Under the pieces are notes generated by a model that made no database searches, had not been told where the DNA came from, and was given only the letters and a program-made list of their open reading frames with translations. Made by a program: the position numbers and the translations under genes. DNA of 64,000 nucleotides from Acidobacteria bacterium Mor1 (lineage in GTDB: Bacteria; Acidobacteriota; Polarisedimenticolia; Polarisedimenticolales; Polarisedimenticolaceae), in contig CP011806.1 in assembly GCA_001664505.1 (NCBI GenBank), positions 512,610 to 576,609 on the forward strand, in the 5' to 3' direction. Numbering within the stretch: position 1 is the first letter of the stretch; every line of letters starts with the position of its first letter. Positions 1 to 64,000 of this stretch are shown here, piece after piece.

Positions 1-971
1 CGGGCGTCGGTGTTGGGCACGTAGATGTGTCCGTTGGCCGGGTTGATCGCCATGTTGAACAGGGTCGTGCCGAGCCCCGAGACCTCCTGGACGATGGTGT
101 TGGTCGCCGCGTCGATGACGAACAGGTCCTTGTCCGGAAGGCGGAAGGGCAGGCAGTGGTTCCAGTTCTGGCCGTCGGTGTCCTCGAAGGCCTGGGTCGC
201 CTCGTTCCACTGGACCACCAGGCCGGTGGGCGGAAGCTGGGGCGCCGGCGGATCGAGCAGCGGATCCGGGTTGCGATCGACGCCGGGCGGCATCGACGGG
301 TACGGATGCGGCGTACCGTCGCAGACCATGTGGTTGCGGCCCAGGGCGCTGAGCATGTTGTTGCGCAGGATCTGCGGGATGTCCTGGATGACCATGTCGT
401 TGACCACGGCGCTCTTGTTGCCGGAGTTCAACATCACCGCGTAGACCTTGGTGCCGTCGGGCGAGACCTGCAGGGTGCGGGTGTCCTGGTTGAACAGGTC
501 GATGCGCACGCTGGGCAGGTTCAGGTCGTTCAGGTCGAACACCTCGACGGCGTCCTCCTGGGAGACCGAGACGAACGCCTTGTTCTGGGCGAAGACCACG
601 TCGGTGGGCTCGTCCAGGGTGCGGATGTCGTCGGTGGCGATGCCGCTGACCACGTCCACGATGGCGATCGAGTCCGACAGGTGGTTTACCACCCACAACT
701 CGGTATTGGTGCGGAAGGTCAGCGAGATCGGCTCGAGGCCGGTACGGATCGAGTGAACGTGCTTAAGCGTGCCGTTCACCGGGCTGATCTCGTAGATCTC
801 GACCATCGCGTCCGGCGTGTTGATCGCCGCCAGGCGATCGCCGGCCGGGCTGACGGCGATGGGCTTGTTATGGCCCGTTTCGAAGTTGGTGTACGACTCA
901 TCGACGAACTGAGCGGAGGCCGTTCCGCCCAGTAACAGCGCGAGAGCCACCACGAGTAGCTTCTTGGTCAT
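1..971 (-). CDS. Secreted YVTN-type beta-propeller repeat protein (C-terminus cut off)
   Basis: About 323 codons are present and the 3' end lies outside the window. The start at 971 gives a clear signal peptide: MTKK, a hydrophobic run LLVVALALLLGG, then a TASA cleavage-type site. A GGGGGG-containing stretch about 10 nt upstream could be the ribosome binding site. The mature part shows repeated blade-like strings such as AVSPAGDRLAAIN, VSPDGTKVYAV and AINPANGHIYVPN, typical of YVTN/lactonase-like seven-bladed propellers. A proline-rich stretch near residue 230 interrupts the repeats. It is probably a periplasmic or exported binding protein; no catalytic residues can be assigned and the substrate is unknown. 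It is divergent from tyrS. Confidence 0.7.
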   Translation of the reverse strand, partial: MTKKLLVVALALLLGGTASAQFVDESYTNFETGHNKPIAVSPAGDRLAAINTPDAMVEIYEISPVNGTLKHVHSIRTGLEPISLTFRTNTELWVVNHLSDSIAIVDVVSGIATDDIRTLDEPTDVVFAQNKAFVSVSQEDAVEVFDLNDLNLPSVRIDLFNQDTRTLQVSPDGTKVYAVMLNSGNKSAVVNDMVIQDIPQILRNNMLSALGRNHMVCDGTPHPYPSMPPGVDRNPDPLLDPPAPQLPPTGLVVQWNEATQAFEDTDGQNWNHCLPFRLPDKDLFVIDAATNTIVQEVSGLGTTLFNMAINPANGHIYVPNTDA

Positions 972-1093
972 TCTGTGTCCCCCCTAGCCATGCCGCTAGG
1001 ACAATGCTGCCCGCGATGGCGAGCGCCGGAATCGACTCCGAATCCCCGACCGGAGTCGCAGAACGTGAAGAAAATACAGCTTTCACCCTGCCG

Positions 1094-1122
1094 TTGCACT
1101 CATTGTTTCACGATCGTATTCG
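1094..1122 (+). promoter_or_regulatory. Possible sigma-70 promoter for tyrS
   Basis: TTGCAC (1094-1099) and TATTCG (1117-1122) are separated by 17 nt in the 284-nt gap between the divergent propeller gene and tyrS. The hexamers are only fair matches. If used, the leader would be about 125 nt. No T-box-like structure is evident in it. Confidence 0.3.
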
Positions 1123-1255
1123 GAGTGTCCACCGGGGTATTGAAAGAATTTCCTGGTTGTCGAGGTAGCATTGGGCGGCTGTCCAGCGTTGTGGTCGCGG
1201 CAAGCCCGGCAAAAAAGGGAGGGCTGCTAGAATCCCGGCTTCCCGGGAGAGTGAA

Positions 1256-2494
1256 ATGAGCCAGGAATCCAAGTTTTTGCCGGTCGACGAGCAGATGGCG
1301 CTGCTGACCCGCGGCGTGGTCGATCTCACCACGGAAAAAGAGCTGCGGGCCAAGCTCGAACGGTCGTTCAAGAGCGGGAAGCCGCTGACGGTCAAGGTCG
1401 GTTTCGATCCCACGGCCCCGGACATCCACCTGGGACACACGGTGCTGCTGCGCAAGATGCGGCACTTCCAGGACTGCGGGCACCGGGTGATCTTCCTGAT
1501 CGGCGACTTCACCGGCATGATCGGGGATCCGACCGGACGCTCCAAGACCCGGCCGCCGCTGACTCCCGAGGACATCGCCCGCAACGCCGAGACCTACAAG
1601 AACCAGTGCTACAAGGTCCTCGACGAGGAGGCCACCGAGATTCGCTTCAACAACGAGTGGCTCGGGGCGCTGACGTCGGCGGAGTTCATCCGCCTGGCGG
1701 CCAGCTACAACGTGGCTCGCATGCTCGAGCGCAACGATTTCAAGAAGCGCTACAACGCCGGTCAGTCGATCTCACTCCACGAGTTCATGTACCCGCTGGC
1801 CCAGGCCTACGACTCGGTGGCCCTGGAAGCGGACGTTGAACTCGGCGGGACCGACCAGCTGTTCAACCTCAACGTCGGCCGGGACATCATGCCGGGCTAC
1901 GGTCTCGACCCGCAGGTCGTCCTGACCACGCCGCTGCTCGAGGGGCTCGACGGCGTCGAGAAGATGTCGAAGTCGCTGGGGAACTACATCGGCATCGAGG
2001 AGCCGCCGAAGGAGATCTTCGGCAAGATCATGTCGATCAGCGACGAGCTGATGTGGCGCTACTACGAGCTCTGCACCGACATCTCGCTGGAAGCCATCGA
2101 GAGCATGAAGCAGATGGCCGGGGAGGGGAAGCTCCATCCCAAGCGGGCCAAGGAAGGCCTGGCCATGCGGATCATCACCGACTTCCACGACGAGTCGGCG
2201 GCCGAGGCGGCGATGCAGGAGTTCCAGCGCATCTTCCAGCAGAAGGAACTGCCCGACGACATGCCCGAGGCGACCATCTCCATCGGAGACGGCACGGTTC
2301 ACCTTCCCGGGGCGTTGCTCGAACTCGGCTTCGTCAAGTCGAAGGGGGAGGCGGTGCGTCTGATCGCCCAGGGAGGCGTCAGCCTCGACGGGGAGCGGGT
2401 GCCCGCGGGGACGATCCATCTGACCGTCGGCAGCGGGGACACCCACGTGGTCAAGGTCGGCAAGCGCCGCTTCGCCCGGGTCACCTTCAAGTAG
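1256..2494 (+). CDS. tyrS: Tyrosyl-tRNA synthetase
   Basis: This 412-residue protein charges tRNA-Tyr with tyrosine in the cytoplasm. The class I signatures are both visible: HLGH at residues 58-61 (HIGH motif) and KMSKS at 236-240. The tyrosine-pocket and tRNA regions in between are intact (for example GGTDQLFNL near 198). The C-terminal ~70 residues look like an S4 RNA-binding domain. The length is normal for the family. The ATG at 1256 is preceded by GGGAGAG. The gene stands alone between divergent and convergent neighbours, so it is probably monocistronic. Confidence 0.97.
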   Translation: MSQESKFLPVDEQMALLTRGVVDLTTEKELRAKLERSFKSGKPLTVKVGFDPTAPDIHLGHTVLLRKMRHFQDCGHRVIFLIGDFTGMIGDPTGRSKTRPPLTPEDIARNAETYKNQCYKVLDEEATEIRFNNEWLGALTSAEFIRLAASYNVARMLERNDFKKRYNAGQSISLHEFMYPLAQAYDSVALEADVELGGTDQLFNLNVGRDIMPGYGLDPQVVLTTPLLEGLDGVEKMSKSLGNYIGIEEPPKEIFGKIMSISDELMWRYYELCTDISLEAIESMKQMAGEGKLHPKRAKEGLAMRIITDFHDESAAEAAMQEFQRIFQQKELPDDMPEATISIGDGTVHLPGALLELGFVKSKGEAVRLIAQGGVSLDGERVPAGTIHLTVGSGDTHVVKVGKRRFARVTFK

Positions 2495-2517
2495 CCCGTG
2501 GCCCGCTTCGGCGGCGG

Positions 2518-4554
2518 CTAGATCGACTCTCGCACCTTGCAGGCCGACGGTGCCGAGGAGGGCCGGATCGCACCGCTGGTGCTGTAGCCGTAGTGCCCCT
2601 CATAGTCGGCGGTCATCGGCGCCACCAGGAAGAACCGGTCCCCGCTCTGGGGCCAGACCAGCTCGGTGAGGTCGGCGCCGGCGGAGCAGTCCGCCGGGCC
2701 GTGGTCGAAGCTTCCGCTGCGCAGGGTGTCGAGGCTGCCCTCGTAGATCGCGTAGTCGACGGCATCGCCGGAGCCGGAGGCGCCCCAGTCGATGCGGAGC
2801 GCTCCCGACGGGTCCTTGTCTACCAGCACCGTGCCTGCGGGGACGGAACCCGCCACCGGCGCCGGCGGCTGGATCAGGTCGAAGGAGGCGGACACCGACC
2901 CGCTGCAGGCGGTGGGGAACGGATCGGGGGTCGGCTGGATCAGGTTATGGCGCACGACCCGGACCAGCACGTCGCTGGCGCCGGTGCCCGGTGTGAGCCA
3001 GCCGTAGTGGCCGTCGTTGGGTTCGCCGCTACGGATCGTCGTCCAGTTGGTGCCTCCGTCGGTGGATAGCTCCAGGTCGACGTGGCCGTCGTCTCCACTG
3101 GACTCGCTGCTGCTGGTCCACTGGATCGCCACGGCTGTGCCGGTCTCGATGTCGTTGCCGGTCGGCGAGGTCAGGCTCAGGGTGTGGGGATAGAAGCAGT
3201 GGGCGATGTCCCGGTCGTCGTCGCCCAGCCGCGGCCCACGGTTGCCGTAGAAAGAGGCGCGCATGATCGCGTCCGGGGTGGTCGAGTGGCCGAAGCCGAG
3301 GGCGTGGCCCAGCTCATGGGTCGCCACCTCGGCCAGGTTGTCCGGGTTGGCCAGCAGGCACTCGAAGCTGTTGTTGAAGATCACGTAGCCGGTCAGGATC
3401 GGGTAGAACTCCGCGCCGTTGACCGTGCTCTGGGGCACCGTGGAGCGGTAGTAGCCACCCCAGGCGATGGTGCCGCTGCACCCGCTCGGGTCGGGGACCT
3501 CGCCGTAGGGGTCGTCGAACAGCACGATGTTGACCCCGGAGTAGGACTGGGTCGGTCCCTGGGCGAAGTTCGTCCGATAGTCGTAGGCGGTGTTTCCCGG
3601 GGCGAGGAGCACCCGGGCCTCGGGAACGTCGTTCCAGGCGTCCATGCCGCGCTGGATCTCCGCCACGGCCGCCGCGGCGTTCCCCAGCGGGTTGCCGCTC
3701 GGGTCGATGTTGAACTGGACGGCGGTGCCGCTGTCGCTGGCGTACCAGCGGCTGGGGCTGCCGAGCGGGGTGAAGGCCGCCTGGACCTCTCCTTCGCGGA
3801 CCGTCGATGCCAGGGTGTCCCGCACCAGGCGCGGGTGCTCCGGCGGGCGCCGCTCCCAACGATGGGTCGGTGCACGATCCACCGAGCCGTGGCCCAGGGG
3901 GATGGGCCGCAGGCGATCGATGCCCGGTCCGGGGACGCCTGCGCTGACCGAGATCAGATCGTTCCACGAGATCCGGTCGACGCTGCCGTCTCCGTGGTCA
4001 TGCCGGCCGTGGAACGGCTGGGGCACCGCACCGATCATGTGGCCGGCCATGATCCGCTCGCCGACCCGGTGCCCGTGGTCGTCCAGCCGCTGGTGGAAGT
4101 TGCCCTGGAAGGCGCCGACCGTGCGCAGAGCGCCGTCGTCGGCGGGCTCGAGAAAGGCGAAGACCCGCTCGCCGGAACGATAGACCGGGCTGCCCTCGAC
4201 CACATGTTCCACGGTGCCGAAGCGTCCGCCGGACTCCCGCAGGACGACCTCGCTCAGATCCGACGGGCCCCGGTGCACGATCTCGATCGAGAGGGTCACG
4301 TAGGTCGCGATCCGTCCGGTCTCCGGGTCCATCGCCGACTCCACCGCGGTCGGGGTGCCCTCGACGATCAGGGTCGCCCGGGAGGCCAGGGCCTCGGGCG
4401 GCATATAGACAGAGGTCAGTCCGAAGGCGTCGGTGGCCAGGCCGGCCACGATCGTGAACCAGATCGCCGCCAGCCACGGGGTGGCGGCCAGCAGGCGTCG
4501 GACCGGGTGGGGCGCGGCGAGGGCACGGGCCCGTGTGTGTCTCGTTCGTTGCAT
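2518..4554 (-). CDS. Secreted metzincin-type zinc metalloprotease with Ig-like tail
   Basis: The start at 4554 is preferred over an upstream ATG at 4602 because GGAGAG lies 6 nt before it; it gives 678 residues. An Arg-rich N-terminus followed by a hydrophobic segment (residues ~21-44) forms a signal peptide or anchor. Residues 413-423 read HELGHALGFGH, the full metzincin zinc site HExxHxxGxxH, and AIMRAS around 431 is a plausible Met-turn. An N-terminal ~200-residue region of unknown fold precedes the catalytic domain. A C-terminal ~230-residue region contains Ig/fibronectin-like strands (SPTGNDIETGTAVAIQWTS). It is likely an exported matrixin/M10-like protease; substrate unknown. It is convergent with tyrS. 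Confidence 0.8.
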   Translation of the reverse strand: MQRTRHTRARALAAPHPVRRLLAATPWLAAIWFTIVAGLATDAFGLTSVYMPPEALASRATLIVEGTPTAVESAMDPETGRIATYVTLSIEIVHRGPSDLSEVVLRESGGRFGTVEHVVEGSPVYRSGERVFAFLEPADDGALRTVGAFQGNFHQRLDDHGHRVGERIMAGHMIGAVPQPFHGRHDHGDGSVDRISWNDLISVSAGVPGPGIDRLRPIPLGHGSVDRAPTHRWERRPPEHPRLVRDTLASTVREGEVQAAFTPLGSPSRWYASDSGTAVQFNIDPSGNPLGNAAAAVAEIQRGMDAWNDVPEARVLLAPGNTAYDYRTNFAQGPTQSYSGVNIVLFDDPYGEVPDPSGCSGTIAWGGYYRSTVPQSTVNGAEFYPILTGYVIFNNSFECLLANPDNLAEVATHELGHALGFGHSTTPDAIMRASFYGNRGPRLGDDDRDIAHCFYPHTLSLTSPTGNDIETGTAVAIQWTSSSESSGDDGHVDLELSTDGGTNWTTIRSGEPNDGHYGWLTPGTGASDVLVRVVRHNLIQPTPDPFPTACSGSVSASFDLIQPPAPVAGSVPAGTVLVDKDPSGALRIDWGASGSGDAVDYAIYEGSLDTLRSGSFDHGPADCSAGADLTELVWPQSGDRFFLVAPMTADYEGHYGYSTSGAIRPSSAPSACKVRESI

Positions 4555-4655
4555 CGGGGTCTCTCCACGATCCAACGTCGCCCGCAAACCCGCCGGTTTC
4601 AACAGCCTCAGGGAGTTATCCGGGGGTTCTTCAATCGCGGCCGGGTCTATCCGCT

Positions 4656-4680
4656 CTTGTCCGGTTTGTCGGCGGACAAG
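4656..4680. repeat. Inverted repeat CTTGTCCG-N9-CGGACAAG
   Basis: Perfect 8-bp arms (4656-4663 and 4673-4680) lie in the 257-nt divergent gap between the metzincin gene and threonine synthase. The position suits an operator or an RNA hairpin. No T-run follows, so it is not a classical terminator. Confidence 0.45.
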
Positions 4681-4811
4681 CTGTCGGCGTTGGCTGCCGG
4701 AGGAGAGGCGGAGGCCTCGGGAATGACGGAATCGGAATCGTTCCGAAGGGTGGTGGGAGGCTGCTAGTCTGGGGGTGCCCGACCGTGAATCGCGGCCGGA
4801 CAGGAGGTTCG

Positions 4812-6008
4812 ATGTCCACGGAAACCGGCATCCCGGGACTCTCGAAGCTGGAGTGGCTCGAGTGTTCCAACTGCAGCGCCGCGTTCGATGCCCGGCAGCT
4901 GATCGGGCTCTGCGATCGGTGCGGCGGCGTGTTGCTGGCTCGCTACCGGCTCGACGAGGCCTCGCGGACCCTGTCGCCGGCCACGATCCGCAACCGCAAC
5001 CCGAATCTATGGCGCTACGCCGAGGTGCTGCCCGGGTCCGACGACCCGGTCAGTCTCGGCGAGGGCATGACCCCGCTGCTGCGTGCCGGCTTCCTGGCCG
5101 AGGATCTGGGCCTGCCCCATCTCTACATCAAGGATGAATCCCGCAACCCGACCGGCTCGTTCAAGGCCCGGGGGATGACCACCGCGGTGACCATGGCCCG
5201 TCAACTGGGTGCACGAAGAGTGGCGCTGCCCTCTGCGGGTAATGCCGGCGGGGCGGCGGCCGCCTACGCCGCGGCAGCCGGGCTCGGTGTCGACCTGTTC
5301 CTACCCATCGAGACCCCCGAGCCTTTCCGTCTCGAGGCGGTGGTCCACGGCGCCCGGGTGCACCTGTTGGAGGGGGACATCGCCGAGTGCGGGGCCTACA
5401 TGCGGACCCTCGATGAGGACTGGTGGGATCTTTCGACCCTGCGGGAGCCCTACCGGCTCGAAGGCAAGAAGACCATGGGCTACGAGTTGGCCGAGCAGTT
5501 TGGCTGGGATCTGCCCGAGGTGGTGATCTATCCCACCGGGGGTGGCACCGGCCTCGTCGGCATGTGGAAGGCCTTCGAGGAAATGGAGCAGCTCGAGCTG
5601 ATCTCCCCGGGAAGGCGCCCCAGGATGGTGGTGGTTCAGGCCGAGGGCTGCGCGCCGATCGTGCGGGCCTTCGACGAGGACAAACCCAAGGCCCGGGCCT
5701 GGGAAGATCCGGTCACCTACGCCAGCGGCCTGCGGGTGCCCGCCGCCATCGGCGACCGGCTGATCCTGCGGGCGGTGCGGGAGTCCGGCGGGACGGCGCT
5801 TGCGGTCAGCGATGCCCAGATGGCCGAAGAGCAGCTGGTCATGTCCCGGACCGAGGGGATCTTCGCCGCCCCCGAGGGAGGGGCGACCCTGGCCGCCGCC
5901 CGGCGGCTGGTGGAAAGCGGCTTCATACGCCCCGAGGACCGGGTCGTGCTGTTCAATACCGGGACCGGGCTCAAGTACCCGGATATTCCCGGGTTGAAGG
6001 TTCCCTGA
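4812..6008 (+). CDS. thrC: Threonine synthase
   Basis: PLP-dependent conversion of O-phosphohomoserine to threonine. The protein has 398 residues. Four cysteines at 18, 21, 34 and 37 form an N-terminal zinc-ribbon typical of the archaeal/actinobacterial-type enzyme. NPTGSFKARG places the PLP lysine at K118, and SAGNAGGAAA and PTGGGTGLVG follow as cofactor loops. The ATG at 4812 is preceded by AGGAGG at 4 nt; an in-frame extension upstream has no family similarity. FolB follows after 30 nt, so transcription may continue into the pterin genes. Alternatives such as diaminopropionate lyase or threonine dehydratase fit less well because of the zinc-ribbon. Confidence 0.93.
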   Translation: MSTETGIPGLSKLEWLECSNCSAAFDARQLIGLCDRCGGVLLARYRLDEASRTLSPATIRNRNPNLWRYAEVLPGSDDPVSLGEGMTPLLRAGFLAEDLGLPHLYIKDESRNPTGSFKARGMTTAVTMARQLGARRVALPSAGNAGGAAAAYAAAAGLGVDLFLPIETPEPFRLEAVVHGARVHLLEGDIAECGAYMRTLDEDWWDLSTLREPYRLEGKKTMGYELAEQFGWDLPEVVIYPTGGGTGLVGMWKAFEEMEQLELISPGRRPRMVVVQAEGCAPIVRAFDEDKPKARAWEDPVTYASGLRVPAAIGDRLILRAVRESGGTALAVSDAQMAEEQLVMSRTEGIFAAPEGGATLAAARRLVESGFIRPEDRVVLFNTGTGLKYPDIPGLKVP

Positions 6009-6038
6009 GGAACCCATAGACTGCGGCTTGCTTTCGAG

Positions 6039-6416
6039 GTGCCGGTGCAGGACCGCATATTCGTCGAGGGAATCAAGTTTCACGGCTTTCACGGGCTGAC
6101 CCGGCCCGAGCGTGAAATGGGCGTACGTCTGGCCGTCGACGTCAGTCTCTACATGAGCCTCGAGGCCTCCGGCCGCGACGACGACGTCAGCAAGACCCTG
6201 GATTACCGCAAGGTTCACCAGCGAGTGATGGAACTCGGCCAGGGCGAATCCCACAAGCTATTGGAATCTTTTGCCGTACGGGTGCTCGATGTGCTGATGG
6301 CCGAGTTTCCGGCGGAGCGCATCGACGTCAAGGTGCGCAAGGAGACTCCGGTACTCCACGGCATCGTCGATTCCGTCGGAGTCGAGCTCTGCCGCGAGAG
6401 GAAGCAGGGCGGGTGA
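6039..6416 (+). CDS. folB: Dihydroneopterin aldolase
   Basis: A 125-residue protein that cleaves 7,8-dihydroneopterin to 6-hydroxymethyl-dihydropterin in folate synthesis. Recognisable are the N-terminal IFVEGIKFHGFHG and the LDYRKVHQRV segment. Starts at GTG 6039 or GTG 6045 are both possible; the second has GAGGT just upstream. The stop overlaps the GTG of queD in GTGA (6413-6416), which indicates translational coupling. It is the first gene of a folB-queD-folE block. Confidence 0.9.
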   Translation: MPVQDRIFVEGIKFHGFHGLTRPEREMGVRLAVDVSLYMSLEASGRDDDVSKTLDYRKVHQRVMELGQGESHKLLESFAVRVLDVLMAEFPAERIDVKVRKETPVLHGIVDSVGVELCRERKQGG

Positions 6417-6760
6417 GGGTGCGCCGTCAGTTCGCTTTCGAGGCGGCTCACGAGCTCCCCAACCACCCGGGGAAGTGCCAGCGGCTCCACGGGCATTCGT
6501 TCAAGCTGGCGGTCACCGTCGAGCGGCCGGTGGATCCGGTCACCGGGATGTCCATGGATTTCGGCGACCTGAAAAAGGTCGTCAACGAGTGGGTGGTCGA
6601 CCGCCTCGATCATCGCTACATCAACGACTTCATCGAGCTTCCCACCGCCGAGAACATGGCGGTCTGGATCTGGAACGAGCTGGCGCCGCGGCTCGAGGGA
6701 CTCGAAGAGATCGAGTTGCACGAGACCGCCAAGTGTTCGGTGGTCTACCGGGGTGAGTGA
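6413..6760 (+). CDS. queD: 6-carboxy-5,6,7,8-tetrahydropterin synthase
   Basis: A 115-residue tunnelling-fold enzyme that converts dihydroneopterin triphosphate to 6-carboxytetrahydropterin for queuosine and 7-deazaguanine synthesis. Zinc ligands appear as AAHELP and HGHSF. The motif C-x3-HGH (GKCQRLHGHSF) has the catalytic Cys arrangement expected of QueD rather than the Glu variant of folate-salvaging PTPS-III. LHETAKCSVVY at the C-terminus is also typical. The GTG start overlaps folB by 4 nt and the end overlaps folE by 8 nt. QueC and QueE are not in the window. Confidence 0.9.
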   Translation: MRVRRQFAFEAAHELPNHPGKCQRLHGHSFKLAVTVERPVDPVTGMSMDFGDLKKVVNEWVVDRLDHRYINDFIELPTAENMAVWIWNELAPRLEGLEEIELHETAKCSVVYRGE

Positions 6761-7337
6761 GATGGATCGTGACGCCATGACCCGTGCCGTCCAGGCCTTC
6801 GTCGACGCCATCGGCGAGCGCTTCGAGGGAGACGACATGGAGAAGACCGCGGCCCGGGTAGCCAAGGCCTGGTCCGAGGACCTGTTGGCGGGCTACTCCG
6901 AGGACCCCGATGAGGCGTTGACCTGGGGAGATGCGCCGGCCCGGTCCGGGGTCGTCGCCGTGCGGGACATCAGCTTCGCCTCGATCTGCGTGCACCATCT
7001 GCTGCCGTTCTCCGGCCGCGCACACATCGCCTACCTGCCGAACGAGCGGCTGGCCGGGTTGAGCAAGATCGGGCGGGTCGTCGAGGCTCACGCCCGGCGT
7101 TTGCAGATTCAAGAGCGGCTGGCCGCCGAGGTCGTCGCGACCCTTGAACGGCGGCTCGAGCCCCGGGGCGTGGTTGCCCTGTTCGAAGCCGAACACACCT
7201 GCATGACCCTGCGGGGATGCCGCAAGGAGCAGAGCCGGATGATTACCGTCAATGCCTCGGGGGTGTACGAACAGGACGCCGCGGCCCGGCGCGAAGTGCT
7301 GGAACTGCTGCGCGGCCCTTCCGGGAGCGATCGCTAG
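6753..7337 (+). CDS. folE: GTP cyclohydrolase I
   Basis: Opens the GTP ring to give dihydroneopterin triphosphate, the shared precursor for FolB and QueD encoded just upstream. The 194-residue protein has the zinc/active-site signature ICVHHLLPFSGRAHIAY and a later HTCMTLRG corresponding to the family's C-M-x-M-RG segment; here the second Met is Leu and the following Val is Cys. The start is GTG 6753 (8-nt overlap with queD) or ATG 6762. The protein is somewhat short at the N-terminus, as in many bacterial type IA enzymes. Confidence 0.93.
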   Translation: MSEMDRDAMTRAVQAFVDAIGERFEGDDMEKTAARVAKAWSEDLLAGYSEDPDEALTWGDAPARSGVVAVRDISFASICVHHLLPFSGRAHIAYLPNERLAGLSKIGRVVEAHARRLQIQERLAAEVVATLERRLEPRGVVALFEAEHTCMTLRGCRKEQSRMITVNASGVYEQDAAARREVLELLRGPSGSDR

Positions 7338-7339
7338 GT

Positions 7340-9595
7340 ATGGCCGGTTCGCCGCGCCGCCGACCTTCGTTCCGTTGTCTGCACCTGCTGGTGGCTCTGG
7401 GTCTGCTGCTGGCCTGGCCGGCTCTGGCCGACGATGCGGTCGACCAGCGGCTGCGCAAACTCGCTGCGGGCGCCGGACAGGGCAACCCGCTGATGCGGAT
7501 CGGCCTGGAACCCGGCGAGACGATCAAGGTCTCGCCGACCCGCCGCTTCAGGTTGATCGATCCGGCCACGGGCAACGCGGTCTGGAAGGGTAAGGTCAGC
7601 GGCGAGTTGGCCGCGGTGGTCGAGGGAGCTCCGGCGTCGGGAGCGCGCACGGTCTTCCGCGTGCAGGTCGGCGCCTACACCACCGAGCACGCGGCACGTT
7701 CCCAGTTGCGGCGGCTGGAGCAGAAGTACGGCAAGCAGGGAGTGGTGCGCCACGACCCCGACCGGGGGAACTGGCGGGTGCGTCTCGGCGGTGAGGGGGA
7801 CCGGTTGGAATTGCAGCCGCTTCTCGACCGGCTGCGGGGGGACGGCATCGAGGGCTGGATCGCCGAGGAGAGCGGCACCGATCGGCCGGTCGGCACCATT
7901 CGTCTGGTCGATTCCCGCTACGAGAGCGTCGATACCGGGCTGCAGCGGCTGGCGCTGGTCCCCGACGGGGGCGGGGTGCGGGTCGAGGGAACCGCCTACC
8001 GCGGAATCGTCGAACTGCGGGTCGACCGCACGGGCAAGATCCGTCCGGTGAACTGGATCCAGTTGGAGCAGTATCTGCTCGGGGTGGTGCCGGCGGAGCT
8101 CGGTCCCGCGGTCTGGCCGGAGGTCGAGGCGCTCAAGGCCCAGGCCGTTGCGGCCAGGACCTACGCCTGGCGCCACCGGGGGCAGTTCGTCGAGGACGGC
8201 TACGACCTCTGCGCGACTCCCCGCTGCCAGGCCTACAAGGGGGCGGATGCCGAGCATCCGCTCTCGGACCGGGCGGTGGCGGCTACGTCGGGGGAGATCC
8301 TGCTCTACGACGAGAAGCCGATCACCGCGTACTACACCGCGACCTGCGGCGGTCACACCGAGAACGTGGAGAACGTGTTCATCGGCGAGAAGGAACCCTA
8401 TCTCGTCGGGGTCGAGTGCCGCGCCGAGGCCGAGGCGCTGGCCACCCAGCGGGGCACCGTGCGCGGCCGTAAGGCGGCGCCGATCGTCGACGAGAGTGGA
8501 GATGACGTGACCCTGATGTGGGCCCGGTTGAACGCGGCGGGGGTCTTGCCGGCGGGAGCCGGCGGCGAGGGGGCCGCGAGACCGCTGAGCGCGACGGACC
8601 TGATGAACTGGGCCTCCAGCTTGCGCAAGGCGGCGGGCCGCCCCGATGAACGCGGCGAACCCGGCCCGGTGGGGACCCTGGGACAGGCGGCGCTGTCCAC
8701 GCTGCGCGCCGTGGGCTGGTCCGACCGGGCCGAGGTGCTGCTCGATACACGGGATCTGCCGGCGCTCCTGCGGGACGATGCCGCTCTGGAGCTCCCCGAA
8801 GATCAGCGGCGAGCCCTGGGCTACCTGGCCTCTCAGGACGCGATCCGGCCACGGGCCGATGGCCGCTTCGGCGTCGGTGAGGCACCGAGCCGCGCCCGCC
8901 TGTTCCGCACGCTGCATCGGGTCGCCGAGGCCTACAACGTCTTCCGCTTCCGGGACACGGTGGTGACCCGGGTGACCGACCGGCACCTGACCCTGGTTCA
9001 GGGGAACGGCAAGATCAAGCTGGCCCTCGGTTCCGAGCCGTTGCTCTTCGGCCGCGCCGGCGGCAAACAGATTCCGGTGGATGCCCTGACGCTGTGGCCC
9101 GGGGACCGGGTCCGGGTCCGCACCGGAAGGGACGGCCGCATCGACCTGATCGAACTGCGTCCTCCCGTAAAGGGCACCAGCGACGACCGCAGCGCCAAGG
9201 TCTACTCCTGGGAAGTGCGCCGCACCCGGCGCCAGCTGGAGCGGACGATCAACCGCCGGGTCAGCATCGGCCGGCTGAAAGACCTTCGTATTCTCGAGCG
9301 GGGCGTCTCGGGCCGGGCGGCTCGACTCGAGGTGATCGGCACCAAGGGCACGGCAACCGTCGAGGGCTTCGACGGCCGCCGGCTCCTCGATCTACGGGAG
9401 AGCCTGGTCGTCGCCGAGGTTCAACGGGACCGCTCCGGCGAGATCGAGGCGGTGGTCTTCGCCGGCAAGGGCTGGGGGCACGGCGTCGGGCTCTGCCAGG
9501 TGGGCGCCTACGGCATGGCGCTTCGGGGCAAGAGCTACCGGGAGATCCTCGGTCACTACTACCGGGGCGCCACCCTGAGCCGTTCGGCCCGGTGA
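7340..9595 (+). CDS. Secreted SPOR plus SpoIID/LytB-domain protein with a large insertion
   Basis: The 751-residue protein starts at ATG 7340, 2 nt after folE. A signal peptide (residues ~13-31, ending PALADD) is followed by a SPOR-like domain at ~105-155 (FRVQVGAYTTEHAARSQLRR). A SpoIID-type segment runs from about 240 to 365 (YLLGVVPAELG, AVAARTYAW). Its usual C-terminal signature GWGHGVGLCQVGAYG appears only near residue 711. Roughly 340 residues are therefore inserted, part of which looks like an S-layer-homology-type repeat (SRARLFRTLHR). SpoIID proteins cleave denuded glycan in peptidoglycan and SPOR binds such glycan, so a cell-wall role at the septum or in envelope remodelling is inferred. 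Confidence 0.8.
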   Translation: MAGSPRRRPSFRCLHLLVALGLLLAWPALADDAVDQRLRKLAAGAGQGNPLMRIGLEPGETIKVSPTRRFRLIDPATGNAVWKGKVSGELAAVVEGAPASGARTVFRVQVGAYTTEHAARSQLRRLEQKYGKQGVVRHDPDRGNWRVRLGGEGDRLELQPLLDRLRGDGIEGWIAEESGTDRPVGTIRLVDSRYESVDTGLQRLALVPDGGGVRVEGTAYRGIVELRVDRTGKIRPVNWIQLEQYLLGVVPAELGPAVWPEVEALKAQAVAARTYAWRHRGQFVEDGYDLCATPRCQAYKGADAEHPLSDRAVAATSGEILLYDEKPITAYYTATCGGHTENVENVFIGEKEPYLVGVECRAEAEALATQRGTVRGRKAAPIVDESGDDVTLMWARLNAAGVLPAGAGGEGAARPLSATDLMNWASSLRKAAGRPDERGEPGPVGTLGQAALSTLRAVGWSDRAEVLLDTRDLPALLRDDAALELPEDQRRALGYLASQDAIRPRADGRFGVGEAPSRARLFRTLHRVAEAYNVFRFRDTVVTRVTDRHLTLVQGNGKIKLALGSEPLLFGRAGGKQIPVDALTLWPGDRVRVRTGRDGRIDLIELRPPVKGTSDDRSAKVYSWEVRRTRRQLERTINRRVSIGRLKDLRILERGVSGRAARLEVIGTKGTATVEGFDGRRLLDLRESLVVAEVQRDRSGEIEAVVFAGKGWGHGVGLCQVGAYGMALRGKSYREILGHYYRGATLSRSAR

Positions 9596-10539
9596 CCGGG
9601 AACGCCGCCACACCACTTCTGATCGTCACCGGACCGACCGGAACGGGCAAGACCGAGACGGCGATCCGGGTCGCCGAGCGGATCGGTGGCGAGATCGTCG
9701 GCTGCGACGCCCTCCAGGTCTACCTCGGTTTCGACGCCGCCACGGCCAAGCCCAGCGCCGCGGAACAGGCCCGGGTGCGGCACCACCTCGTTGACGTGGC
9801 CGATCCTCGCACGGACTTCTCCCTGGCCGACTACGTCCGTCTTGCCGAGCAGGCGGTTGCCGATATCGCCGGGCGCGGGCTCGTCCCGCTGGTGGTCGGC
9901 GGCACCGGGATGTACCTGCGAGGGCTGTTGCGGGGAATCGTGCCTGCACCGGCCAGGGACGAGGCCCTGCGCGCGCGGCTCAAGGCCATGGTCGAGCGCT
10001 ACGGCTCGGCCCGGCTGCACCGCGTGCTGGCGCGGCTGGATCCCGTCTCGGCCGCCCGGGTGATGCCGGCGGACACCCAGCGGATCATTCGGGCGCTGGA
10101 GATCGGGTTCGCCGGGGACGGGACCTGGAGCGAGGTCATCGCCCGTCAGGGCACCTGGAGCCATGACGAGGATCGCTTCCCCTCGCTCAAGGTCGGTCTC
10201 GACGGCGAGCGGGAGGGGATGAACCGCCGCCTCGACCGTCGTGTCGAGGGGTTCTACGCGGCGGGGCTCGTCGAGGAGGTACGCGGGCTGCTGGACTCGG
10301 GAGTCCCCGCCAGCGCCAATGCCTTCAAAGCGATCGGCTACCGCGAGGTCTTGCGGGCGCTGGGCCGGGGCGAAGACCCTGCGGGAATGATCGAGGAGAT
10401 CCAGCGCAACACGCGGCGCTTCGCCAAGCGCCAGCGCACCTGGTTCCGCAAGGAGCCGGGGCTCCGGTGGCTCGATGCCGACGCCGGCGCCGACGTTCTT
10501 GCAGAACGGATCGTAACGCTCTGGAACGATTGCTTTTAG
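9592..10539 (+). CDS. miaA: tRNA dimethylallyltransferase
   Basis: Adds the isopentenyl group to A37 of tRNAs that read codons starting with U. The 315-residue protein begins at GTG 9592, overlapping the previous stop in GTGA. Walker-A-type loop GPTGTGKT lies at 14-21 and the substrate region reads [15 protein letters not shown]. The [11 protein letters not shown] and [10 protein letters not shown] motifs are characteristic. It lies directly upstream of hfq, the classic miaA-hfq order. Confidence 0.95.
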
Positions 10540-10555
10540 CGCAAGGAGTGCGTGT

Positions 10556-10561
10556 TATACT
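10556..10561 (+). promoter_or_regulatory. Possible -10 element (TATACT) for hfq
   Basis: TATACT lies 28 nt upstream of the hfq ATG and 17 nt after the miaA stop. The nearest -35-like hexamer, TTGCTT at 10530-10535, has 20-nt spacing, which is too long for a strong promoter. The evidence is the -10 match only. A strong AGGAGG ribosome binding site follows. Confidence 0.35.
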
Positions 10562-10588
10562 CGCGCCTCGAATCGCAGGAGGCGACGC

Positions 10589-10825
10589 ATGGACGGCGAA
10601 ACCCGAAATCTTCAGAACGACTTCTTCAACAACGCAAGAAAGGAGCGTTCTACGGTGACGGTGTTCCTGTCCAACGGCAAGAAGCTGACCGGGCGGATCA
10701 AGTCCTTCGACAAGTTCACCCTGCTGCTCTCGGGGCAGTACGGTGATCAGATGATCTTCAAGCACGCCATCTCGACGGTCAGTGCGGGTGGCAGCCGCGA
10801 GTCCCGCGGCGAGAACGACTCCTAG
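10589..10825 (+). CDS. hfq: RNA chaperone Hfq
   Basis: A 78-residue Sm-like protein that binds sRNAs and mRNAs as a hexamer. [12 protein letters not shown] and the Sm1 region ([19 protein letters not shown]) lead to the Sm2 motif FKHAISTV. The tail is short and acidic/polar ([11 protein letters not shown]), without a long disordered C-terminus. AGGAGG precedes the ATG by 7 nt. Its TAG stop (10823-10825) shares the palindrome CTAG with the stop of the convergent PilT-like gene. Confidence 0.95.
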
Positions 10826-12324
10826 CGGCGGAAGAAGCCTCTCCGCTCGGCGCCGGACTCGCTGGCCGGTGCCTGGCGCACGCCGCTGGTGCCGCTTCCC
10901 GACAGATCGCGAATGCGGGCGTTGAGCCGTTCGATCTTGGCGTCGTACTCCTGGCGGATCACCTGGAGCTGCTTCTTGTAGCGGTCGTTTTCCGCGCGCA
11001 GCTCACTGACCTCACCCTCGTCGACCACCGCCTGCTGGGCCATGCCCGCGCCCGAGGCCTCGGTCAGTTCGGTGCGTAGGCGGTCCATTTCCGCCTCACG
11101 CTCGGCCATCTGGTTGCGGTGGGTCTCCTGGAGCTCGTCGTAGGCCTTCTTGATTTCCTGGAGCTCGAGGATCTTCGAGTAGTCGCTGTACGGTTCGGCC
11201 ATGGAGGAGTCCTCTCCGCCGGTCTGACCGCCGAACGCGAGTTTGCGCAGGAACAGGTCGAGGTCGGCTGCGTTGTTGCTGGCGTTGAGCGCGGTCTCCC
11301 GGGTGATCTGCCCGTGGACCACCAGCGCCGCCAGCGACTGATTCATCGACTGCATCTTGTGGTAGGAGACCGAGCCTTCGATCTCCTCGTTGAGGCCGTC
11401 CAGGTTGCCCTCGACGATCAGTTTCGACACCCGCGGGGTGTGGCGCAGGATCTCCAGCGCCGCGACGAGGCCGCTGCCGTCGGCCCGTTCGACCAGGCTG
11501 TGGCAGACCACCGCCTGGAGTACCGAGCTGAGCTGCTGCCGGATCTGCCGGTGGCTCTCGGCGGGGAACGCATCGATGATGCGGTCGATGGTCTGGGCGG
11601 CGCTGTTGGTGTGGAGCGTGGAGAAGACCAGGTGGCCGGTCTCCGCCGCGGTGAGCACCGTCTGCATGGTGTCCCGGTCGCGCATCTCGCCGACCATGAT
11701 CACGTCGGGGTCCTGGCGCAGGGCGTTGCGCAGGGCGTGGCTGAAGCTCGGCGTGTCGGTGCCGACCTCCCGCTGGCTGACGGCGCCCTTGGCGTCCTTG
11801 AGCAGGAACTCGATCGGATCTTCGATGGTGATGATGTGGGCCAGCCGGGTGTCGCTGATCAGCTTCATCAGCGCCGCCAGGGTCGAGCTCTTACCCGAGC
11901 CGGTGGGTCCGGTGATCAGCACGAGCCCCTGGGGCAGGTCGGCGAAGGTGTTGAGCACCGGCGGCAAGCCCCACTCGTCCAGCGAGGGGAACTGGAAGGG
12001 GACTCTGCGGAAGACCGCTCCCAGGTGGCCGCGCTGGTAGAACACGGCGCCGCGGAAGCGGCAGACGCCCGGGAGGCTGTAGCCGAAGTCGACGGCCAGC
12101 TCGTCCTCGAGGGTCTTCTTCATCTTGTCGGTCAGGAGCGACCCGACCATCTCATTGAGCTTCTCCGGCGGCAGCGGCTCCGATTTGAGGGGCAACAGCT
12201 TGCCCTTCAGCCGGATAAGCGGCGGACGCATCGGCTTGAGATGGAGATCCGACGCCTCCTGCTTCGCGGTGAAGCGCAGCAGATCGTCGATCTTGGCGAA
12301 CGTACCCGTAGCGTTGGAACCCAT
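10822..12324 (-). CDS. PilT-like twitching ATPase with C-terminal coiled coil
   Basis: The start at 12324 (GAGG 6 nt upstream) gives 500 residues, about 130 longer than a normal PilT. The N-terminal PAS-like ASDLHLK segment, Walker A GPTGSGKS (139-146), the Asp/His boxes and Walker B-like VIMVGEMRD (~208-216) place it in the PilT/PilU retraction ATPase family. The C-terminal PilT motif AIRNLIRE is only loosely matched ([16 protein letters not shown]). After residue ~380 a heptad-rich coiled coil runs to ~480, ending in a basic tail. No other type IV pilus gene is adjacent. It could be a regulatory PilU-like paralogue. Confidence 0.85.
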
Positions 12325-12438
12325 TGATTGCCTCGGAAAAGCGGCCAATCCGAATGTAGTGACCGGGCCCTCGGGAAGTCAATTTTGCCCGGTTTCGTGG
12401 ACGCAACGGCCGAATCAGGGCTATCCTGCGTCCCCACC

Positions 12439-14871
12439 ATGGACCCCACACCCAAGCTGGATCTGGACCGGGACACCCGGTTGGCCCTGGAGTTCGACGA
12501 ACTCCTCGACGACCTCGCACTGCGCACCCGTAGCGCCCTGGGGGCGGACCATATCCGCGCCCTGGAGCCCCTGGCCTCGGTGGAGGCGGTTCGCCGGGAG
12601 CAGGAACTGGTTTCGGAACTGCTGCGCTTGTTCGAGCAGGGGGGCAAGCTGATCCGCGGCGGGCTGCCCGATCCCCGGGAGACCCTGCGGACCCTCTCGG
12701 TTCAAGGCGCCCGGGTCGATGCCAAGGAACTGCGGGCTCTGGCGGCGGTGCTGGTCACCGTCGGCGAACTGCGGGAGCAGCTGGGCAACCTCGAAGAAGG
12801 GGAGTATCCCAGGCTGGCGGAGCTCTCCGGCTACCTGCCGGATCTGCGGGGCGAGGCGCGGCCGGTTCTGCGCCATGTCGACAGCGAGGGCCGGCTGGAG
12901 GACAGCGCCAGCCCCGAGCTGCGGCGGATCCGCTCGGAGACCGGCAAGATCGGCAGCCGGCTGCAGCGGATGCTGACCGGCATGCTGCGGGATCCCGAAG
13001 CCGAGCCGGTGATCCAGGATGACTTCATCACCCAACGAAACGGGCGCTACGTGATTCCCGTGCGGGTGGACACCCCCCGGCCCCTGGAAGGGATCGTTCA
13101 CGCCAGCTCGTCGTCGGGGGCAACCCGCTTCGTCGAGCCGTTGGAGACGGTGGAGCTGAACAACGACCTGGTGCGGCTGGCCGAGGAGGAGCGGGACGAG
13201 ATCCAGCGAATTCTCGACGGCTGGTCCCGGGCGCTGCGGGTTCGCCTGGACGAGGTCGGCGAAGGGATCGAGCGGATCGCCGAGTTGGACAGCCTGCAGG
13301 CCCGGGCGGTCTTCGGCCGGGATGTGGAGGGGGTCGTGCCCCGGGTCGACGAGCAGGGCATTCTCGACCTCAGGGAGGTGCGGCATCCGTTGCTCGACCG
13401 CCGGCTCAAGGAGATCGGGTCGAGCTGTGTGCCGCTGACCCTGGCGCTGGACCCGGCGGACCAGGTGCTGGTGATCTCCGGGCCCAACACCGGCGGCAAG
13501 ACCGTGGCGCTCAAGACCCTGGGCCTGGCGGTGGTCATGGCCCAGTCGGGGATCCCGGTGCCGGCCCGGGTGGCGCAGCTTCCGCTCTACCGGCAGCTAC
13601 GCGCCGACATCGGCGACCACCAGTCGATCGACGCGGACCTCTCGACCTTCTCGGCCCATCTCCAGGCGGTTACCCGCTTCCTCGAGGAGCGGGAATCGCC
13701 GGCGCTGTTCCTGTTCGACGAGATCGGGTCGGGCACCGAGCCCACCGAGGGGGCGGCGCTGGCCCGGGCGATTCTCGAGGAACTGCGCGTCCCCGGAGTC
13801 ACCGTGGCGGCGACGACGCACCAGCGGGCGCTCAAGGCCTGGTCCTTCACCCAGGAGGGCGCGGTCAGCGCCGCGATGGAGTTCGACACCGAGACCCTGC
13901 GTCCGACCTACCGGGTGCTGATCGGGGCAGCCGGCGTTTCGGCGGGCCTCGACATTGCCGAGCGTCTGGGCGTGCCGCGCCGGGTGGTGGATCGGGCGCG
14001 CGGGCTGCTCGACGAGGGGGACGCCGCTACCGAGGGTTATCTGGAAAGGCTCCGTGAGCTGGCCTCGGCCCAGGAGGAGGCCAAGCGGCAGTGGGACGAG
14101 AAGCTGCTGGAACTCGAGGAGCGCGAACGCAAGCTGCGGGCGAAGCTGGACGCCGACCGGGAGAAACAGGCGGCCGAGGCGGCCAGGCGGCTGGAGAAGG
14201 GGCTCGAGGAGTTCCGGCGGGAGGCCCGGCGCCAGCTCGGAGACGTGCGCGACGCCAAGGAGCGGAGCCGGCTCGAGCGCAAGGTCGGCCGCGCCGAGCA
14301 GAAGCTCGTCGGCGAGCAGCGCAGGCAGCAGGCGGAGCTGGCGCCGGAACTGAACAAGCCGGCTCCCGACGGCGGGCCGCTGGACGCCCCGCCGGAGCCC
14401 GGGATGCAGGTCCACGTACAGACCCTGGGCAGGACCGGGGAGGTCAAGCAGGTCCGCGGCAAGCAGGTAGACGTGCAGCTCGGCGTGATGACCTTCGCCG
14501 TCGACGTGTCGGACCTGAGGCGCCCGGCGGGCGGTGCACCCCAGGGCGCTCAGGCCGGGGGTAAACCCGCCGGGCGGAAACCGCTACCCATGCGCAAGAC
14601 GCCGGCTGCCGAACCCGAGGGCAGCGATCCCTCCCAGGAGATCAAACTGTTGGGGATGACCGTCGAGGAGTCCCTGGCCGAACTGGACCGCTTCCTCGAT
14701 CGCACCGCCATGGCCGGATTCTCGATCGTGCGCATCGTGCACGGTCACGGTACCGGGCGCCTGCGGGACGGGGTGAGGCGGTTCCTGCGCGGACACCCCC
14801 ACGTCGAGTCCTTCCGCAAGGGGGATTCTCACGAAGGAGGGGATGGGGCGACGGTGGTCACCCTGCGCTAG
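12439..14871 (+). CDS. mutS2: MutS2 family ATPase with Smr domain
   Basis: An 810-residue protein with the MutS core and clamp, Walker A GPNTGGKT at ~348-355, the FLFDEIGSGTEPTEG Walker B/signature, a long charged coiled coil (~530-640) and a C-terminal Smr nuclease domain (~735-810) containing HGHGTGRLRDGV. MutS2 suppresses recombination and, in several bacteria, acts on collided ribosomes. The ATG at 12439 is chosen because the protein then begins at the family's usual N-terminus; no strong ribosome binding site is seen. It is divergent from the PilT-like gene. Confidence 0.93.
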   Translation: MDPTPKLDLDRDTRLALEFDELLDDLALRTRSALGADHIRALEPLASVEAVRREQELVSELLRLFEQGGKLIRGGLPDPRETLRTLSVQGARVDAKELRALAAVLVTVGELREQLGNLEEGEYPRLAELSGYLPDLRGEARPVLRHVDSEGRLEDSASPELRRIRSETGKIGSRLQRMLTGMLRDPEAEPVIQDDFITQRNGRYVIPVRVDTPRPLEGIVHASSSSGATRFVEPLETVELNNDLVRLAEEERDEIQRILDGWSRALRVRLDEVGEGIERIAELDSLQARAVFGRDVEGVVPRVDEQGILDLREVRHPLLDRRLKEIGSSCVPLTLALDPADQVLVISGPNTGGKTVALKTLGLAVVMAQSGIPVPARVAQLPLYRQLRADIGDHQSIDADLSTFSAHLQAVTRFLEERESPALFLFDEIGSGTEPTEGAALARAILEELRVPGVTVAATTHQRALKAWSFTQEGAVSAAMEFDTETLRPTYRVLIGAAGVSAGLDIAERLGVPRRVVDRARGLLDEGDAATEGYLERLRELASAQEEAKRQWDEKLLELEERERKLRAKLDADREKQAAEAARRLEKGLEEFRREARRQLGDVRDAKERSRLERKVGRAEQKLVGEQRRQQAELAPELNKPAPDGGPLDAPPEPGMQVHVQTLGRTGEVKQVRGKQVDVQLGVMTFAVDVSDLRRPAGGAPQGAQAGGKPAGRKPLPMRKTPAAEPEGSDPSQEIKLLGMTVEESLAELDRFLDRTAMAGFSIVRIVHGHGTGRLRDGVRRFLRGHPHVESFRKGDSHEGGDGATVVTLR

Positions 14872-14904
14872 GGGCAGGCAAAGCCCGGTATCCCGGGCGG
14901 CCCG

Positions 14905-15351
14905 CTAGCTTTCCGCTTCGTCCTCGGCTCCGTTCTCGCCGAAGACCTCGAGCCAGTAGGCGACATCATCTTCCCGCTCGGGCTTTTCCCCCTTGCCCAT
15001 CCGCGAGAGGCGCCGCCGGAAGTCGCCGCACCGTTCGACCCGGGCGCCCAGGTAGCGGCATTGATCGCCCAGGGCGCGGTCGTCGGTGACCACGATCCAG
15101 CCGCGAACGTCCTTCTCCTCCCGCAGGATCGAGAGGATCCGTGCGTCGGCGCTCCGGCCGTGCCCGGAGTAGTGCACGTCCTTGCCGCTGCCGCCGGGAG
15201 GCTCCGGGCCGTCGAACACGATCACCACCCGGCGCCGCTCGTGGCGGGCGAAGCGCTGGAGTTCGAAGGCGAGGTTGCGCCGTTCGGGAGCGGAACGCTT
15301 GCGGCCGCGCCAGGTGCCGAGGAGGTTGTCGCCGTCGACGAGGCGGGGCAT
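14905..15351 (-). CDS. YacP-like NYN-domain ribonuclease
   Basis: The 148-residue protein begins PRLVDGDNLLG, the acidic NYN/PIN active-site start. VVIVFDGPE and IVVTDDRALGDQC supply the other conserved acidic residues. Family members resemble Rae1/YacP, ribosome-associated mRNA endonucleases of the PIN-like superfamily. It is the last gene of a four-gene minus-strand operon, starting 4 nt after the PATAN-J-TPR gene stop. A GCCCGG/CCGGGC hairpin (14883-14898) without a T-run lies between it and convergent mutS2. Confidence 0.75.
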   Translation of the reverse strand: MPRLVDGDNLLGTWRGRKRSAPERRNLAFELQRFARHERRRVVIVFDGPEPPGGSGKDVHYSGHGRSADARILSILREEKDVRGWIVVTDDRALGDQCRYLGARVERCGDFRRRLSRMGKGEKPEREDDVAYWLEVFGENGAEDEAES

Positions 15352-15355
15352 CGGG

Positions 15356-16819
15356 TCAGCCGCGGAACAGGCCGCGCTTCTTGGGCGAGCCTTCCAGCGC
15401 GCTCAGGGCGGCGCCGGCTTCCAGGTGGCCGGGCTCCCAGTTGAGCACCTCGCGGAACTTGGCGGCGGCCTGATCTTCCCGTCCGGTCTTGAGGTACAGG
15501 TTGCCCATGGCCATCAATCCCCGGGTCGACGAAGGCTCGAGGCCCAGGGCGCGTTCGAGATGTTCCTCGGCCTCGCCGCGCAGGCGGGGGTTCTGGGTCT
15601 TGACGATGGCGATCTCGACGTGGAAGTCCGCCTGGGAGTCGTCCATCTCGATGGCGTTCTGGAGGAAGGTCAGGGCGTCTTGCCAACGCTTGCGGTCGGC
15701 GAGCTCCTTGCCGCGGAGGAAGTTCTGCCGGGCCAGGTAGCCGCTGTCCTGCGCCGCAGGCTGATTGGCCTGCTGCTGCTGTTGCTGCTGGGCGTGGTCG
15801 TAGATCCGGCGCGCTTCCGGGTCGACCAGGGTGTTGTAGGCCAAGGTCACTTCGGAGAAGAACTGTTCGACCTGCTCCAGCAGATCCTGCATTTCCCCGG
15901 AACGGAAACGGTCCGGGTGCATGCGGCGGGCGAGCTGGTAGTAGGCTTCGCGGATCCGGTCTCTCGGCGTCTCCTGCGCCACGCCGAGGAGTCCGTAGTA
16001 GTCGACATCCTCGGCCCGGTGGAGCCGCGACAGCACCTCTTCGCGGGTGACCGGTCCCTGGTCGACATGGGCCGCGGTTTCGGCGGCCTTCTTGGGCTTG
16101 GCGTGGCGCAGCACGCCGAGAAGCATCAGCGTGTGGAGGGTCCGGAGGACCGGCTCGGACCCGCCCTCGAAGCCGTTGACCATCTGCGACACGCTGTGGC
16201 TTCCGTCAGCCTGTTCGACCAGGTGTCCGAGAGCGGGGGAGTCGTCGAGACTTTCCAGCAGCCCCTCCCGTTCGCTCTCGAGCTCGATGCGCTTGTCGGC
16301 GCGGCCGAGCGCCGCGCGGACTCCGTCGGCCTTTTCCGGAAAGCGAGCGGTGTGGAAGGCCACCGCCGCGGCGGCGGGTACATCGCAGAGAATCTCCGCG
16401 CCGAGCCGGGCCTTGCCTTCTTCGAAGGTGTACTCGCCGTCCTTCCATTCGAGGGTCGACGAGAGCAGCTCCTGAAGTTGCCGGCCGCGCAACTCGCGGA
16501 TCTCGGGGCCGGGAAGGAGCCCCGAGGCCAGGAGTGCCGCCGAGAACGGAATCTTGTCGTTGTCGGCCCGTTCGGCGCAGCTCTGCTTCTGAGCCTCGTC
16601 GATCCGGCCCTGGGCCACCAGGTACTCGGCGAGTTGCTCTTCGAGCACGTTGGACATGGCAAAGACCAGCCGTCCCCGTTCCATGCAGAAGACCCGCTTG
16701 AGTTTGACCCGGCTCTTGGCCTTGGGGTTCAGCGGCTTGAGCGCCGTCAACACGCCCGAGCGGTTCTCGGCGGCGTGACCGGCAAGCAGGTCGGCCAGCG
16801 CCCAGGAGCCGCGCTTCAC
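15356..16819 (-). CDS. PATAN (DUF4388) - J domain - TPR fusion protein
   Basis: GTG at 16819 overlaps the upstream stop in GTGA and gives 487 residues; a longer frame reaching 16858 lies inside the previous gene. Residues ~5-240 resemble a DUF4388/PATAN module (LADLLAGHAAENRSGVLTA, then ELLSSTLEWKDGEYTF). Residues 273-342 are a J domain with the essential HPD tripeptide at 301-303. A polyglutamine run (345-351) follows, then TPR-type helices to the end. J domains stimulate Hsp70 ATPase and PATAN domains mediate protein interactions in motility signalling. There is no signal peptide, so it is cytoplasmic. Its role is unknown. Confidence 0.8.
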   Translation of the reverse strand: MKRGSWALADLLAGHAAENRSGVLTALKPLNPKAKSRVKLKRVFCMERGRLVFAMSNVLEEQLAEYLVAQGRIDEAQKQSCAERADNDKIPFSAALLASGLLPGPEIRELRGRQLQELLSSTLEWKDGEYTFEEGKARLGAEILCDVPAAAAVAFHTARFPEKADGVRAALGRADKRIELESEREGLLESLDDSPALGHLVEQADGSHSVSQMVNGFEGGSEPVLRTLHTLMLLGVLRHAKPKKAAETAAHVDQGPVTREEVLSRLHRAEDVDYYGLLGVAQETPRDRIREAYYQLARRMHPDRFRSGEMQDLLEQVEQFFSEVTLAYNTLVDPEARRIYDHAQQQQQQQANQPAAQDSGYLARQNFLRGKELADRKRWQDALTFLQNAIEMDDSQADFHVEIAIVKTQNPRLRGEAEEHLERALGLEPSSTRGLMAMGNLYLKTGREDQAAAKFREVLNWEPGHLEAGAALSALEGSPKKRGLFRG

Positions 16820-18111
16820 CGGCGGCCCTCTCTCAGGCTGCGATCCCAACGCCGGCAAACGGCGGCATAGTCTTCGTTGAACACCCGCAGCAACGCATCG
16901 TCCATACCCTTGCCCTCTCCCAGGTAGTCGAGGACGTCGATCAGCACGTCGAGGCCGCGCCGTTCGGCGAGGTGGTTCGTCAGCGACAAGGCGATCGGGT
17001 AGGAGAACTCACCGTGCTGCTCCCACTCGGCGGGTTTGCCCTGGTTCAGGCGGTCGATCGCCTCCAACCGGGTCTTCTCGCCGGCCTCGCGCCCCTCCAT
17101 CATCTGGGCCAGCCCCTCGTGGAGCCAGCGGGGGCAGTTGCCCCGGGTCTTGGAGTGGATGAAGGCGTGGGCCAGCTCATGGGTCAGCACGGCCCGGGCC
17201 GGGGCGTTGATCGAGCGGAGGCCCCCCAGCGGCACCCGGATCTTGCCGTCGTAGAGCCCACCGACACGCTCGTCGGCCTGGGTCACGTCATGGAAGGTCT
17301 CGCGGGGAAAGAGCTGCACGGTGATCGGCTGGGCCGGCGCGTGACGGAACACCCGGGCCAGTTCCCAGTAGGCTTCCTCGAGATGCTCCATCACGGCGAA
17401 GGCCAGATTCTCATCGACCTCGGCGTCGTAGCGCAGGTTGAAGTGGGAGCTGGCGGAAAAGGCGTAGTCCCGTCCGGCGCTCAGCTCTCGTTCGGCCTTC
17501 TGGATCTTCTCGGCGAGCCGGTCGTGGGGAGACAGCTCGTGGGCCCGGCGCCAGGACTCCAGCGCGTCTTCGACCCGCTCTTCGCGATTGCGCAGGTCGC
17601 CCAGCACCTCGTGGAACTGCGGGTTCTTGTCGTTGCGGGCCAGGCCGTCGAGGATGACCGACAGCGCCAGGCTGTCCCGGTCCCGGGCCATCTCACTGAG
17701 GGCGTAGCCGACCCGGGCGGCGCCGAGATCGGGGTCGAGGCGCAGCGCCTCGAGAAAGTAGGACGCCGCCAGCTCGAAGTCCCGGGCGTCCAGCTTGGTC
17801 TTGCCGTTCTCGAACGCCTCGACCGCCTTGTTGCGGGCGTCCTGATCGGCGGCCCGGGCCGAGCGGCGGCGCTGCTGGGCCACGTCGACCACCGCGTAGC
17901 GGTAGTCGACGGCCTCACGGTGCTCGACCATGACCAGCATCGATGAGGGAATGCCCACGACGCCGGCGCGGCTCTCGTACATCAACTTGTCGCTCTCGAT
18001 CCACCAGTCGTCGACCTCGATCTTGCGGCCGCCTTCCAGATGCAACACGTCCGCCGGGGTCGGGCCGGACATCGCGAGCAGGCAGAGGAGCAGGGCGGCG
18101 GCGCGGATCAA
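16816..18111 (-). CDS. Secreted TPR protein with peptidase-MA-like HExxH domain
   Basis: TTG at 18111 overlaps the upstream stop in TTGA and gives 431 residues starting with a signal peptide (IRAAALLLCLLAMSGPTPA). TPR-like helices occupy ~90-210. The C-terminal half contains LTHELAHAFIH and then WLHEGLAQ, the HExxH plus downstream Glu arrangement of gluzincin-type Peptidase_MA-like proteins. Zinc-dependent proteolysis in the periplasm is likely but no substrate is known. It overlaps both neighbours by 4 nt, so expression with the SPOR-like and PATAN-J-TPR proteins should be coupled. Confidence 0.75.
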   Translation of the reverse strand: MIRAAALLLCLLAMSGPTPADVLHLEGGRKIEVDDWWIESDKLMYESRAGVVGIPSSMLVMVEHREAVDYRYAVVDVAQQRRRSARAADQDARNKAVEAFENGKTKLDARDFELAASYFLEALRLDPDLGAARVGYALSEMARDRDSLALSVILDGLARNDKNPQFHEVLGDLRNREERVEDALESWRRAHELSPHDRLAEKIQKAERELSAGRDYAFSASSHFNLRYDAEVDENLAFAVMEHLEEAYWELARVFRHAPAQPITVQLFPRETFHDVTQADERVGGLYDGKIRVPLGGLRSINAPARAVLTHELAHAFIHSKTRGNCPRWLHEGLAQMMEGREAGEKTRLEAIDRLNQGKPAEWEQHGEFSYPIALSLTNHLAERRGLDVLIDVLDYLGEGKGMDDALLRVFNEDYAAVCRRWDRSLREGRR

Positions 18112-18722
18112 GGCAGGAGTCCGTCGATCTGTCGCGGCTGCGGGCCTTCGCCGAGGTTGGATTGAAGTGCCGCCGGCAGCCGGTCCGCCGCGGCGCTGTC
18201 CCGGTCGGGGTAGGTGCCCCAGCAAAGCCGGAAACAGGTGCGATCGCCGATCTCGGCGGGAATCAGGTGCAGGGCGTCGTCATCGCCGGCGGAGGCGAGC
18301 AGCCGGGCGACGTTGCGGGTGTCGCAGGCAACGATCAGTTGGAGGGTCCAGTCGCCCGTATGGCTGCCCAGCCGCTCCACGTCGTCGTGCATGCGCCGGG
18401 ACCAGTCCGCCGGATCCACCTCGGCAACCGGCTCGACCCCCGAGGGCACGCCGGGCGCCTCGTCGGGCGTCGCAGCGTAGGCCTCGCCGGGGGCGGCGGG
18501 CTCGATGCTTGGCTCCGGAGTTCCGGTCATCTCGGCTGCGTCTCCCTGCTCGCTTGGGCCGGGTCCCGAGGGGTAGAGCGGGTCGCCGCTCGGATCCGCC
18601 TGAAGGAACCAACCCACCAGGACCAGGGCGATGACCGCTCCGGCGAGCCCGGCGGCTCGGATCAAGCGGGAGCGTTCGTCCTGGTCGACATTCTTTCCCT
18701 TGCCGCGGGATTTGGGGCTCAT
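18108..18722 (-). CDS. Membrane-anchored protein with SPOR-like C-terminal domain
   Basis: The 204-residue protein has a Lys/Arg-rich N-terminus, one membrane segment at ~23-40 (AAGLAGAVIALVLVGWFL), a Pro/Glu-rich linker and a C-terminal ~80-residue domain. In that domain WTLQLIVACDTRNVARLL and CFRLCWGTYPDRDSAAA match the two-repeat pattern of SPOR peptidoglycan-binding domains. The expected topology is cytoplasmic N-terminus with the SPOR-like domain in the periplasm. It is the first gene of the operon with the peptidase-MA, PATAN-J-TPR and NYN genes. The SPOR assignment is by pattern only. Confidence 0.6.
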   Translation of the reverse strand: MSPKSRGKGKNVDQDERSRLIRAAGLAGAVIALVLVGWFLQADPSGDPLYPSGPGPSEQGDAAEMTGTPEPSIEPAAPGEAYAATPDEAPGVPSGVEPVAEVDPADWSRRMHDDVERLGSHTGDWTLQLIVACDTRNVARLLASAGDDDALHLIPAEIGDRTCFRLCWGTYPDRDSAAADRLPAALQSNLGEGPQPRQIDGLLP

Positions 18723-18792
18723 GCCATGTCCGCCTGCGGCGCGGGATACACGCCCTGGAATATAGGGCCCGGCCGGGGAGCGCGCCGCCCGG

Positions 18793-18798
18793 CCATTA
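18793..18798 (-). promoter_or_regulatory. Possible -10 element (TATAAT on minus strand)
   Basis: Reading the minus strand, a perfect TATAAT lies about 70 nt upstream of the SPOR-like gene, in the 112-nt gap after lepB. A second TATATT follows at 18764-18759. No convincing -35 hexamer was found at 16-18 nt. Confidence 0.35.
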
Positions 18799-18834
18799 TA
18801 GGTGTTTCTCGCCGGTTGCGGCGCCGGGTGGCGC

Positions 18835-19551
18835 TCAGCGAATCAGGGTGAAACACCGGCTCCAGCGCGAGCGGAAGGGCAGGTGGGTGACCTTCTCGAA
18901 GATCGAGCCGACGGTCTCGCCGACGCTCCGGGGCTGGCGGCTGTCCTGGCTCTCCTCCTCGTAGGACCACCAGATCAGGAGCGCCCGGCCCTTGACCAGG
19001 TGCCTGGGCACGAACCCCCAGCGGCGGCTGTCCGAGGAGCTGTTGCGGTGATCTCCCATGACCCAGTAGTGCCCGTCGGGGACCCGCTGGGCCGAGAACG
19101 AGGTGTTCGCCGGGTGGTACCGGTAGGCGTCGCTGACGTAGGTCTCGTCCATCCGCTCGCCGTTGACGTAGACGTAGCGGCCCTTCTGCTCGACCAGGTC
19201 GCCGGGGAGGCCGATGACCCGCTTGATGTAGTCGATCTCGGGCTCGTCGGGATGCTTGAACACCACGACGTCCCCTCGCCGAATGTCCCGGGTCGGCAGG
19301 ATCCAGTCCTCGAAGGCGGTGGCCGTCGGCGAGTAGACGAAGCGGTTGACCATGATGTAGTCGCCGACGAGCAGCGTGTCTTCCATCGATCCGCTGGGGA
19401 TCTTCGACTGCTGGAAGACGAAGGCCCGGGAGAAGATCACGAACATCACGCAGACGAGGATGGTCTCGGTGTAGTCCCGCAGCAGGCTCTTCTGCGGTTC
19501 TTCCGCCTTGGCCTTGGCGGCGTCTTTGTTCGGCTCTTTGTTCTGGGCCAC
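18835..19551 (-). CDS. lepB: Signal peptidase I
   Basis: Removes signal peptides from exported proteins at the outer face of the inner membrane. The 238-residue protein has a charged cytoplasmic N-terminus, a membrane segment (~29-46) and the serine/lysine dyad: IPSGSM with catalytic S55, and DYIKRVIGLPGD with K110. GDHRNSSSDSRRWG is the conserved box E. The single membrane anchor and short length match the common non-enteric type. It is the last gene of a ggt-LOG-lepB operon, 2 nt after the LOG stop. Confidence 0.95.
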   Translation of the reverse strand: MAQNKEPNKDAAKAKAEEPQKSLLRDYTETILVCVMFVIFSRAFVFQQSKIPSGSMEDTLLVGDYIMVNRFVYSPTATAFEDWILPTRDIRRGDVVVFKHPDEPEIDYIKRVIGLPGDLVEQKGRYVYVNGERMDETYVSDAYRYHPANTSFSAQRVPDGHYWVMGDHRNSSSDSRRWGFVPRHLVKGRALLIWWSYEEESQDSRQPRSVGETVGSIFEKVTHLPFRSRWSRCFTLIR

Positions 19552-19553
19552 GG

Positions 19554-20129
19554 CTACCTCTCGCTCTCGCCTCGGGTTTCGGCCCTGAGGCGGATCCCCT
19601 GGTGAATCTTGTCGGCGGCGTCCTCGGGATCGCGAGCGATCTGGGTGATTTCCTGCTGGGGTTGATCGAGCAACCGGGTTCCGCGCAGGGCCGCAAGCAC
19701 CTCGGGCCAGTGCTCACCCAAAAGTACCACGGGGCGCCGGTCCAGGCAGCCGGCCCGGTCCAGTGCCCAGAGGAAGCTGAGCTCCGCCAGGGTTCCGGAT
19801 TTACCCTCGAGGACGACGAACCCTGCGGCCCGGTCGATCAGCTCCTGGGTCCGAACGTGGAGGTCCGGCGTCTGGATCGAGTCGTGGAGGTAGGGGTTGG
19901 GATCCCGGTGGCCGAAGATCTCGCAGATCACCCCGATGGAGCGCCCGCCGGATTCGTGGGCGCCCCGGGAGGCACCCTCCATCACGCCGCCGTAGCCGCC
20001 GGTGAGTACGGGAAGGTCCCGTCCGGACAGGCAGCGTCCCACCGCCCGGGCTTGCTCGTACAGAGCGCTTCCCGGGGTGGGCTCGGAGGAGCCGAAGACT
20101 GCGACGGCATGGGAATCGGTTTGGGGCAT
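19554..20129 (-). CDS. LOG-family (TIGR00725/lysine decarboxylase-like) protein
   Basis: The 191-residue Rossmann-like protein has VAVFGSSEPTPGS, GGYGGVMEGASRGA and VVLEGKSGTLAEL. LOG enzymes (cytokinin riboside 5'-monophosphate phosphoribohydrolases) carry PGGxGTxxE at the last site; here the first part reads EGKSGT, so the catalytic loop is divergent while the Glu is kept. A nucleotide-monophosphate phosphoribohydrolase activity is possible. It sits 6 nt after ggt and 2 nt before lepB, so the three are co-transcribed. Confidence 0.75.
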   Translation of the reverse strand: MPQTDSHAVAVFGSSEPTPGSALYEQARAVGRCLSGRDLPVLTGGYGGVMEGASRGAHESGGRSIGVICEIFGHRDPNPYLHDSIQTPDLHVRTQELIDRAAGFVVLEGKSGTLAELSFLWALDRAGCLDRRPVVLLGEHWPEVLAALRGTRLLDQPQQEITQIARDPEDAADKIHQGIRLRAETRGESER

Positions 20130-20135
20130 GTTGAC

Positions 20136-21845
20136 CTAGTGTCCTGCCGCCCGGCTCTCTCGCCGGGGGTCCGGTGCGCCGATCCAGCCGCCGTCCTCGG
20201 CGGCCTCGATGGCGTTGACGTTGCCGAACATCCCTCGTTGGACGGTGACCCGGTGCCCGCGCTTCTCGAGGGCCTGGATCACGTCGTGGACGAACCCGGT
20301 GGGTTCGAGCATCAATTCATCGGGATGCCACTGGTGATGAAACCGCGGTGCGTTGACCGCCGCCTGGGCGTGCATGTCGTGATCGACGTAGTTGAGCAGC
20401 ACCTGCAGCACCGACGTGATGATCTTGCCGCCGCCGGGACTTCCGAGCACCATGCGCAGCTTCCAGTCGCCACCCTCCTGCTGCTCCAGCAGGGTCGGGG
20501 TCATCGAGGAGAGGGGACGCTTGTTGCCCTTGACGGCGTTGGCCTCGCCGCCGAGCAGGCCCCAGGTGTTGGCCACTCCCTGGGCAAGGGCGAAGTCGTC
20601 GATCTCGTTGTTGAGCAGGACCCCGGTGCCCTCGCCGACCATGCCGGTTCCCAGCGGGCCGTTGAGGGTGGTGGTCATTGCGATGGCGCCCCCGTCCCGG
20701 TCCGCCACCGAGAAGTGCAAGGTCTGCCGGGACTCCACCGCTCGAGGCTCTCCCGGCGCGACCTTCTCCGATGGGGTTGCTTCATCCATGGAGATGTCGG
20801 CGGCGCGCAGCCGGAGGTACGCGGGATCGAGTAGCTCCGCGGTGGGGACGTCGTAGAAGTCCGGGTCGCCGAGCCAGCGGGAACGATCGGCGTAGACCCG
20901 GCGCTCGATCTCGGTCATGCGGTGAATGGTGCGCGAGGCGCCGGCGCCGCTTTTGGCCAGATCGTGTGCCTCGAGCATGCCCAACATCTGCAGCAGCGCG
21001 ATGCCGCCGCTGCTCGGCGGCGGGAAGGTCACCACCCGGTATCCGCGGTAACTCCCGACGAGGGGCTCGCGCCAGACCGGCTTGTAGTCCGCCAGGTCCT
21101 GGAGGGTCATGACGCCGCCGGTGTCGCGCACGGTCTGCACGATCCCCTCGGCGACCGGGCCGCGGTAGAAACCTTCGGGCCCCTTGCGGGCCAGCAGGCG
21201 CAGGGTCGCCGCCAGGTCCTTCTGGACGAGCCGGAATCCGGCAGGGTGCGGCGCTCCGTCGTCGGTGAAGATCGCTCCGCTCTCCGGGTGCCGGTTCAGG
21301 ACCTTGTTCTGACTCGCCAGGTGGTGTGCGTCACGACGGGTCAGGGGAAAGCCCTTGCGGGCGATCTCGATGGCCGGCTGCACCAGGCGCTTCCAGGGAA
21401 GCTTTCCGTGTTTGCGATGGAGCTCGGCGAGGCCGGCGACCGAACCGGGTACACCGACGGCGAGGCCTCCCCGGCGGCTGAGCAACGGTTTGGCCCGGCC
21501 CTCCTCGTCGAGGAACATCTCGGCGGTCAGGGCTGCCGGGGCCACCTCGCGGCAGTCCAGGGCGTGGTGCTCTCCGTCGGGCGATCGATAGAGGATGAAC
21601 CCGCCGCCTGCCAGGTTGCCGGCCAGGGGGTAGGTCACGGCCAGCACCAGCGCGGTGGCCACCGTGGCGTCGGCGGCGTTGCCCCCGTCCCGCAGGACCT
21701 GGGCCCCCGCCTCGGAGGCATGGATCGAGGGGCTGACGACGATGCCGTTCGGGGCCCGGACGCCGAAGGGGTCGGCGCCCCGGACCTGAGGCCCCAGCAC
21801 CGCCAGCAGCAGAATCAGGCCGAAAACGGTCTTGCGCAGATCCAT
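20136..21845 (-). CDS. ggt: Gamma-glutamyltranspeptidase
   Basis: The start at 21845 gives 569 residues with a signal peptide (DLRKTVFGLILLLAVLGPQVRGA), fitting a periplasmic Ntn-hydrolase that cleaves glutathione. The autoprocessing site and nucleophile Thr is T375 in QTLHFSV. GGNAADA, LAGGGFILYR, LNNEIDDF and PLSSMTPT are all canonical. The frame continues upstream to 22292 but those residues lie beyond the signal peptide. It is the first gene of ggt-LOG-lepB and is divergent from the TlpA-like lipoprotein. Confidence 0.95.
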   Translation of the reverse strand: MDLRKTVFGLILLLAVLGPQVRGADPFGVRAPNGIVVSPSIHASEAGAQVLRDGGNAADATVATALVLAVTYPLAGNLAGGGFILYRSPDGEHHALDCREVAPAALTAEMFLDEEGRAKPLLSRRGGLAVGVPGSVAGLAELHRKHGKLPWKRLVQPAIEIARKGFPLTRRDAHHLASQNKVLNRHPESGAIFTDDGAPHPAGFRLVQKDLAATLRLLARKGPEGFYRGPVAEGIVQTVRDTGGVMTLQDLADYKPVWREPLVGSYRGYRVVTFPPPSSGGIALLQMLGMLEAHDLAKSGAGASRTIHRMTEIERRVYADRSRWLGDPDFYDVPTAELLDPAYLRLRAADISMDEATPSEKVAPGEPRAVESRQTLHFSVADRDGGAIAMTTTLNGPLGTGMVGEGTGVLLNNEIDDFALAQGVANTWGLLGGEANAVKGNKRPLSSMTPTLLEQQEGGDWKLRMVLGSPGGGKIITSVLQVLLNYVDHDMHAQAAVNAPRFHHQWHPDELMLEPTGFVHDVIQALEKRGHRVTVQRGMFGNVNAIEAAEDGGWIGAPDPRRESRAAGH

Positions 21846-21987
21846 ATCGCCCGCACGGTAGTCCGGGTCCCGGTCCGGCGCAACCGGGCAACGCCGCCGG
21901 GGGAGCGCCTCGGAGCGCCGGGCGGTACACTGTGTCGCCATCGAACTTGGAGTGCCCGGCGTGCCGCCGGGCTCGAGGAAGGAACTC

Positions 21988-22515
21988 ATGCCCACCCACA
22001 AGCCCGTTCGCCCGCTGCTGCTGCTCCTCGTCTTCGCGGCCCTGACCCTGGTCCTGACCGCCTGTCCCACCCCGGCGCCGCCCAAGGCCGACGGCGGGGG
22101 CGAGGCCGAGCAGGCAGCCGAGTTCGAGCTGCCCGACCTCGAGGGCAACATGGTCAAGCTCTCGGACACCCACGGCAAGGTGCGTTTGCTGGACTTCTGG
22201 GCGACCTTCTGCGCTCCCTGCATCGCCGAGATGCCCTTCCACAACGAGCTCCAGGAGAAGTACGGCGACCAGGGCTTCATGATCATCGGCATCGCCGGCG
22301 ATGAAGAGGGTGAAGCGGTGGTGCGCCCCCTGGTCGAGAAGCAGGAACTGGTCTACCTCAACCTGCTCGATTCCGACGGTACGGTTGCCGACGCCTACCG
22401 GGTTCTGGGAATCCCGGCCTACGTGCTGCTCGACGCCGAGGGCAAGATCGTGGACCGCTGGATGGCGGCCAAGCCCCACGACAAGCTGGAGCAGCAGATC
22501 GTCGACATGCTCTGA
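21988..22515 (+). CDS. TlpA/ResA-like thioredoxin-fold lipoprotein
   Basis: The 175-residue protein has a lipoprotein signal (LLLLLVFAALTLVLTAC; lipobox LTAC) and a thioredoxin fold with redox motif FCAPC in LLDFWATFCAPCIAEMPF, plus the cis-Pro region GIPAYVLLDAEG. Such proteins reduce apocytochrome cysteines or other envelope thiols. It lies close to the cytochrome c maturation operon on the opposite strand and could act as a CcmG substitute; that is inference. ATG 21988 is preceded by AGGAAGGA. An in-frame Met at 21952 would place extra polar residues before the signal. Confidence 0.88.
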   Translation: MPTHKPVRPLLLLLVFAALTLVLTACPTPAPPKADGGGEAEQAAEFELPDLEGNMVKLSDTHGKVRLLDFWATFCAPCIAEMPFHNELQEKYGDQGFMIIGIAGDEEGEAVVRPLVEKQELVYLNLLDSDGTVADAYRVLGIPAYVLLDAEGKIVDRWMAAKPHDKLEQQIVDML

Positions 22516-22592
22516 CCCGGCCGCCCGGTCTCCCGAACGGGACGCCGGCGTCCCGGTTGCGCCGGGAGGCGGCGGGTCCTACCCATAGAGGC

Positions 22593-22961
22593 ATGAGCCG
22601 TCAGACCCGCACGCTGCTGATCCTCGGGTGCTTCGCCCTGACCGCCGTGGTCGCTCTCGGCTGGATGGCGGAACGCTACGCCGGGATGCTTCCGGCCGAT
22701 GCCGACGCGGCGGTCGAACACGTCGACGCGTATCTCGCTGCAAACCAGGCCGAACTCGAGATGGGAAACGTGCGAGAGGGGAAGCCGGTCTCCGCGGCGG
22801 AACGGCATCGACTGGCGCTGGAGCAGGCGGGGATCGACCCCGAGACCTATCGACGAGTCGCTTCCTTCGCCCGGAAGTGGCGCCGGGGTGAAGAGATCCC
22901 GCCGATCTATCGCGAGGCGTTCGAGCAGCGCAAGGATCAGCTGGAGCCGTCGCGGCGCTGA
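22593..22961 (+). CDS. Small membrane-anchored hypothetical protein
   Basis: The 122-residue protein has an N-terminal hydrophobic segment (LLILGCFALTAVVALGWMA, ~8-26) and a helical, charged remainder. A Cys inside the segment (ILGC) could be a weak lipobox. I do not recognise a family. It follows the TlpA-like gene by 77 nt on the same strand, and its last 25 nt overlap the end of ccmD on the opposite strand. A role with the TlpA-like protein is only suggested by position. Confidence 0.6.
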   Translation: MSRQTRTLLILGCFALTAVVALGWMAERYAGMLPADADAAVEHVDAYLAANQAELEMGNVREGKPVSAAERHRLALEQAGIDPETYRRVASFARKWRRGEEIPPIYREAFEQRKDQLEPSRR

Positions 22962-23092
22962 TCCAGCTCCCGCTCCATGCGATCCAGCCTCCGGCGGGTC
23001 TGGTTCTGGCGGCGGATCAGCATCCAGAGGAAACCGGCGAGCCCGATCCAGAAGACCGCGTAGCCCCAGAACAGAAACCAGTAGTTCTTCAC
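22937..23092 (-). CDS. ccmD: CcmD-like heme exporter subunit
   Basis: A 51-residue protein read from GTG 23092. It has one membrane segment (WFLFWGYAVFWIGLAGFLWML, ~5-25, given here only by its ends Trp5 and Leu25) followed by a basic helix RRQNQTRRRLDRMERELDQ. Size, topology and position directly after ccmC (4-nt gap) match CcmD, which helps release holo-CcmE from the CcmABC complex. The 3' end overlaps the convergent hypothetical gene by 25 nt. Sequence conservation in CcmD is low, so the call rests mostly on context. Confidence 0.75.
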   Translation of the reverse strand: MKNYWFLFWGYAVFWIGLAGFLWMLIRRQNQTRRRLDRMERELDQRRDGSS

Positions 23093-23096
23093 GTCG

Positions 23097-23792
23097 TCAC
23101 CGCCCCAACGCCTGGGTCAGGCGCTCCGCGCGATCCCTCAGCTGCGCTTCCCGGTAGGTCACCGCCAGCAACAGCAGGAACAGCAAGATGAACACGAGGC
23201 TCGTCGCGCCGAAGGCCTGGCCGATGGCCGGATCGACGTCGCGTTCGGCGCCGGGTTTGAACACCGTCGGGTGCATCCCCCGGAACCATTCCACCGCCTT
23301 GCGAATGATGTAGATGTCGATGGCGGCCAGGATGCCGAGCACCGAGGCCAACCGCGCTCCAAGTTCACGGTTGTCGGCGTAGCTCCGCACCAGGATCGCC
23401 GCGGCGAGCAGGATCCAGAGCACCAGGGTGGTCGTCAGCCGCGCTTCCCAGGTCCACCACACGCCCCATGCCGGGCGTCCCCAGATCGGTCCGGTGATGA
23501 GCACCATGCCGCAGAAAAAGAGTCCGCACTCGGTGGCGGCGATCGAGAGGTTGTCCCAGCGCACGTCCCGGGTCCAGAGGTAGGCGATCGACCCGATCAG
23601 CAGTACCGCCACCGCCGCGTAGGTCATGATCGCCGCAGGTACGTGGAAGTAGAACAGCTTCTGCACCGCGCCCATGACCTTCTCTTCGGGCGCATGAAGG
23701 AAGATCAGCCACAGGGCGCCGACCATACCTGCCGTGGTCAACACCAGCAGCGGGTAGAGCGAGCGTTCCAACCAGTTGGGGGTCGAACTCAC
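23097..23792 (-). CDS. ccmC: Cytochrome c maturation protein CcmC (heme handling)
   Basis: A 231-residue integral membrane protein with about six membrane segments. The tryptophan-rich periplasmic motif reads WGVWWTWEARLTT, and conserved His residues sit in FYFHVPAA and in the WFRGMHPT loop. It passes heme to CcmE with CcmABD. It starts 3 nt after ccmB and is followed by ccmD after 4 nt. The WWD-type motif ends in Glu rather than Asp, common in CcmC. Confidence 0.93.
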   Translation of the reverse strand: MSSTPNWLERSLYPLLVLTTAGMVGALWLIFLHAPEEKVMGAVQKLFYFHVPAAIMTYAAVAVLLIGSIAYLWTRDVRWDNLSIAATECGLFFCGMVLITGPIWGRPAWGVWWTWEARLTTTLVLWILLAAAILVRSYADNRELGARLASVLGILAAIDIYIIRKAVEWFRGMHPTVFKPGAERDVDPAIGQAFGATSLVFILLFLLLLAVTYREAQLRDRAERLTQALGR

Positions 23793-23795
23793 GAG

Positions 23796-24503
23796 CTACT
23801 CCTCGAGCACGTAGTCGAAGGTCAGCACGGCCACGCAGAAAAATAACATGGCGAACCCGAGACTCCCGAGCAACCAGGCGCGGATGCTCGCGAGTGGTTC
23901 ACCGCCGAGGACGGCCCCGGTGGTCTCCACCGCGGAGATCAGAAGCGGCGCCGCCGCCGGGAGCAACAGGATCGCGGTCAGCGCCTCGCCCCTCCCGACA
24001 CGGGCGGCGATGGCGCCGGTCAGGGTGCCGAGGACGGCCAGGCCGACGGTGTGCAGCACCAGCACCAGCACCAGCGGGCCGGCGTGAGGCGCCAGGTCGA
24101 AGGAGAAGAACAGCGCGGTCAGCGGTACCGTCACCGTTTCGAGGGCTGCCAGCTTGACCAGCACGGCCAGCAGCTTGCCTGTGTAGATCGCGCCACGGTC
24201 CACCGGCGCCAGCCGCAGCGCGGTCAGGGTGTCGTCGGCGGTTTCGTTCTGGAAGGCGCGTGAGAAACTGATCAGCCCCGAGAAGGTCACCACGGTCCAG
24301 AGGATGCCGGGAATCAGGAAGCGCGCGCCCAGTTCCCGGTTCATCGCACCGTCGAAGGCAAAGCTGTAGACCACCAGGACGATCAGGGCGAAGAGCAGCA
24401 TGCCCGCCAGGGAGTCCAGCGTCCGCCACTCGAGGCGCAGGTCCTTGGCCGCGACCAGCCGCGCCGTGGTGACGAAACCGGCGCCGTTTGCCGGCGCCTT
24501 CAT
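23796..24503 (-). CDS. ccmB: Heme exporter membrane subunit CcmB
   Basis: A 235-residue protein with six predicted membrane segments. The N-terminal KDLRLEWRT and the LWTVVTFSGLISFSRAFQNE region are typical of CcmB. It pairs with the CcmA ATPase in releasing heme-loaded CcmE. The start overlaps the ccmA stop by 4 nt and ccmC begins 3 nt after its end, so translation is coupled through the operon. Confidence 0.92.
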   Translation of the reverse strand: MKAPANGAGFVTTARLVAAKDLRLEWRTLDSLAGMLLFALIVLVVYSFAFDGAMNRELGARFLIPGILWTVVTFSGLISFSRAFQNETADDTLTALRLAPVDRGAIYTGKLLAVLVKLAALETVTVPLTALFFSFDLAPHAGPLVLVLVLHTVGLAVLGTLTGAIAARVGRGEALTAILLLPAAAPLLISAVETTGAVLGGEPLASIRAWLLGSLGFAMLFFCVAVLTFDYVLEE

Positions 24504-25237
24504 GGACGGCCTCCGACCATGCTGCGGTAGTGGGCCTCGAAGGCGTCGGGCGCCACGTCGGAGGTTCCCTCGTCGAGCTTGCGGCCGCCGCCGAGGATCA
24601 TCCAGCGGTCCGACAGTTCGAGACCGAGGGGCAGGTTGTGGGTGGTGATCACCAGGGTGCGCCGCTCCTCGCGCAGCCGTTCGAGAATGCCCCGGAGCAG
24701 ATCGGCGGCCACGGGATCGAGGCCGGTAAAGGGTTCGTCGAGAAAGACCAGCCGGGGGTCGTGGATCAGGCAGCGGGCCAGGGCCAGGCGTTGCTGCATG
24801 CCCCGGGAGAAGGAGCCCATCGGGTCTTCGGCCCGGTGCGCGAGTCCCAGCTCCGCCAGCAGGCTCTCCGCCCGGGGTTCCGGGTCGCGAACGCCGTACA
24901 TCCGGCCGAAGAACAGCAGGTTTTCGAGGGCGGTCAGCCGGGCGTAGAGGTGCAGGCGGTGGGAGATCACGCCGATGGCGCCGCGGAGCCGCCGCGCCTG
25001 GCGCCGTGCGTCCTGTCCCGAGAGCTCGAGCGTGCCGCCGCTGGGCCGTAGCGCCAGGGACAGCATGCGCATCAGGGTGGTCTTGCCCGCTCCGTTGGGC
25101 CCGAAGATCGCGAGGGACTCGCCGTCACCCACCGCCAGGTCCAGGGGTTCCAGGGCGCGCAGCAGGCCGTACTGCTTTTCGAGCCCGCGGGCCCGGATGA
25201 CGGCGGTGGCGGCCGGGGCGGGGGAGCCTTGACTCAT
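24500..25237 (-). CDS. ccmA: Cytochrome c biogenesis ABC ATPase CcmA
   Basis: A 245-residue ABC ATPase. Walker A GPNGAGKTT, signature FSRGMQQRLALAR (SRGMQ in place of LSGGQ, frequent in CcmA) and Walker B LVFLDEPFTGLD are all present. It energises release of holo-CcmE from CcmC with CcmB, whose gene it overlaps by 4 nt. It follows the short CcmI-like gene by 19 nt. Confidence 0.93.
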   Translation of the reverse strand: MSQGSPAPAATAVIRARGLEKQYGLLRALEPLDLAVGDGESLAIFGPNGAGKTTLMRMLSLALRPSGGTLELSGQDARRQARRLRGAIGVISHRLHLYARLTALENLLFFGRMYGVRDPEPRAESLLAELGLAHRAEDPMGSFSRGMQQRLALARCLIHDPRLVFLDEPFTGLDPVAADLLRGILERLREERRTLVITTHNLPLGLELSDRWMILGGGRKLDEGTSDVAPDAFEAHYRSMVGGRP

Positions 25238-25256
25238 GGGCGACGGGAGGGGTCCG

Positions 25257-25541
25257 TCAAGACGCCTGGTCCAGGCGCTTCATGATGTCGACTGCCTTCT
25301 CGCTGAGTTGAGACTTGAGCTGGTTGTAGTCGGTGTCGTCGATCTTGCCGGTGGCGTAGTCGTCTTCCAGATCCTTGAGCGCGGCGAGGACCATCTCCCG
25401 GCGGGAGGTCAGATCCTGGCGCTCGCTGTGTGCGGCAGCGAGCAGTTCCTGCTCCGCCGCGTCCTTGCGGAAGAGCGGGGCGGCCACGAAGCCCAGGGCG
25501 GCGAAGCCGAGCAACAGGGCGAACCAGGCGCCGGCGGTCAT
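25257..25541 (-). CDS. Short CcmI-like N-terminal domain protein
   Basis: Only 94 residues: one N-terminal membrane segment (WFALLLGFAALGFVAAPLF) and a helical tail containing ALKDLEDDYATGKIDDTDYNQL. This matches the N-terminal region of CcmI/CycH, which in full-length form adds a TPR domain that binds apocytochrome. The TPR part is missing here. Its place between ccmF and ccmA supports a role in cytochrome c assembly, for example in supporting CcmF. Confidence 0.7.
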   Translation of the reverse strand: MTAGAWFALLLGFAALGFVAAPLFRKDAAEQELLAAAHSERQDLTSRREMVLAALKDLEDDYATGKIDDTDYNQLKSQLSEKAVDIMKRLDQAS

Positions 25542-25565
25542 CGGGCACTCTCCAGCGAAAGCGGG

Positions 25566-28016
<2,451 letters not shown>

Positions 28017-28035
28017 GGGGTATTCCCTCGCGGGC

Positions 28036-28524
28036 TCAGTTGGAGAGTCCCGCAGTCTCGACGTCAGGGGAGGCGGGCGCGGCTGCGCCGGCTTGAGGAT
28101 CGCCGTAGCCGTCGTTGGTTCCGTAGGCGCCTTCTTCGCCGTCGGCCGCTTCGTACTTGGAGGGGCATTTGGCGAACAGCTCGTGGGCCTCGAACACGCC
28201 CGACGCGCTGTCCAGGCTGCCCTGGACCACCACGTCGGCCCGGTCGACGAAGGTGTCGGGGACGACCCCTTCGTAGTGCACCGCCAGCTCCCGGTCGCCG
28301 TCGGTCATCATGAAGCGGACCTCCTGGCCTTCCTGGAGCCGCTGGATGGTGCCCTGGGCGACCTTGCCGTTGACCCGCAGATCCGGGTTGTCGCGCTGGC
28401 CGTCGAGGAACTCCCCGACGCTGACGTAGTAGTGCATGTCGCCGCTCTGGGAGATTCCCACAGCGATGAGCAGGCCCATGCTCGCGATGAAACCCGCGCC
28501 GATCAGCAAGAATTTGATGTTCAC
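28036..28524 (-). CDS. ccmE: Heme chaperone CcmE, Cys-x-x-x-Tyr variant
   Basis: A 162-residue protein with one N-terminal membrane anchor (~4-24) and an OB-fold periplasmic domain (LRVNGKVAQGTIQRL, VHYEGVVPDTF). In classical CcmE the heme is bound covalently by His in HxxxY; here the site reads FAKCPSKYE, with C120 and Y124. This CxxxY form is known from archaea and from Desulfovibrio-type System I* operons. The C-terminus is a disordered Gly/Ala/Asp-rich tail. It is the first gene of the ccm operon. Confidence 0.92.
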   Translation of the reverse strand: MNIKFLLIGAGFIASMGLLIAVGISQSGDMHYYVSVGEFLDGQRDNPDLRVNGKVAQGTIQRLQEGQEVRFMMTDGDRELAVHYEGVVPDTFVDRADVVVQGSLDSASGVFEAHELFAKCPSKYEAADGEEGAYGTNDGYGDPQAGAAAPASPDVETAGLSN

Positions 28525-28575
28525 CAGCGTTCTCCAGGGGGTCGGGCCGGTGTGCCGCGAACCCTCTTCATGTTA

Positions 28576-28615
28576 GCGGGATCCGAACATCCAATCTACG
28601 GATTCCGCATCCCGC
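28576..28615. repeat. Nested inverted repeat between ccmE and greA
   Basis: Outer arms GCGGGAT (28576-28582) and ATCCCGC (28609-28615) enclose inner arms ATCCG (28581-28585) and CGGAT (28599-28603). It lies in the divergent ccmE/greA gap, where an operator would sit. Alternatively it forms a hairpin in the ccmE leader. Confidence 0.4.
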
Positions 28616-28647
28616 CCAACAAGTACAGAGTCCGAAATCGGTCCGGT

Positions 28648-28676
28648 TTGCCCCGGCCTGCGGGAGGTATTACAGT
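28648..28676 (+). promoter_or_regulatory. Probable sigma-70 promoter for greA
   Basis: TTGCCC (28648-28653) and TACAGT (28671-28676) are 17 nt apart, about 49 nt upstream of the greA start. Confidence 0.4.
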
Positions 28677-28724
28677 GAGCAGGCTGCGCTCGGGGCGCAA
28701 GTAAAGCGAATCAGGAGGCGTCCG

Positions 28725-29201
28725 TTGAAGGAGATCATCGCGAAGCTCGACTCCGAGCTGAAGGAACTCGAGCACGAGTTGCGCATCGAGCTGCCCAAGG
28801 AGATCGCCAAGGCGGTGGAGCTGGGCGACCTGCGGGAGAACGCCGAGTACCACGCGGCGCTGGAGCGGCAGTCCTTCGTCAAGGCCCGGATCGGCCAGCT
28901 ACGGGAGCGCCTGGGCGACCTGAGCACCATGGACCTGTCCAACCTGCCGACCGACAAGGCGGCGATCGGGTCGAGCCTCAAGCTCAAGGACCTGGACTCC
29001 GGCCGCGAGGTCAACTACCAGCTGGTGCTGCCCGAGGTAGCCGACCTGGGCAAGGGGCTGATCTCGACGACGTCGCCCATCGGCCGTGGCCTGATGGGCA
29101 AGCAGAACGGCGACCAGATCGAGATCAACATCCCGGCGGGCAAGAAACGCTTCGAGATTCTCGAGATCAAGACCGCCCACGAGAACGACCAGGCGGGCTA
29201 G
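28725..29201 (+). CDS. greA: Transcript cleavage factor GreA
   Basis: A 158-residue protein that rescues backtracked RNA polymerase. The N-terminal coiled coil carries the acidic tip GDLRENAEY, with the Asp and Glu needed for Mg binding. The C-terminal globular domain contains TSPIGRGLMGKQNGD. The start is TTG 28725, supported by AGGAGG 6 nt upstream. Its TAG stop shares CTAG (29198-29201) with the stop of the convergent glycosyltransferase. Confidence 0.95.
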   Translation: MKEIIAKLDSELKELEHELRIELPKEIAKAVELGDLRENAEYHAALERQSFVKARIGQLRERLGDLSTMDLSNLPTDKAAIGSSLKLKDLDSGREVNYQLVLPEVADLGKGLISTTSPIGRGLMGKQNGDQIEINIPAGKKRFEILEIKTAHENDQAG

Positions 29202-29899
29202 CCGCGGCTGTAGCGGAAGACCGTGTAGAGGATCTTGTGGCTGGCCCGGAGGGTCCCCATGACGGTCCCGGTGATCTTCGAGACCCCGCGCCGCTTGCGG
29301 TAGGAGACCGGCACCTCCCGATAGCGGAGGCCCTGCCGGGCCGCCTTGACCTGCATCTCGGCCGTCCAGCCGAAGTCCCGGTCGGCCATCTCCAGTGACT
29401 CCAGGGCGTCCCAGCGGATCGCGCGGAAGGGCCCCAGGTCGGTGACCTTCAGACCGTAGAGCCGGCGGATCAGGAACCCGGCGAGATGGTTGCCGAAACG
29501 GCCCTGGGGCAGCAGCGCGCCGGGCTCCGCATTCCCGAGGATTCGCGAGCCGACCACGAAGTCCGCTTCGCCCGTGAGGATCGGGTCGACGAGACCCGGC
29601 AGTTCGTCGGGGTGGTCGCTGTAGTCCGCGTCGAGAAAGACCACGACATCGGGGGGCGTCGGCTGCCGGCGCACCTGGGCGAGGCCGGCCAGGCAGGCGC
29701 TCCCGTAGCCCCGGCGGGGTTCGTCGACGACGGTGGCGCCGGCGGCCCGGGCCACGTCGGCGCTCCCGTCGGTGGAGCCGTTGTCGACGACGAAGATCTC
29801 CCGCAACCGCTCCCGGGGCAGGTCGCCGAGGACCAGCGGCAGCGATTCCCGTTCGTTCAGGGCCGGGATGACCACGTCGACGAGGGGGGCGTCGTTCAA
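29198..29899 (-). CDS. GT2-family glycosyltransferase (DPM1/polyprenyl-phosphate type)
   Basis: A 233-residue GT-A enzyme: VDVVIPALNE at the N-terminus, VDNGSTDGS, and the metal site FLDADYSDHPDEL. DLGPFRAIRWDAL and RGVSKITGT match the dolichol-phosphate-mannose-synthase-like group that loads a sugar onto a polyprenyl phosphate. No C-terminal membrane helices are present. The start is probably TTG 29899, which is uncertain. It is divergent from the UbiA-type gene, which also uses polyprenyl phosphate, suggesting a shared lipid-linked sugar pathway. Confidence 0.82.
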   Translation of the reverse strand: MNDAPLVDVVIPALNERESLPLVLGDLPRERLREIFVVDNGSTDGSADVARAAGATVVDEPRRGYGSACLAGLAQVRRQPTPPDVVVFLDADYSDHPDELPGLVDPILTGEADFVVGSRILGNAEPGALLPQGRFGNHLAGFLIRRLYGLKVTDLGPFRAIRWDALESLEMADRDFGWTAEMQVKAARQGLRYREVPVSYRKRRGVSKITGTVMGTLRASHKILYTVFRYSRG

Positions 29900-29917
29900 C
29901 TCAGGCTCGCTTCCATG

Positions 29918-29929
29918 GAATTCGAATTC
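29918..29929. promoter_or_regulatory. Perfect 12-bp palindrome next to a promoter
   Basis: GAATTCGAATTC reads identically on both strands and ends one base before the -35 hexamer of the UbiA-type gene's putative promoter. It is a candidate regulator-binding site for the divergent pair. Confidence 0.4.
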
Positions 29930-29957
29930 TTGGACACGGGCGGGACGCGGATATTAG
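29930..29957 (+). promoter_or_regulatory. Probable sigma-70 promoter for the UbiA-type gene
   Basis: TTGGAC (29930-29935) and TATTAG (29952-29957) are 16 nt apart. The predicted start of transcription would be only about 6-8 nt before the ATG at 29971, and no ribosome binding site is visible, so the message may be nearly leaderless. Confidence 0.45.
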
Positions 29958-29970
29958 TATCCGCCCCCTG

Positions 29971-30849
29971 ATGGTTCAATCGTTCTTCGCCATCGTCGCC
30001 GGGATGCGGCCCAAGCAATGGGTCAAGAACGTGTTCGTCCTGGCCCCGACGGTTTTCGCGCTGCAACTGGGCGATCCCGACGTGCTGATGCGCAGCGGAC
30101 TGGCCTTCGCGGTCTTCTGTGCGCTCTCGTCGGTGGTCTACCTGTGGAACGACATCGCCGACCGTGAGGCGGACCGCAAGCATCCGGTCAAGCGGCACCG
30201 TCCGATCGCCTCCGGGGCCCTCGGCGTTCCCTTGGCCGTGGCCGTCTCCTTTCTGCTCCTCGGCGGCGCCCTGGCCGGCGCCTGGTGGCTCGACGGCGGA
30301 TTCCTCGCCGTCGGGGTTACCTACCTGCTGATGAACGTGCTTTATTCCGGCTGGCTCAAGAAGGTGGTGATCATCGACGTCATGATCGTCGCCTCGGGGT
30401 TCTTGCTGCGGGCCATCGGCGGGGGGCTGGCGGTCGGGGTGGCGATCTCCCAGTGGCTGGTGCTCTGCACCGGGCTCATCTCGCTGTTTCTCGGGTTCGT
30501 CAAGCGGCGCCAGGAGATCGTGGCCATGGACGGCAACACCGAGCAGCGGCCGACCCTGGCCCACTATTCGGTGCCGTTTCTCGATCAGATGATCTCGATC
30601 GTGACCGCCTCGACGGTGCTGGCCTACTGCCTCTACGCCTTCTCCCCGGAGGTCGCCGAGAAGCTGGGCACCGACTGGATGGGGCTGACCATCCCCTTCG
30701 TGCTGTTCGGGATCTTCCGCTACCTGTACCTGGTGCACCAGCAGGGAGAAGGGGAGAACCCGGCGGCCCTGGTGCTCAAGGACCTGCCGCTGATGCTCAA
30801 CGTCCTCGCCTGGGGCGGAACGGCGGTGCTGGTGCTCTACGTGCTCTGA
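29971..30849 (+). CDS. UbiA-family decaprenyl-phosphate phosphoribosyltransferase-like protein
   Basis: A 292-residue protein with about eight to nine membrane helices. MRPKQWVKNVFV near the N-terminus and YLWNDIADREADRKHPVKRH supply the Asp-rich phosphate/Mg motif seen in the DprE-pathway phosphoribosyltransferase (Rv3806c-like) subgroup of UbiA proteins. These transfer phosphoribose to polyprenyl phosphate. DprE1/DprE2 partners are not in the window. The ATG at 29971 gives the usual family N-terminus. Confidence 0.8.
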   Translation: MVQSFFAIVAGMRPKQWVKNVFVLAPTVFALQLGDPDVLMRSGLAFAVFCALSSVVYLWNDIADREADRKHPVKRHRPIASGALGVPLAVAVSFLLLGGALAGAWWLDGGFLAVGVTYLLMNVLYSGWLKKVVIIDVMIVASGFLLRAIGGGLAVGVAISQWLVLCTGLISLFLGFVKRRQEIVAMDGNTEQRPTLAHYSVPFLDQMISIVTASTVLAYCLYAFSPEVAEKLGTDWMGLTIPFVLFGIFRYLYLVHQQGEGENPAALVLKDLPLMLNVLAWGGTAVLVLYVL

Positions 30850-30921
30850 GCCGGTTCTCCGCTGTCACCGGACGGGCCGGGCCCAGGCCCCCGGGGTGGT
30901 ATCGGCAGCTCCGCCGCTTTC

Positions 30922-30949
30922 TTGACTTCAATGTCTCCGAGCCTACGAT
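30922..30949 (+). promoter_or_regulatory. Sigma-70 promoter for the HD-GYP/PATAN operon
   Basis: TTGACT (30922-30927) and TACGAT (30944-30949) are separated by 16 nt, roughly 105 nt upstream of the HD-GYP gene start. Confidence 0.5.
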
Positions 30950-31054
30950 TTGGCATCAGGGAGTGTCTCGAATAGGCGGGCGCCCCCGCCCATGGCTTAG
31001 GCACGAAAACAAGCCGGACCCGGTCTGCGCCCAGTGGTTCGGTGCGGTGGTTCC

Positions 31055-32580
31055 ATGCGCACTGTAGCGAGTCCTCAAACCGCCTCGACGACACGATCCG
31101 ATGTCGATCGCCGGCGGATCCTGCTGGTCGAGTCCTCTCCCGCGGCCCAGAGCATTCTGCGCGGTGAGCTGGAGGCCGAGGGTTACGAGGTCAAGGTTCT
31201 CGATGATCCGGAGAAGGTCGCGTCCGCGGCGGTGGAGGGCAGGCCGGATCTGATCCTGCTGGATCCCGCCAACGCCGGGTTCGACCTGGTGCGCCAGATC
31301 AAATCGTCCCAGGAGACGATGGAAACCTCGGTCGTGCTGCTCTCCACCCGGACCGAGGTCGCCGACAAGATCGCGGCCTTCGACTCCGGGGCCGACGACT
31401 ACCTGACCAAGCCGTACTTCTCGAAAGAGCTCCTCGCCCGGGTTCGCACCCGGTTGCGGGTCCGGGATTCCCTCGAGGCCAGCCGGCAGCTGAGCAATCA
31501 GTACGTCGAGATGCTGTTCGGCATCGGTTCCGCGATCACCTCGGTGTTCAAGCTTGACGACGAGGTCGAGATCCTGCTGCGCCAGGCGCTGGTCGGCGCC
31601 GGCGCCCACTGCGGTTCGGTGTGGCTGGTGGACAAGGGGGGGCGCAACCTCCAGGTCCGCGCGGTCCAGGGTTATCGGGACGGCGGTCCCAGCGTCGACG
31701 ACACGCTGCCCCTGGGGGCCAAGATCCCGGCGCTTACCGGCGCGGCCGACGATACCCCCGTCGAGATCCGGCTCTACGAGGACCGGGAAGCCCGCACGGT
31801 GTTCGTGCCGATGGTCGCCCGGGAACGGCTGGTCGGCGGAATCGAGATCCAACCCCGGGAATCGGCGCGGCGCTTCAGTCCGATGCAGCAGAAGATGCTG
31901 TTCGGCCTGGCCTCCCAGGCGGCGATCTTCATCGAGAACACCCGCCTGGAGCGGGAAGTCCGCTCGATGTTCCTCAACATCATCGTTTCCCTGGCGGGGG
32001 CGGTCGATGCCAAGGATGCCTACACCCACGGGCATTCGTTGCGGGTTGCCCGCACGGCGCTGATCGTCGGCCGGGAGATCGGGCTGCCCCGGGAACGGCT
32101 TGAGCCGCTGCTGATGTCCGCAATCCTCCACGACGTGGGCAAAATCGCGATTCCTGACGAGATCCTTCAGAAACCCTCACGACTGACCGATGAGGAGTTC
32201 GAGGTGATGAAAGGGCATGCCAAGGCCGGGGCCAAGATGCTGGCCCACATTCCCGCTCTCGGGGAGGTCATTCCGGGAATCCGGAACCACCACGAGGACT
32301 GGGACGGTGGAGGCTATCCCGACGGCCTGGCCGGGAGAGATATCCCGGAATTCGGCCGCATCATCCTGATCGGCGACGCCTTCGACGCCATGACGACCGA
32401 CCGGGTATACCGTTCGGGCCGGCCGGTGTCGGCGGCGATGGAAGAGATCCGGCAGGGCAGAGGCACTCAGTTCGATCCCGATCTTGCTGACGCCGTGTGG
32501 TCCGCCTACGAACAGGGTAAGATTCACGAGTCCATGCCCCAGCACACGCCGGGGATTTACGAGTTGATCGAGCAAATTCA

Positions 32581-32584
<4 letters not shown>
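31055..32584 (+). CDS. Response regulator with REC-GAF-HD-GYP domains
   Basis: A 509-residue protein. REC (residues ~21-135) has phosphoacceptor D70 and K119 in YLTKPY, but its acidic pair is VESS rather than VDDD. GAF spans ~150-300 and HD-GYP ~305-500, with ILHDVGKIAIP and HHEDWDGGGYPDG. HD-GYP enzymes hydrolyse cyclic di-GMP. ATG 31055 is chosen over GTG 31034. Its stop overlaps the following REC-PATAN gene by GTGA, so the pair is one signalling unit. No histidine kinase is adjacent. Confidence 0.92.
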
Positions 32585-33575
<991 letters not shown>

Positions 33576-33579
<4 letters not shown>

Positions 33580-34466
33580 CCTCCCTAAGCCAGCGTTCCG
33601 CGCACCCGACGGGGCCTTCCCCGGCGCTGGCGCTGGTGCTGGCCGTCGCCGCCGTCTCCTGGGCCGCGATCCTGATCCGTTGGTGCGACGCACCCAGTCT
33701 TGCCATCGCCTTTCACCGCCTCCTGTTCGCGACGCTGCTGCTGCTGCCCTGGGCTCCTGCGGCGTTTCGCGCCGCCGACCTGCGGTTGTGGCTCCAGGCG
33801 GGGGCGGCTGGGGTGCTGCTTGCGCTCCACTTCGCCCTCTGGATCAGTTCGCTGGAACAGATCAGCGTGGCCTCGTCGGTGCTGTTGGTGGCGACACAAC
33901 CGGTCTTCACCGCCCTGGCGGCGCCGCTGCTGCTCGGCGAGCGGCCGGGGCGGCGGGGAGTCGCCGGTCTGGTCCTGGCCCTGGGCGGGATGCTGCTACT
34001 GGCCGCAGGGGACGGCGAGGCGGGGAACCTGGGACACCTGCTGGCTGTAGGCGGTGCACTGACCGGAGCGCTCTACCTGATCGTCGGCCGCAAGCTGCGC
34101 AGCCGGATCGCCTTCCTGCCGTACCTGTTCATGGTCAACCTGGCGACGACTCTGACGCTGCTGCTGTTCGCCTTCGGTGCCGGGACTCGCCTGGGGGGAT
34201 TCGACCGGACCACCTGGCTCCTCTTCCTGCTGATGGCTCTGGGGCCGCACCTGGTGGGTCACGGTCTGCTCAACTGGAGCGTGCGGCGTCTCCCGGCGTT
34301 GCCGGTGAACCTGGCGATCCTCGGCGAACCGTTGCTTTCGGCCGCCCTTGCCGCCTGGCTGCTTCATGAACGCCCCGCCGCGGCGATCTATCCTGCAGCG
34401 ATCCTGATCGCGGCGGGGATCCTGTTGTCCCTTCGCGACGGAACAGCCGAACCAGCGGAGCTCTGA
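33576..34466 (+). CDS. EamA/DMT-family transporter (CTG start inferred)
   Basis: About 296 residues with ten membrane helices in two EamA repeats. LEQISVASSVLLVATQPVFTA is split here as LEQISVASS followed by VLLVATQPVF, the typical helix 3-4 region, and ILGEPLLSAALAAWLL is the second-repeat equivalent. There is no ATG, GTG or TTG in frame before helix 1. CTG at 33576 overlaps the previous TGA as CTGA and gives the normal family length. A GTG at 33636 would cut into helix 1. The substrate, perhaps an amino acid or metabolite, cannot be predicted. Confidence 0.8.
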
Positions 34467-34480
34467 CCCCGGCTTGGCGC

Positions 34481-34486
34481 TATAAT
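34481..34486 (+). promoter_or_regulatory. Consensus -10 element (TATAAT) upstream of recG
   Basis: A perfect TATAAT lies 14 nt after the EamA gene stop. No good -35 hexamer was found at 16-18 nt. If active, transcription would begin near 34493, ahead of a six-codon ATG mini-ORF (34529-34549). Confidence 0.4.
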
Positions 34487-34545
34487 CCCGTTCTTTCGCG
34501 GGGGAAGCGATCGAATCCGCAGGGACAGATGGCGGCGACAAGCGG

Positions 34546-36651
34546 CTGAGCGCCCAGACGGCGCTGCAGTACCTCAAGGGTGTCGGCCCGAAGCGTGCCG
34601 CGGCGCTGGCCGAGAGCGGGCTGTGCACCGTCGAGGACCTGCTGGCGCTGCTTCCCTTCCGCTACGAGGACCGCCGGCGCTTCTCCCGGGTCGCGGACCT
34701 GACCGCCGACGGGCCCGAGACGACCCTTGCGCTCAAGGTGCAGTCGGCGCGGTTGATCCGCACCCGGCGCCGCGGGTTCACCATCTTCGAGGCGATGCTC
34801 GAGGACGAGAGCGGCAGTATCAAGGCGGTCTGGTTCAACCAGCCCTACCTCGACCGTGTCTTCGCGCCGGGCAAGCTGGCGGTGTTCTACGGACGCGCCG
34901 GTCTCGATCGCTACAAGAAAAACCTGATCCTGCAGAACCCCGAGTACGAGATGCTCGAGAGCGTCGACGACGAGGGTATTCACACCGGACGGATCGTCGG
35001 GGTCTACCGCAAGCAGGGAGAGCTGACGCCCCGCACGGTGCGGTCGCTGATCTTCCGTGCGCTGCGGGATCTCGACCCCGCCAGTCTTCCCGAACGGATC
35101 CCGGCCGAGGTGCGGGAACGCTACGCGTTGATGACCCGGCTCCAGGCGCTGCGCTACGTCCACGTGCCTGCCCGGGACGCGCCCCTGGAAGGTCTGGAGC
35201 AGCGGGACTCGCCGGCGCACCATTCCCTGGCCTTCGAGGAGGCTTTCCTGCTGCAGCTCGCACTGGCGGTTCGGCGGCAGGGGATGCAGGAGCAGGAGCG
35301 AGGCAACGCCTACGAGGTCTCCGATGCGATGCGGACCCGCTTTGCCAGGGTTCTGCCCTTCGAGCTGACCGGCGCTCAGAAGCGGGTGCTGGGGGAGATC
35401 GGCGAGGATCTCAAACGCCCCACGCCGATGTACCGCCTGGTCCAGGGGGATGTCGGTTCGGGCAAGACCATCGTGGCGTTGCTGGCCATGCTGGTGGCGG
35501 TGGAGAACGGCTACCAGGCCGCGCTGATGGCCCCGACCGAGATCCTGGCCGAACAGCACTACCGCAGCCTGATGTCCCTGCTCGGGGTCGACGGTGTCGA
35601 CTACCGGGTGGCGCTGTTGACGGGATCCCTCAAGGGCACCGCCCGAAAGCGGGTACTGGCCCAGATCGAAAGCGGCGAGGCCCAGGTGGTGGTCGGGACC
35701 CACGCCCTGTTCGAACCCACGGTGGTCTTCTCGCAGCTCGGGCTGACCGTCGTCGACGAGCAACACCGCTTCGGCGTGATGCAGCGGGCCGCCCTGGCGG
35801 GCAAGGGGCAGCGCCCCGACGTGCTGGTCATGACCGCGACGCCGATTCCCCGTTCCCTGGCGTTGACCCTCTACGGGGATCTGGACGTCTCGGTGATCGA
35901 CGAGCTGCCCCCGGGGCGTATCCCGCCGGCCACGGTGGTCCGCCGGGAGGCCCAGCGTGAACGGGTCCACGGAGGCATTCGCCTCGAGGTGCAGAAGGGC
36001 CGGCAGGCCTACGTGGTCGTTCCGCTGGTCGAGGAGACCGAGAAGAGCGACCTCAAGGCGGCCACCGCCCACACCGAGCGGCTGCGCCGGGAGCTGCCCG
36101 AGCTACGGATCGGGATGGTCCACGGCCGGATGAAGTCCGACGAAAAGGACCGCACCATGCGTGCCTTCGCCGGCGGGGACCTGGACGTGCTGGTCGCGAC
36201 CACGGTGATCGAGGTCGGCGTCGACGTGCCCAACGCCACGGTGATGATCATCGAACACGCCGAGCGCTTCGGCCTGTCCCAGTTGCACCAGTTGCGGGGG
36301 CGGGTGGGGCGTGGCGCCGAACGTTCCTTCTGCGTCCTGATGGTCGGCGACGACCCCCAGAGCAAGGACGCCGCGGAACGGCTCAAGGTGATGGAGCGTC
36401 AGAGCGACGGCTTCAAGATCGCCGAGAAGGACCTGGAACTCCGGGGGCCGGGAGCGGTCTTCGGCACCCAGCAGCACGGGCTGAGCGACCTGCAGTTTCT
36501 GGCGCTGGTGATGCGCTCGCCGCTCTTGCTCGAGGGGGCGCGCACCGAGGCGCGAATCGTCGTCGAGGCCTCCCTCGACGACGCCCGCAAACGCCTGCAG
36601 GAACTGCCGCCCATGTGGCGCAAGCGTCTCCGCCTGGCCGAGGTGGGCTAG
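34546..36651 (+). CDS. recG: ATP-dependent DNA helicase RecG
   Basis: About 701 residues. The N-terminal wedge region (LQYLKGVGPKRAAALAE, LLPFRYEDRR), Walker A GDVGSGKT, Walker B VVDEQHRFGV, TATPIPRSLALT and the C-terminal QLHQLRGRVGRG are all canonical for RecG, which remodels stalled forks. No ATG/GTG/TTG exists in this frame between the TAA at 34483 and GTG 34738, which would delete the wedge start. CTG 34546, in CTGA, gives the expected N-terminus. A frameshift joining ATG 34529 to this frame is the alternative. Confidence 0.9.
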   Translation: MSAQTALQYLKGVGPKRAAALAESGLCTVEDLLALLPFRYEDRRRFSRVADLTADGPETTLALKVQSARLIRTRRRGFTIFEAMLEDESGSIKAVWFNQPYLDRVFAPGKLAVFYGRAGLDRYKKNLILQNPEYEMLESVDDEGIHTGRIVGVYRKQGELTPRTVRSLIFRALRDLDPASLPERIPAEVRERYALMTRLQALRYVHVPARDAPLEGLEQRDSPAHHSLAFEEAFLLQLALAVRRQGMQEQERGNAYEVSDAMRTRFARVLPFELTGAQKRVLGEIGEDLKRPTPMYRLVQGDVGSGKTIVALLAMLVAVENGYQAALMAPTEILAEQHYRSLMSLLGVDGVDYRVALLTGSLKGTARKRVLAQIESGEAQVVVGTHALFEPTVVFSQLGLTVVDEQHRFGVMQRAALAGKGQRPDVLVMTATPIPRSLALTLYGDLDVSVIDELPPGRIPPATVVRREAQRERVHGGIRLEVQKGRQAYVVVPLVEETEKSDLKAATAHTERLRRELPELRIGMVHGRMKSDEKDRTMRAFAGGDLDVLVATTVIEVGVDVPNATVMIIEHAERFGLSQLHQLRGRVGRGAERSFCVLMVGDDPQSKDAAERLKVMERQSDGFKIAEKDLELRGPGAVFGTQQHGLSDLQFLALVMRSPLLLEGARTEARIVVEASLDDARKRLQELPPMWRKRLRLAEVG

Positions 36652-36668
36652 AAGCCGGCTTTGAGAGG

Positions 36669-38108
36669 CTAGGACCCCGGGCTCTGCATCATCTGCAGGA
36701 AGTTCTCGTTGTCGCCGGACTTCGAGATCTTGTCGATGAGAAGCTCCATGGCCTCGACCACCGACATCTGGTTCAGGATCTTGCGCAGGATCCAGACCTT
36801 GTTCAGCTGGTCCTTGGACATCAGCAGCTCTTCCTTGCGGGTGCCCGAGCGTTCGATGTCGATGGCCGGGAACACCCGGCGGTCGACCAGCTTGCGATCG
36901 AGGTGGAGCTCCATGTTGCCGGTGCCCTTGAACTCCTCGAAGATCACGTCGTCCATACGGGAGCCGGTGTCGATCAACGCCGTGGCGATGATCGTCAGAG
37001 AGCCACCCTCTTCGATGTTGCGGGCGGCGCCGAAGAAGCGCTTGGGGCGCTGCAGGGCGTTGGCGTCGATACCACCCGACAGCACCTTGCCCGACGGCGG
37101 CTGCACGGTGTTGTAGGCCCGGGCCAGGCGGGTGATGCTGTCCAGCAGGATCACGACGTCCCGCTTGTGCTCGATCAGTCGCTTGGCCTTCTCCATCACC
37201 ATCTCGGCGACGTGGACATGCTGTTGCGCCGGTTCGTCGAAGGTCGAGGCGACCACCTCGCCGGCGACCGAGCGCTGCATGTCGGTGACTTCCTCGGGGC
37301 GTTCGTCGATCAGCAGCACGATCAGGAACACTTCGGGGTGATTCTGGGTGATCGAGTTGGCGATCGACTGCAGCAGCATGGTCTTACCGGTCCGCGGGGG
37401 CGCCACGATCAGGCCGCGCTGCCCCTTTCCGATCGGCGTCAGCAGATCCATGATGCGCCCCGACAGCGAGGTCGGCGCGGTTTCGAGCTTGAGGGCATCT
37501 TCGGGGTAGAGCGGAGTCAGGTTGTCGAAGAAGATGCGGTCCCGGAGCTTGTCCGGATCGTCGAAGTTGACCGCGAGGACCTTGATCAGCGCGAAGTAGT
37601 TCTCGTCCTGCTTGGGCGGACGGACCTGGCCCGAGACCGTATCGCCGGTGGTCAGGCCGAAGCGCTTGATCTGAGAAGGAGAGACGTAGATGTCGTCAGG
37701 GCCCGGCAGGTAGTTGTAGTCCGGATGACGGAGGAAGCCGTACCCGTCCTGCAGGATCTGCAGCACGCCCTCGGCGAAGACCAGGCCGCTCTGTTCGGAG
37801 TGCGAGCGCATGATCTCGAAGATCAGATCGGGCTTGCGCATCGAAGAGGCGCCCTCGATCTCGAGGCCGTTGGCCGCTTCGAGCAGCTCCTGGTTGCTCA
37901 TCTTGTAGAGAGAGTTCAGGTCGACCCTTTCACCACCCGCGGCGGCTGCGGCCTCGTCGGCCTCGGCTTCAGCCAGGGCGATGGCCTCCTCCTCGATGGG
38001 AAGAGTGGGCGCGGCCGCTTGCTTGCGAGGTGCGCGGCGGCGGCCTTCCGAACGATTCCCGCGATCCGAGCCGGAATTCCGGCGACCGCGCTTGGGACCC
38101 TCAGGCAT
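36669..38108 (-). CDS. rho: Transcription termination factor Rho
   Basis: A 479-residue hexameric RNA helicase. It has a ~60-residue Arg- and Glu/Ala-rich N-terminal extension, then the cold-shock-like RNA-binding domain ([22 protein letters not shown]), split here as GYGFLRHP and [10 protein letters not shown]. Walker A is APPRTGKT, and [15 protein letters not shown] and the Q/R-loop segments are present. It is convergent with recG after a 17-nt gap. A 6-bp AACCGA/TCGGTT inverted repeat (38132-38145) lies in its leader. Confidence 0.96.
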
Positions 38109-38232
38109 GAGTCTTCTCTCCGTTGAGCCGGAACCGATTTCGGTTGTATTTCCGATTAGTTGGCCGGTTCCTGGGCATGTGTAGAAGGTGAGTCGGGGTG
38201 CGGAGACACCCCGCGTCGGCGAGACGGGCGGA

Positions 38233-38910
38233 CTATAGCACGGTGCCGACGAGGGAGTCTAGGACCACCCGGGTGGCCGGCGCCCGGCGTGTTGCCGCCT
38301 CGTCGGCCAGTTCCTCGCGGAGCCTGCGGAGCCCTTCGACGTCGTCGACGTCGTGCCAGCCTTCGATGGCCGCAAGGGAGATCGAGGCCGAGCGGGCCGC
38401 GGAGCGGGTCTCGGCGAAAACCGCCGCTCCGCCCCATGAGATCCCGCCAAACAGCTCCGGGTAGAGCTGCCGGCTGCCGAGCAGGACGTAGCCGCCGTCG
38501 TCGGCGGGCGCAATGACGGCGTCGTGCCCCCCCAGCTGATCGAAGGCTCGATGGACATGCCGCGGAGGGAGGGTGGGGGAGTCGGCTCCGATCACCACGA
38601 CCTGCTCCGCTCCGCCGTCGAAGGCCCGGGCGAAGGCGCGGTGCAGCCGGCGGCCGAGATCTCCCTCCCCCTGGTCGAAGCGGGGCATGCCCTCAACCAC
38701 CCGGTCGAAGGGGGCGGCGGGTTCCCACGGGCCGTCGGTCCAGAGCTCGATGCCGAACTCGCCGGACAGCGCTGCCAGGAACTCGAGCTGGTCCAGCAGA
38801 AAGGCGCTGTAGAGCTCCACTGCCTGCTCCCGGGAGAGGGGCGGCGTCATGCGGGTTTTGACCCGCCCGGCCCGAGGGCGCTTGGCGAAGAGGAGTAGCC
38901 TGCGATCCAT
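38233..38910 (-). CDS. TIGR04282/DUF2064-family glycosyltransferase
   Basis: A 225-residue GT-A-like protein: [17 protein letters not shown] at the N-terminus, then [16 protein letters not shown] and DDGGYVLLG, the signature set of DUF2064. Family members are found beside GT2 enzymes and in arsenosugar or cofactor gene sets. No such partner is adjacent here. Its ATG ends 3 nt from the first ATG of the divergent mobA. Confidence 0.8.
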
Positions 38911-38913
38911 GCC

Positions 38914-39582
38914 ATGATTGTAGCCATGGTTGAACGTGTCGGACTGGTGCTGGCCGGCGGAAGCGGCCGGCGCATGGGCCGCCCCAAGGGGGCGTTGCTG
39001 GTCGAGGGCCGATCGCTGGCGGCCAACGCCGCCAGCCTGCTGGGGCCGCTCTGCGGACGGGTGTTGATCAGCGTGCCTCCCGAAGGGCGCAACCCCGCGC
39101 CGCGCTATCCGATCGTGCGCGATGCGGAGCCCGCAGGACGCGGGCCGCTGGCCGGGATCGACGCAGCCTTCGCCGAGAACGAATCCTCGGACCTGCTGGT
39201 GCTGGCCTGTGACTACCCGCAGATGACGGTGCGGGCGCTGCAGGCGTTGTTGACCGCCGACGCGGCGGATCTCGATCTGGTGTTGCTCTGCGACGGAAAC
39301 GGACGGGACCATCCGCTGGCCGCGCTGTGGAAACGGAGCGCAGCCGCGGCGGTGCGAGAGGCGGTGGAAGACCGGCGGTTCAAGGTTCGCGCGCTGCTGG
39401 CCGACCTCTCGGTGCGCCGGATTCATCCGGCGGAGGTCGACGAGGTCGATCTCGACCGGGCGCTGATCAACCTGAACACCCCTGAAGACCTGGCGGCGAT
39501 CGGCGTGCCCCAGGAGATGCAGCTCGACCTCGAGAGCTGGGACCCGGGAGAACCCGATGAAACTGACCCACCTGGACGATGA
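38914..39582 (+). CDS. mobA: Molybdenum cofactor guanylyltransferase
   Basis: A 222-residue protein that attaches GMP to molybdopterin. LVLAGGSGRRMGRPKG is the nucleotide-binding loop, LVLACDYPQM has the metal-binding Asp, and LINLNTPEDL is the usual C-terminal motif. Start at ATG 38914 or, more in keeping with the family, ATG 38926. The 3' end overlaps moaC by 26 nt. Confidence 0.9.
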   Translation: MIVAMVERVGLVLAGGSGRRMGRPKGALLVEGRSLAANAASLLGPLCGRVLISVPPEGRNPAPRYPIVRDAEPAGRGPLAGIDAAFAENESSDLLVLACDYPQMTVRALQALLTADAADLDLVLLCDGNGRDHPLAALWKRSAAAAVREAVEDRRFKVRALLADLSVRRIHPAEVDEVDLDRALINLNTPEDLAAIGVPQEMQLDLESWDPGEPDETDPPGR

Positions 39583-40036
39583 AGGACGCGCCCGGATGGT
39601 CGATGTCGGCGACAAGCCGGCGACGGCTCGACGGGCCCGGGCCGAGGGGATCGTTTCCTTCGGGGAGGAATCCTTCCGAGCCCTGGCCGAAAACAAGCTG
39701 GCCAAGGGGGACGCGCTGACCGTGGCCCGGCTGGCGGGCATCCAGGCGGCCAAGCGTACCGACGAGTGGATTCCGCTGTGTCACACGATCCCGCTGGACG
39801 GTCTCGAGATGGAGCTCACCCTGGTGGAAGAGAGCCGATCGGTGCGGGTTGTGGCCGAGGCGGCGACCCGCGGATCCACCGGAGTCGAGATGGAGGCGCT
39901 GGTGGCCGTTTCCGCGGCCTGTCTGACCCTCTACGACATGGCCAAGGCGCTGGACCGGGGGATCGAAATCGGTCCGGTCCGGCTACTGGCGAAGTCCGGC
40001 GGCCGCTCTGGATCCTGGGTTCGCGAGAGCTCCTGA
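39557..40036 (+). CDS. moaC: Cyclic pyranopterin monophosphate synthase
   Basis: A 159-residue enzyme of the early molybdenum cofactor pathway. The family motifs LCHTIPLDG, STGVEMEALVAVS and LYDMAKALD (with the active-site Asp and Lys) are present. AACCCGATG start context lies within the mobA end, a 26-nt overlap that implies coupling. MoaA is not in the window. Confidence 0.94.
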   Translation: MKLTHLDDEGRARMVDVGDKPATARRARAEGIVSFGEESFRALAENKLAKGDALTVARLAGIQAAKRTDEWIPLCHTIPLDGLEMELTLVEESRSVRVVAEAATRGSTGVEMEALVAVSAACLTLYDMAKALDRGIEIGPVRLLAKSGGRSGSWVRESS

Positions 40037-40076
40037 AACCAAGGCCATTGTACCGGTGCGTCCGCCGTTCGACGGC

Positions 40077-40082
40077 TATACT
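40077..40082 (+). promoter_or_regulatory. Possible -10 element (TATACT)
   Basis: TATACT lies 55 nt upstream of the small secreted protein gene. The only TTG-type hexamer, TTGTAC at 40048, is 23 nt away, so a -35 is not supported. Confidence 0.3.
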
Positions 40083-40137
40083 GCAGGGTCGGTTCGAGAG
40101 GGCGAGGGGGCACCTGCGAACCCGACGGAGGAAACCT

Positions 40138-40575
40138 ATGCGATCGCGACTGGCTCGTCTGGCGGTGATCCCGCTCTGCCTGGTGCTCTGGGTGCTACCC
40201 GCTCAGGCTCTGACCTCCAAGACCTTCAAGTTCAAGGAAGGTGTGATCCTTCAGATCGGCGCGTCCGCCGACGGACTTCGTCTGGACAACGTCTCCTTCC
40301 GCCTTCCCGAGGCCAAGAACGGCAAGTTGTTCCGCACCTCCGGCTCGGCCAAGGCCACGGTCGCCGTCTCGAACGAGACCGGCGAGTCGCGCAGGGTGGG
40401 CATCGCCATCGCCCTCTACGACGCCGAGGGCCGTCTGGTGGCCGTGGCCAGCGGCGGAAGCCGTTGGCTGCCGGTGAAGCCCCAACGTCAGAACACCTAT
40501 GTCCTCGTCTTTGACGACGTCAACGCGCTGGCCCATCAGGCGGCCACGTTCCAGATCTCGATCGAGACCCGCTGA
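40138..40575 (+). CDS. Small secreted hypothetical protein
   Basis: A 145-residue protein with a clear signal peptide (LARLAVIPLCLVLWVLPAQA). The mature part is beta-rich (FKFKEGVILQIG, GIAIALYDAEGRLVA, TYVLVFDDVNA), resembling a single Ig- or FxLYD-like sandwich. I do not recognise a named family. GGAGGAAA precedes the ATG by 4 nt. The next gene starts 35 nt downstream, so it may share a transcript with the transsulfuration enzyme. Confidence 0.7.
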   Translation: MRSRLARLAVIPLCLVLWVLPAQALTSKTFKFKEGVILQIGASADGLRLDNVSFRLPEAKNGKLFRTSGSAKATVAVSNETGESRRVGIAIALYDAEGRLVAVASGGSRWLPVKPQRQNTYVLVFDDVNALAHQAATFQISIETR

Positions 40576-40610
40576 ACCCTCGACTGGAACCCGATACGAA
40601 GGAGAGCCGA

Positions 40611-41813
40611 GTGAGCCCGCAAGCCAAGAAGCGTAGCGCCGGTCGCAAGAAGGCCGGCCGCAAGAAGCAAGAGCTGAGCTTCGCCAGCAAGACGATCCAC
40701 GCCGGACAGCACGCAGATCCGACCACCGGTGCGGTGATGCAGCCGATCTATCAGGTCTCGACCTACAAGCAGCCGGGGCTGGATGCCGGTTGGAAGTTCG
40801 ACTACGCCCGGACGATCAACCCGACCCGCAGCGCTCTCGAGGCCAACCTGGCGGCCCTGGAAGGGGGCCGTGCGGCCCATTGCTTTGCTTCGGGCATGTC
40901 GGCAATCCACGCGGTGCTGGCCCTGCTCAAGTCCGGCGACCACGTGGTCGTTTCCGAGAACGTCTACGGCGGGACCTACCGGCTGTTCGAGGGGCTGCTG
41001 CGCCAGTTCGGGCTGGATTTCTCGTGGGTCGACACCAGCGATCTCGACCAGCTCCAAGGGGCGATCAAGGACAACACCCGGATGGTCTACGTCGAGACGC
41101 CGACCAACCCGACCCTGACCCTGACCGACATCAAGGCGGTGGCCAAGCTGGTCGACGGGCGGCGGATTCGCCTGGTGGTGGACAACACCTTCATGAGCCC
41201 GTTCTTTCAGCGCCCCATCGAACTCGGCGCCGACATCGTGGTGCACTCCACCACCAAGTACCTGAACGGCCACAGCGACAGCGTCGGTGGGACGGTGATC
41301 ACCACCCGCAAGGCGGACAGCGACCGCATCGGCTGGCTGCAGAATTCGGTGGGTGCGATCCTCTCGCCGATGGACAGCTTCCTGGTGCTGCGCGGGATCA
41401 AGACCCTGGCCCTGCGCATGGAGCGTCACGACAAGAACGCCCGCAAGATTGCCAAGTGGCTGGACTCCAAGCGCAAGATCAAGAAGGTGATCTACCCGGG
41501 TCTGCCCGATCATCCGCAGCACCGCCTGGCCAAGCGCCAGATGAGCGGCTTCGGCGGGATGATCTCCTTCGATCTCGGCTCGATGGCCAAGGCCAAGAAA
41601 TTCCTCGGCCGGGTCAAGCTCTGCGCCATGGCCGAGAGTCTGGGCGGAGTCGAGTCGTTGATCTCCCATCCGGCGAGCATGACCCACGGATCGGTGCCCC
41701 CTTCGGAGCGGGCGCGGATCGGGGTAACCGACGGGTTGGTGCGGATCTCCTGCGGGATCGAGGAGGCCGACGACCTGATCGCCGACCTGGAGCAGGCGCT
41801 GCGCGGCGTCTAG
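40611..41813 (+). CDS. Cys/Met-metabolism PLP enzyme (cystathionine gamma-synthase/lyase family)
   Basis: A 400-residue PLP enzyme. IHAGQHADPTTGAVMQPIYQ, the SGMSAIHAVL loop and STTKYLNGHSD with the Schiff-base lysine K216 define the family. The sequence alone does not separate synthase (metB), lyase (metC/mccB) or homocysteine synthase. A ~20-residue Lys/Arg-rich N-terminal extension (KKRSAGRKKAGRKK) is unusual. The start is GTG 40611 after AAGGAGA. A cystathionine beta-synthase-type gene lies at 59.7 kb, which would complete reverse transsulfuration if this is a gamma-lyase. Confidence 0.88.
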   Translation: MSPQAKKRSAGRKKAGRKKQELSFASKTIHAGQHADPTTGAVMQPIYQVSTYKQPGLDAGWKFDYARTINPTRSALEANLAALEGGRAAHCFASGMSAIHAVLALLKSGDHVVVSENVYGGTYRLFEGLLRQFGLDFSWVDTSDLDQLQGAIKDNTRMVYVETPTNPTLTLTDIKAVAKLVDGRRIRLVVDNTFMSPFFQRPIELGADIVVHSTTKYLNGHSDSVGGTVITTRKADSDRIGWLQNSVGAILSPMDSFLVLRGIKTLALRMERHDKNARKIAKWLDSKRKIKKVIYPGLPDHPQHRLAKRQMSGFGGMISFDLGSMAKAKKFLGRVKLCAMAESLGGVESLISHPASMTHGSVPPSERARIGVTDGLVRISCGIEEADDLIADLEQALRGV

Positions 41814-41835
41814 CGGGGTGAGCGCCGGCCGGGGG

Positions 41836-42177
41836 TCACTCTCCGGCCGGTTTCCCCAGCTGTTTGCCCAGCCAGTCCAGGTAGCCGGCGTCGCCGTCGA
41901 GCACCGGCAGCATGATCACCTCGGGCAGTTCGTAGGAGTGAAGCTCTTGCAGGGTTGCCTTGACCTGGGGAAACATCTCCCTCGAGGTCTTGATCACCAG
42001 CAGGTGTTCCCCTTCGCGGACGACCTTTCCTTCCCAGCGATAGACCGAGCAGACGCTGCCCACGATGTTGACGCAGGCGGCGAGGCGGCGCTCCAGCAGG
42101 GCGCGGGCCAGGTTCTCGGCCTGCTCATCGGATCCGGCGGTGGAGAGGGCGACGACGTAGGGTGTGGCTTCGCTCAT
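41836..42177 (-). CDS. cutA: Divalent-cation tolerance protein CutA
   Basis: A 113-residue trimeric CutA1 protein. LARALLERRLAACVNIV, YRWEGKV and HSYELPEVIMLPV are the family core. Its true cellular role is unsettled; metal binding has been described. It is convergent with the transsulfuration gene and divergent from eno. Confidence 0.92.
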   Translation of the reverse strand: MSEATPYVVALSTAGSDEQAENLARALLERRLAACVNIVGSVCSVYRWEGKVVREGEHLLVIKTSREMFPQVKATLQELHSYELPEVIMLPVLDGDAGYLDWLGKQLGKPAGE

Positions 42178-42241
42178 GAAGCCGGATTCTAGCAGCCCCC
42201 GGGTCGCACCTATCGCAGGCGGGGCCGAGTACCCGGAACCG

Positions 42242-42261
42242 GCCCCGGCGGCTGCCGGGGC
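42242..42261. repeat. GC-rich 8-bp hairpin
   Basis: GCCCCGGC and GCCGGGGC are separated by GGCT in the cutA-eno gap. No T-run follows on either strand. It could be a structural element or a weak terminator. Confidence 0.35.
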
Positions 42262-42275
42262 ACCTCGGGCCTCGT

Positions 42276-42303
42276 CGAACTAAGTCGCACATAGTTCGGG
42301 ACT
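42276..42303. promoter_or_regulatory. Overlapping inverted repeats upstream of the eno promoter
   Basis: CGAACTA (42276-42282) and TAGTTCG (42292-42298) are perfect arms with a 9-nt spacer. A second pair, AAGTC (42282-42286) and GACTT (42299-42303), interleaves with it. They end 4 nt before the eno -35 box, where an operator would lie. Confidence 0.45.
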
Positions 42304-42307
42304 TATC

Positions 42308-43731
<1,424 letters not shown>

Positions 43732-43767
43732 CTTCACGGCAGGCGCCGCTCCGCCTTCACGAGGAAC

Positions 43768-44229
43768 GTGCCGACGTTGATGGGTTTCGGCTCCAGACGA
43801 CCCAAGGCCAGGCCGGCGGGCTCCCGCCCGGCGTCGGACGCCGTGCCGATTCCGGGACGCCGCCGTGCGGGCATGGAGGAGTCGGCGGAACTCAAGCGGC
43901 GGCGGCACATGGCCGCGAAGCTGCGCGCCGGGCTGTTGGTCGTGACCTTCGTCGGTGCGACCCTGACGGCATTTCTCGGCGACCGGGGCTATCTGGACGT
44001 GCAGCGCTCCCAGCGGGAACTCGAGGCGCTTCAGGCGGAGGTTGCCGCTCAGCGCCAACGGGTCCGGGAACTGGATCGTCGGGCCCGCCGGCTGCAGAGC
44101 GAACCCGAGGCGGTGGAACGGATCGCTCGGGAGGAACTCAACCGGGTCCTGCCCGGCGAAACCCTGTTCCTTCTGCCGAAGGAAGCGGGGCCGCCCCGTT
44201 TCGCCGGCGGCGAGTCCCGGGTGCCCTGA
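43768..44229 (+). CDS. ftsB: Septum formation initiator FtsB/DivIC-like protein
   Basis: Up to 153 residues from GTG 43768; ATG 43780 or ATG 43873 are also possible because the first ~45 residues are basic and poorly conserved. One membrane segment (LLVVTFVGATLTAFLG) is followed by a coiled coil of about 50 residues and a C-terminal EELNRVLPGETLFLLP motif. FtsB-type proteins join FtsL and FtsQ in the divisome. Its position after eno supports the call. Confidence 0.85.
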   Translation: MPTLMGFGSRRPKARPAGSRPASDAVPIPGRRRAGMEESAELKRRRHMAAKLRAGLLVVTFVGATLTAFLGDRGYLDVQRSQRELEALQAEVAAQRQRVRELDRRARRLQSEPEAVERIAREELNRVLPGETLFLLPKEAGPPRFAGGESRVP

Positions 44230-44237
44230 ACGGGCCC

Positions 44238-44265
44238 TTGAAGCGTCCGTTCGACCTGCTATACT
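44238..44265 (+). promoter_or_regulatory. Sigma-70 promoter for the initiator tRNA
   Basis: TTGAAG (44238-44243) and TATACT (44260-44265) have 16-nt spacing. The -10 box lies 55 nt before the mature tRNA 5' end. A GC-rich discriminator follows, as in stable-RNA promoters. Confidence 0.5.
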
Positions 44266-44320
44266 CCTGGCTGCTTCGCGACGACCCGGCCGTGCCGAAA
44301 GCCGCGAACGCATCAAGTGA

Positions 44321-44397
<77 letters not shown>

Positions 44398-44440
44398 ACC
44401 TTTCAATCAGTCGGCTTCCGTTGCGCCCTCGAAGTGCGTC

Positions 44441-47155
44441 TCAGTTCCCTCGTGCCGTCAGCAGCGACTGGAAGCGCGGTTCGTCGCGCACCCGGTCGAA
44501 CTCCGCCGAGGCCTCCAGCAACGGCAGGTTGATCACCGCGCCGTGGCCCCTGGCGAGCAGGGCCTCGAGGGTCGCGAATCCGTTGTCCAGATCGCCGACC
44601 TTCAGGTAAATGCGCATCAGGTCGTACTCGATGTGGGGCCCGTGGAAGGCGTCGAGGGAGGAGGGGTAGAGGGATACGGCGCGGCGACCGGCCGCTACCG
44701 CTTCCTCCTTGCGCCCCAGCCCCGCCAACGCCAGACCCCGGGCGACATGGACCCGCGCGTCGTCCGATCGCAGCACCAGGCTGCGGTCGAGTTCCTCCAG
44801 GGCCTGCTGGTAGGTGGAGCGGGCCTCGTCGTCGCGGCCCAGGGCATCGAGGGCCGAAGCCAGGAGCAGCGAACGGGGCCGGTGCAGGGTGGTGTGCTCA
44901 ATGGTCTCCCGTTGAATTCCCCGGGCGAAGTCCGCCGCCGCCCGGTATTGCCGGTCCATCATGAGGAGCTTGAACCCGCTGTAGACGACGATCGGATTGT
45001 TGTTCGGCGGCGCCTGAGCGAGCGCCGCGAAGGCCTGGGGCAGGTCCCCCTGCATCTGGTACACGAGCGCCTTCAGGGCGTAGGGGGCGGGGTCGTCGGG
45101 GCGCAGGTCGATCGCTCGAGTGAGCCACTCCTCGGCCTGGCGGTGACGGCCCAGACAGATGTAGGTCACGCCGATGTCCCATGCCGCATCGGGGGCTCTG
45201 GGGTTGAGCCTGAAGGCCCGTTCCTGTTGACGGACCGCCGCCTCGAAGTCACCCCGGCGGCGTTGGATGGCGCCGATGCTCTGATGCACGACCGGATCGT
45301 TGGGCAGCCCGACGGCCGCCTGGGACAGCTCGAGCAGGGCCGCCTCGTAGTCGCGGAAGCAGCGGTAGCGAAACAGACCGAGGGCCAGCCGGGCCTCGGG
45401 CAGGGTCGGATCCAACTCCATCGCCCGTTCGGCCGCTTCCCGGGCCAATGTTCGGCGCGCCTCGGTGGTGTCGTAACGCAGGTGATAGAACCAGGAGTGC
45501 TCGTCGGACAGCGCCGCCCAGGCCAGGGCGAAATCGGGGTCCAGCTCCACCGCCTGCCGGAGCAGCGCGAGGGTTTCCTGGATGTTCTCGGGGGAGTAGG
45601 CGCTGCTGGTGGCCCGGCTCTCGAGCCCGCGGCGGTAGGCCTCGTAGGCGGCCAGGTTCTCCGTCGGCAGTCCGCTGACCCGTTGCTGTTCCTTCGCCGT
45701 CAACTGCAGATCCAGTTTGGAGAGGACCTGCTCGGCGATCCGGGACTGCACGGCGAAGATCTGCTCCAGGGTCTCGTCGTAGTTCTGGCTCCAGAGTTGG
45801 CGGTCCTCCGAGACGCGAATCAACGAGGGGGTGACCCGTACCGCCCCGCCGCCGGCCCAACGCACGGTGCCGTCGAGCACGTAGTCGACGCCGAGCTCCT
45901 CCCCGATCTGGGCCATGGTCTTGCCCTCCCGGGTGTAGCCCACGGCACTGGCCCGGGAGATCACGCCGATGGAACCGACGCCGGCCAACCGGCTGCTGAT
46001 CTCTTCGGCGACGCCGGCCGCGAAGTAGGCATCGCCGACGTCTCCCAGATTCTCGAAGGGGAACACGACGATCATCGCTCGGCCTTCCCGGTCGCCTTGC
46101 TCCGAGGTGCGCGGGACACTCTCGCCGGAGTCGATCGATCCGACCCACCACGCGGCCCCGAACAGGGTCACCAGGGCCAGGATCGCCGCGCCGGCGAACA
46201 GCCAGGGACGAGGCCCCGGCTGCGGCGGTAGGACCGCGCCCGCGCCGTCATTGGAGTGGCCGTCGGTGGGGTGGCCGGCCCGGGCGGCGCGAAGAGCCTG
46301 TCCAACCGCTTCCGCGGATTCGAAGCGTTCGTCCGGCTTTTTCATCATGCAGCGCTGCACGATGTCGCTGAGGTCTCCCGGGAGCTCCGGGCGCAGGCTG
46401 CTCAGCGAGGGCGGGTCGTCGCGGAGGATCGCGGAGACGGTGTCTGCCGGGGTGCGGCCTTGAAAGGGGAGCTCGCCGCTTGCCATCTGATGCAGCAGTA
46501 CACCGAGGGAGTAGATATCCGCGCGTTGGTCCAGGGATTGGCCCCGGGCCTGTTCCGGAGACATGTACGGCACGGTGCCGAGCACCGTACCTGCACGGGT
46601 CACCGGCGCGATCCGCGTGCTGTCGGTGCTGTCCAGGGACTCGGCCGTCGAAGGGACACCGGCTTCGAGTTTGGCCAGTCCGAAGTCCAGGACCTTGATC
46701 GTGCCGTCGTCGCCGACCATCACGTTGGCCGGCTTGAGATCTCGATGGATCACCCCCTGCTCGTGAGCGGCGGCCAGGGCGGTGGCGATCGGCTCGGCCA
46801 GGGCAATCAGGTCGTCCAGGGACATGCCGCCGCCGGGGATGCGTTCGTTGAGCGGCGTGCCCTGCACCAGCTCCATGGTGATGAACCGCAGACGTTCACC
46901 GTCAGGGCCGGCGGCCTCTTCGACCGAGAAGATCGTGACGATGTTGGGATGGCTCAGGCGAGCCAGGGTCTTGGCCTCCTGCTCGAGGCGACGCAATTGG
47001 TCCGGGTCCTCGGTGACCTCCTGGGGAAGCACCTTGACCGCGACCTCCCGCTCAAGGGTCGTGTCGAGGGCACGCCAGACCACGCCCATGCCGCCGGCGC
47101 CGATCCGGTCGAGCAGGCGGTAGTGGCCCAGTTGCTGTCCTGCCTCGAGAGGCAT
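44441..47155 (-). CDS. Membrane Ser/Thr protein kinase with FlgO-like and TPR domains
   Basis: A 904-residue protein from ATG 47155. The PknB-type kinase domain (~10-290) has the glycine loop IGAGGMGVVW, K41 in VAVKVL, HRDLKPANV (H137-R138-D139) and DFG at 157-159, so it should be active. One membrane segment at ~318-338 is followed by a TolB/FlgO-like domain (~360-476; VVFPFENLGDVGDAYFAAG) and about 400 residues of TPR repeats. A cytoplasmic kinase with a periplasmic sensing and scaffold part is likely. It is transcribed convergently with the tRNA and no phosphatase is adjacent. Confidence 0.92.
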   Translation of the reverse strand: MPLEAGQQLGHYRLLDRIGAGGMGVVWRALDTTLEREVAVKVLPQEVTEDPDQLRRLEQEAKTLARLSHPNIVTIFSVEEAAGPDGERLRFITMELVQGTPLNERIPGGGMSLDDLIALAEPIATALAAAHEQGVIHRDLKPANVMVGDDGTIKVLDFGLAKLEAGVPSTAESLDSTDSTRIAPVTRAGTVLGTVPYMSPEQARGQSLDQRADIYSLGVLLHQMASGELPFQGRTPADTVSAILRDDPPSLSSLRPELPGDLSDIVQRCMMKKPDERFESAEAVGQALRAARAGHPTDGHSNDGAGAVLPPQPGPRPWLFAGAAILALVTLFGAAWWVGSIDSGESVPRTSEQGDREGRAMIVVFPFENLGDVGDAYFAAGVAEEISSRLAGVGSIGVISRASAVGYTREGKTMAQIGEELGVDYVLDGTVRWAGGGAVRVTPSLIRVSEDRQLWSQNYDETLEQIFAVQSRIAEQVLSKLDLQLTAKEQQRVSGLPTENLAAYEAYRRGLESRATSSAYSPENIQETLALLRQAVELDPDFALAWAALSDEHSWFYHLRYDTTEARRTLAREAAERAMELDPTLPEARLALGLFRYRCFRDYEAALLELSQAAVGLPNDPVVHQSIGAIQRRRGDFEAAVRQQERAFRLNPRAPDAAWDIGVTYICLGRHRQAEEWLTRAIDLRPDDPAPYALKALVYQMQGDLPQAFAALAQAPPNNNPIVVYSGFKLLMMDRQYRAAADFARGIQRETIEHTTLHRPRSLLLASALDALGRDDEARSTYQQALEELDRSLVLRSDDARVHVARGLALAGLGRKEEAVAAGRRAVSLYPSSLDAFHGPHIEYDLMRIYLKVGDLDNGFATLEALLARGHGAVINLPLLEASAEFDRVRDEPRFQSLLTARGN

Positions 47156-47651
47156 GGGGTCTCCCTTGCGAATCCCGGCGTGTCCCGTGGAGGAGACGAT
47201 CGGGAAGGAGAGATCATACGGGACCGGGAAGGGTTGTGGGATTACTCGGTCCAAAGGGTGGCCCCGTCGGAGTCAACCCCCTCGAGAAGCTCGGGGTGGC
47301 GACGGGAGCGGTGCGCGGCGTGAAGGAGTTGCTCGCGCTGATGGGGCCGCTTTTGGCCGGATCTCCCGCCCTGGACCTCCTCGGGTCGTTCATCGGGTAG
47401 CGGCACAGCGGTCTCGGACGGGCCGGTTTCGCGCAGCCCGGGGCGAGCGGGCTTGACGCCGGGACCGGGGCTTTGGCATCCTTCCGCCCTCGGGCGTTCG
47501 GTCCACGCCCAACCTCTTCGGCCTTCTCCCGGCGAAGGTCCTCGCGAGGCAAAGGGGGGCACACTCCCGGATCGGTTGTCACGCACCTTCGGGATGCCGT
47601 GCCGCACGTTGCCGGGAAACGAGTGTCGCGGTGTGCTCGAAGGAGAACGTG
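47156..47651. other. Long intergenic region without a convincing gene
   Basis: Nearly 500 nt separate the divergent kinase and DUF4287 genes. Minus-strand open frames here are rich in Pro, Arg and Gly and overlap each other, as expected from GC composition; I do not call them. The region holds a REP-like palindrome at 47276-47299. Confidence 0.6.
47276..47299. repeat. REP-like palindrome
   Basis: The sequence around CCCCTCGAGAAGCTCGGGG folds into a stem (CCC-CGAG with CTCG-GGG, one bulge) with a short loop. It resembles the intergenic palindromes of the type CCCTGAGCTTGTCGAAGGG found in many proteobacteria. Only one copy was noticed in this window. Confidence 0.35.
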
Positions 47652-48308
47652 ATGCCGACTCAGAAGGACCTCAAACGCATTATTCGCAAACGGATGGAAA
47701 AGACCGGGGAGTCGTACACCGCGGCCCGGGCCCGTATCCTGGCCAAGGGGGGGCCGCCTCCCGAGGACTACCCCGAGATCGCCGGGATGAGCAATGCGGC
47801 GGTGGCGGCCAAGACCGGCAAGACCTGGCCTCAGTGGGTTCGTGCCCTGAACCGCCACGGCGCCGACAAGATGACCCACACCGAGATCGCGAAGAGCGCG
47901 CGGGAGGAGTTCGGCGCTACCCCGTGGTGGGCCCAGAGCGTCGCGGTGGGTTACGGACGGATCCGCGGACTCCGCGAGATCGGCCAGGGATGCGACGGCG
48001 ACTACAAGGCGAGCAAGAGCAAGACGTTCAAGGTGCCGATCGACCGGTTGTACAAGGCATTCAGCAGCAAGCGTGGCCGTGAGCGATGGCTCGGCGGAAC
48101 CGCGCTACGGATTCGCACTTCGACGGCCAACCGATCGATGCGCATCACCTGGGAGGACGGGACTTCGGTCAGCGCCTGGTTCACCGACAAGGGGCCCGGC
48201 AAGAGCCAGGTGGCGATTCAGCACGAGAAGCTGGCCGACCGGGCCGACATCGAACGGCGCAAGGCGTACTGGGCCGAGCGTTTCGCGGCGCTGGAGGCGT
48301 GGCTCTAG
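47652..48308 (+). CDS. DUF4287 domain protein with SRPBCC-like C-terminus
   Basis: A 218-residue cytoplasmic protein. The N-terminal ~60 residues (KRIIRKRMEKTGESYTAARARI) match DUF4287. The middle segment (TGKTWPQWVRALNRHGADKMTHTEIA) is common in these proteins, and the last ~100 residues (KVPIDRLYKAFSSKRGRERW, MRITWEDGTSVSAWFTDKG) look like an activator-of-Hsp90-type SRPBCC fold. AAGGAGAA precedes the ATG at 6 nt. Its function is unknown. Confidence 0.75.
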   Translation: MPTQKDLKRIIRKRMEKTGESYTAARARILAKGGPPPEDYPEIAGMSNAAVAAKTGKTWPQWVRALNRHGADKMTHTEIAKSAREEFGATPWWAQSVAVGYGRIRGLREIGQGCDGDYKASKSKTFKVPIDRLYKAFSSKRGRERWLGGTALRIRTSTANRSMRITWEDGTSVSAWFTDKGPGKSQVAIQHEKLADRADIERRKAYWAERFAALEAWL

Positions 48309-48315
48309 AGTGACC

Positions 48316-48350
48316 GGCGCTGCCGGCCCTCCGCCGGGTCCGGCAGCGCC
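48316..48350 (+). terminator. Strong hairpin after the DUF4287 gene
   Basis: Perfect 11-bp arms GGCGCTGCCGG (48316-48326) and CCGGCAGCGCC (48340-48350) start 8 nt after the stop codon. No T-run follows, so this is either a hairpin-only terminator or an RNA-stabilising structure. Confidence 0.4.
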
Positions 48351-48483
48351 GACGTGCCGCGGTACAGACAGGTCGAGAATCGCTCGAACAGCGGGATCGG
48401 TGTGGCGCCGGGGAAGGGGACGGAGGACCATGGAGTCCGGTGGGACGTCCGGCAGGAGCGGGGCCACCGGGAGGATCCATGCC

Positions 48484-49107
48484 ATGGCGGAAATCGTCCG
48501 AAGGGTGCGGAGCGTTCAGGAGCTGGAATCACTCTACGACGCGCCGTCGTCGCGAGCGTTGGCCAAGGAGCTGACCGAACTCTCGCAGCACTACCGGGCC
48601 TTCGTCGAGAAGGCGCCGTTCGTGTTGGTCGCGACGTCGGGTGCCGAAGGCCTCGACTGTTCACCCCGCGGCGATGCGCCGGGGTTCGTCCGGGTCGTCG
48701 ATTCCCGGACCCTGATTCTTCCCGATCGGCGGGGGAACAACCGGCTGGATACCCTGCGCAACCTGGTCGATGACGACCGGGTATCGCTGTTGTTCCTGAT
48801 TCCGGGAGTCGGGGAAACCCTTCGGGTCAACGGCCGTGCTGCCCTCGAGGCGGACCCGGATGTCTGTGCCGCTCACGCGGTGCAGGGGAAGGTGCCGAGG
48901 ACGCTCCTGGTGGTGACCATCGACCGGGTCTATTTCCAGTGCCAGAAGGCGCTCGTGCGCAGCCGGCTGTGGGACCCGGATTCCCGGGTGGCGCGGTCGG
49001 AACTGCCGACCGCGGGGCAGATGGCCGAACAGGTGACCGGCGGCGAGGTCGACGGAGCCGCCTACGACCGGGACTATCCCGAACACATGAAGCGCACGAT
49101 CTACTGA
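48484..49107 (+). CDS. Pyridoxamine 5'-phosphate oxidase-fold flavoprotein (MSMEG_1061-like)
   Basis: A 207-residue split-barrel protein. FVLVATSGAEGLDCSPRGD, the NNRLDTLRNLVDDDRVSLLFL segment and GETLRVNGRA match the FMN-binding pyridoxamine-phosphate-oxidase-like family in which MSMEG_1061 lies. The substrate is unknown and there is no evidence for a B6 role. GGAGGATCC lies before the ATG at 48484; an out-of-frame ATG sits 5 nt upstream. Confidence 0.82.
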   Translation: MAEIVRRVRSVQELESLYDAPSSRALAKELTELSQHYRAFVEKAPFVLVATSGAEGLDCSPRGDAPGFVRVVDSRTLILPDRRGNNRLDTLRNLVDDDRVSLLFLIPGVGETLRVNGRAALEADPDVCAAHAVQGKVPRTLLVVTIDRVYFQCQKALVRSRLWDPDSRVARSELPTAGQMAEQVTGGEVDGAAYDRDYPEHMKRTIY

Positions 49108-49126
49108 GGTCCCGCGGTCGGCCGGG

Positions 49127-49369
49127 TCAGTTCTGGAACAGCCGCTTGTACCAGGGGACACCCTGGTCCTTGAGGCGCTGCTGCTCCTGGTCCCGCTGGA
49201 GCTTGTCCAGGAACGCGGCGCCGTCCTTGGCGTGGCAGTCCTTGTACTTCTTGCTGCTGCCGCAGGGACAGGGGCCGTTGCGTTTGACCTTCATCGTGCG
49301 ATAGGTCGGGACCGAGTCGGTCATCCGACGCATCTCTTTCGAACCCATCTTCGGACCGGTGCCACCCAT
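49127..49369 (-). CDS. SEC-C zinc-motif protein
   Basis: An 80-residue protein with the SEC-C motif GPCPCGSSKKYKDCH, a zinc-binding element first seen at the end of SecA and in many small proteins. The remainder is helical and charged. GAGGACACC precedes the ATG. Its function is unknown; a nucleic-acid or SecB-like contact role is conceivable. Confidence 0.8.
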   Translation of the reverse strand: MGGTGPKMGSKEMRRMTDSVPTYRTMKVKRNGPCPCGSSKKYKDCHAKDGAAFLDKLQRDQEQQRLKDQGVPWYKRLFQN

Positions 49370-49411
49370 GGTGTCCTCTCCGTGGCCGACCCCCGGGGCC
49401 GGCTGTTGAGC

Positions 49412-50239
49412 CTAGAGCCCGGCGACCGGGTCGGCGCTCTCGAATACCGAGGCGGGCAGGCTGTCGTGAACGGCGATCTGCCAGTCGCGGTCCTGCCCGT
49501 GGACCGTGGCGATCTGAACCTCTCCGAAGGTCTGCCAGCCGGTCCAGGGCAGGGTGTACCCCGGCTCCTCGTCGGCCGCGTTGGCGAAGAACGACCACTG
49601 TTCGACCAGGCCGGTATCCTTGGCGACGAACACGTGGTAGCGGTTTTGCGGGGTGTAGCCGACGCTGTCGAAGGTCAGCTCCAGCACGTCGGAGGCCCGC
49701 CCGTCCTCCATCTCCTGTTCGCCGGCGTACTTGAGGGTCACCCCGGGGTCGAGCAGCTTGAAGGGCATGATCAGCCAGTAGGAATCGTTGACCCACATCT
49801 GACGCGCGCCGTCGACGGCGGCCTTCAGGGTCTCGGGGTCTGTGACCTCCTCGCCGCCCTGCCAGGCGCGCCCTTCCTGTTCCTGGATGTTGACCAGGAA
49901 GAGGAACTCGTTGCCGTCCCGTCCCTGGCCCTCGATGCGCACGTCGCCGGTCCAGCGGTCCCAGTAGTGCTGGCGGCCGCCGAAGAACTTCCAGCTCAGG
50001 AAGCGGGTGCGATCCCACGCCTGCCAGCCGCCCATCTTCTCGATGGTCGCCTGGGCGATCTCGATCGCCTTGGGGTCGGATGCGTCGCTGACGTGGACCC
50101 GGGTTGACGGGTCGAAGGCGGGCTCGGGGGATTCGTCGGCGGTGGCGCTTTCGGGGGCGCAGGCCAGCCCGGTCGCCGCGACGATGGCCAGGAGCAGGAA
50201 CGAAATCAGACGGTTCGGGATCTCGATTCGACGGAACAT
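49412..50239 (-). CDS. Secreted lipoprotein, LolA/DUF6503-like fold
   Basis: A 275-residue protein with a lipobox (ATGLAC). The mature part starts with a disordered acidic stretch and then has alternating beta strands (RFLSWKFFGGRQHYWDRW, VLELTFDSVGYTPQNRYHV), resembling lipoprotein-sorting (LolA/LppX-type) half-barrels. No enzyme motif is visible. It is divergent from the beta-CASP nuclease. Confidence 0.65.
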   Translation of the reverse strand: MFRRIEIPNRLISFLLLAIVAATGLACAPESATADESPEPAFDPSTRVHVSDASDPKAIEIAQATIEKMGGWQAWDRTRFLSWKFFGGRQHYWDRWTGDVRIEGQGRDGNEFLFLVNIQEQEGRAWQGGEEVTDPETLKAAVDGARQMWVNDSYWLIMPFKLLDPGVTLKYAGEQEMEDGRASDVLELTFDSVGYTPQNRYHVFVAKDTGLVEQWSFFANAADEEPGYTLPWTGWQTFGEVQIATVHGQDRDWQIAVHDSLPASVFESADPVAGL

Positions 50240-50373
50240 CGGTTACTACCTCCGGGGAAGACCGAGTATTTGAGCACGAAACCGCCGGTCGCGCCTCCGG
50301 AGGGGCCGGAGGCCCTTTACATCCCGGGATGGATCGGCGGAAGATAGGGGCTTGGCACGGGGAAGGAGAGCGG

Positions 50374-51762
50374 ATGAAGCTGAAGATTCACGGGGCGGCA
50401 CGAGAGGTGACCGGCTCGTGTCACGAGATTCAGGCGGGAAAGGCCAGGGTCCTGCTGGACTGCGGGATGATCCAGGGGGGCAAGGAGCGCCACCAGCGAA
50501 ACCGGGATCGATTCAACTTCCCGCCGTCGGACGTGGATGCGCTGATCCTGAGCCATGCCCACATCGACCACTCGGGCAGGCTGCCGGTCCTGTCCAAGGC
50601 CGGATTCGACGGTCCGATCTACTGCACCGAGGCCACGGCGGCACTGGCCAAGATCCTGCTGGAGGATTCCGCGCGGATCCACGAGGAGGACGCCCGGTGG
50701 AAGATCAAGCGCCTCAAGCGGATGCACAAGGACCACCACTGGGTCGAGCCGCTGTTCGACAGTGAGGACGCCCAGGCGACCCTTGAGCAGCTGCGGCCGG
50801 TACCCTTCGACACGGCGATCGAGGTCGCCAAGGGAGTGCAGGCAAGGTTCGTCAAGGCGGGCCACATTCTCGGGGCCGCGATCACGGTCATCGACCTGCC
50901 CGGCGACAAGAACCTGGTGTTCTCCGGGGACCTCGGAGTCGAAGGTGCGCGGCTGTTGAGCGCGCCCCATGCCGTGCCCAGTCCGGACCATCTGTTGATG
51001 GAGTCGACCTACGGCGACCGCAGCCGGGACGACGGCGACGGCCGGACCGAGCGGTTGTTCGGCGTGATCGAGCGCGCCGCCGACCGGGGAGGCAAGGTGA
51101 TCATTCCCTCCTTCGCCGTGGGCCGGACCCAGGAGATCCTGGCGCGGATCAACGACCTGGTGGAATCGGGCAAGCTGAGCGGGGTGCCTGTGTTCGTCGA
51201 CAGCCCCATGGCCATCGCCGCTACCCGGGTGTTCGGCATGCACCCCGAGTCGTACTCCAAGGAGGCCCGGGAGCTGCTCCACGCCGGAGATGCACCGCTG
51301 GAGTTCGACGGGCTCAAGCTGACCCGTTCGGTCGAAGACTCCAAGGCGATCAACGAGGTCGACGGGCCGGCGGTGATCATCTCGGCGTCCGGCATGTGCA
51401 CCGCCGGCCGGATCAAGCACCACCTCAAGAACAACCTGGGGGATCCCAACAGCACGGTGCTCTTCGTCGGCTACCAGGCGTACGGATCGTTGGGGCGGGT
51501 CATCCAGCAGGGGACCAACCCGGTGCGGATCTTCGGCGAGTGGTTGCCGGTCCGGGCGCGGATCGAGACCATCGAGGGTTTCTCCGCCCATGCCGACCGG
51601 GAGGAGTTGCTGGCCTGGTTCGAGTCTCTCGGCGGTGTCCCCGGCTGTACCTACCTGGTCCACGGCGAAGTTCGGGCGTCCAAGAGCCTGGCCGAGGACC
51701 TGAGGCGGGAGTTCGGGGCCCGGGTGGAGGTCCCCAGGCTGGAGCAGAGTTTCGACCTCTAG
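50374..51762 (+). CDS. Beta-CASP metallo-beta-lactamase RNA nuclease
   Basis: A 462-residue protein. The zinc motif HAHIDH spans 61-66 (H61, H63, D65, H66), followed by KAGHILGA, SGDLG and the beta-CASP motifs (STYGDR, PSFAVGRTQE, VFVDSPMA). GFSAHADREEL and YLVHGE complete the RMMBL tail. The family includes YSH1/CPSF73-like endo/exoribonucleases. AAGGAGAG precedes the ATG, and the long in-frame extension upstream lacks similarity. Confidence 0.93.
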   Translation: MKLKIHGAAREVTGSCHEIQAGKARVLLDCGMIQGGKERHQRNRDRFNFPPSDVDALILSHAHIDHSGRLPVLSKAGFDGPIYCTEATAALAKILLEDSARIHEEDARWKIKRLKRMHKDHHWVEPLFDSEDAQATLEQLRPVPFDTAIEVAKGVQARFVKAGHILGAAITVIDLPGDKNLVFSGDLGVEGARLLSAPHAVPSPDHLLMESTYGDRSRDDGDGRTERLFGVIERAADRGGKVIIPSFAVGRTQEILARINDLVESGKLSGVPVFVDSPMAIAATRVFGMHPESYSKEARELLHAGDAPLEFDGLKLTRSVEDSKAINEVDGPAVIISASGMCTAGRIKHHLKNNLGDPNSTVLFVGYQAYGSLGRVIQQGTNPVRIFGEWLPVRARIETIEGFSAHADREELLAWFESLGGVPGCTYLVHGEVRASKSLAEDLRREFGARVEVPRLEQSFDL

Positions 51763-52083
51763 GGTGGTCAAACGGGATCCGGCCCCGCCTCCGACGCCCG
51801 CCGCCGGGCGAGCCTCGCGCGTTCGAAGGCCAAGCCGGACCCACCTCCGATTTCGATTAGCCTAAATTCTACCGCGTGAACGGGCTGCCGCGGTCCGGAA
51901 TCCGGGCGGTTTCGTGACCTGAATCACGGAAATGTCCTGCCGGACCCCTCCCCGGAGCGCCGAATCGGCCGAATTGCGCCTGACTTGCTTTCCCCGGGCC
52001 ACGGCACGAACGTTGCTGTGGAGTGTCAACTGCCGACCCGGGCCCCTGGTAGGTTCCCGGCCGGCCCCCAGGAGAGGGAAAAC
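51763..52083. other. Intergenic region upstream of the DUF4382 lipoprotein
   Basis: A 321-nt gap without a gene. It contains an AT-richer stretch (51855-51871), then the CRP/FNR-like palindrome at 51911-51931. A GGAGAGGG ribosome binding site is at its end. No -35/-10 pair was convincing. Confidence 0.6.
51911..51931. promoter_or_regulatory. CRP/FNR-family-like palindrome
   Basis: CGTGA (51913-51917) - CCTGAA - TCACG (51924-51928) matches the GTGA-N6-TCAC core recognised by CRP/FNR-family regulators, and flanking T and A residues extend the symmetry. Its centre is about 163 nt upstream of the DUF4382 gene start. Confidence 0.5.
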
Positions 52084-52626
52084 ATGAGCCTGTGGAAAAA
52101 GTTCGCCGGTCTGGCCCTTTGCGGTCTGCTGATCGCCGGTTTCGCGGCCTGCGACGTGTTCGATGACGATGACGACGCCTCGACCGGCAACCTGAGCGTG
52201 ATGATTCACGACGCGCCCTCGGATGATCTCCAGAGCGCCTTCGTGACCTTCTCGGCGCTGGAGCTGCGCCAGGTCGGCGGCGATTGGGTCGGAGCCAGCG
52301 GGGCGTTCCCCTTGGAGCTGGACCTGCTGACCCTGGTCAACGGCACCGAGGCGGAGCTGGGCAACGGCTCCCTGCCTGCAGGCCAGTACGACGCCATGCG
52401 CGCCACCATCTCCGGCGTCCGCGTGGTCCTGGTCGATACCACCGAGATCGACGTGCCGCTGCCCGGCGGCAGCCTGTCGACCGAGGTCGCCAGCTTCCCG
52501 GTGATCACCATCGATGAGAACGGCGCCCTGACGGTGACTCTCGACTTCCCGGTCGACTCGTCGTTCACCGTCAACGGGACGACCATCACTTTCAGTCCCT
52601 CGATCATTTTCGAGGGATCCAACTAG
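52084..52626 (+). CDS. DUF4382-domain lipoprotein
   Basis: A 180-residue protein with a lipoprotein signal (LALCGLLIAGFAAC), an acidic linker (DVFDDDDDAS) and one DUF4382 beta-sandwich (LSVMIHDAPSDDLQSAFVTF, split here before ALELRQVGG). It is exported and lipid-anchored; its function is unknown. It stands alone between a CRP/FNR-like site and an intrinsic terminator, so it is a self-contained regulated unit. Confidence 0.85.
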   Translation: MSLWKKFAGLALCGLLIAGFAACDVFDDDDDASTGNLSVMIHDAPSDDLQSAFVTFSALELRQVGGDWVGASGAFPLELDLLTLVNGTEAELGNGSLPAGQYDAMRATISGVRVVLVDTTEIDVPLPGGSLSTEVASFPVITIDENGALTVTLDFPVDSSFTVNGTTITFSPSIIFEGSN

Positions 52627-52659
52627 TCGCCGAGCCAGTCTCCCCCAGGGTCTGGCAAG

Positions 52660-52700
52660 AGCCCTGCCCCGAATGGTTCGGGGCAGGGCTCCTTTCTTTT
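52660..52700 (+). terminator. Intrinsic terminator after the DUF4382 gene
   Basis: A perfect 14-bp stem (AGCCCTGCCCCGAA, 52660-52673, and TTCGGGGCAGGGCT, 52677-52690) with a TGG loop is followed by CCTTTCTTTT. This is the clearest rho-independent terminator in the window. Confidence 0.9.
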
Positions 52701-52752
52701 CGGGGATCTCTCTTCGGGGCCCGGCTTCAGCCGGCGGGCACTACTGGCCGGG

Positions 52753-53481
52753 TCAGCCGCGGGTGCGGACGGTGGAGAGCCCGCCGTCGACGCCGAACAC
52801 CTGTCCGGTGACCCAGTCCTGGTTCTCGTCGAGGAGCCAGGCGGCAAAGCGGGCGACCTGGTCGGCCTCCCCGAGCTTTCCCAGCGGGTGCATGGCGAGA
52901 GACGCCTTCTCACCTGCAGGGCTGCCGGTGATCCGTGCGCTCAACGGCGTTCGCACCAATCCCGGTGCCAGGGCATTGAACCGCAGTCCCCGTGAGGCGT
53001 AGCTGGCCGCCGCGGATTGCATCAGGCCGATCACTCCGGCCTTGGCCGCTGCGATCGCCTCGTGGTTGGCGAGCCCGACCCGCGCTGCCGACGAGGACAT
53101 CAACACCACCGAACCGGCCCCCTTGATGGTTCGGGCCGCGCTGCGCACCGCGTGGAAGGCGGTGGTCAGGTTCAGGCTGAGGGTCTCGGCCCAGTCCTCG
53201 TCCCGGGTCAGATGGGCCGGCTTGAGCAGGATCGAGCCGACAGCGTTGACCACCCCGTCGAGGGATCCGTGCTGCTCGACCGCCAGCCGCGCCGCGTTCT
53301 CGTAGGCCGCCGGGTCGGTGGCATCCATCGCGACCGGCAGGCCGTCCAGCCGGTCGGCCAGTTCTCGCAGGGGTCCCTCCCGCCGCGCTGCCAGGACCAG
53401 CCGGTGGCCGTCCCGGGCGAGCATCTCACAAAGGGCGCTGCCGATACCTCCGCTGGCACCGACGATCAGATAGGTCGCCAT
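52753..53481 (-). CDS. Short-chain dehydrogenase-like protein lacking the catalytic Tyr
   Basis: A 242-residue Rossmann protein. GASGGIG binds the cofactor, LVLAARR follows beta2 and VVLMSSSAA supplies the Ser. The active-site YxxxK position reads IAAAK (in NHEAIAAAKAG), so the Tyr is Ile while the Lys is kept. ALAPGLVRTPL and VFGVDGG are normal. The cofactor may bind without classical SDR catalysis. ATG 53481 follows GGAGGATTCC. Confidence 0.85.
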   Translation of the reverse strand: MATYLIVGASGGIGSALCEMLARDGHRLVLAARREGPLRELADRLDGLPVAMDATDPAAYENAARLAVEQHGSLDGVVNAVGSILLKPAHLTRDEDWAETLSLNLTTAFHAVRSAARTIKGAGSVVLMSSSAARVGLANHEAIAAAKAGVIGLMQSAAASYASRGLRFNALAPGLVRTPLSARITGSPAGEKASLAMHPLGKLGEADQVARFAAWLLDENQDWVTGQVFGVDGGLSTVRTRG

Positions 53482-53654
53482 GGAATCCTCCTTCGCCCTC
53501 ACAGCCTAATCACGGCGTCCAATCCAGGGGAACGCCGGCGACGAACCGCAGGGGCCCGGCGCAGGGGCGGCAGCGTCCGGCGCAGGGACGGCAGGATCGC
53601 TACCATGCAGAGCCGGGCATCGAGCCCGGGTGGATGTCCTCGAGGGAGCCTAGC

Positions 53655-54845
53655 GTGCGCAAGATCACCGTCGTAACCACGTCGAGGGCGGACTACAGCC
53701 ACCTTCGCTGGGTCCTCGAGTCGATCCGGGAGCACCCGGAGCTGGACCTGCGGTTCTGCGCCGTCGGTTCGATGCTCAGTGGAGAGTTCGGTGAAGGCGC
53801 CCGGGAAGCGGAGAGCGACGGCTTTCCGGTGGATGACCCGATCGAGTGTCTGATCAGTTCGGACACCGATGTCGGGATGGCCAAGACTATCGGCGTCGCG
53901 TCTCTCGGTCTTGCCGATGCGCTGGCACGCCATCGGCCCGACATCTTGCTGTTGATTGCCGATCGCTACGAACTCCTCGCTCCCGCCGCGGTGGCCACGG
54001 CGCTACGTATCCCGATCGCCCACATCGAGGGAGGGGAGGTGAGCGAGGGCGCCATCGACGACGCGGTGCGCAACGCGGTGACCAAGCTGAGCCACATCCA
54101 CTTCACCCCGACCGAGGGGGCGGCGTTGCGGGTGCTGGCCATGGGGGAGGAGCCCTGGCGAGTGTACCGCACCGGTGCGCCCTCGTTGGACCACCTGCGC
54201 CGCAGCGAGCTTCCCGATGCCGAGAGCCTGGCCCGGGAACTGGGTTGGAAACCGGAGCGTCCGCCGGTGGTGGTGGCGTATCACCCGGTGACGATCGCCC
54301 AGGACACCCTGCGCGAGGCGGACGCGGTCTACGAGGCTCTGTCGCGGATCGACCAGCCGCTGTTGTTCTGCTTCCCCAACGCCGATGCAGGTAGCCGTCA
54401 GCTCGTTCGGCGTGCCGAAGCACTCTGCGCCAACCGGGAAGACGCCCGCCTGTTCGTCAACCTCAACCCGGTGGTCTACTGGGCCGCGTTGCGCGACGCG
54501 GCGGCCATGGTCGGCAATTCGAGTAGCGGCATCATGGAGAGCCCTTCCCTCGAGTTACCTGCGGTCAACATCGGGATGCGCCAGCAAGGGCGCGAGCGCG
54601 CGGGAAACATCATCGACTGCGCGCCGGAGGTGGAGGCGATCCTCGACGCCGTTCGGCGGGCCCTGGATCCCGGTTTCCGCCGGGGCCTGAAGGGGCTGGT
54701 GAATCCCTACGGTGACGGCCGCTCCGGGGAGCGGATCGCCCGGGTGCTGGCCGAGGCGCCCCTGGGCGAGTCGCTGCTGCTCAAGCGAGCGTTGCCCCTG
54801 GAAGCTCCCGGCGCGGGAGAGGATGGGGCGGACGAGGCCGGGTAG
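53655..54845 (+). CDS. neuC: UDP-N-acetylglucosamine 2-epimerase (hydrolysing), NeuC/LegG-like
   Basis: About 396 residues with a GT-B fold. VTTSRADYSHLRWV, the VGSMLSGEFG region, HIEGGEVSEGAIDDAVRNAVTKLSH (key residues HIEGGE and the RNAVTKLSH helix) and VGNSSSGIMESPSLELP are typical of NeuC-type enzymes. They release an N-acetylhexosamine and UDP for nonulosonic (sialic- or legionaminic-like) acid synthesis. NeuB and NeuA are not adjacent. GTG 53655 follows GAGGGAG; an ATG at 53634 is the alternative. Confidence 0.85.
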   Translation: MRKITVVTTSRADYSHLRWVLESIREHPELDLRFCAVGSMLSGEFGEGAREAESDGFPVDDPIECLISSDTDVGMAKTIGVASLGLADALARHRPDILLLIADRYELLAPAAVATALRIPIAHIEGGEVSEGAIDDAVRNAVTKLSHIHFTPTEGAALRVLAMGEEPWRVYRTGAPSLDHLRRSELPDAESLARELGWKPERPPVVVAYHPVTIAQDTLREADAVYEALSRIDQPLLFCFPNADAGSRQLVRRAEALCANREDARLFVNLNPVVYWAALRDAAAMVGNSSSGIMESPSLELPAVNIGMRQQGRERAGNIIDCAPEVEAILDAVRRALDPGFRRGLKGLVNPYGDGRSGERIARVLAEAPLGESLLLKRALPLEAPGAGEDGADEAG

Positions 54846-54863
54846 CCGGCACGGGCTGACGGC

Positions 54864-55970
54864 CTACTGGGATCGCAGGGTCACCTTGCCGCCGGCCGCC
54901 ACCGCGAGGCGGGGGCCGCCGCGCTTGTGCTGCCAGTGAGTACCCTCGGAGTCCTGGCCGACCTGCTCCAGCTCCAGCCCCTCGGCGGCGAACCCGTTTC
55001 CCGCGGTCCGGGTGGTGAGCGCGAAGGAGGCGTAGCGGCCCAGACGAAGCTCCACGTCGCCACGGCGGCTCTCGACCTGCCACGAGCGAGCGTACTTGAG
55101 GGTCGACTCCAGCTCGATGTCCCCGCCCGCGCTTTCCACCGCCAGCTGCCCGGGCTCCAGCTGGTAGAGCACGATCGCTCCCTCGCTGCTGCGGGCCTCG
55201 ACCTGTTCCGCCTTGATGTCCGTGGCCTCGATGGAGCCCTCGCCGGATTGCAGGCTGACGGAGCCGGTCTGCACGTCGGCCAACATCAGGTCGCCGGTTC
55301 CGGTCTGAAGCGAGAGCTGCCCGCCGCGCACGGTGCGCACATCCAGGGTTCCCCGGGCCGAGCGGGCGTCGAGGGTGCCGTAGAACTGCTGGACCCGGAC
55401 CGCTCCGGCGGCGTTGGTCAGCGAGAGGTCTCCCCGGAACCGGGCGCAATCGATGGAGCCCACCGCCTGGCGCAAGGCCGCACGGGAATCCCTGGGCAGC
55501 CGGACTCGCAGGTGTACCGCCAGGGCGGGGGCCTTGCGCACGTTGCCCAGTTCGACCATGCGGCCGTCGTACTCGGCGGTGACCGTGTCTTTCTTGAGCA
55601 GCGGCGTGACCCATCGCGAGATCAGTCCGCCCCGTTCCGCACGAGGCAGGCGGAAGGTCGTGTGGCGGTCAACCGGGAAGGTCACCTGGACCCGGGTGCC
55701 GTCGATGCGGAACGCGATCGACTCCGCGAGGCTGCGGGCCAGTTCCGGGTCCTTGTGTTCGGCGATCACCGTCGCTTCGAGCAGCGCCTCTCCCGCCGGA
55801 GCATCTCCCTCGACCTGGATCGAACCGAGGAGGTTCTCGAGCTCCAGGGTGGACCCGGGCGGTAGCGCCACCCGGCCCTCGACGCTGCGTTGGATCGGGT
55901 CGCCGGCGTAGAGCGTGGGCCCGCAGAGAAGAACGGCAAGGATGGTCAGCAGCAACGGCAGTCGGCGCAT
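54864..55970 (-). CDS. Secreted DUF4097 (beta-helix-like) protein
   Basis: A 368-residue protein with a signal peptide (LLLTILAVLLCGPTLYAG). The mature part is built of short repeating strands, for example GSIDCARFRGDLSLTNAAG, GTLDVRTVRGG and SVSLQSGEGSIEATDI, the pattern of DUF4097/adhesin-like right-handed beta solenoids. It is exported to the periplasm or surface. Its role is unknown. It is convergent with the NeuC-like gene, 18 nt away. Confidence 0.82.
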   Translation of the reverse strand: MRRLPLLLTILAVLLCGPTLYAGDPIQRSVEGRVALPPGSTLELENLLGSIQVEGDAPAGEALLEATVIAEHKDPELARSLAESIAFRIDGTRVQVTFPVDRHTTFRLPRAERGGLISRWVTPLLKKDTVTAEYDGRMVELGNVRKAPALAVHLRVRLPRDSRAALRQAVGSIDCARFRGDLSLTNAAGAVRVQQFYGTLDARSARGTLDVRTVRGGQLSLQTGTGDLMLADVQTGSVSLQSGEGSIEATDIKAEQVEARSSEGAIVLYQLEPGQLAVESAGGDIELESTLKYARSWQVESRRGDVELRLGRYASFALTTRTAGNGFAAEGLELEQVGQDSEGTHWQHKRGGPRLAVAAGGKVTLRSQ

Positions 55971-56054
55971 GGGAGAACCTCCTGGCGTCGAACATAGGGT
56001 CCTTGCAGGGCAGGGTCACCCGCCGCGGGTTACCGTCTTGAAAGGGGATGACGC

Positions 56055-56789
56055 TCAGGGGAACAGCAGGCGGGTCCGCAGCGGGTTGACCCGGCGGCGC
56101 TCGATCGTCTGCGGTCCGTCGGCCCAATCCACCAGGCAGATCTGGGTCTGTTCGGAGGGTGGCGCCAGAGCACCCGCGTTGAGACAGGGCACTCCGTCGA
56201 TGACCTCGAGTCCGGCGGCCTCGTGGATATGCCCGCAAAGGAACAGTCGTGGGGTAAGCCGGCGGATCGCCGCAGCGACCGCGCGGCTTCCGACGTGGGC
56301 GCCGCGGCCGGTGAGATCCAGCGACGTTCCTGCCGGAGGGGTGTGGGAGATCAGGATGTCCAGGCCCGGTTCGGCGGGGATACCCTCGAGGGTCTGCTCC
56401 GCCGCGTCTTCACCCCACTCGTAGGGAAAGCCGAATCGCTCGGGGCCGGCGCCACCGAAGCCTGCGACCCGCAAGCCCGCCGCCTCGACCACCCGGCCGT
56501 CGACGTTCTGCGCACCGCTCGCCGCAGGTGGATCGGGCAGGTCGTGGTTTCCCGGCACGAACAGCACCGGGCAGGCGAGTCGCTCGGCGATATCGTCCAG
56601 CACGGCTTGTACCGAAGTGTCGTGGGCTGCTCGGTGAGCGCGCCGGTCGGCATCATCCCACGGCGGGTCGAGGCCGACATCGCCGACCTGCAGCGCCAGG
56701 TCGATCGAAACGCCGTCGATCAGATCGAGGGACTCGGACAGGGTCCGGCGCCGGTCGTGCACGTCTCCGATGACCGCAAGCCGGAGCAA
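56055..56789 (-). CDS. Calcineurin-like metallophosphoesterase
   Basis: A 244-residue cytoplasmic protein with all metal motifs in order: GDVHD, GDVG, PGNHD, SHTPP and CGHIHE. The start is TTG 56789 with GGAGG 6 nt upstream. The closest characterised folds are Icc/YfcE-like phosphodiesterases; the substrate is unknown. It follows the CRTAC1-like gene by 19 nt on the same strand and may be co-transcribed. Confidence 0.88.
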   Translation of the reverse strand: MLRLAVIGDVHDRRRTLSESLDLIDGVSIDLALQVGDVGLDPPWDDADRRAHRAAHDTSVQAVLDDIAERLACPVLFVPGNHDLPDPPAASGAQNVDGRVVEAAGLRVAGFGGAGPERFGFPYEWGEDAAEQTLEGIPAEPGLDILISHTPPAGTSLDLTGRGAHVGSRAVAAAIRRLTPRLFLCGHIHEAAGLEVIDGVPCLNAGALAPPSEQTQICLVDWADGPQTIERRRVNPLRTRLLFP

Positions 56790-56808
56790 TCGAAACCTCC
56801 CGGATGCT

Positions 56809-58524
56809 TTAGCGGGTGCCGGGCCGCGGCTTCTGGTGCTTGCCCTCGACCACTTCGACCAGACGGCCGGTGCTGACCGCAGGCAGGACGTCGACGGTGC
56901 CCGACGGCCAGCGCACCTCGACCCGCGCCTTCTTGGCGCTTCCCAGCCCGAAGTGCAGGCGAGGGTCCGACTGGGAGAGGTACGAACCGCCCCCCTTGCG
57001 GTGACGGCTGTGGGTCTTGCCGTCGACGGTGACCCGCACCTCGGTGCCGACGGCGTCCCGGTTGCTGCGTGTCGGCCGCAGTTGAACCGTCAGGTGGGTG
57101 CCTCGGCGGGGAGTGTCGTTGCGCAGCAGCACCACGGCGTCGTCGATGGCGGTGGCCAGGATGTCCACGTCGCCGTCGTTGTCGTAGTCGCCGAAGGCGG
57201 CCCCGCGGTACGAGCGGGCCAGGCCCAGAGCACCCTCTGCGGGAGCCAGGTGAAACTTGCCGCCCTCGCGCACGAACAGGTGGTTGCGTTGCCGGTAGTG
57301 CAGGCCGTTGTCGTAGTCGTCGACGTTGGGGTAGAGGTGTCCGTTGGCGATGAACAGGTCGAGATCGCCGTCCAGATCGAAATCGTGGAAGCCGGTACCC
57401 CAGGAGAGGGCCATGCGGGTCACCCCGAGTCCCTGGCGCAGGCTGTCGTCGATGAAGTACTTGCCCTTCTGGCTGCGGTAGATCGTGTTCAGATCGTGAG
57501 AGAAGTTGGTCACGACCAGATCGCCCCAGCCATCCCCGTCGAAGTCGGCGAAGTCGGTGCCCATTCCCGCCTGGGCCCGTCCACTGCCGCTCAGGGCGGT
57601 CAGCGAGCGAACGCCGATGTCGACGAACTTGCCGTTGCCTTCGTTGCGCCACAGGGAGTTGGCCACCGAATCGTTCGCGACGTACACGTCCTGGTCGCCG
57701 TCGAGGTCGAAGTCGGCGGTCACCACCCCCAGGGCGAAGCGGGGCTTGTCGAGGAACAGGCCGGCGTCCCGGGTGACGTCGATGAAGGTGCCGTCTCCGT
57801 TGTTGCGGTAGAGCACGTCCTGCTGGGGCGGCAGGCCCATCGGGCCGCAGAACACCGGAATGCCCTGGATCGTGCAGTTGGGCTTCTTGGCCGCCTCGGG
57901 AGTGCCGAAGGCGGGGACCTGGGTGCGCTTGAAGTCGACGTAGTTTGCCACGTAGAGGTCGAGGTCGCCGTCGCCGTCCATGTCGAAGAACGCGGCGGAG
58001 CTGCCCCAGCCGCGGTCACCGACACCGGCGGCCGCGGTGATGTCCTCGAAGGCGCCGTCCCCCCGGTTTCGGAACAGGCGGTTGGCGCCCAGGTTGGTCA
58101 CGTAGATATCCGGCGCGCCGTCGTTGTCGATGTCGCCGACGGCCACTCCCTGTCCCCAGCCGCGGTCTCCCACGCCGGCGCGCTTGGTTACATCGGCGAA
58201 GCCGCCCTTGCCGTTGCCGCGATAGAGGCGGTTGGGCTCCCCCTGGCCCGGCTTGCGGTCGTAGTCGGAACCGTTGACCAGATACAGGTCGAGGTTTCCG
58301 TCGCCGTCGTAGTCGAGCCAGGCTGCGCCACTTCCCATGGATTCGGTGAGGTAGCGCTTGCCCCGGGGAGCGGCACCGCAGACGTTGGTGAACTCGATTC
58401 CGGAGTCGGCGGTCGCGTCGGTGAACAGGGGAGCCGACCGGGCACTGCCGGCTGAAGAGGCAAGTGCGATGGAGCCGACGCCCAGGACGACCGCAACCCA
58501 CCCGGCGATGCGCCGCACGGTCAC
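56809..58524 (-). CDS. CRTAC1-family FG-GAP/VCBS repeat protein with ASPIC/UnbV domain
   Basis: A 571-residue exported protein. A signal peptide (WVAVVLGVGSIALASSAGSA) is followed by at least six calcium-binding repeats such as DYDGDGNLDLYLVN, DIDNDGAPDIYVTN, DMDGDGDLDLYVAN and DFDGDGWGDLVVTN, forming a beta propeller. The C-terminus (HFGLGSAKKARVEVRWPSG) is the ASPIC/UnbV domain. GTG 58524 overlaps the upstream TPR lipoprotein stop in GTGA. These proteins are common in Acidobacteriota and Planctomycetota, with unknown ligand. Confidence 0.9.
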   Translation of the reverse strand: MTVRRIAGWVAVVLGVGSIALASSAGSARSAPLFTDATADSGIEFTNVCGAAPRGKRYLTESMGSGAAWLDYDGDGNLDLYLVNGSDYDRKPGQGEPNRLYRGNGKGGFADVTKRAGVGDRGWGQGVAVGDIDNDGAPDIYVTNLGANRLFRNRGDGAFEDITAAAGVGDRGWGSSAAFFDMDGDGDLDLYVANYVDFKRTQVPAFGTPEAAKKPNCTIQGIPVFCGPMGLPPQQDVLYRNNGDGTFIDVTRDAGLFLDKPRFALGVVTADFDLDGDQDVYVANDSVANSLWRNEGNGKFVDIGVRSLTALSGSGRAQAGMGTDFADFDGDGWGDLVVTNFSHDLNTIYRSQKGKYFIDDSLRQGLGVTRMALSWGTGFHDFDLDGDLDLFIANGHLYPNVDDYDNGLHYRQRNHLFVREGGKFHLAPAEGALGLARSYRGAAFGDYDNDGDVDILATAIDDAVVLLRNDTPRRGTHLTVQLRPTRSNRDAVGTEVRVTVDGKTHSRHRKGGGSYLSQSDPRLHFGLGSAKKARVEVRWPSGTVDVLPAVSTGRLVEVVEGKHQKPRPGTR

Positions 58525-59570
58525 GAACCCGCGGCCGCCTGGAGCTGTTGATGCCGTTCGAAGGCGGCCTGGGCCTGGTCTTCCTGGCCGAGCTGCATCA
58601 GCGCCTGTCCCAGGGTGTAGTAGGCGAAGCGGTGGTTCGGTTCGGCGGCCAGTAGCTGGGTCAGCAGGGAATGGGCCTGCTCCGCGTCGCCGAAAGACAG
58701 TGCAATCGAGGCGACCCGGAAGACGGCGTCGTTGTAGACCCGCTGTTCGTAGGCGTTGCGCGGGCGCAGTTCGAGGGTCGCCAGAAAGACGGCGTAGGCC
58801 TGCTGGGCCTGCCCCTGTCCCTGGAGCATCTCGCCGAGGTTGTAGTGGGCCAGCAGGTAGGTCGGGTCCGCCTCGATGGCCCGCTGGTAGTAGCCAAGGG
58901 CGGCCTGGTTGTCTCCGCGTTTGACGGCGAGATTGGCCAGGTTGAGCAGGACCTTGGGATGATTCGGACGAAGCTCGAGAAGACGCAGGTAAGCGGCCTC
59001 GGCCTCGGTGAAGCGGGAAGCGCTGGAGTAAGCCAGACCGAGCTCGAACAGGCTCCGCAGTTCGGGCTGGAGTTCGGCGATGCGCTCGAAGTGGGGGACC
59101 GCCTCGGCGTGCCGGCCCGCCGCCCGAAGGCTGAAGGCCAACTCCCGGCGGAGTTCCACGTCGTCCGGGGAGGCGTCGACCCGGCCGGCCAGGGAATCCA
59201 CGTCCCCCTTGACGTTGACGTCGGGCGGGGCCTGGGCGGACCCCTGGTCCGACAGCGCCTCGATCGGCGGGGCGGGCTCTTCGGGTACCGGATCGGCCGG
59301 CTGGGGGGCCGCGGCGTCTTCCCTGTCGGTCACGAAGGTGACGTCGGGTAGAGCGGGTTCCGGCTCGGGCTCGTCCATCGGCGCTGGAGCAGCATTGTCC
59401 GGAGTGCCGGCCTCCGGGCTCTCGCCCGCCGAGGCGATTGAGTCGCCGCCTGCCGAGCCCGGGGCCTCATCCCCCTTGTCGCCGCAACCGCCGCATCCGG
59501 CCAGAGGCAGGAGCAGCAGCAGGGCCAGCAGGAGCGCCCGGGGGGTCCCGGCTGAGGTCGAAGGTCGCAT
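58521..59570 (-). CDS. TPR-repeat lipoprotein
   Basis: A 349-residue protein with lipobox LAGC, a ~110-residue acidic Pro/Ala/Glu-rich linker and then about six TPR units (LAYSSASRFTEAEAAYLRLL, LGYYQRAIEADPTYLLAHYN). The linker would let the TPR domain reach across the periplasm. It is translationally coupled (GTGA) to the CRTAC1-like protein, so the two probably act together, for example in binding or presenting exported polysaccharide or protein. Confidence 0.82.
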   Translation of the reverse strand: MRPSTSAGTPRALLLALLLLLPLAGCGGCGDKGDEAPGSAGGDSIASAGESPEAGTPDNAAPAPMDEPEPEPALPDVTFVTDREDAAAPQPADPVPEEPAPPIEALSDQGSAQAPPDVNVKGDVDSLAGRVDASPDDVELRRELAFSLRAAGRHAEAVPHFERIAELQPELRSLFELGLAYSSASRFTEAEAAYLRLLELRPNHPKVLLNLANLAVKRGDNQAALGYYQRAIEADPTYLLAHYNLGEMLQGQGQAQQAYAVFLATLELRPRNAYEQRVYNDAVFRVASIALSFGDAEQAHSLLTQLLAAEPNHRFAYYTLGQALMQLGQEDQAQAAFERHQQLQAAAGS

Positions 59571-59679
59571 CTCGTTAGAATACCGCGTCTCGGCTATATT
59601 GCCCCATCCAAGTGGCCCTGGGCCGGTCCCGAATCCCCGGGAGCGCCAGGGGGCCGCACCGCCCCGAAGGGCTCGCTCG

Positions 59680-60654
59680 ATGCAGATCTACGACGATATT
59701 CTCGCCACTCTGGGGAACACCCCCCTCGTCCGCCTCGGTCGCTTCAGCCCCGAGGGCGGCCTGCTCGCGGCGAAGATCGAGTCCTTCAATCCCGGCTCCA
59801 GCGTCAAGGACCGGATCGGCCCGGCCCTGATCGAGGCCGGGGAGAAGGCGGGGCTCCTCAAGCCGGGGGGCACCATCGTCGAGCCGACGTCGGGGAACAC
59901 CGGAGTCGGGCTGGCCATGGCGGCCAACCTGAAGGGCTACAAGCTGATCTGCACCGCGGCGGACAAGATTCCCGCCGAGAAGGTCGCCCTTCTGCGGGCG
60001 TACGGGGCGGAGGTGATCACCTGTCCGACCCACGTCGAGGCGGATGACCCCCGCTCGTATTACAAGGTCGCCGAGCGGCTGCGGGACGAGCACGGAGCGT
60101 ATCTGCCGTACCAGTACTACAACCAGGCCAACCCCGAGGCCCACTACCGGTCCACCGGCCCCGAGATCTGGAAGCAGACCGAGGGCAAGATCACCCACTA
60201 CGTGGTGGGCATCGGCACCGGCGGCACGATCAGCGGCACGGCGAAGTACCTCAAGGAGCAGAACCCGGATATCCAGGTGGTCGGCGTCGATACCGTCGGC
60301 AGCATCTACGAGTACTACCACGAGCACCGCAAGCTGCCCCCGGCCGACCAGATCCACCAGTACCTGGTCGACGGCATCGGCGAAGATTTCATGCCCGAAA
60401 CCGTCTGGTGGGACTACATCGACCGGGTGATCACCATCGACGACGCCACCGCCTACGGCGTGACCATGGAACTCTCCCGTAAGGAGTCGATCTTCACCGG
60501 TTCCTCGGGCGGTTCCGCGGCAGCTGCGGCACGCCTCGTGGCCCGGGAGTTGGACCCGGACAAGGTCGTCATCACCCTCTTTCCCGACTCCGGGGAGCGC
60601 TACCTGTCCAAGCTCAACGACGAGTGGATGCGCGAAAAGGGCCTGATCGGCTGA
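59680..60654 (+). CDS. Cystathionine beta-synthase/cysteine synthase-type PLP enzyme
   Basis: A 324-residue PLP enzyme. The Schiff-base lysine is K43 in GSSVKDR, TSGNTG (70-75) and GTGGTISG bind the cofactor phosphate and substrate. The region VDGIGEDFMPETVWWDYID resembles the catalytic core of cystathionine beta-synthase more than O-acetylserine sulfhydrylase, while the regulatory CBS pair is absent. It should make cystathionine or cysteine. No strong ribosome binding site precedes the ATG at 59680. Confidence 0.88.
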   Translation: MQIYDDILATLGNTPLVRLGRFSPEGGLLAAKIESFNPGSSVKDRIGPALIEAGEKAGLLKPGGTIVEPTSGNTGVGLAMAANLKGYKLICTAADKIPAEKVALLRAYGAEVITCPTHVEADDPRSYYKVAERLRDEHGAYLPYQYYNQANPEAHYRSTGPEIWKQTEGKITHYVVGIGTGGTISGTAKYLKEQNPDIQVVGVDTVGSIYEYYHEHRKLPPADQIHQYLVDGIGEDFMPETVWWDYIDRVITIDDATAYGVTMELSRKESIFTGSSGGSAAAAARLVARELDPDKVVITLFPDSGERYLSKLNDEWMREKGLIG

Positions 60655-60760
60655 CAGCGTTTTTGGCGCTTTGCGGCGCATTCGTCCCGGCGCGATTCCG
60701 GCCCGTTCGGAATACCCCGACAACCCGGCGATTTCTCCCGTTCCTTTACCAAATAGCCCG

Positions 60761-60789
60761 TTGACCGGGCCGGGGGACCCGTCTAACAC
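60761..60789 (+). promoter_or_regulatory. Possible promoter for the sigma factor gene
   Basis: TTGACC (60761-60766) and TAACAC (60784-60789) have 17-nt spacing. A perfect TTGACA also begins at 60790 but has no matching -10 downstream. The 251-nt gap has no gene. Confidence 0.35.
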
Positions 60790-60905
60790 TTGACAGTGCG
60801 AACCACACGTTCGCCCCGAATGAGGGTTTCGAGCAGGGATCGGGGGAGACACGCTCGATAGACGCGGGAACGGCAACTTCCCGCAAAGCATCGCAAGGAG
60901 CCGCC

Positions 60906-61883
60906 GTGCAGTCTTCCACCGCCTCGACCACAGTCCTCTCCCGCTACTTCGCCGAGATCCGTGAGAACCGGCGACTCACCAAGGAAGAAGAGAAGGCGCT
61001 GGCCCGCCGGATCCAGGGCGGCGACAAGAGCGCCATCGACATCCTGGTGCGGGCGAACCTCAGCTTCGTGGTCAAGGTGGCCAGCGAGTACCGCAACCTC
61101 GGGATCGCCTTCGAGGACCTGCTCAACGAGGGCAACATCGGCCTGATCGAGGCGGCCCATCGCTTCGATGCGGACAAGGACACCAAGTTCATCAGCTACG
61201 CGGTGTGGTGGATCCGCAAGTCGATGCTCAAGGCGCTGGCGGACCACTCCAACATGGTGCGTGTGCCGACGCACCAGCTCAAGCGGGTGCGCGAGGTGCG
61301 CGCCGCCGAGGCGGCCCTGCGCCGCAAGCTGGGCCGCAAGCCGACCCGGGAAGAGATCTCCAAGAAGATCGAAGAGGACGTCAGCCGGGTCGACGAGGTG
61401 ATGCAGCTGAGCCTGCACGGCGTCAGCATCGACGAGAAGGTCGGCAAGAACGTCGACCGTCCGCTGAGCGACTTCATCGAGGACCCGGGCGCCGGGCACG
61501 TGGTCGATGCGATGATCGATCGCGAGTACGAGCATGATCTCGACGGCGCCCTCGACGAACTCAACGAGCAGGAGCGCTACGTCCTGACCCATCGCTTCGG
61601 CCTCGGCGGAACCAGCGCCATGACCCTCCACGAGATCGGCAAGCAGATGGGGGTCAGCCGGGAACGGGTCCGCCAGATCGAAAACAAGGCCACGGCCAAC
61701 CTGCGCAAGTATTTCAAGCGCCGGAACTCGGTGCAGGCGCCGTTGCGCCCCCGGGCGGGGCAGAAGAAGGTTGCCCGCAAGCGGGACCTGGTGGCGTCGG
61801 ATGTCCCGGCCCCGGGAGTCGCCGACGAGGCTGCTGCGCACCATGGGGAAGAGGGCGATTCCCCCCAGGCGGTCGCGATCTGA
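60906..61883 (+). CDS. RNA polymerase sigma-70 factor (group 2, RpoD/RpoS-like)
   Basis: A 325-residue protein with regions 1.2-4.2 but no region 1.1: SRYFAEIRENRRLTKEEE, region 2 (NLRLVV-like NLSFVVKVASEYRNLG, FSSYA-like FISYAVWWIRKSM), region 3 and region 4.2 (GVSRERVRQIENKA). After 4.2 there is an unusual ~50-residue Ala/Gly/Lys-rich tail. It is likely an alternative, stationary-phase or general stress-type factor rather than the housekeeping one. GTG 60906 follows AAGGAG. Confidence 0.92.
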   Translation: MQSSTASTTVLSRYFAEIRENRRLTKEEEKALARRIQGGDKSAIDILVRANLSFVVKVASEYRNLGIAFEDLLNEGNIGLIEAAHRFDADKDTKFISYAVWWIRKSMLKALADHSNMVRVPTHQLKRVREVRAAEAALRRKLGRKPTREEISKKIEEDVSRVDEVMQLSLHGVSIDEKVGKNVDRPLSDFIEDPGAGHVVDAMIDREYEHDLDGALDELNEQERYVLTHRFGLGGTSAMTLHEIGKQMGVSRERVRQIENKATANLRKYFKRRNSVQAPLRPRAGQKKVARKRDLVASDVPAPGVADEAAAHHGEEGDSPQAVAI

Positions 61884-61942
61884 CCCTGTCGGTTCCGTGA
61901 TAGGGTGCCTGCGACCCCTCTGACCGGGTCGCGGAGCCCACG

Positions 61943-62680
61943 TTGCCCGAGCCCCTTGGGTACATCCTGCTGTTCGGCGCCGGCCTGATCGCCGGAGCGC
62001 TCAACGTCATCGCCGGCGGCGGCTCCTTCCTCACCCTTCCGATCCTGATCTTCCTGGGCCTGCCCCCCACGGTGGCCAACGGCACCAACCGGGTCGGGAT
62101 CCTGTTGCAGAACGTCGGTGCCGTCTGGGGCTTCCGGCGCCACAACGTGCTCGACACCCGTGACTGGGCCTGGGTCCTGATTCCGGCGGTGGCCGGGTCC
62201 GTTGCCGGCACCGCTCTGGCCCTGTGGGTCGGCGACGCCGCCTTCCAGCGGATCCTGGCGAGCCTGATGATCGTGGCGACCCTGGGCAGCCTGTGGTCGC
62301 CGAGGATCGGCGGCGAGGGGCGTGCGGGTCTGTCCCGTGGGCCGTTGGCCCTCGGTTTCCTCGTCGCCGGGGTCTACGGGGGCTTCGTTCAGGCCGGCGT
62401 GGGGTTCCTGATCCTGACCGTCACCAGCCTTGCCGGACTGGATCTGGTTCGGGGCAACGCCCTCAAGGTCTTCTGCATTCTGGCCTTCACCGGGGTATCC
62501 CTCGCCATCTTCGCCTGGAGCGGCAAGGTGGAGTGGATTCCGGGGCTGGCGCTGGCCGGGGGCACGATCCTCGGCGGGCAGCTGGGGGTGCGCTGGACCG
62601 TGCAGAAGGGGCACGCCTGGATCCGAGGCGTAGTCACCGTGGCGGTGCTGGCCATGGCGGTCCTCCTCTGGCTGCGCTGA
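61943..62680 (+). CDS. TSUP (TauE/SafE) family permease
   Basis: A 245-residue protein with about eight membrane helices. GAGLIAGALNVIAGGGSFLTLP, split here before SFLTLPIL, is the hallmark N-terminal motif, and YGGFVQAGVGFLIL is its second-repeat copy. TSUP proteins export sulfite, sulfonates or related organic anions. The start is TTG 61943. The final LR-stop codons form the first copy of a 20-bp tandem repeat. Confidence 0.88.
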   Translation: MPEPLGYILLFGAGLIAGALNVIAGGGSFLTLPILIFLGLPPTVANGTNRVGILLQNVGAVWGFRRHNVLDTRDWAWVLIPAVAGSVAGTALALWVGDAAFQRILASLMIVATLGSLWSPRIGGEGRAGLSRGPLALGFLVAGVYGGFVQAGVGFLILTVTSLAGLDLVRGNALKVFCILAFTGVSLAIFAWSGKVEWIPGLALAGGTILGGQLGVRWTVQKGHAWIRGVVTVAVLAMAVLLWLR

Positions 62681-62720
62681 GCCTGCTCGGGCTGCGCTGA
62701 GCCTGCTCGGGCTGCGCTGA
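62671..62720. repeat. 20-bp tandem repeat, 2.5 copies, carrying stop codons
   Basis: The unit GCTGCGCTGAGCCTGCTCGG starts at 62671 and again at 62691; a 10-nt third copy runs 62711-62720. The copies are identical. The first contains the TSUP gene's last two codons and its TGA, so the same end is repeated. Confidence 0.9.
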
Positions 62721-62795
62721 GATATAGTGGCGCGGTTGCGCCGTCGGCGCAGGAGCGTGCGCGGTGCGGCGCACGTGGAATGAAGGAGACCCCTC

Positions 62796-64000
62796 GTGAA
62801 ACTGCGGATCCTATCGAGCGTTGCGCTGCTCATCGCCCTCCTGGGCGGAAGCCCGGCCGTCGCCGAGGAAGACATGAAAAAGATCTTCCCCTACGCAATC
62901 GAAACCGAGACCCTGGACAACGGCCTCAAGGTGGTGCTCGTGCCGATGGCGTCCGAGGGACTGGTGTCCTACTGGACCATCGTGCGCACCGGTGCGCGGG
63001 ACGAGTACGAGGCGGGCTACACCGGCTTCGCTCATTTCTTCGAGCACATGATGTTCCGGGGCACCGAGAGGTACCCCCAGGACAAGTACAACGAAGAGAT
63101 CACCCGGATGGGCGCGGACGCCAACGCGTTCACCAGCAACGACCTCACCGCCTATCACCTCAACGTGACCTCCGACGTGGTCGAGAAGGTGATGGAGCTG
63201 GAAAGCGATCGCTTCCAGAACCTCTCCTATCCGGTCGGCGCGTTCAAGACCGAGGCCGGAGCGGTCTACGGGGAATACCGCAAGAACCGGATGAACCCGT
63301 TCTTTGCCATCTCCGAGGCGATGCGCAAGGAGGCGTTCGAGAAGCACACCTACGGGCACACCGCCATGGGCTATGAAGAAGACATCAAGAACATGCCTGA
63401 GATGTTCGACTACAGCCGCTCGTTCTTCAAGCGCCACTACCGGCCCGAGAACTGCGTGCTGCTGATCGCCGGCGATATCGAATCCGCTGCGACGATGGAT
63501 CTGGTGCGCAAGTACTACGGCGGCTGGGAGCCGGGCTACGTCGAGCCGGAGATCCCGGTCGAGCCGGAGCAGAAGGCCGAGAAGCGAATCGATGTGGCCT
63601 ATCCCGGGCGCACCCTGCCGATCGTCTGGATGGGCTACAAGTCCGGCCATTTCGATCCCGCCGACAAGACCTGGGTTGCGGGGATGCTGCTCGGTCCGCT
63701 GGCCTTCGGCCAGACCAGCGACCTTTTCAAGAAGCTGGTCCTCGACGAGCAGGTGATCGAGTTCGTCCAGGGGCGGCCCGATATGAGCCGGGATCCGGGA
63801 CTCTTCAGCGTGATCACCCGGATCAAGGATCCGGAGAAGGTGGACTACGTGGTTTCCGAGATCGACCGGGTGATCGCCGGGTTCCAGGAATCACCGCCCG
63901 ATGCCGGCCGGCTGGCCGATGAGAAATCCAACGTGAAGTACAGCTTCCTGATGGGGCTCGAGACCCCGGACAACGTCGCCAGCTCGCTCTCGCGGATCAT
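62796..64000 (+). CDS. M16-family zinc peptidase, secreted (C-terminus cut off)
   Basis: The first 401 codons are present and the frame is open to the window edge. A signal peptide (LRILSSVALLIALLGGSPAVA) is followed by the inverted zinc motif HxxEH as HFFEH (H80-E83-H84); the downstream Glu ligand is in ETEAGAVYGEYRKN-like sequence (residues ~155-165). GTG 62796 follows AAGGAG. M16 peptidases (pitrilysin/PqqF/processing-peptidase type) degrade peptides; export suggests a periplasmic role. A short TGCGCCG/CGGCGCA palindrome at 62737-62751 lies in its leader. Confidence 0.92.
   Translation, partial: MKLRILSSVALLIALLGGSPAVAEEDMKKIFPYAIETETLDNGLKVVLVPMASEGLVSYWTIVRTGARDEYEAGYTGFAHFFEHMMFRGTERYPQDKYNEEITRMGADANAFTSNDLTAYHLNVTSDVVEKVMELESDRFQNLSYPVGAFKTEAGAVYGEYRKNRMNPFFAISEAMRKEAFEKHTYGHTAMGYEEDIKNMPEMFDYSRSFFKRHYRPENCVLLIAGDIESAATMDLVRKYYGGWEPGYVEPEIPVEPEQKAEKRIDVAYPGRTLPIVWMGYKSGHFDPADKTWVAGMLLGPLAFGQTSDLFKKLVLDEQVIEFVQGRPDMSRDPGLFSVITRIKDPEKVDYVVSEIDRVIAGFQESPPDAGRLADEKSNVKYSFLMGLETPDNVASSLSRI

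Follow-up and report, generated by a model that had tools for sequence, protein, structure and literature searches.

We have identified an apparent operon of four coupled genes, conserved within the Acidobacteriota, that encodes a membrane protein with a SPOR domain, a Peptidase-MA/TPR protein, a PATAN-J-TPR protein, and an NYN RNase, and that appears to be undescribed as a module. The operon lies within the window, by which we mean the whole 64,000-nucleotide stretch analyzed here (positions 512610–576609 of a single-contig genome of 5.985 Mb). Homologues from named organisms assign the window to the Acidobacteriota. By analogy with cyanobacterial systems, we tentatively favor the view, as possible rather than probable, that its products form a scaffold, anchored in peptidoglycan, by which DnaK and an RNase would be brought to a machine in the membrane; the type IV pilus motor is the likeliest such machine.

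Organization of the Operon

Examination of the sequence and of its open reading frames placed the four genes on the minus strand at 14905–18722. The first of them in the downstream order is the SPOR-slot gene (18108..18722), whose 204-residue product, P0004, has a transmembrane segment (TM) and a C-terminal SPOR domain. It is followed by the gene for the Peptidase-MA/TPR protein P0003 (16816..18111; 431 residues, TTG start), by the gene for the PATAN-J-TPR protein (15356..16819; 487 residues), and by the gene for the NYN RNase P0001 (14905..15351; 148 residues), a YacP/Rae1-like protein of the PIN fold. The stop codon of the SPOR-slot gene and the start codon of the peptidase gene share the sequence TTGA (18108..18111, minus strand), and the stop codon of the peptidase gene and the start codon of the PATAN-J-TPR gene share the sequence GTGA (16816..16819, minus strand), both as read directly from the sequence. 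From the second overlap we assign the GTG at 16819 as the start of the PATAN-J-TPR gene, which is in turn separated from the NYN gene by a gap of 4 nucleotides (15352–15355). Thus, all of the open reading frames, both overlaps, and the gap of the four-gene operon reported in the preliminary description are present, and the domains that it assigned to the products are borne out by Pfam, by family profiles, and by conserved catalytic and HPD residues. Its division of the products between the two sides of the inner membrane likewise stands as a prediction, with the topology drawn from a simple hydropathy scan.

The neighbors on either side are syntenic, and we have left them out of the module. 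Upstream is the gene for signal peptidase I (LepB; 18835..19551, minus strand), which is possibly co-transcribed with the four genes. Two tandem signal peptidase I genes precede the module in three same-order relatives (L042, L079, and L080) where the window has one. Farther upstream on the same strand are genes that we assign, from their sequence, to a LOG-like protein and a gamma-glutamyltranspeptidase. Downstream, mutS2 (12478..14871, plus strand) converges on the operon, and beyond it lie a gene for a PilT/PilU-family pilus ATPase (10822..12348, minus strand; TIGR01420, 414 bits), which is outside the operon, and, on that same side, the gene for MiaA.

The PATAN-J-TPR Protein

The N-terminal region of the 487-residue protein (about 16406–16801) matches the PATAN/DUF4388 profile with 36.3 bits against a Pfam cut-off of 25, and the same profile matches 12 of 13 orthologues. 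Next come a J domain (about 15797–16003), which scores 55.4 bits for DnaJ against a cut-off of 27.8, and a set of TPRs (about 15401–15718), which are also over the Pfam cut-off. The HPD motif of the J domain (about 15911–15919) is invariant in all 13 orthologues; J domains that bear HPD stimulate Hsp70. An AF2 model of the protein (mean pLDDT 89.9) displays an N-terminal β sheet interrupted by a helical insertion, along with helices resembling a J domain and an array of TPRs. The N-terminal region had been called PATAN-like, an assignment that both the profile score and the modeled sheet with its insertion uphold. When the model was compared with the PDB using Foldseek, the TPR part alone was matched among the matches listed. 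The restriction of such matches to TPR parts, here and for the peptidase described below, means that the PATAN and peptidase folds gain no structural support from this comparison.

The combination of PATAN, J, and TPR domains had also been considered unusual. This proved not to be so. PATAN-J-TPR homologues are spread throughout the Acidobacteriota, and a search of genome contigs with an alignment as the query revealed single-chain REC-PATAN-J-TPR fusions, with the receiver in front, in Myxococcota (L107) and in Desulfuromonas (L116). What is unusual is the four-gene module and not the fusion itself.

The SPOR-Slot Protein, the Peptidase, and the RNase

P0004 alone has no match in Pfam. A profile built from its family, in contrast to the single sequence, matches the solved SPOR domain of DamX (2LFV; E = 9.4e-10), the only solved SPOR domain that it matches, and the homologue L161 scores 23.1 bits for SPOR in Pfam against a cut-off of 21. 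The domain itself (about 18108–18356) is C-terminal, follows a linker, and contains two conserved cysteines, C133 and C163. A hydropathy scan detected a single hydrophobic span ahead of it, at residues 20–38 (about 18609–18665), and, by hydropathy only, one such span before SPOR in all 14 relatives scanned. SPOR domains bind peptidoglycan that has been stripped of stem peptides and that is enriched at the septum (PMC6895207). Within the class, the protein that occupies this slot is often larger (580–830 residues), with an N-terminal PATAN domain and a proline-rich stretch ahead of a single TM and the SPOR domain at the C-terminus. In many relatives it is predicted from hydropathy to be a bitopic protein with PATAN and SPOR on opposite sides of the membrane. 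The SPOR protein of the window's own order has no PATAN part, so that PATAN is found there only in the J-TPR protein. Two further features were seen near SPOR genes: in family f28 (L194, L195, and L200) a second SPOR-type protein is encoded directly downstream of PATAN-SPOR, and in several members of the class (L045, L053, L064, and L077) a gene that looks, by eye, like that for L-aspartate oxidase (NadB) adjoins the SPOR gene divergently.

P0003 consists of an N-terminus of the secretion type as judged by eye, a small β domain, TPRs, and the gluzincin motif HELAH (residues 311–315, about 17167–17181) with a downstream glutamate, E332. Its N-terminus is visibly hydrophobic, yet the hydropathy scan does not score it above threshold. 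Similarly, P0003 scores 27.5 bits for Peptidase_MA_2 (PF13485), under the cut-off of 32.4; the profile is matched by all 16 members of the family, with a best E of 1.8e-12, and H311, E312, and H315 (HExxH) and E332 are invariant in all 16. A Foldseek comparison of the AF2 model with the PDB brought out no solved structure related to the peptidase portion, the TPRs alone appearing among the matches listed.

P0001 matches NYN_YacP with 40.5 bits against a Pfam cut-off of 24.6, and its family profile matches the solved YacP/Rae1 structure 5MQ8 (E = 1.2e-11). Residues D6, N9, D47, D69, and D91 are invariant in all 25 sequences. Rae1 is an endoribonuclease that acts at the ribosomal A site (PMC6613710). 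In a tree of NYN sequences, which has a midpoint root and some long branches, the module-linked proteins, with the exception of that of G083, fall on one side of a branch with support of 98/96, and unlinked Aminicenantes-type proteins fall on the other. The NYN protein in the module slot of G083 (L045) belongs to the other branch. This hints at a replacement in place, which the midpoint root and the long branches lead us to treat as a lead only. In the Aminicenantes-type families, the NYN gene located 5–6 kb from PATAN-J was not counted as part of a module, given its opposite strand, the intervening genes, and its separate NYN branch.

Conservation of the Module

All four genes, in the same order, are present in each of seven relatives from the same order (L039, L040, L041, L042, L079, L080, and L174). 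In all seven, both the SPOR/peptidase and the peptidase/PATAN-J junctions are 4-nucleotide overlaps, and the nearest NYN start lies 4–23 nucleotides after the PATAN-J gene. The preservation of gene order and of both overlaps in these relatives indicates that the arrangement is not due to chance. More widely, the succession SPOR, Peptidase-MA, PATAN-J is kept in most genomes of the class. Counting matches above E cut-offs, in a set of genomes most of which are drafts, we found the SPOR and peptidase genes adjacent in 24 of 33 genomes that have both (13 families) and the SPOR and NYN genes within 3.5 kb of each other in 21 of 34 (10 families). The rough chance level for either proximity is about 0.2% per genome. 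Outside the class, PATAN-SPOR adjoins the peptidase gene in G025, G020, G005, G061, and G059; NYN comes immediately after it in families f11, f35, and f30; and it is followed by PATAN-J and then NYN in families f48 and f65. In many lineages at least one of the four genes is missing. The preliminary description had proposed the module from a single genome, and its recurrence in the seven same-order relatives and in further families of Acidobacteriota sustains that proposal.

At the level of whole genomes, the co-occurrence of SPOR and NYN is weakly significant (p = 0.009) and is confounded by ancestry; it is therefore adjacency that constitutes the real evidence. An apparent coordinated loss of the whole module in G141 was set aside, as MutS2 and LepB are also unmatched there and an assembly gap is equally likely, and the absence of the module from G173 was set aside likewise.

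A Further PATAN Protein, Encoded Next to dnaK

Several further PATAN proteins are encoded in this genome. One of them (G000 C1:778777–780111; L210:4778–6112) is a PATAN-TM-T2SSG protein, whose C-terminal type II secretion protein G domain scores 26.0 bits against a cut-off of 21, and its gene lies about 90 nucleotides upstream of dnaK. A homologue is present in all 32 genomes of the class. The operon itself does not contain dnaK; rather, in 24 of the 24 class loci examined, dnaK adjoins this different PATAN gene, which is directly upstream of it. This adjacency independently ties PATAN to Hsp70 and to a domain of the pilus/type II secretion type.

Possible Functions of the Module

In the scaffold that we tentatively favor, the predicted binding of the SPOR domain would hold the complex where peptidoglycan is denuded, at the septum or at young poles, and PATAN domains on the cytoplasmic side would dock onto a membrane machine, with the type IV pilus motor as the most likely one. 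The J domain, through its HPD motif, is predicted to bring DnaK to load or remodel this machine, while the TPRs of the same protein would hold the client. As guesses, the secreted-type peptidase might trim or clear a periplasmic partner, and the NYN RNase, recruited to the membrane, might cut mRNA locally so that synthesis matches assembly.

The pilus motor is the leading candidate because of analogies with cyanobacteria, where PATAN regulators bind PilB1/PilC (PMC12288463; PMC7690835) and where DnaK1, the J-TPR protein DnaJ3, and GrpE interact with active type IV pilus motors (PMC9239167). DnaJ3 is thought to send Hsp70 to the membrane machine, the same motor on which the PATAN regulators act. 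The operon described here differs in that its J-TPR portion is fused to PATAN and comes with three coupled partners (a SPOR anchor, a peptidase of the secreted type, and an RNase), and in that it contains neither dnaK nor a pil gene. The gene for the PilT-family ATPase, two genes off and behind the convergent mutS2, belongs to the general synteny, and pilM and pilB of this genome are about 175–200 kb from the module. PilB-family ATPases are near-universal in the Acidobacteriota, and hence co-occurrence with PilB can neither test a link to the pilus nor separate the pilus from the divisome.

The divisome is at the center of the main rival explanation, which we consider somewhat unlikely: that the module is a septum-linked regulator in which SPOR would mark septal peptidoglycan and PATAN would contact the divisome, timing division or envelope remodeling. 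Consistent with this idea, SPOR domains recognize denuded septal glycan (PMC6895207), and DamX, the only solved SPOR match, is a division protein. Moreover, PatA binds ZipN and SepF, and Z-rings are stronger in a patA mutant (PMC7380572); it follows that PATAN alone does not imply a type IV pilus. On the other hand, no division genes were recognized around the module in those loci that were read, and a divisome factor would not ordinarily be expected to have a J domain and an RNase. Rather unlikely, in our judgment, is the role in envelope proteostasis or translation quality control suggested in the preliminary description; in such a role, DnaK and a Rae1-like RNase would act jointly at the membrane on stalled or misfolding secretory proteins and the peptidase and SPOR anchor would clear failures outside. 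A J domain with HPD, a YacP/Rae1-like nuclease, a protease, and an upstream gene for signal peptidase I would all suit such a role, but the association of LepB with the module is not a fixed one: several members of the class have a gap of several kb or a different neighbor there. Furthermore, f11, f30, and f35 carry NYN and PATAN-SPOR without a J protein or protease at the site, and the functional precedents that we found for PATAN and J-TPR proteins point instead to either the motor of type IV pili or the divisome.

Those same families f11 and f35 provide the argument for envelope signaling, in that genes for PATAN-SPOR, NYN, and an ECF sigma factor stand in a row on the same strand (L184/G002, L187/G064, and L188/G042). 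PATAN-SPOR would then sense the state of the wall, and NYN, with the sigma factor in some lineages, would alter transcript levels. We regard this as improbable, since the ECF gene is found in two families only and there is none at the window's locus. Finally, NYN and its neighbors might have stayed together merely through a conserved MiaA-PilT-MutS2-LepB block, and the flanks of the module are indeed conserved in the order and in parts of the class. This is very improbable and is largely refuted by the persistence of SPOR-NYN and SPOR-peptidase adjacency in families with unrelated flanks and by the conservation of the 4-nucleotide overlaps.

We also hold as doubtful the proposal that these proteins constitute a categorically new transenvelope system, having its own secreted protease, in which a SPOR-PATAN scaffold that reads peptidoglycan would bring Hsp70 and an mRNase to one membrane site. 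If so, local folding, mRNA decay, and the state of the cell wall would be coupled. If the recruiting scaffold that we prefer is real, it would represent a conserved way, in a poorly studied phylum, of bringing a chaperone together with an RNase to a site that the cell wall defines. PATAN/DUF4388, a widespread domain of little known function, would then gain a genetic link to Hsp70 through both the PATAN-J fusions and the adjacency of PATAN-T2SSG and dnaK. Were the RNase and the peptidase to prove central, the module would be of a new kind, beyond control of an envelope machine by chaperone and PATAN. A concrete and testable set of partners is now named for a group of envelope proteins that otherwise have no annotation.

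Relationship to Known Systems

The operon had been singled out as a candidate for an undescribed system, and no description of the four-gene set was found in the full-text literature that can be searched, a scope outside which most subscription papers fall. Within that literature, DUF4388 is named in a single paper, on nitrite reductases, and PATAN, DnaJ, and TPR are mentioned together, but treated apart, in a single review of cyanobacterial pili. Each product nonetheless has known counterparts. P0004 resembles SPOR proteins of the DamX/FtsN type in having a TM and a SPOR domain with detectable homology to that of DamX; it differs from them in its operon partners and, in many relatives, in the PATAN domain beyond the TM. 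The putative RNase shares membership of the NYN_YacP family and invariant acidic residues with Rae1/YacP, but whereas rae1 of B. subtilis is co-transcribed with yacO, the NYN gene here accompanies PATAN-SPOR or PATAN-J-TPR. P0003, with its HExxH motif and downstream glutamate, is similar to members of the Peptidase MA superfamily (PF13485) that contain TPRs, from which it is set apart by an extra N-terminal β domain and by its coupling to a SPOR protein.

The PATAN/DUF4388 domain is shared with the PATAN response regulators PixG, PixE, LsiR, and PatA. Unlike these, the PATAN-J-TPR protein of the window lacks a receiver domain, having J and TPR domains instead, and in many relatives its partner is a membrane-spanning protein with SPOR. 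A REC-PATAN response regulator is encoded elsewhere in the window (32581–33579), and its gene overlaps the end of the gene for a protein with a receiver-like start (31034–32584).
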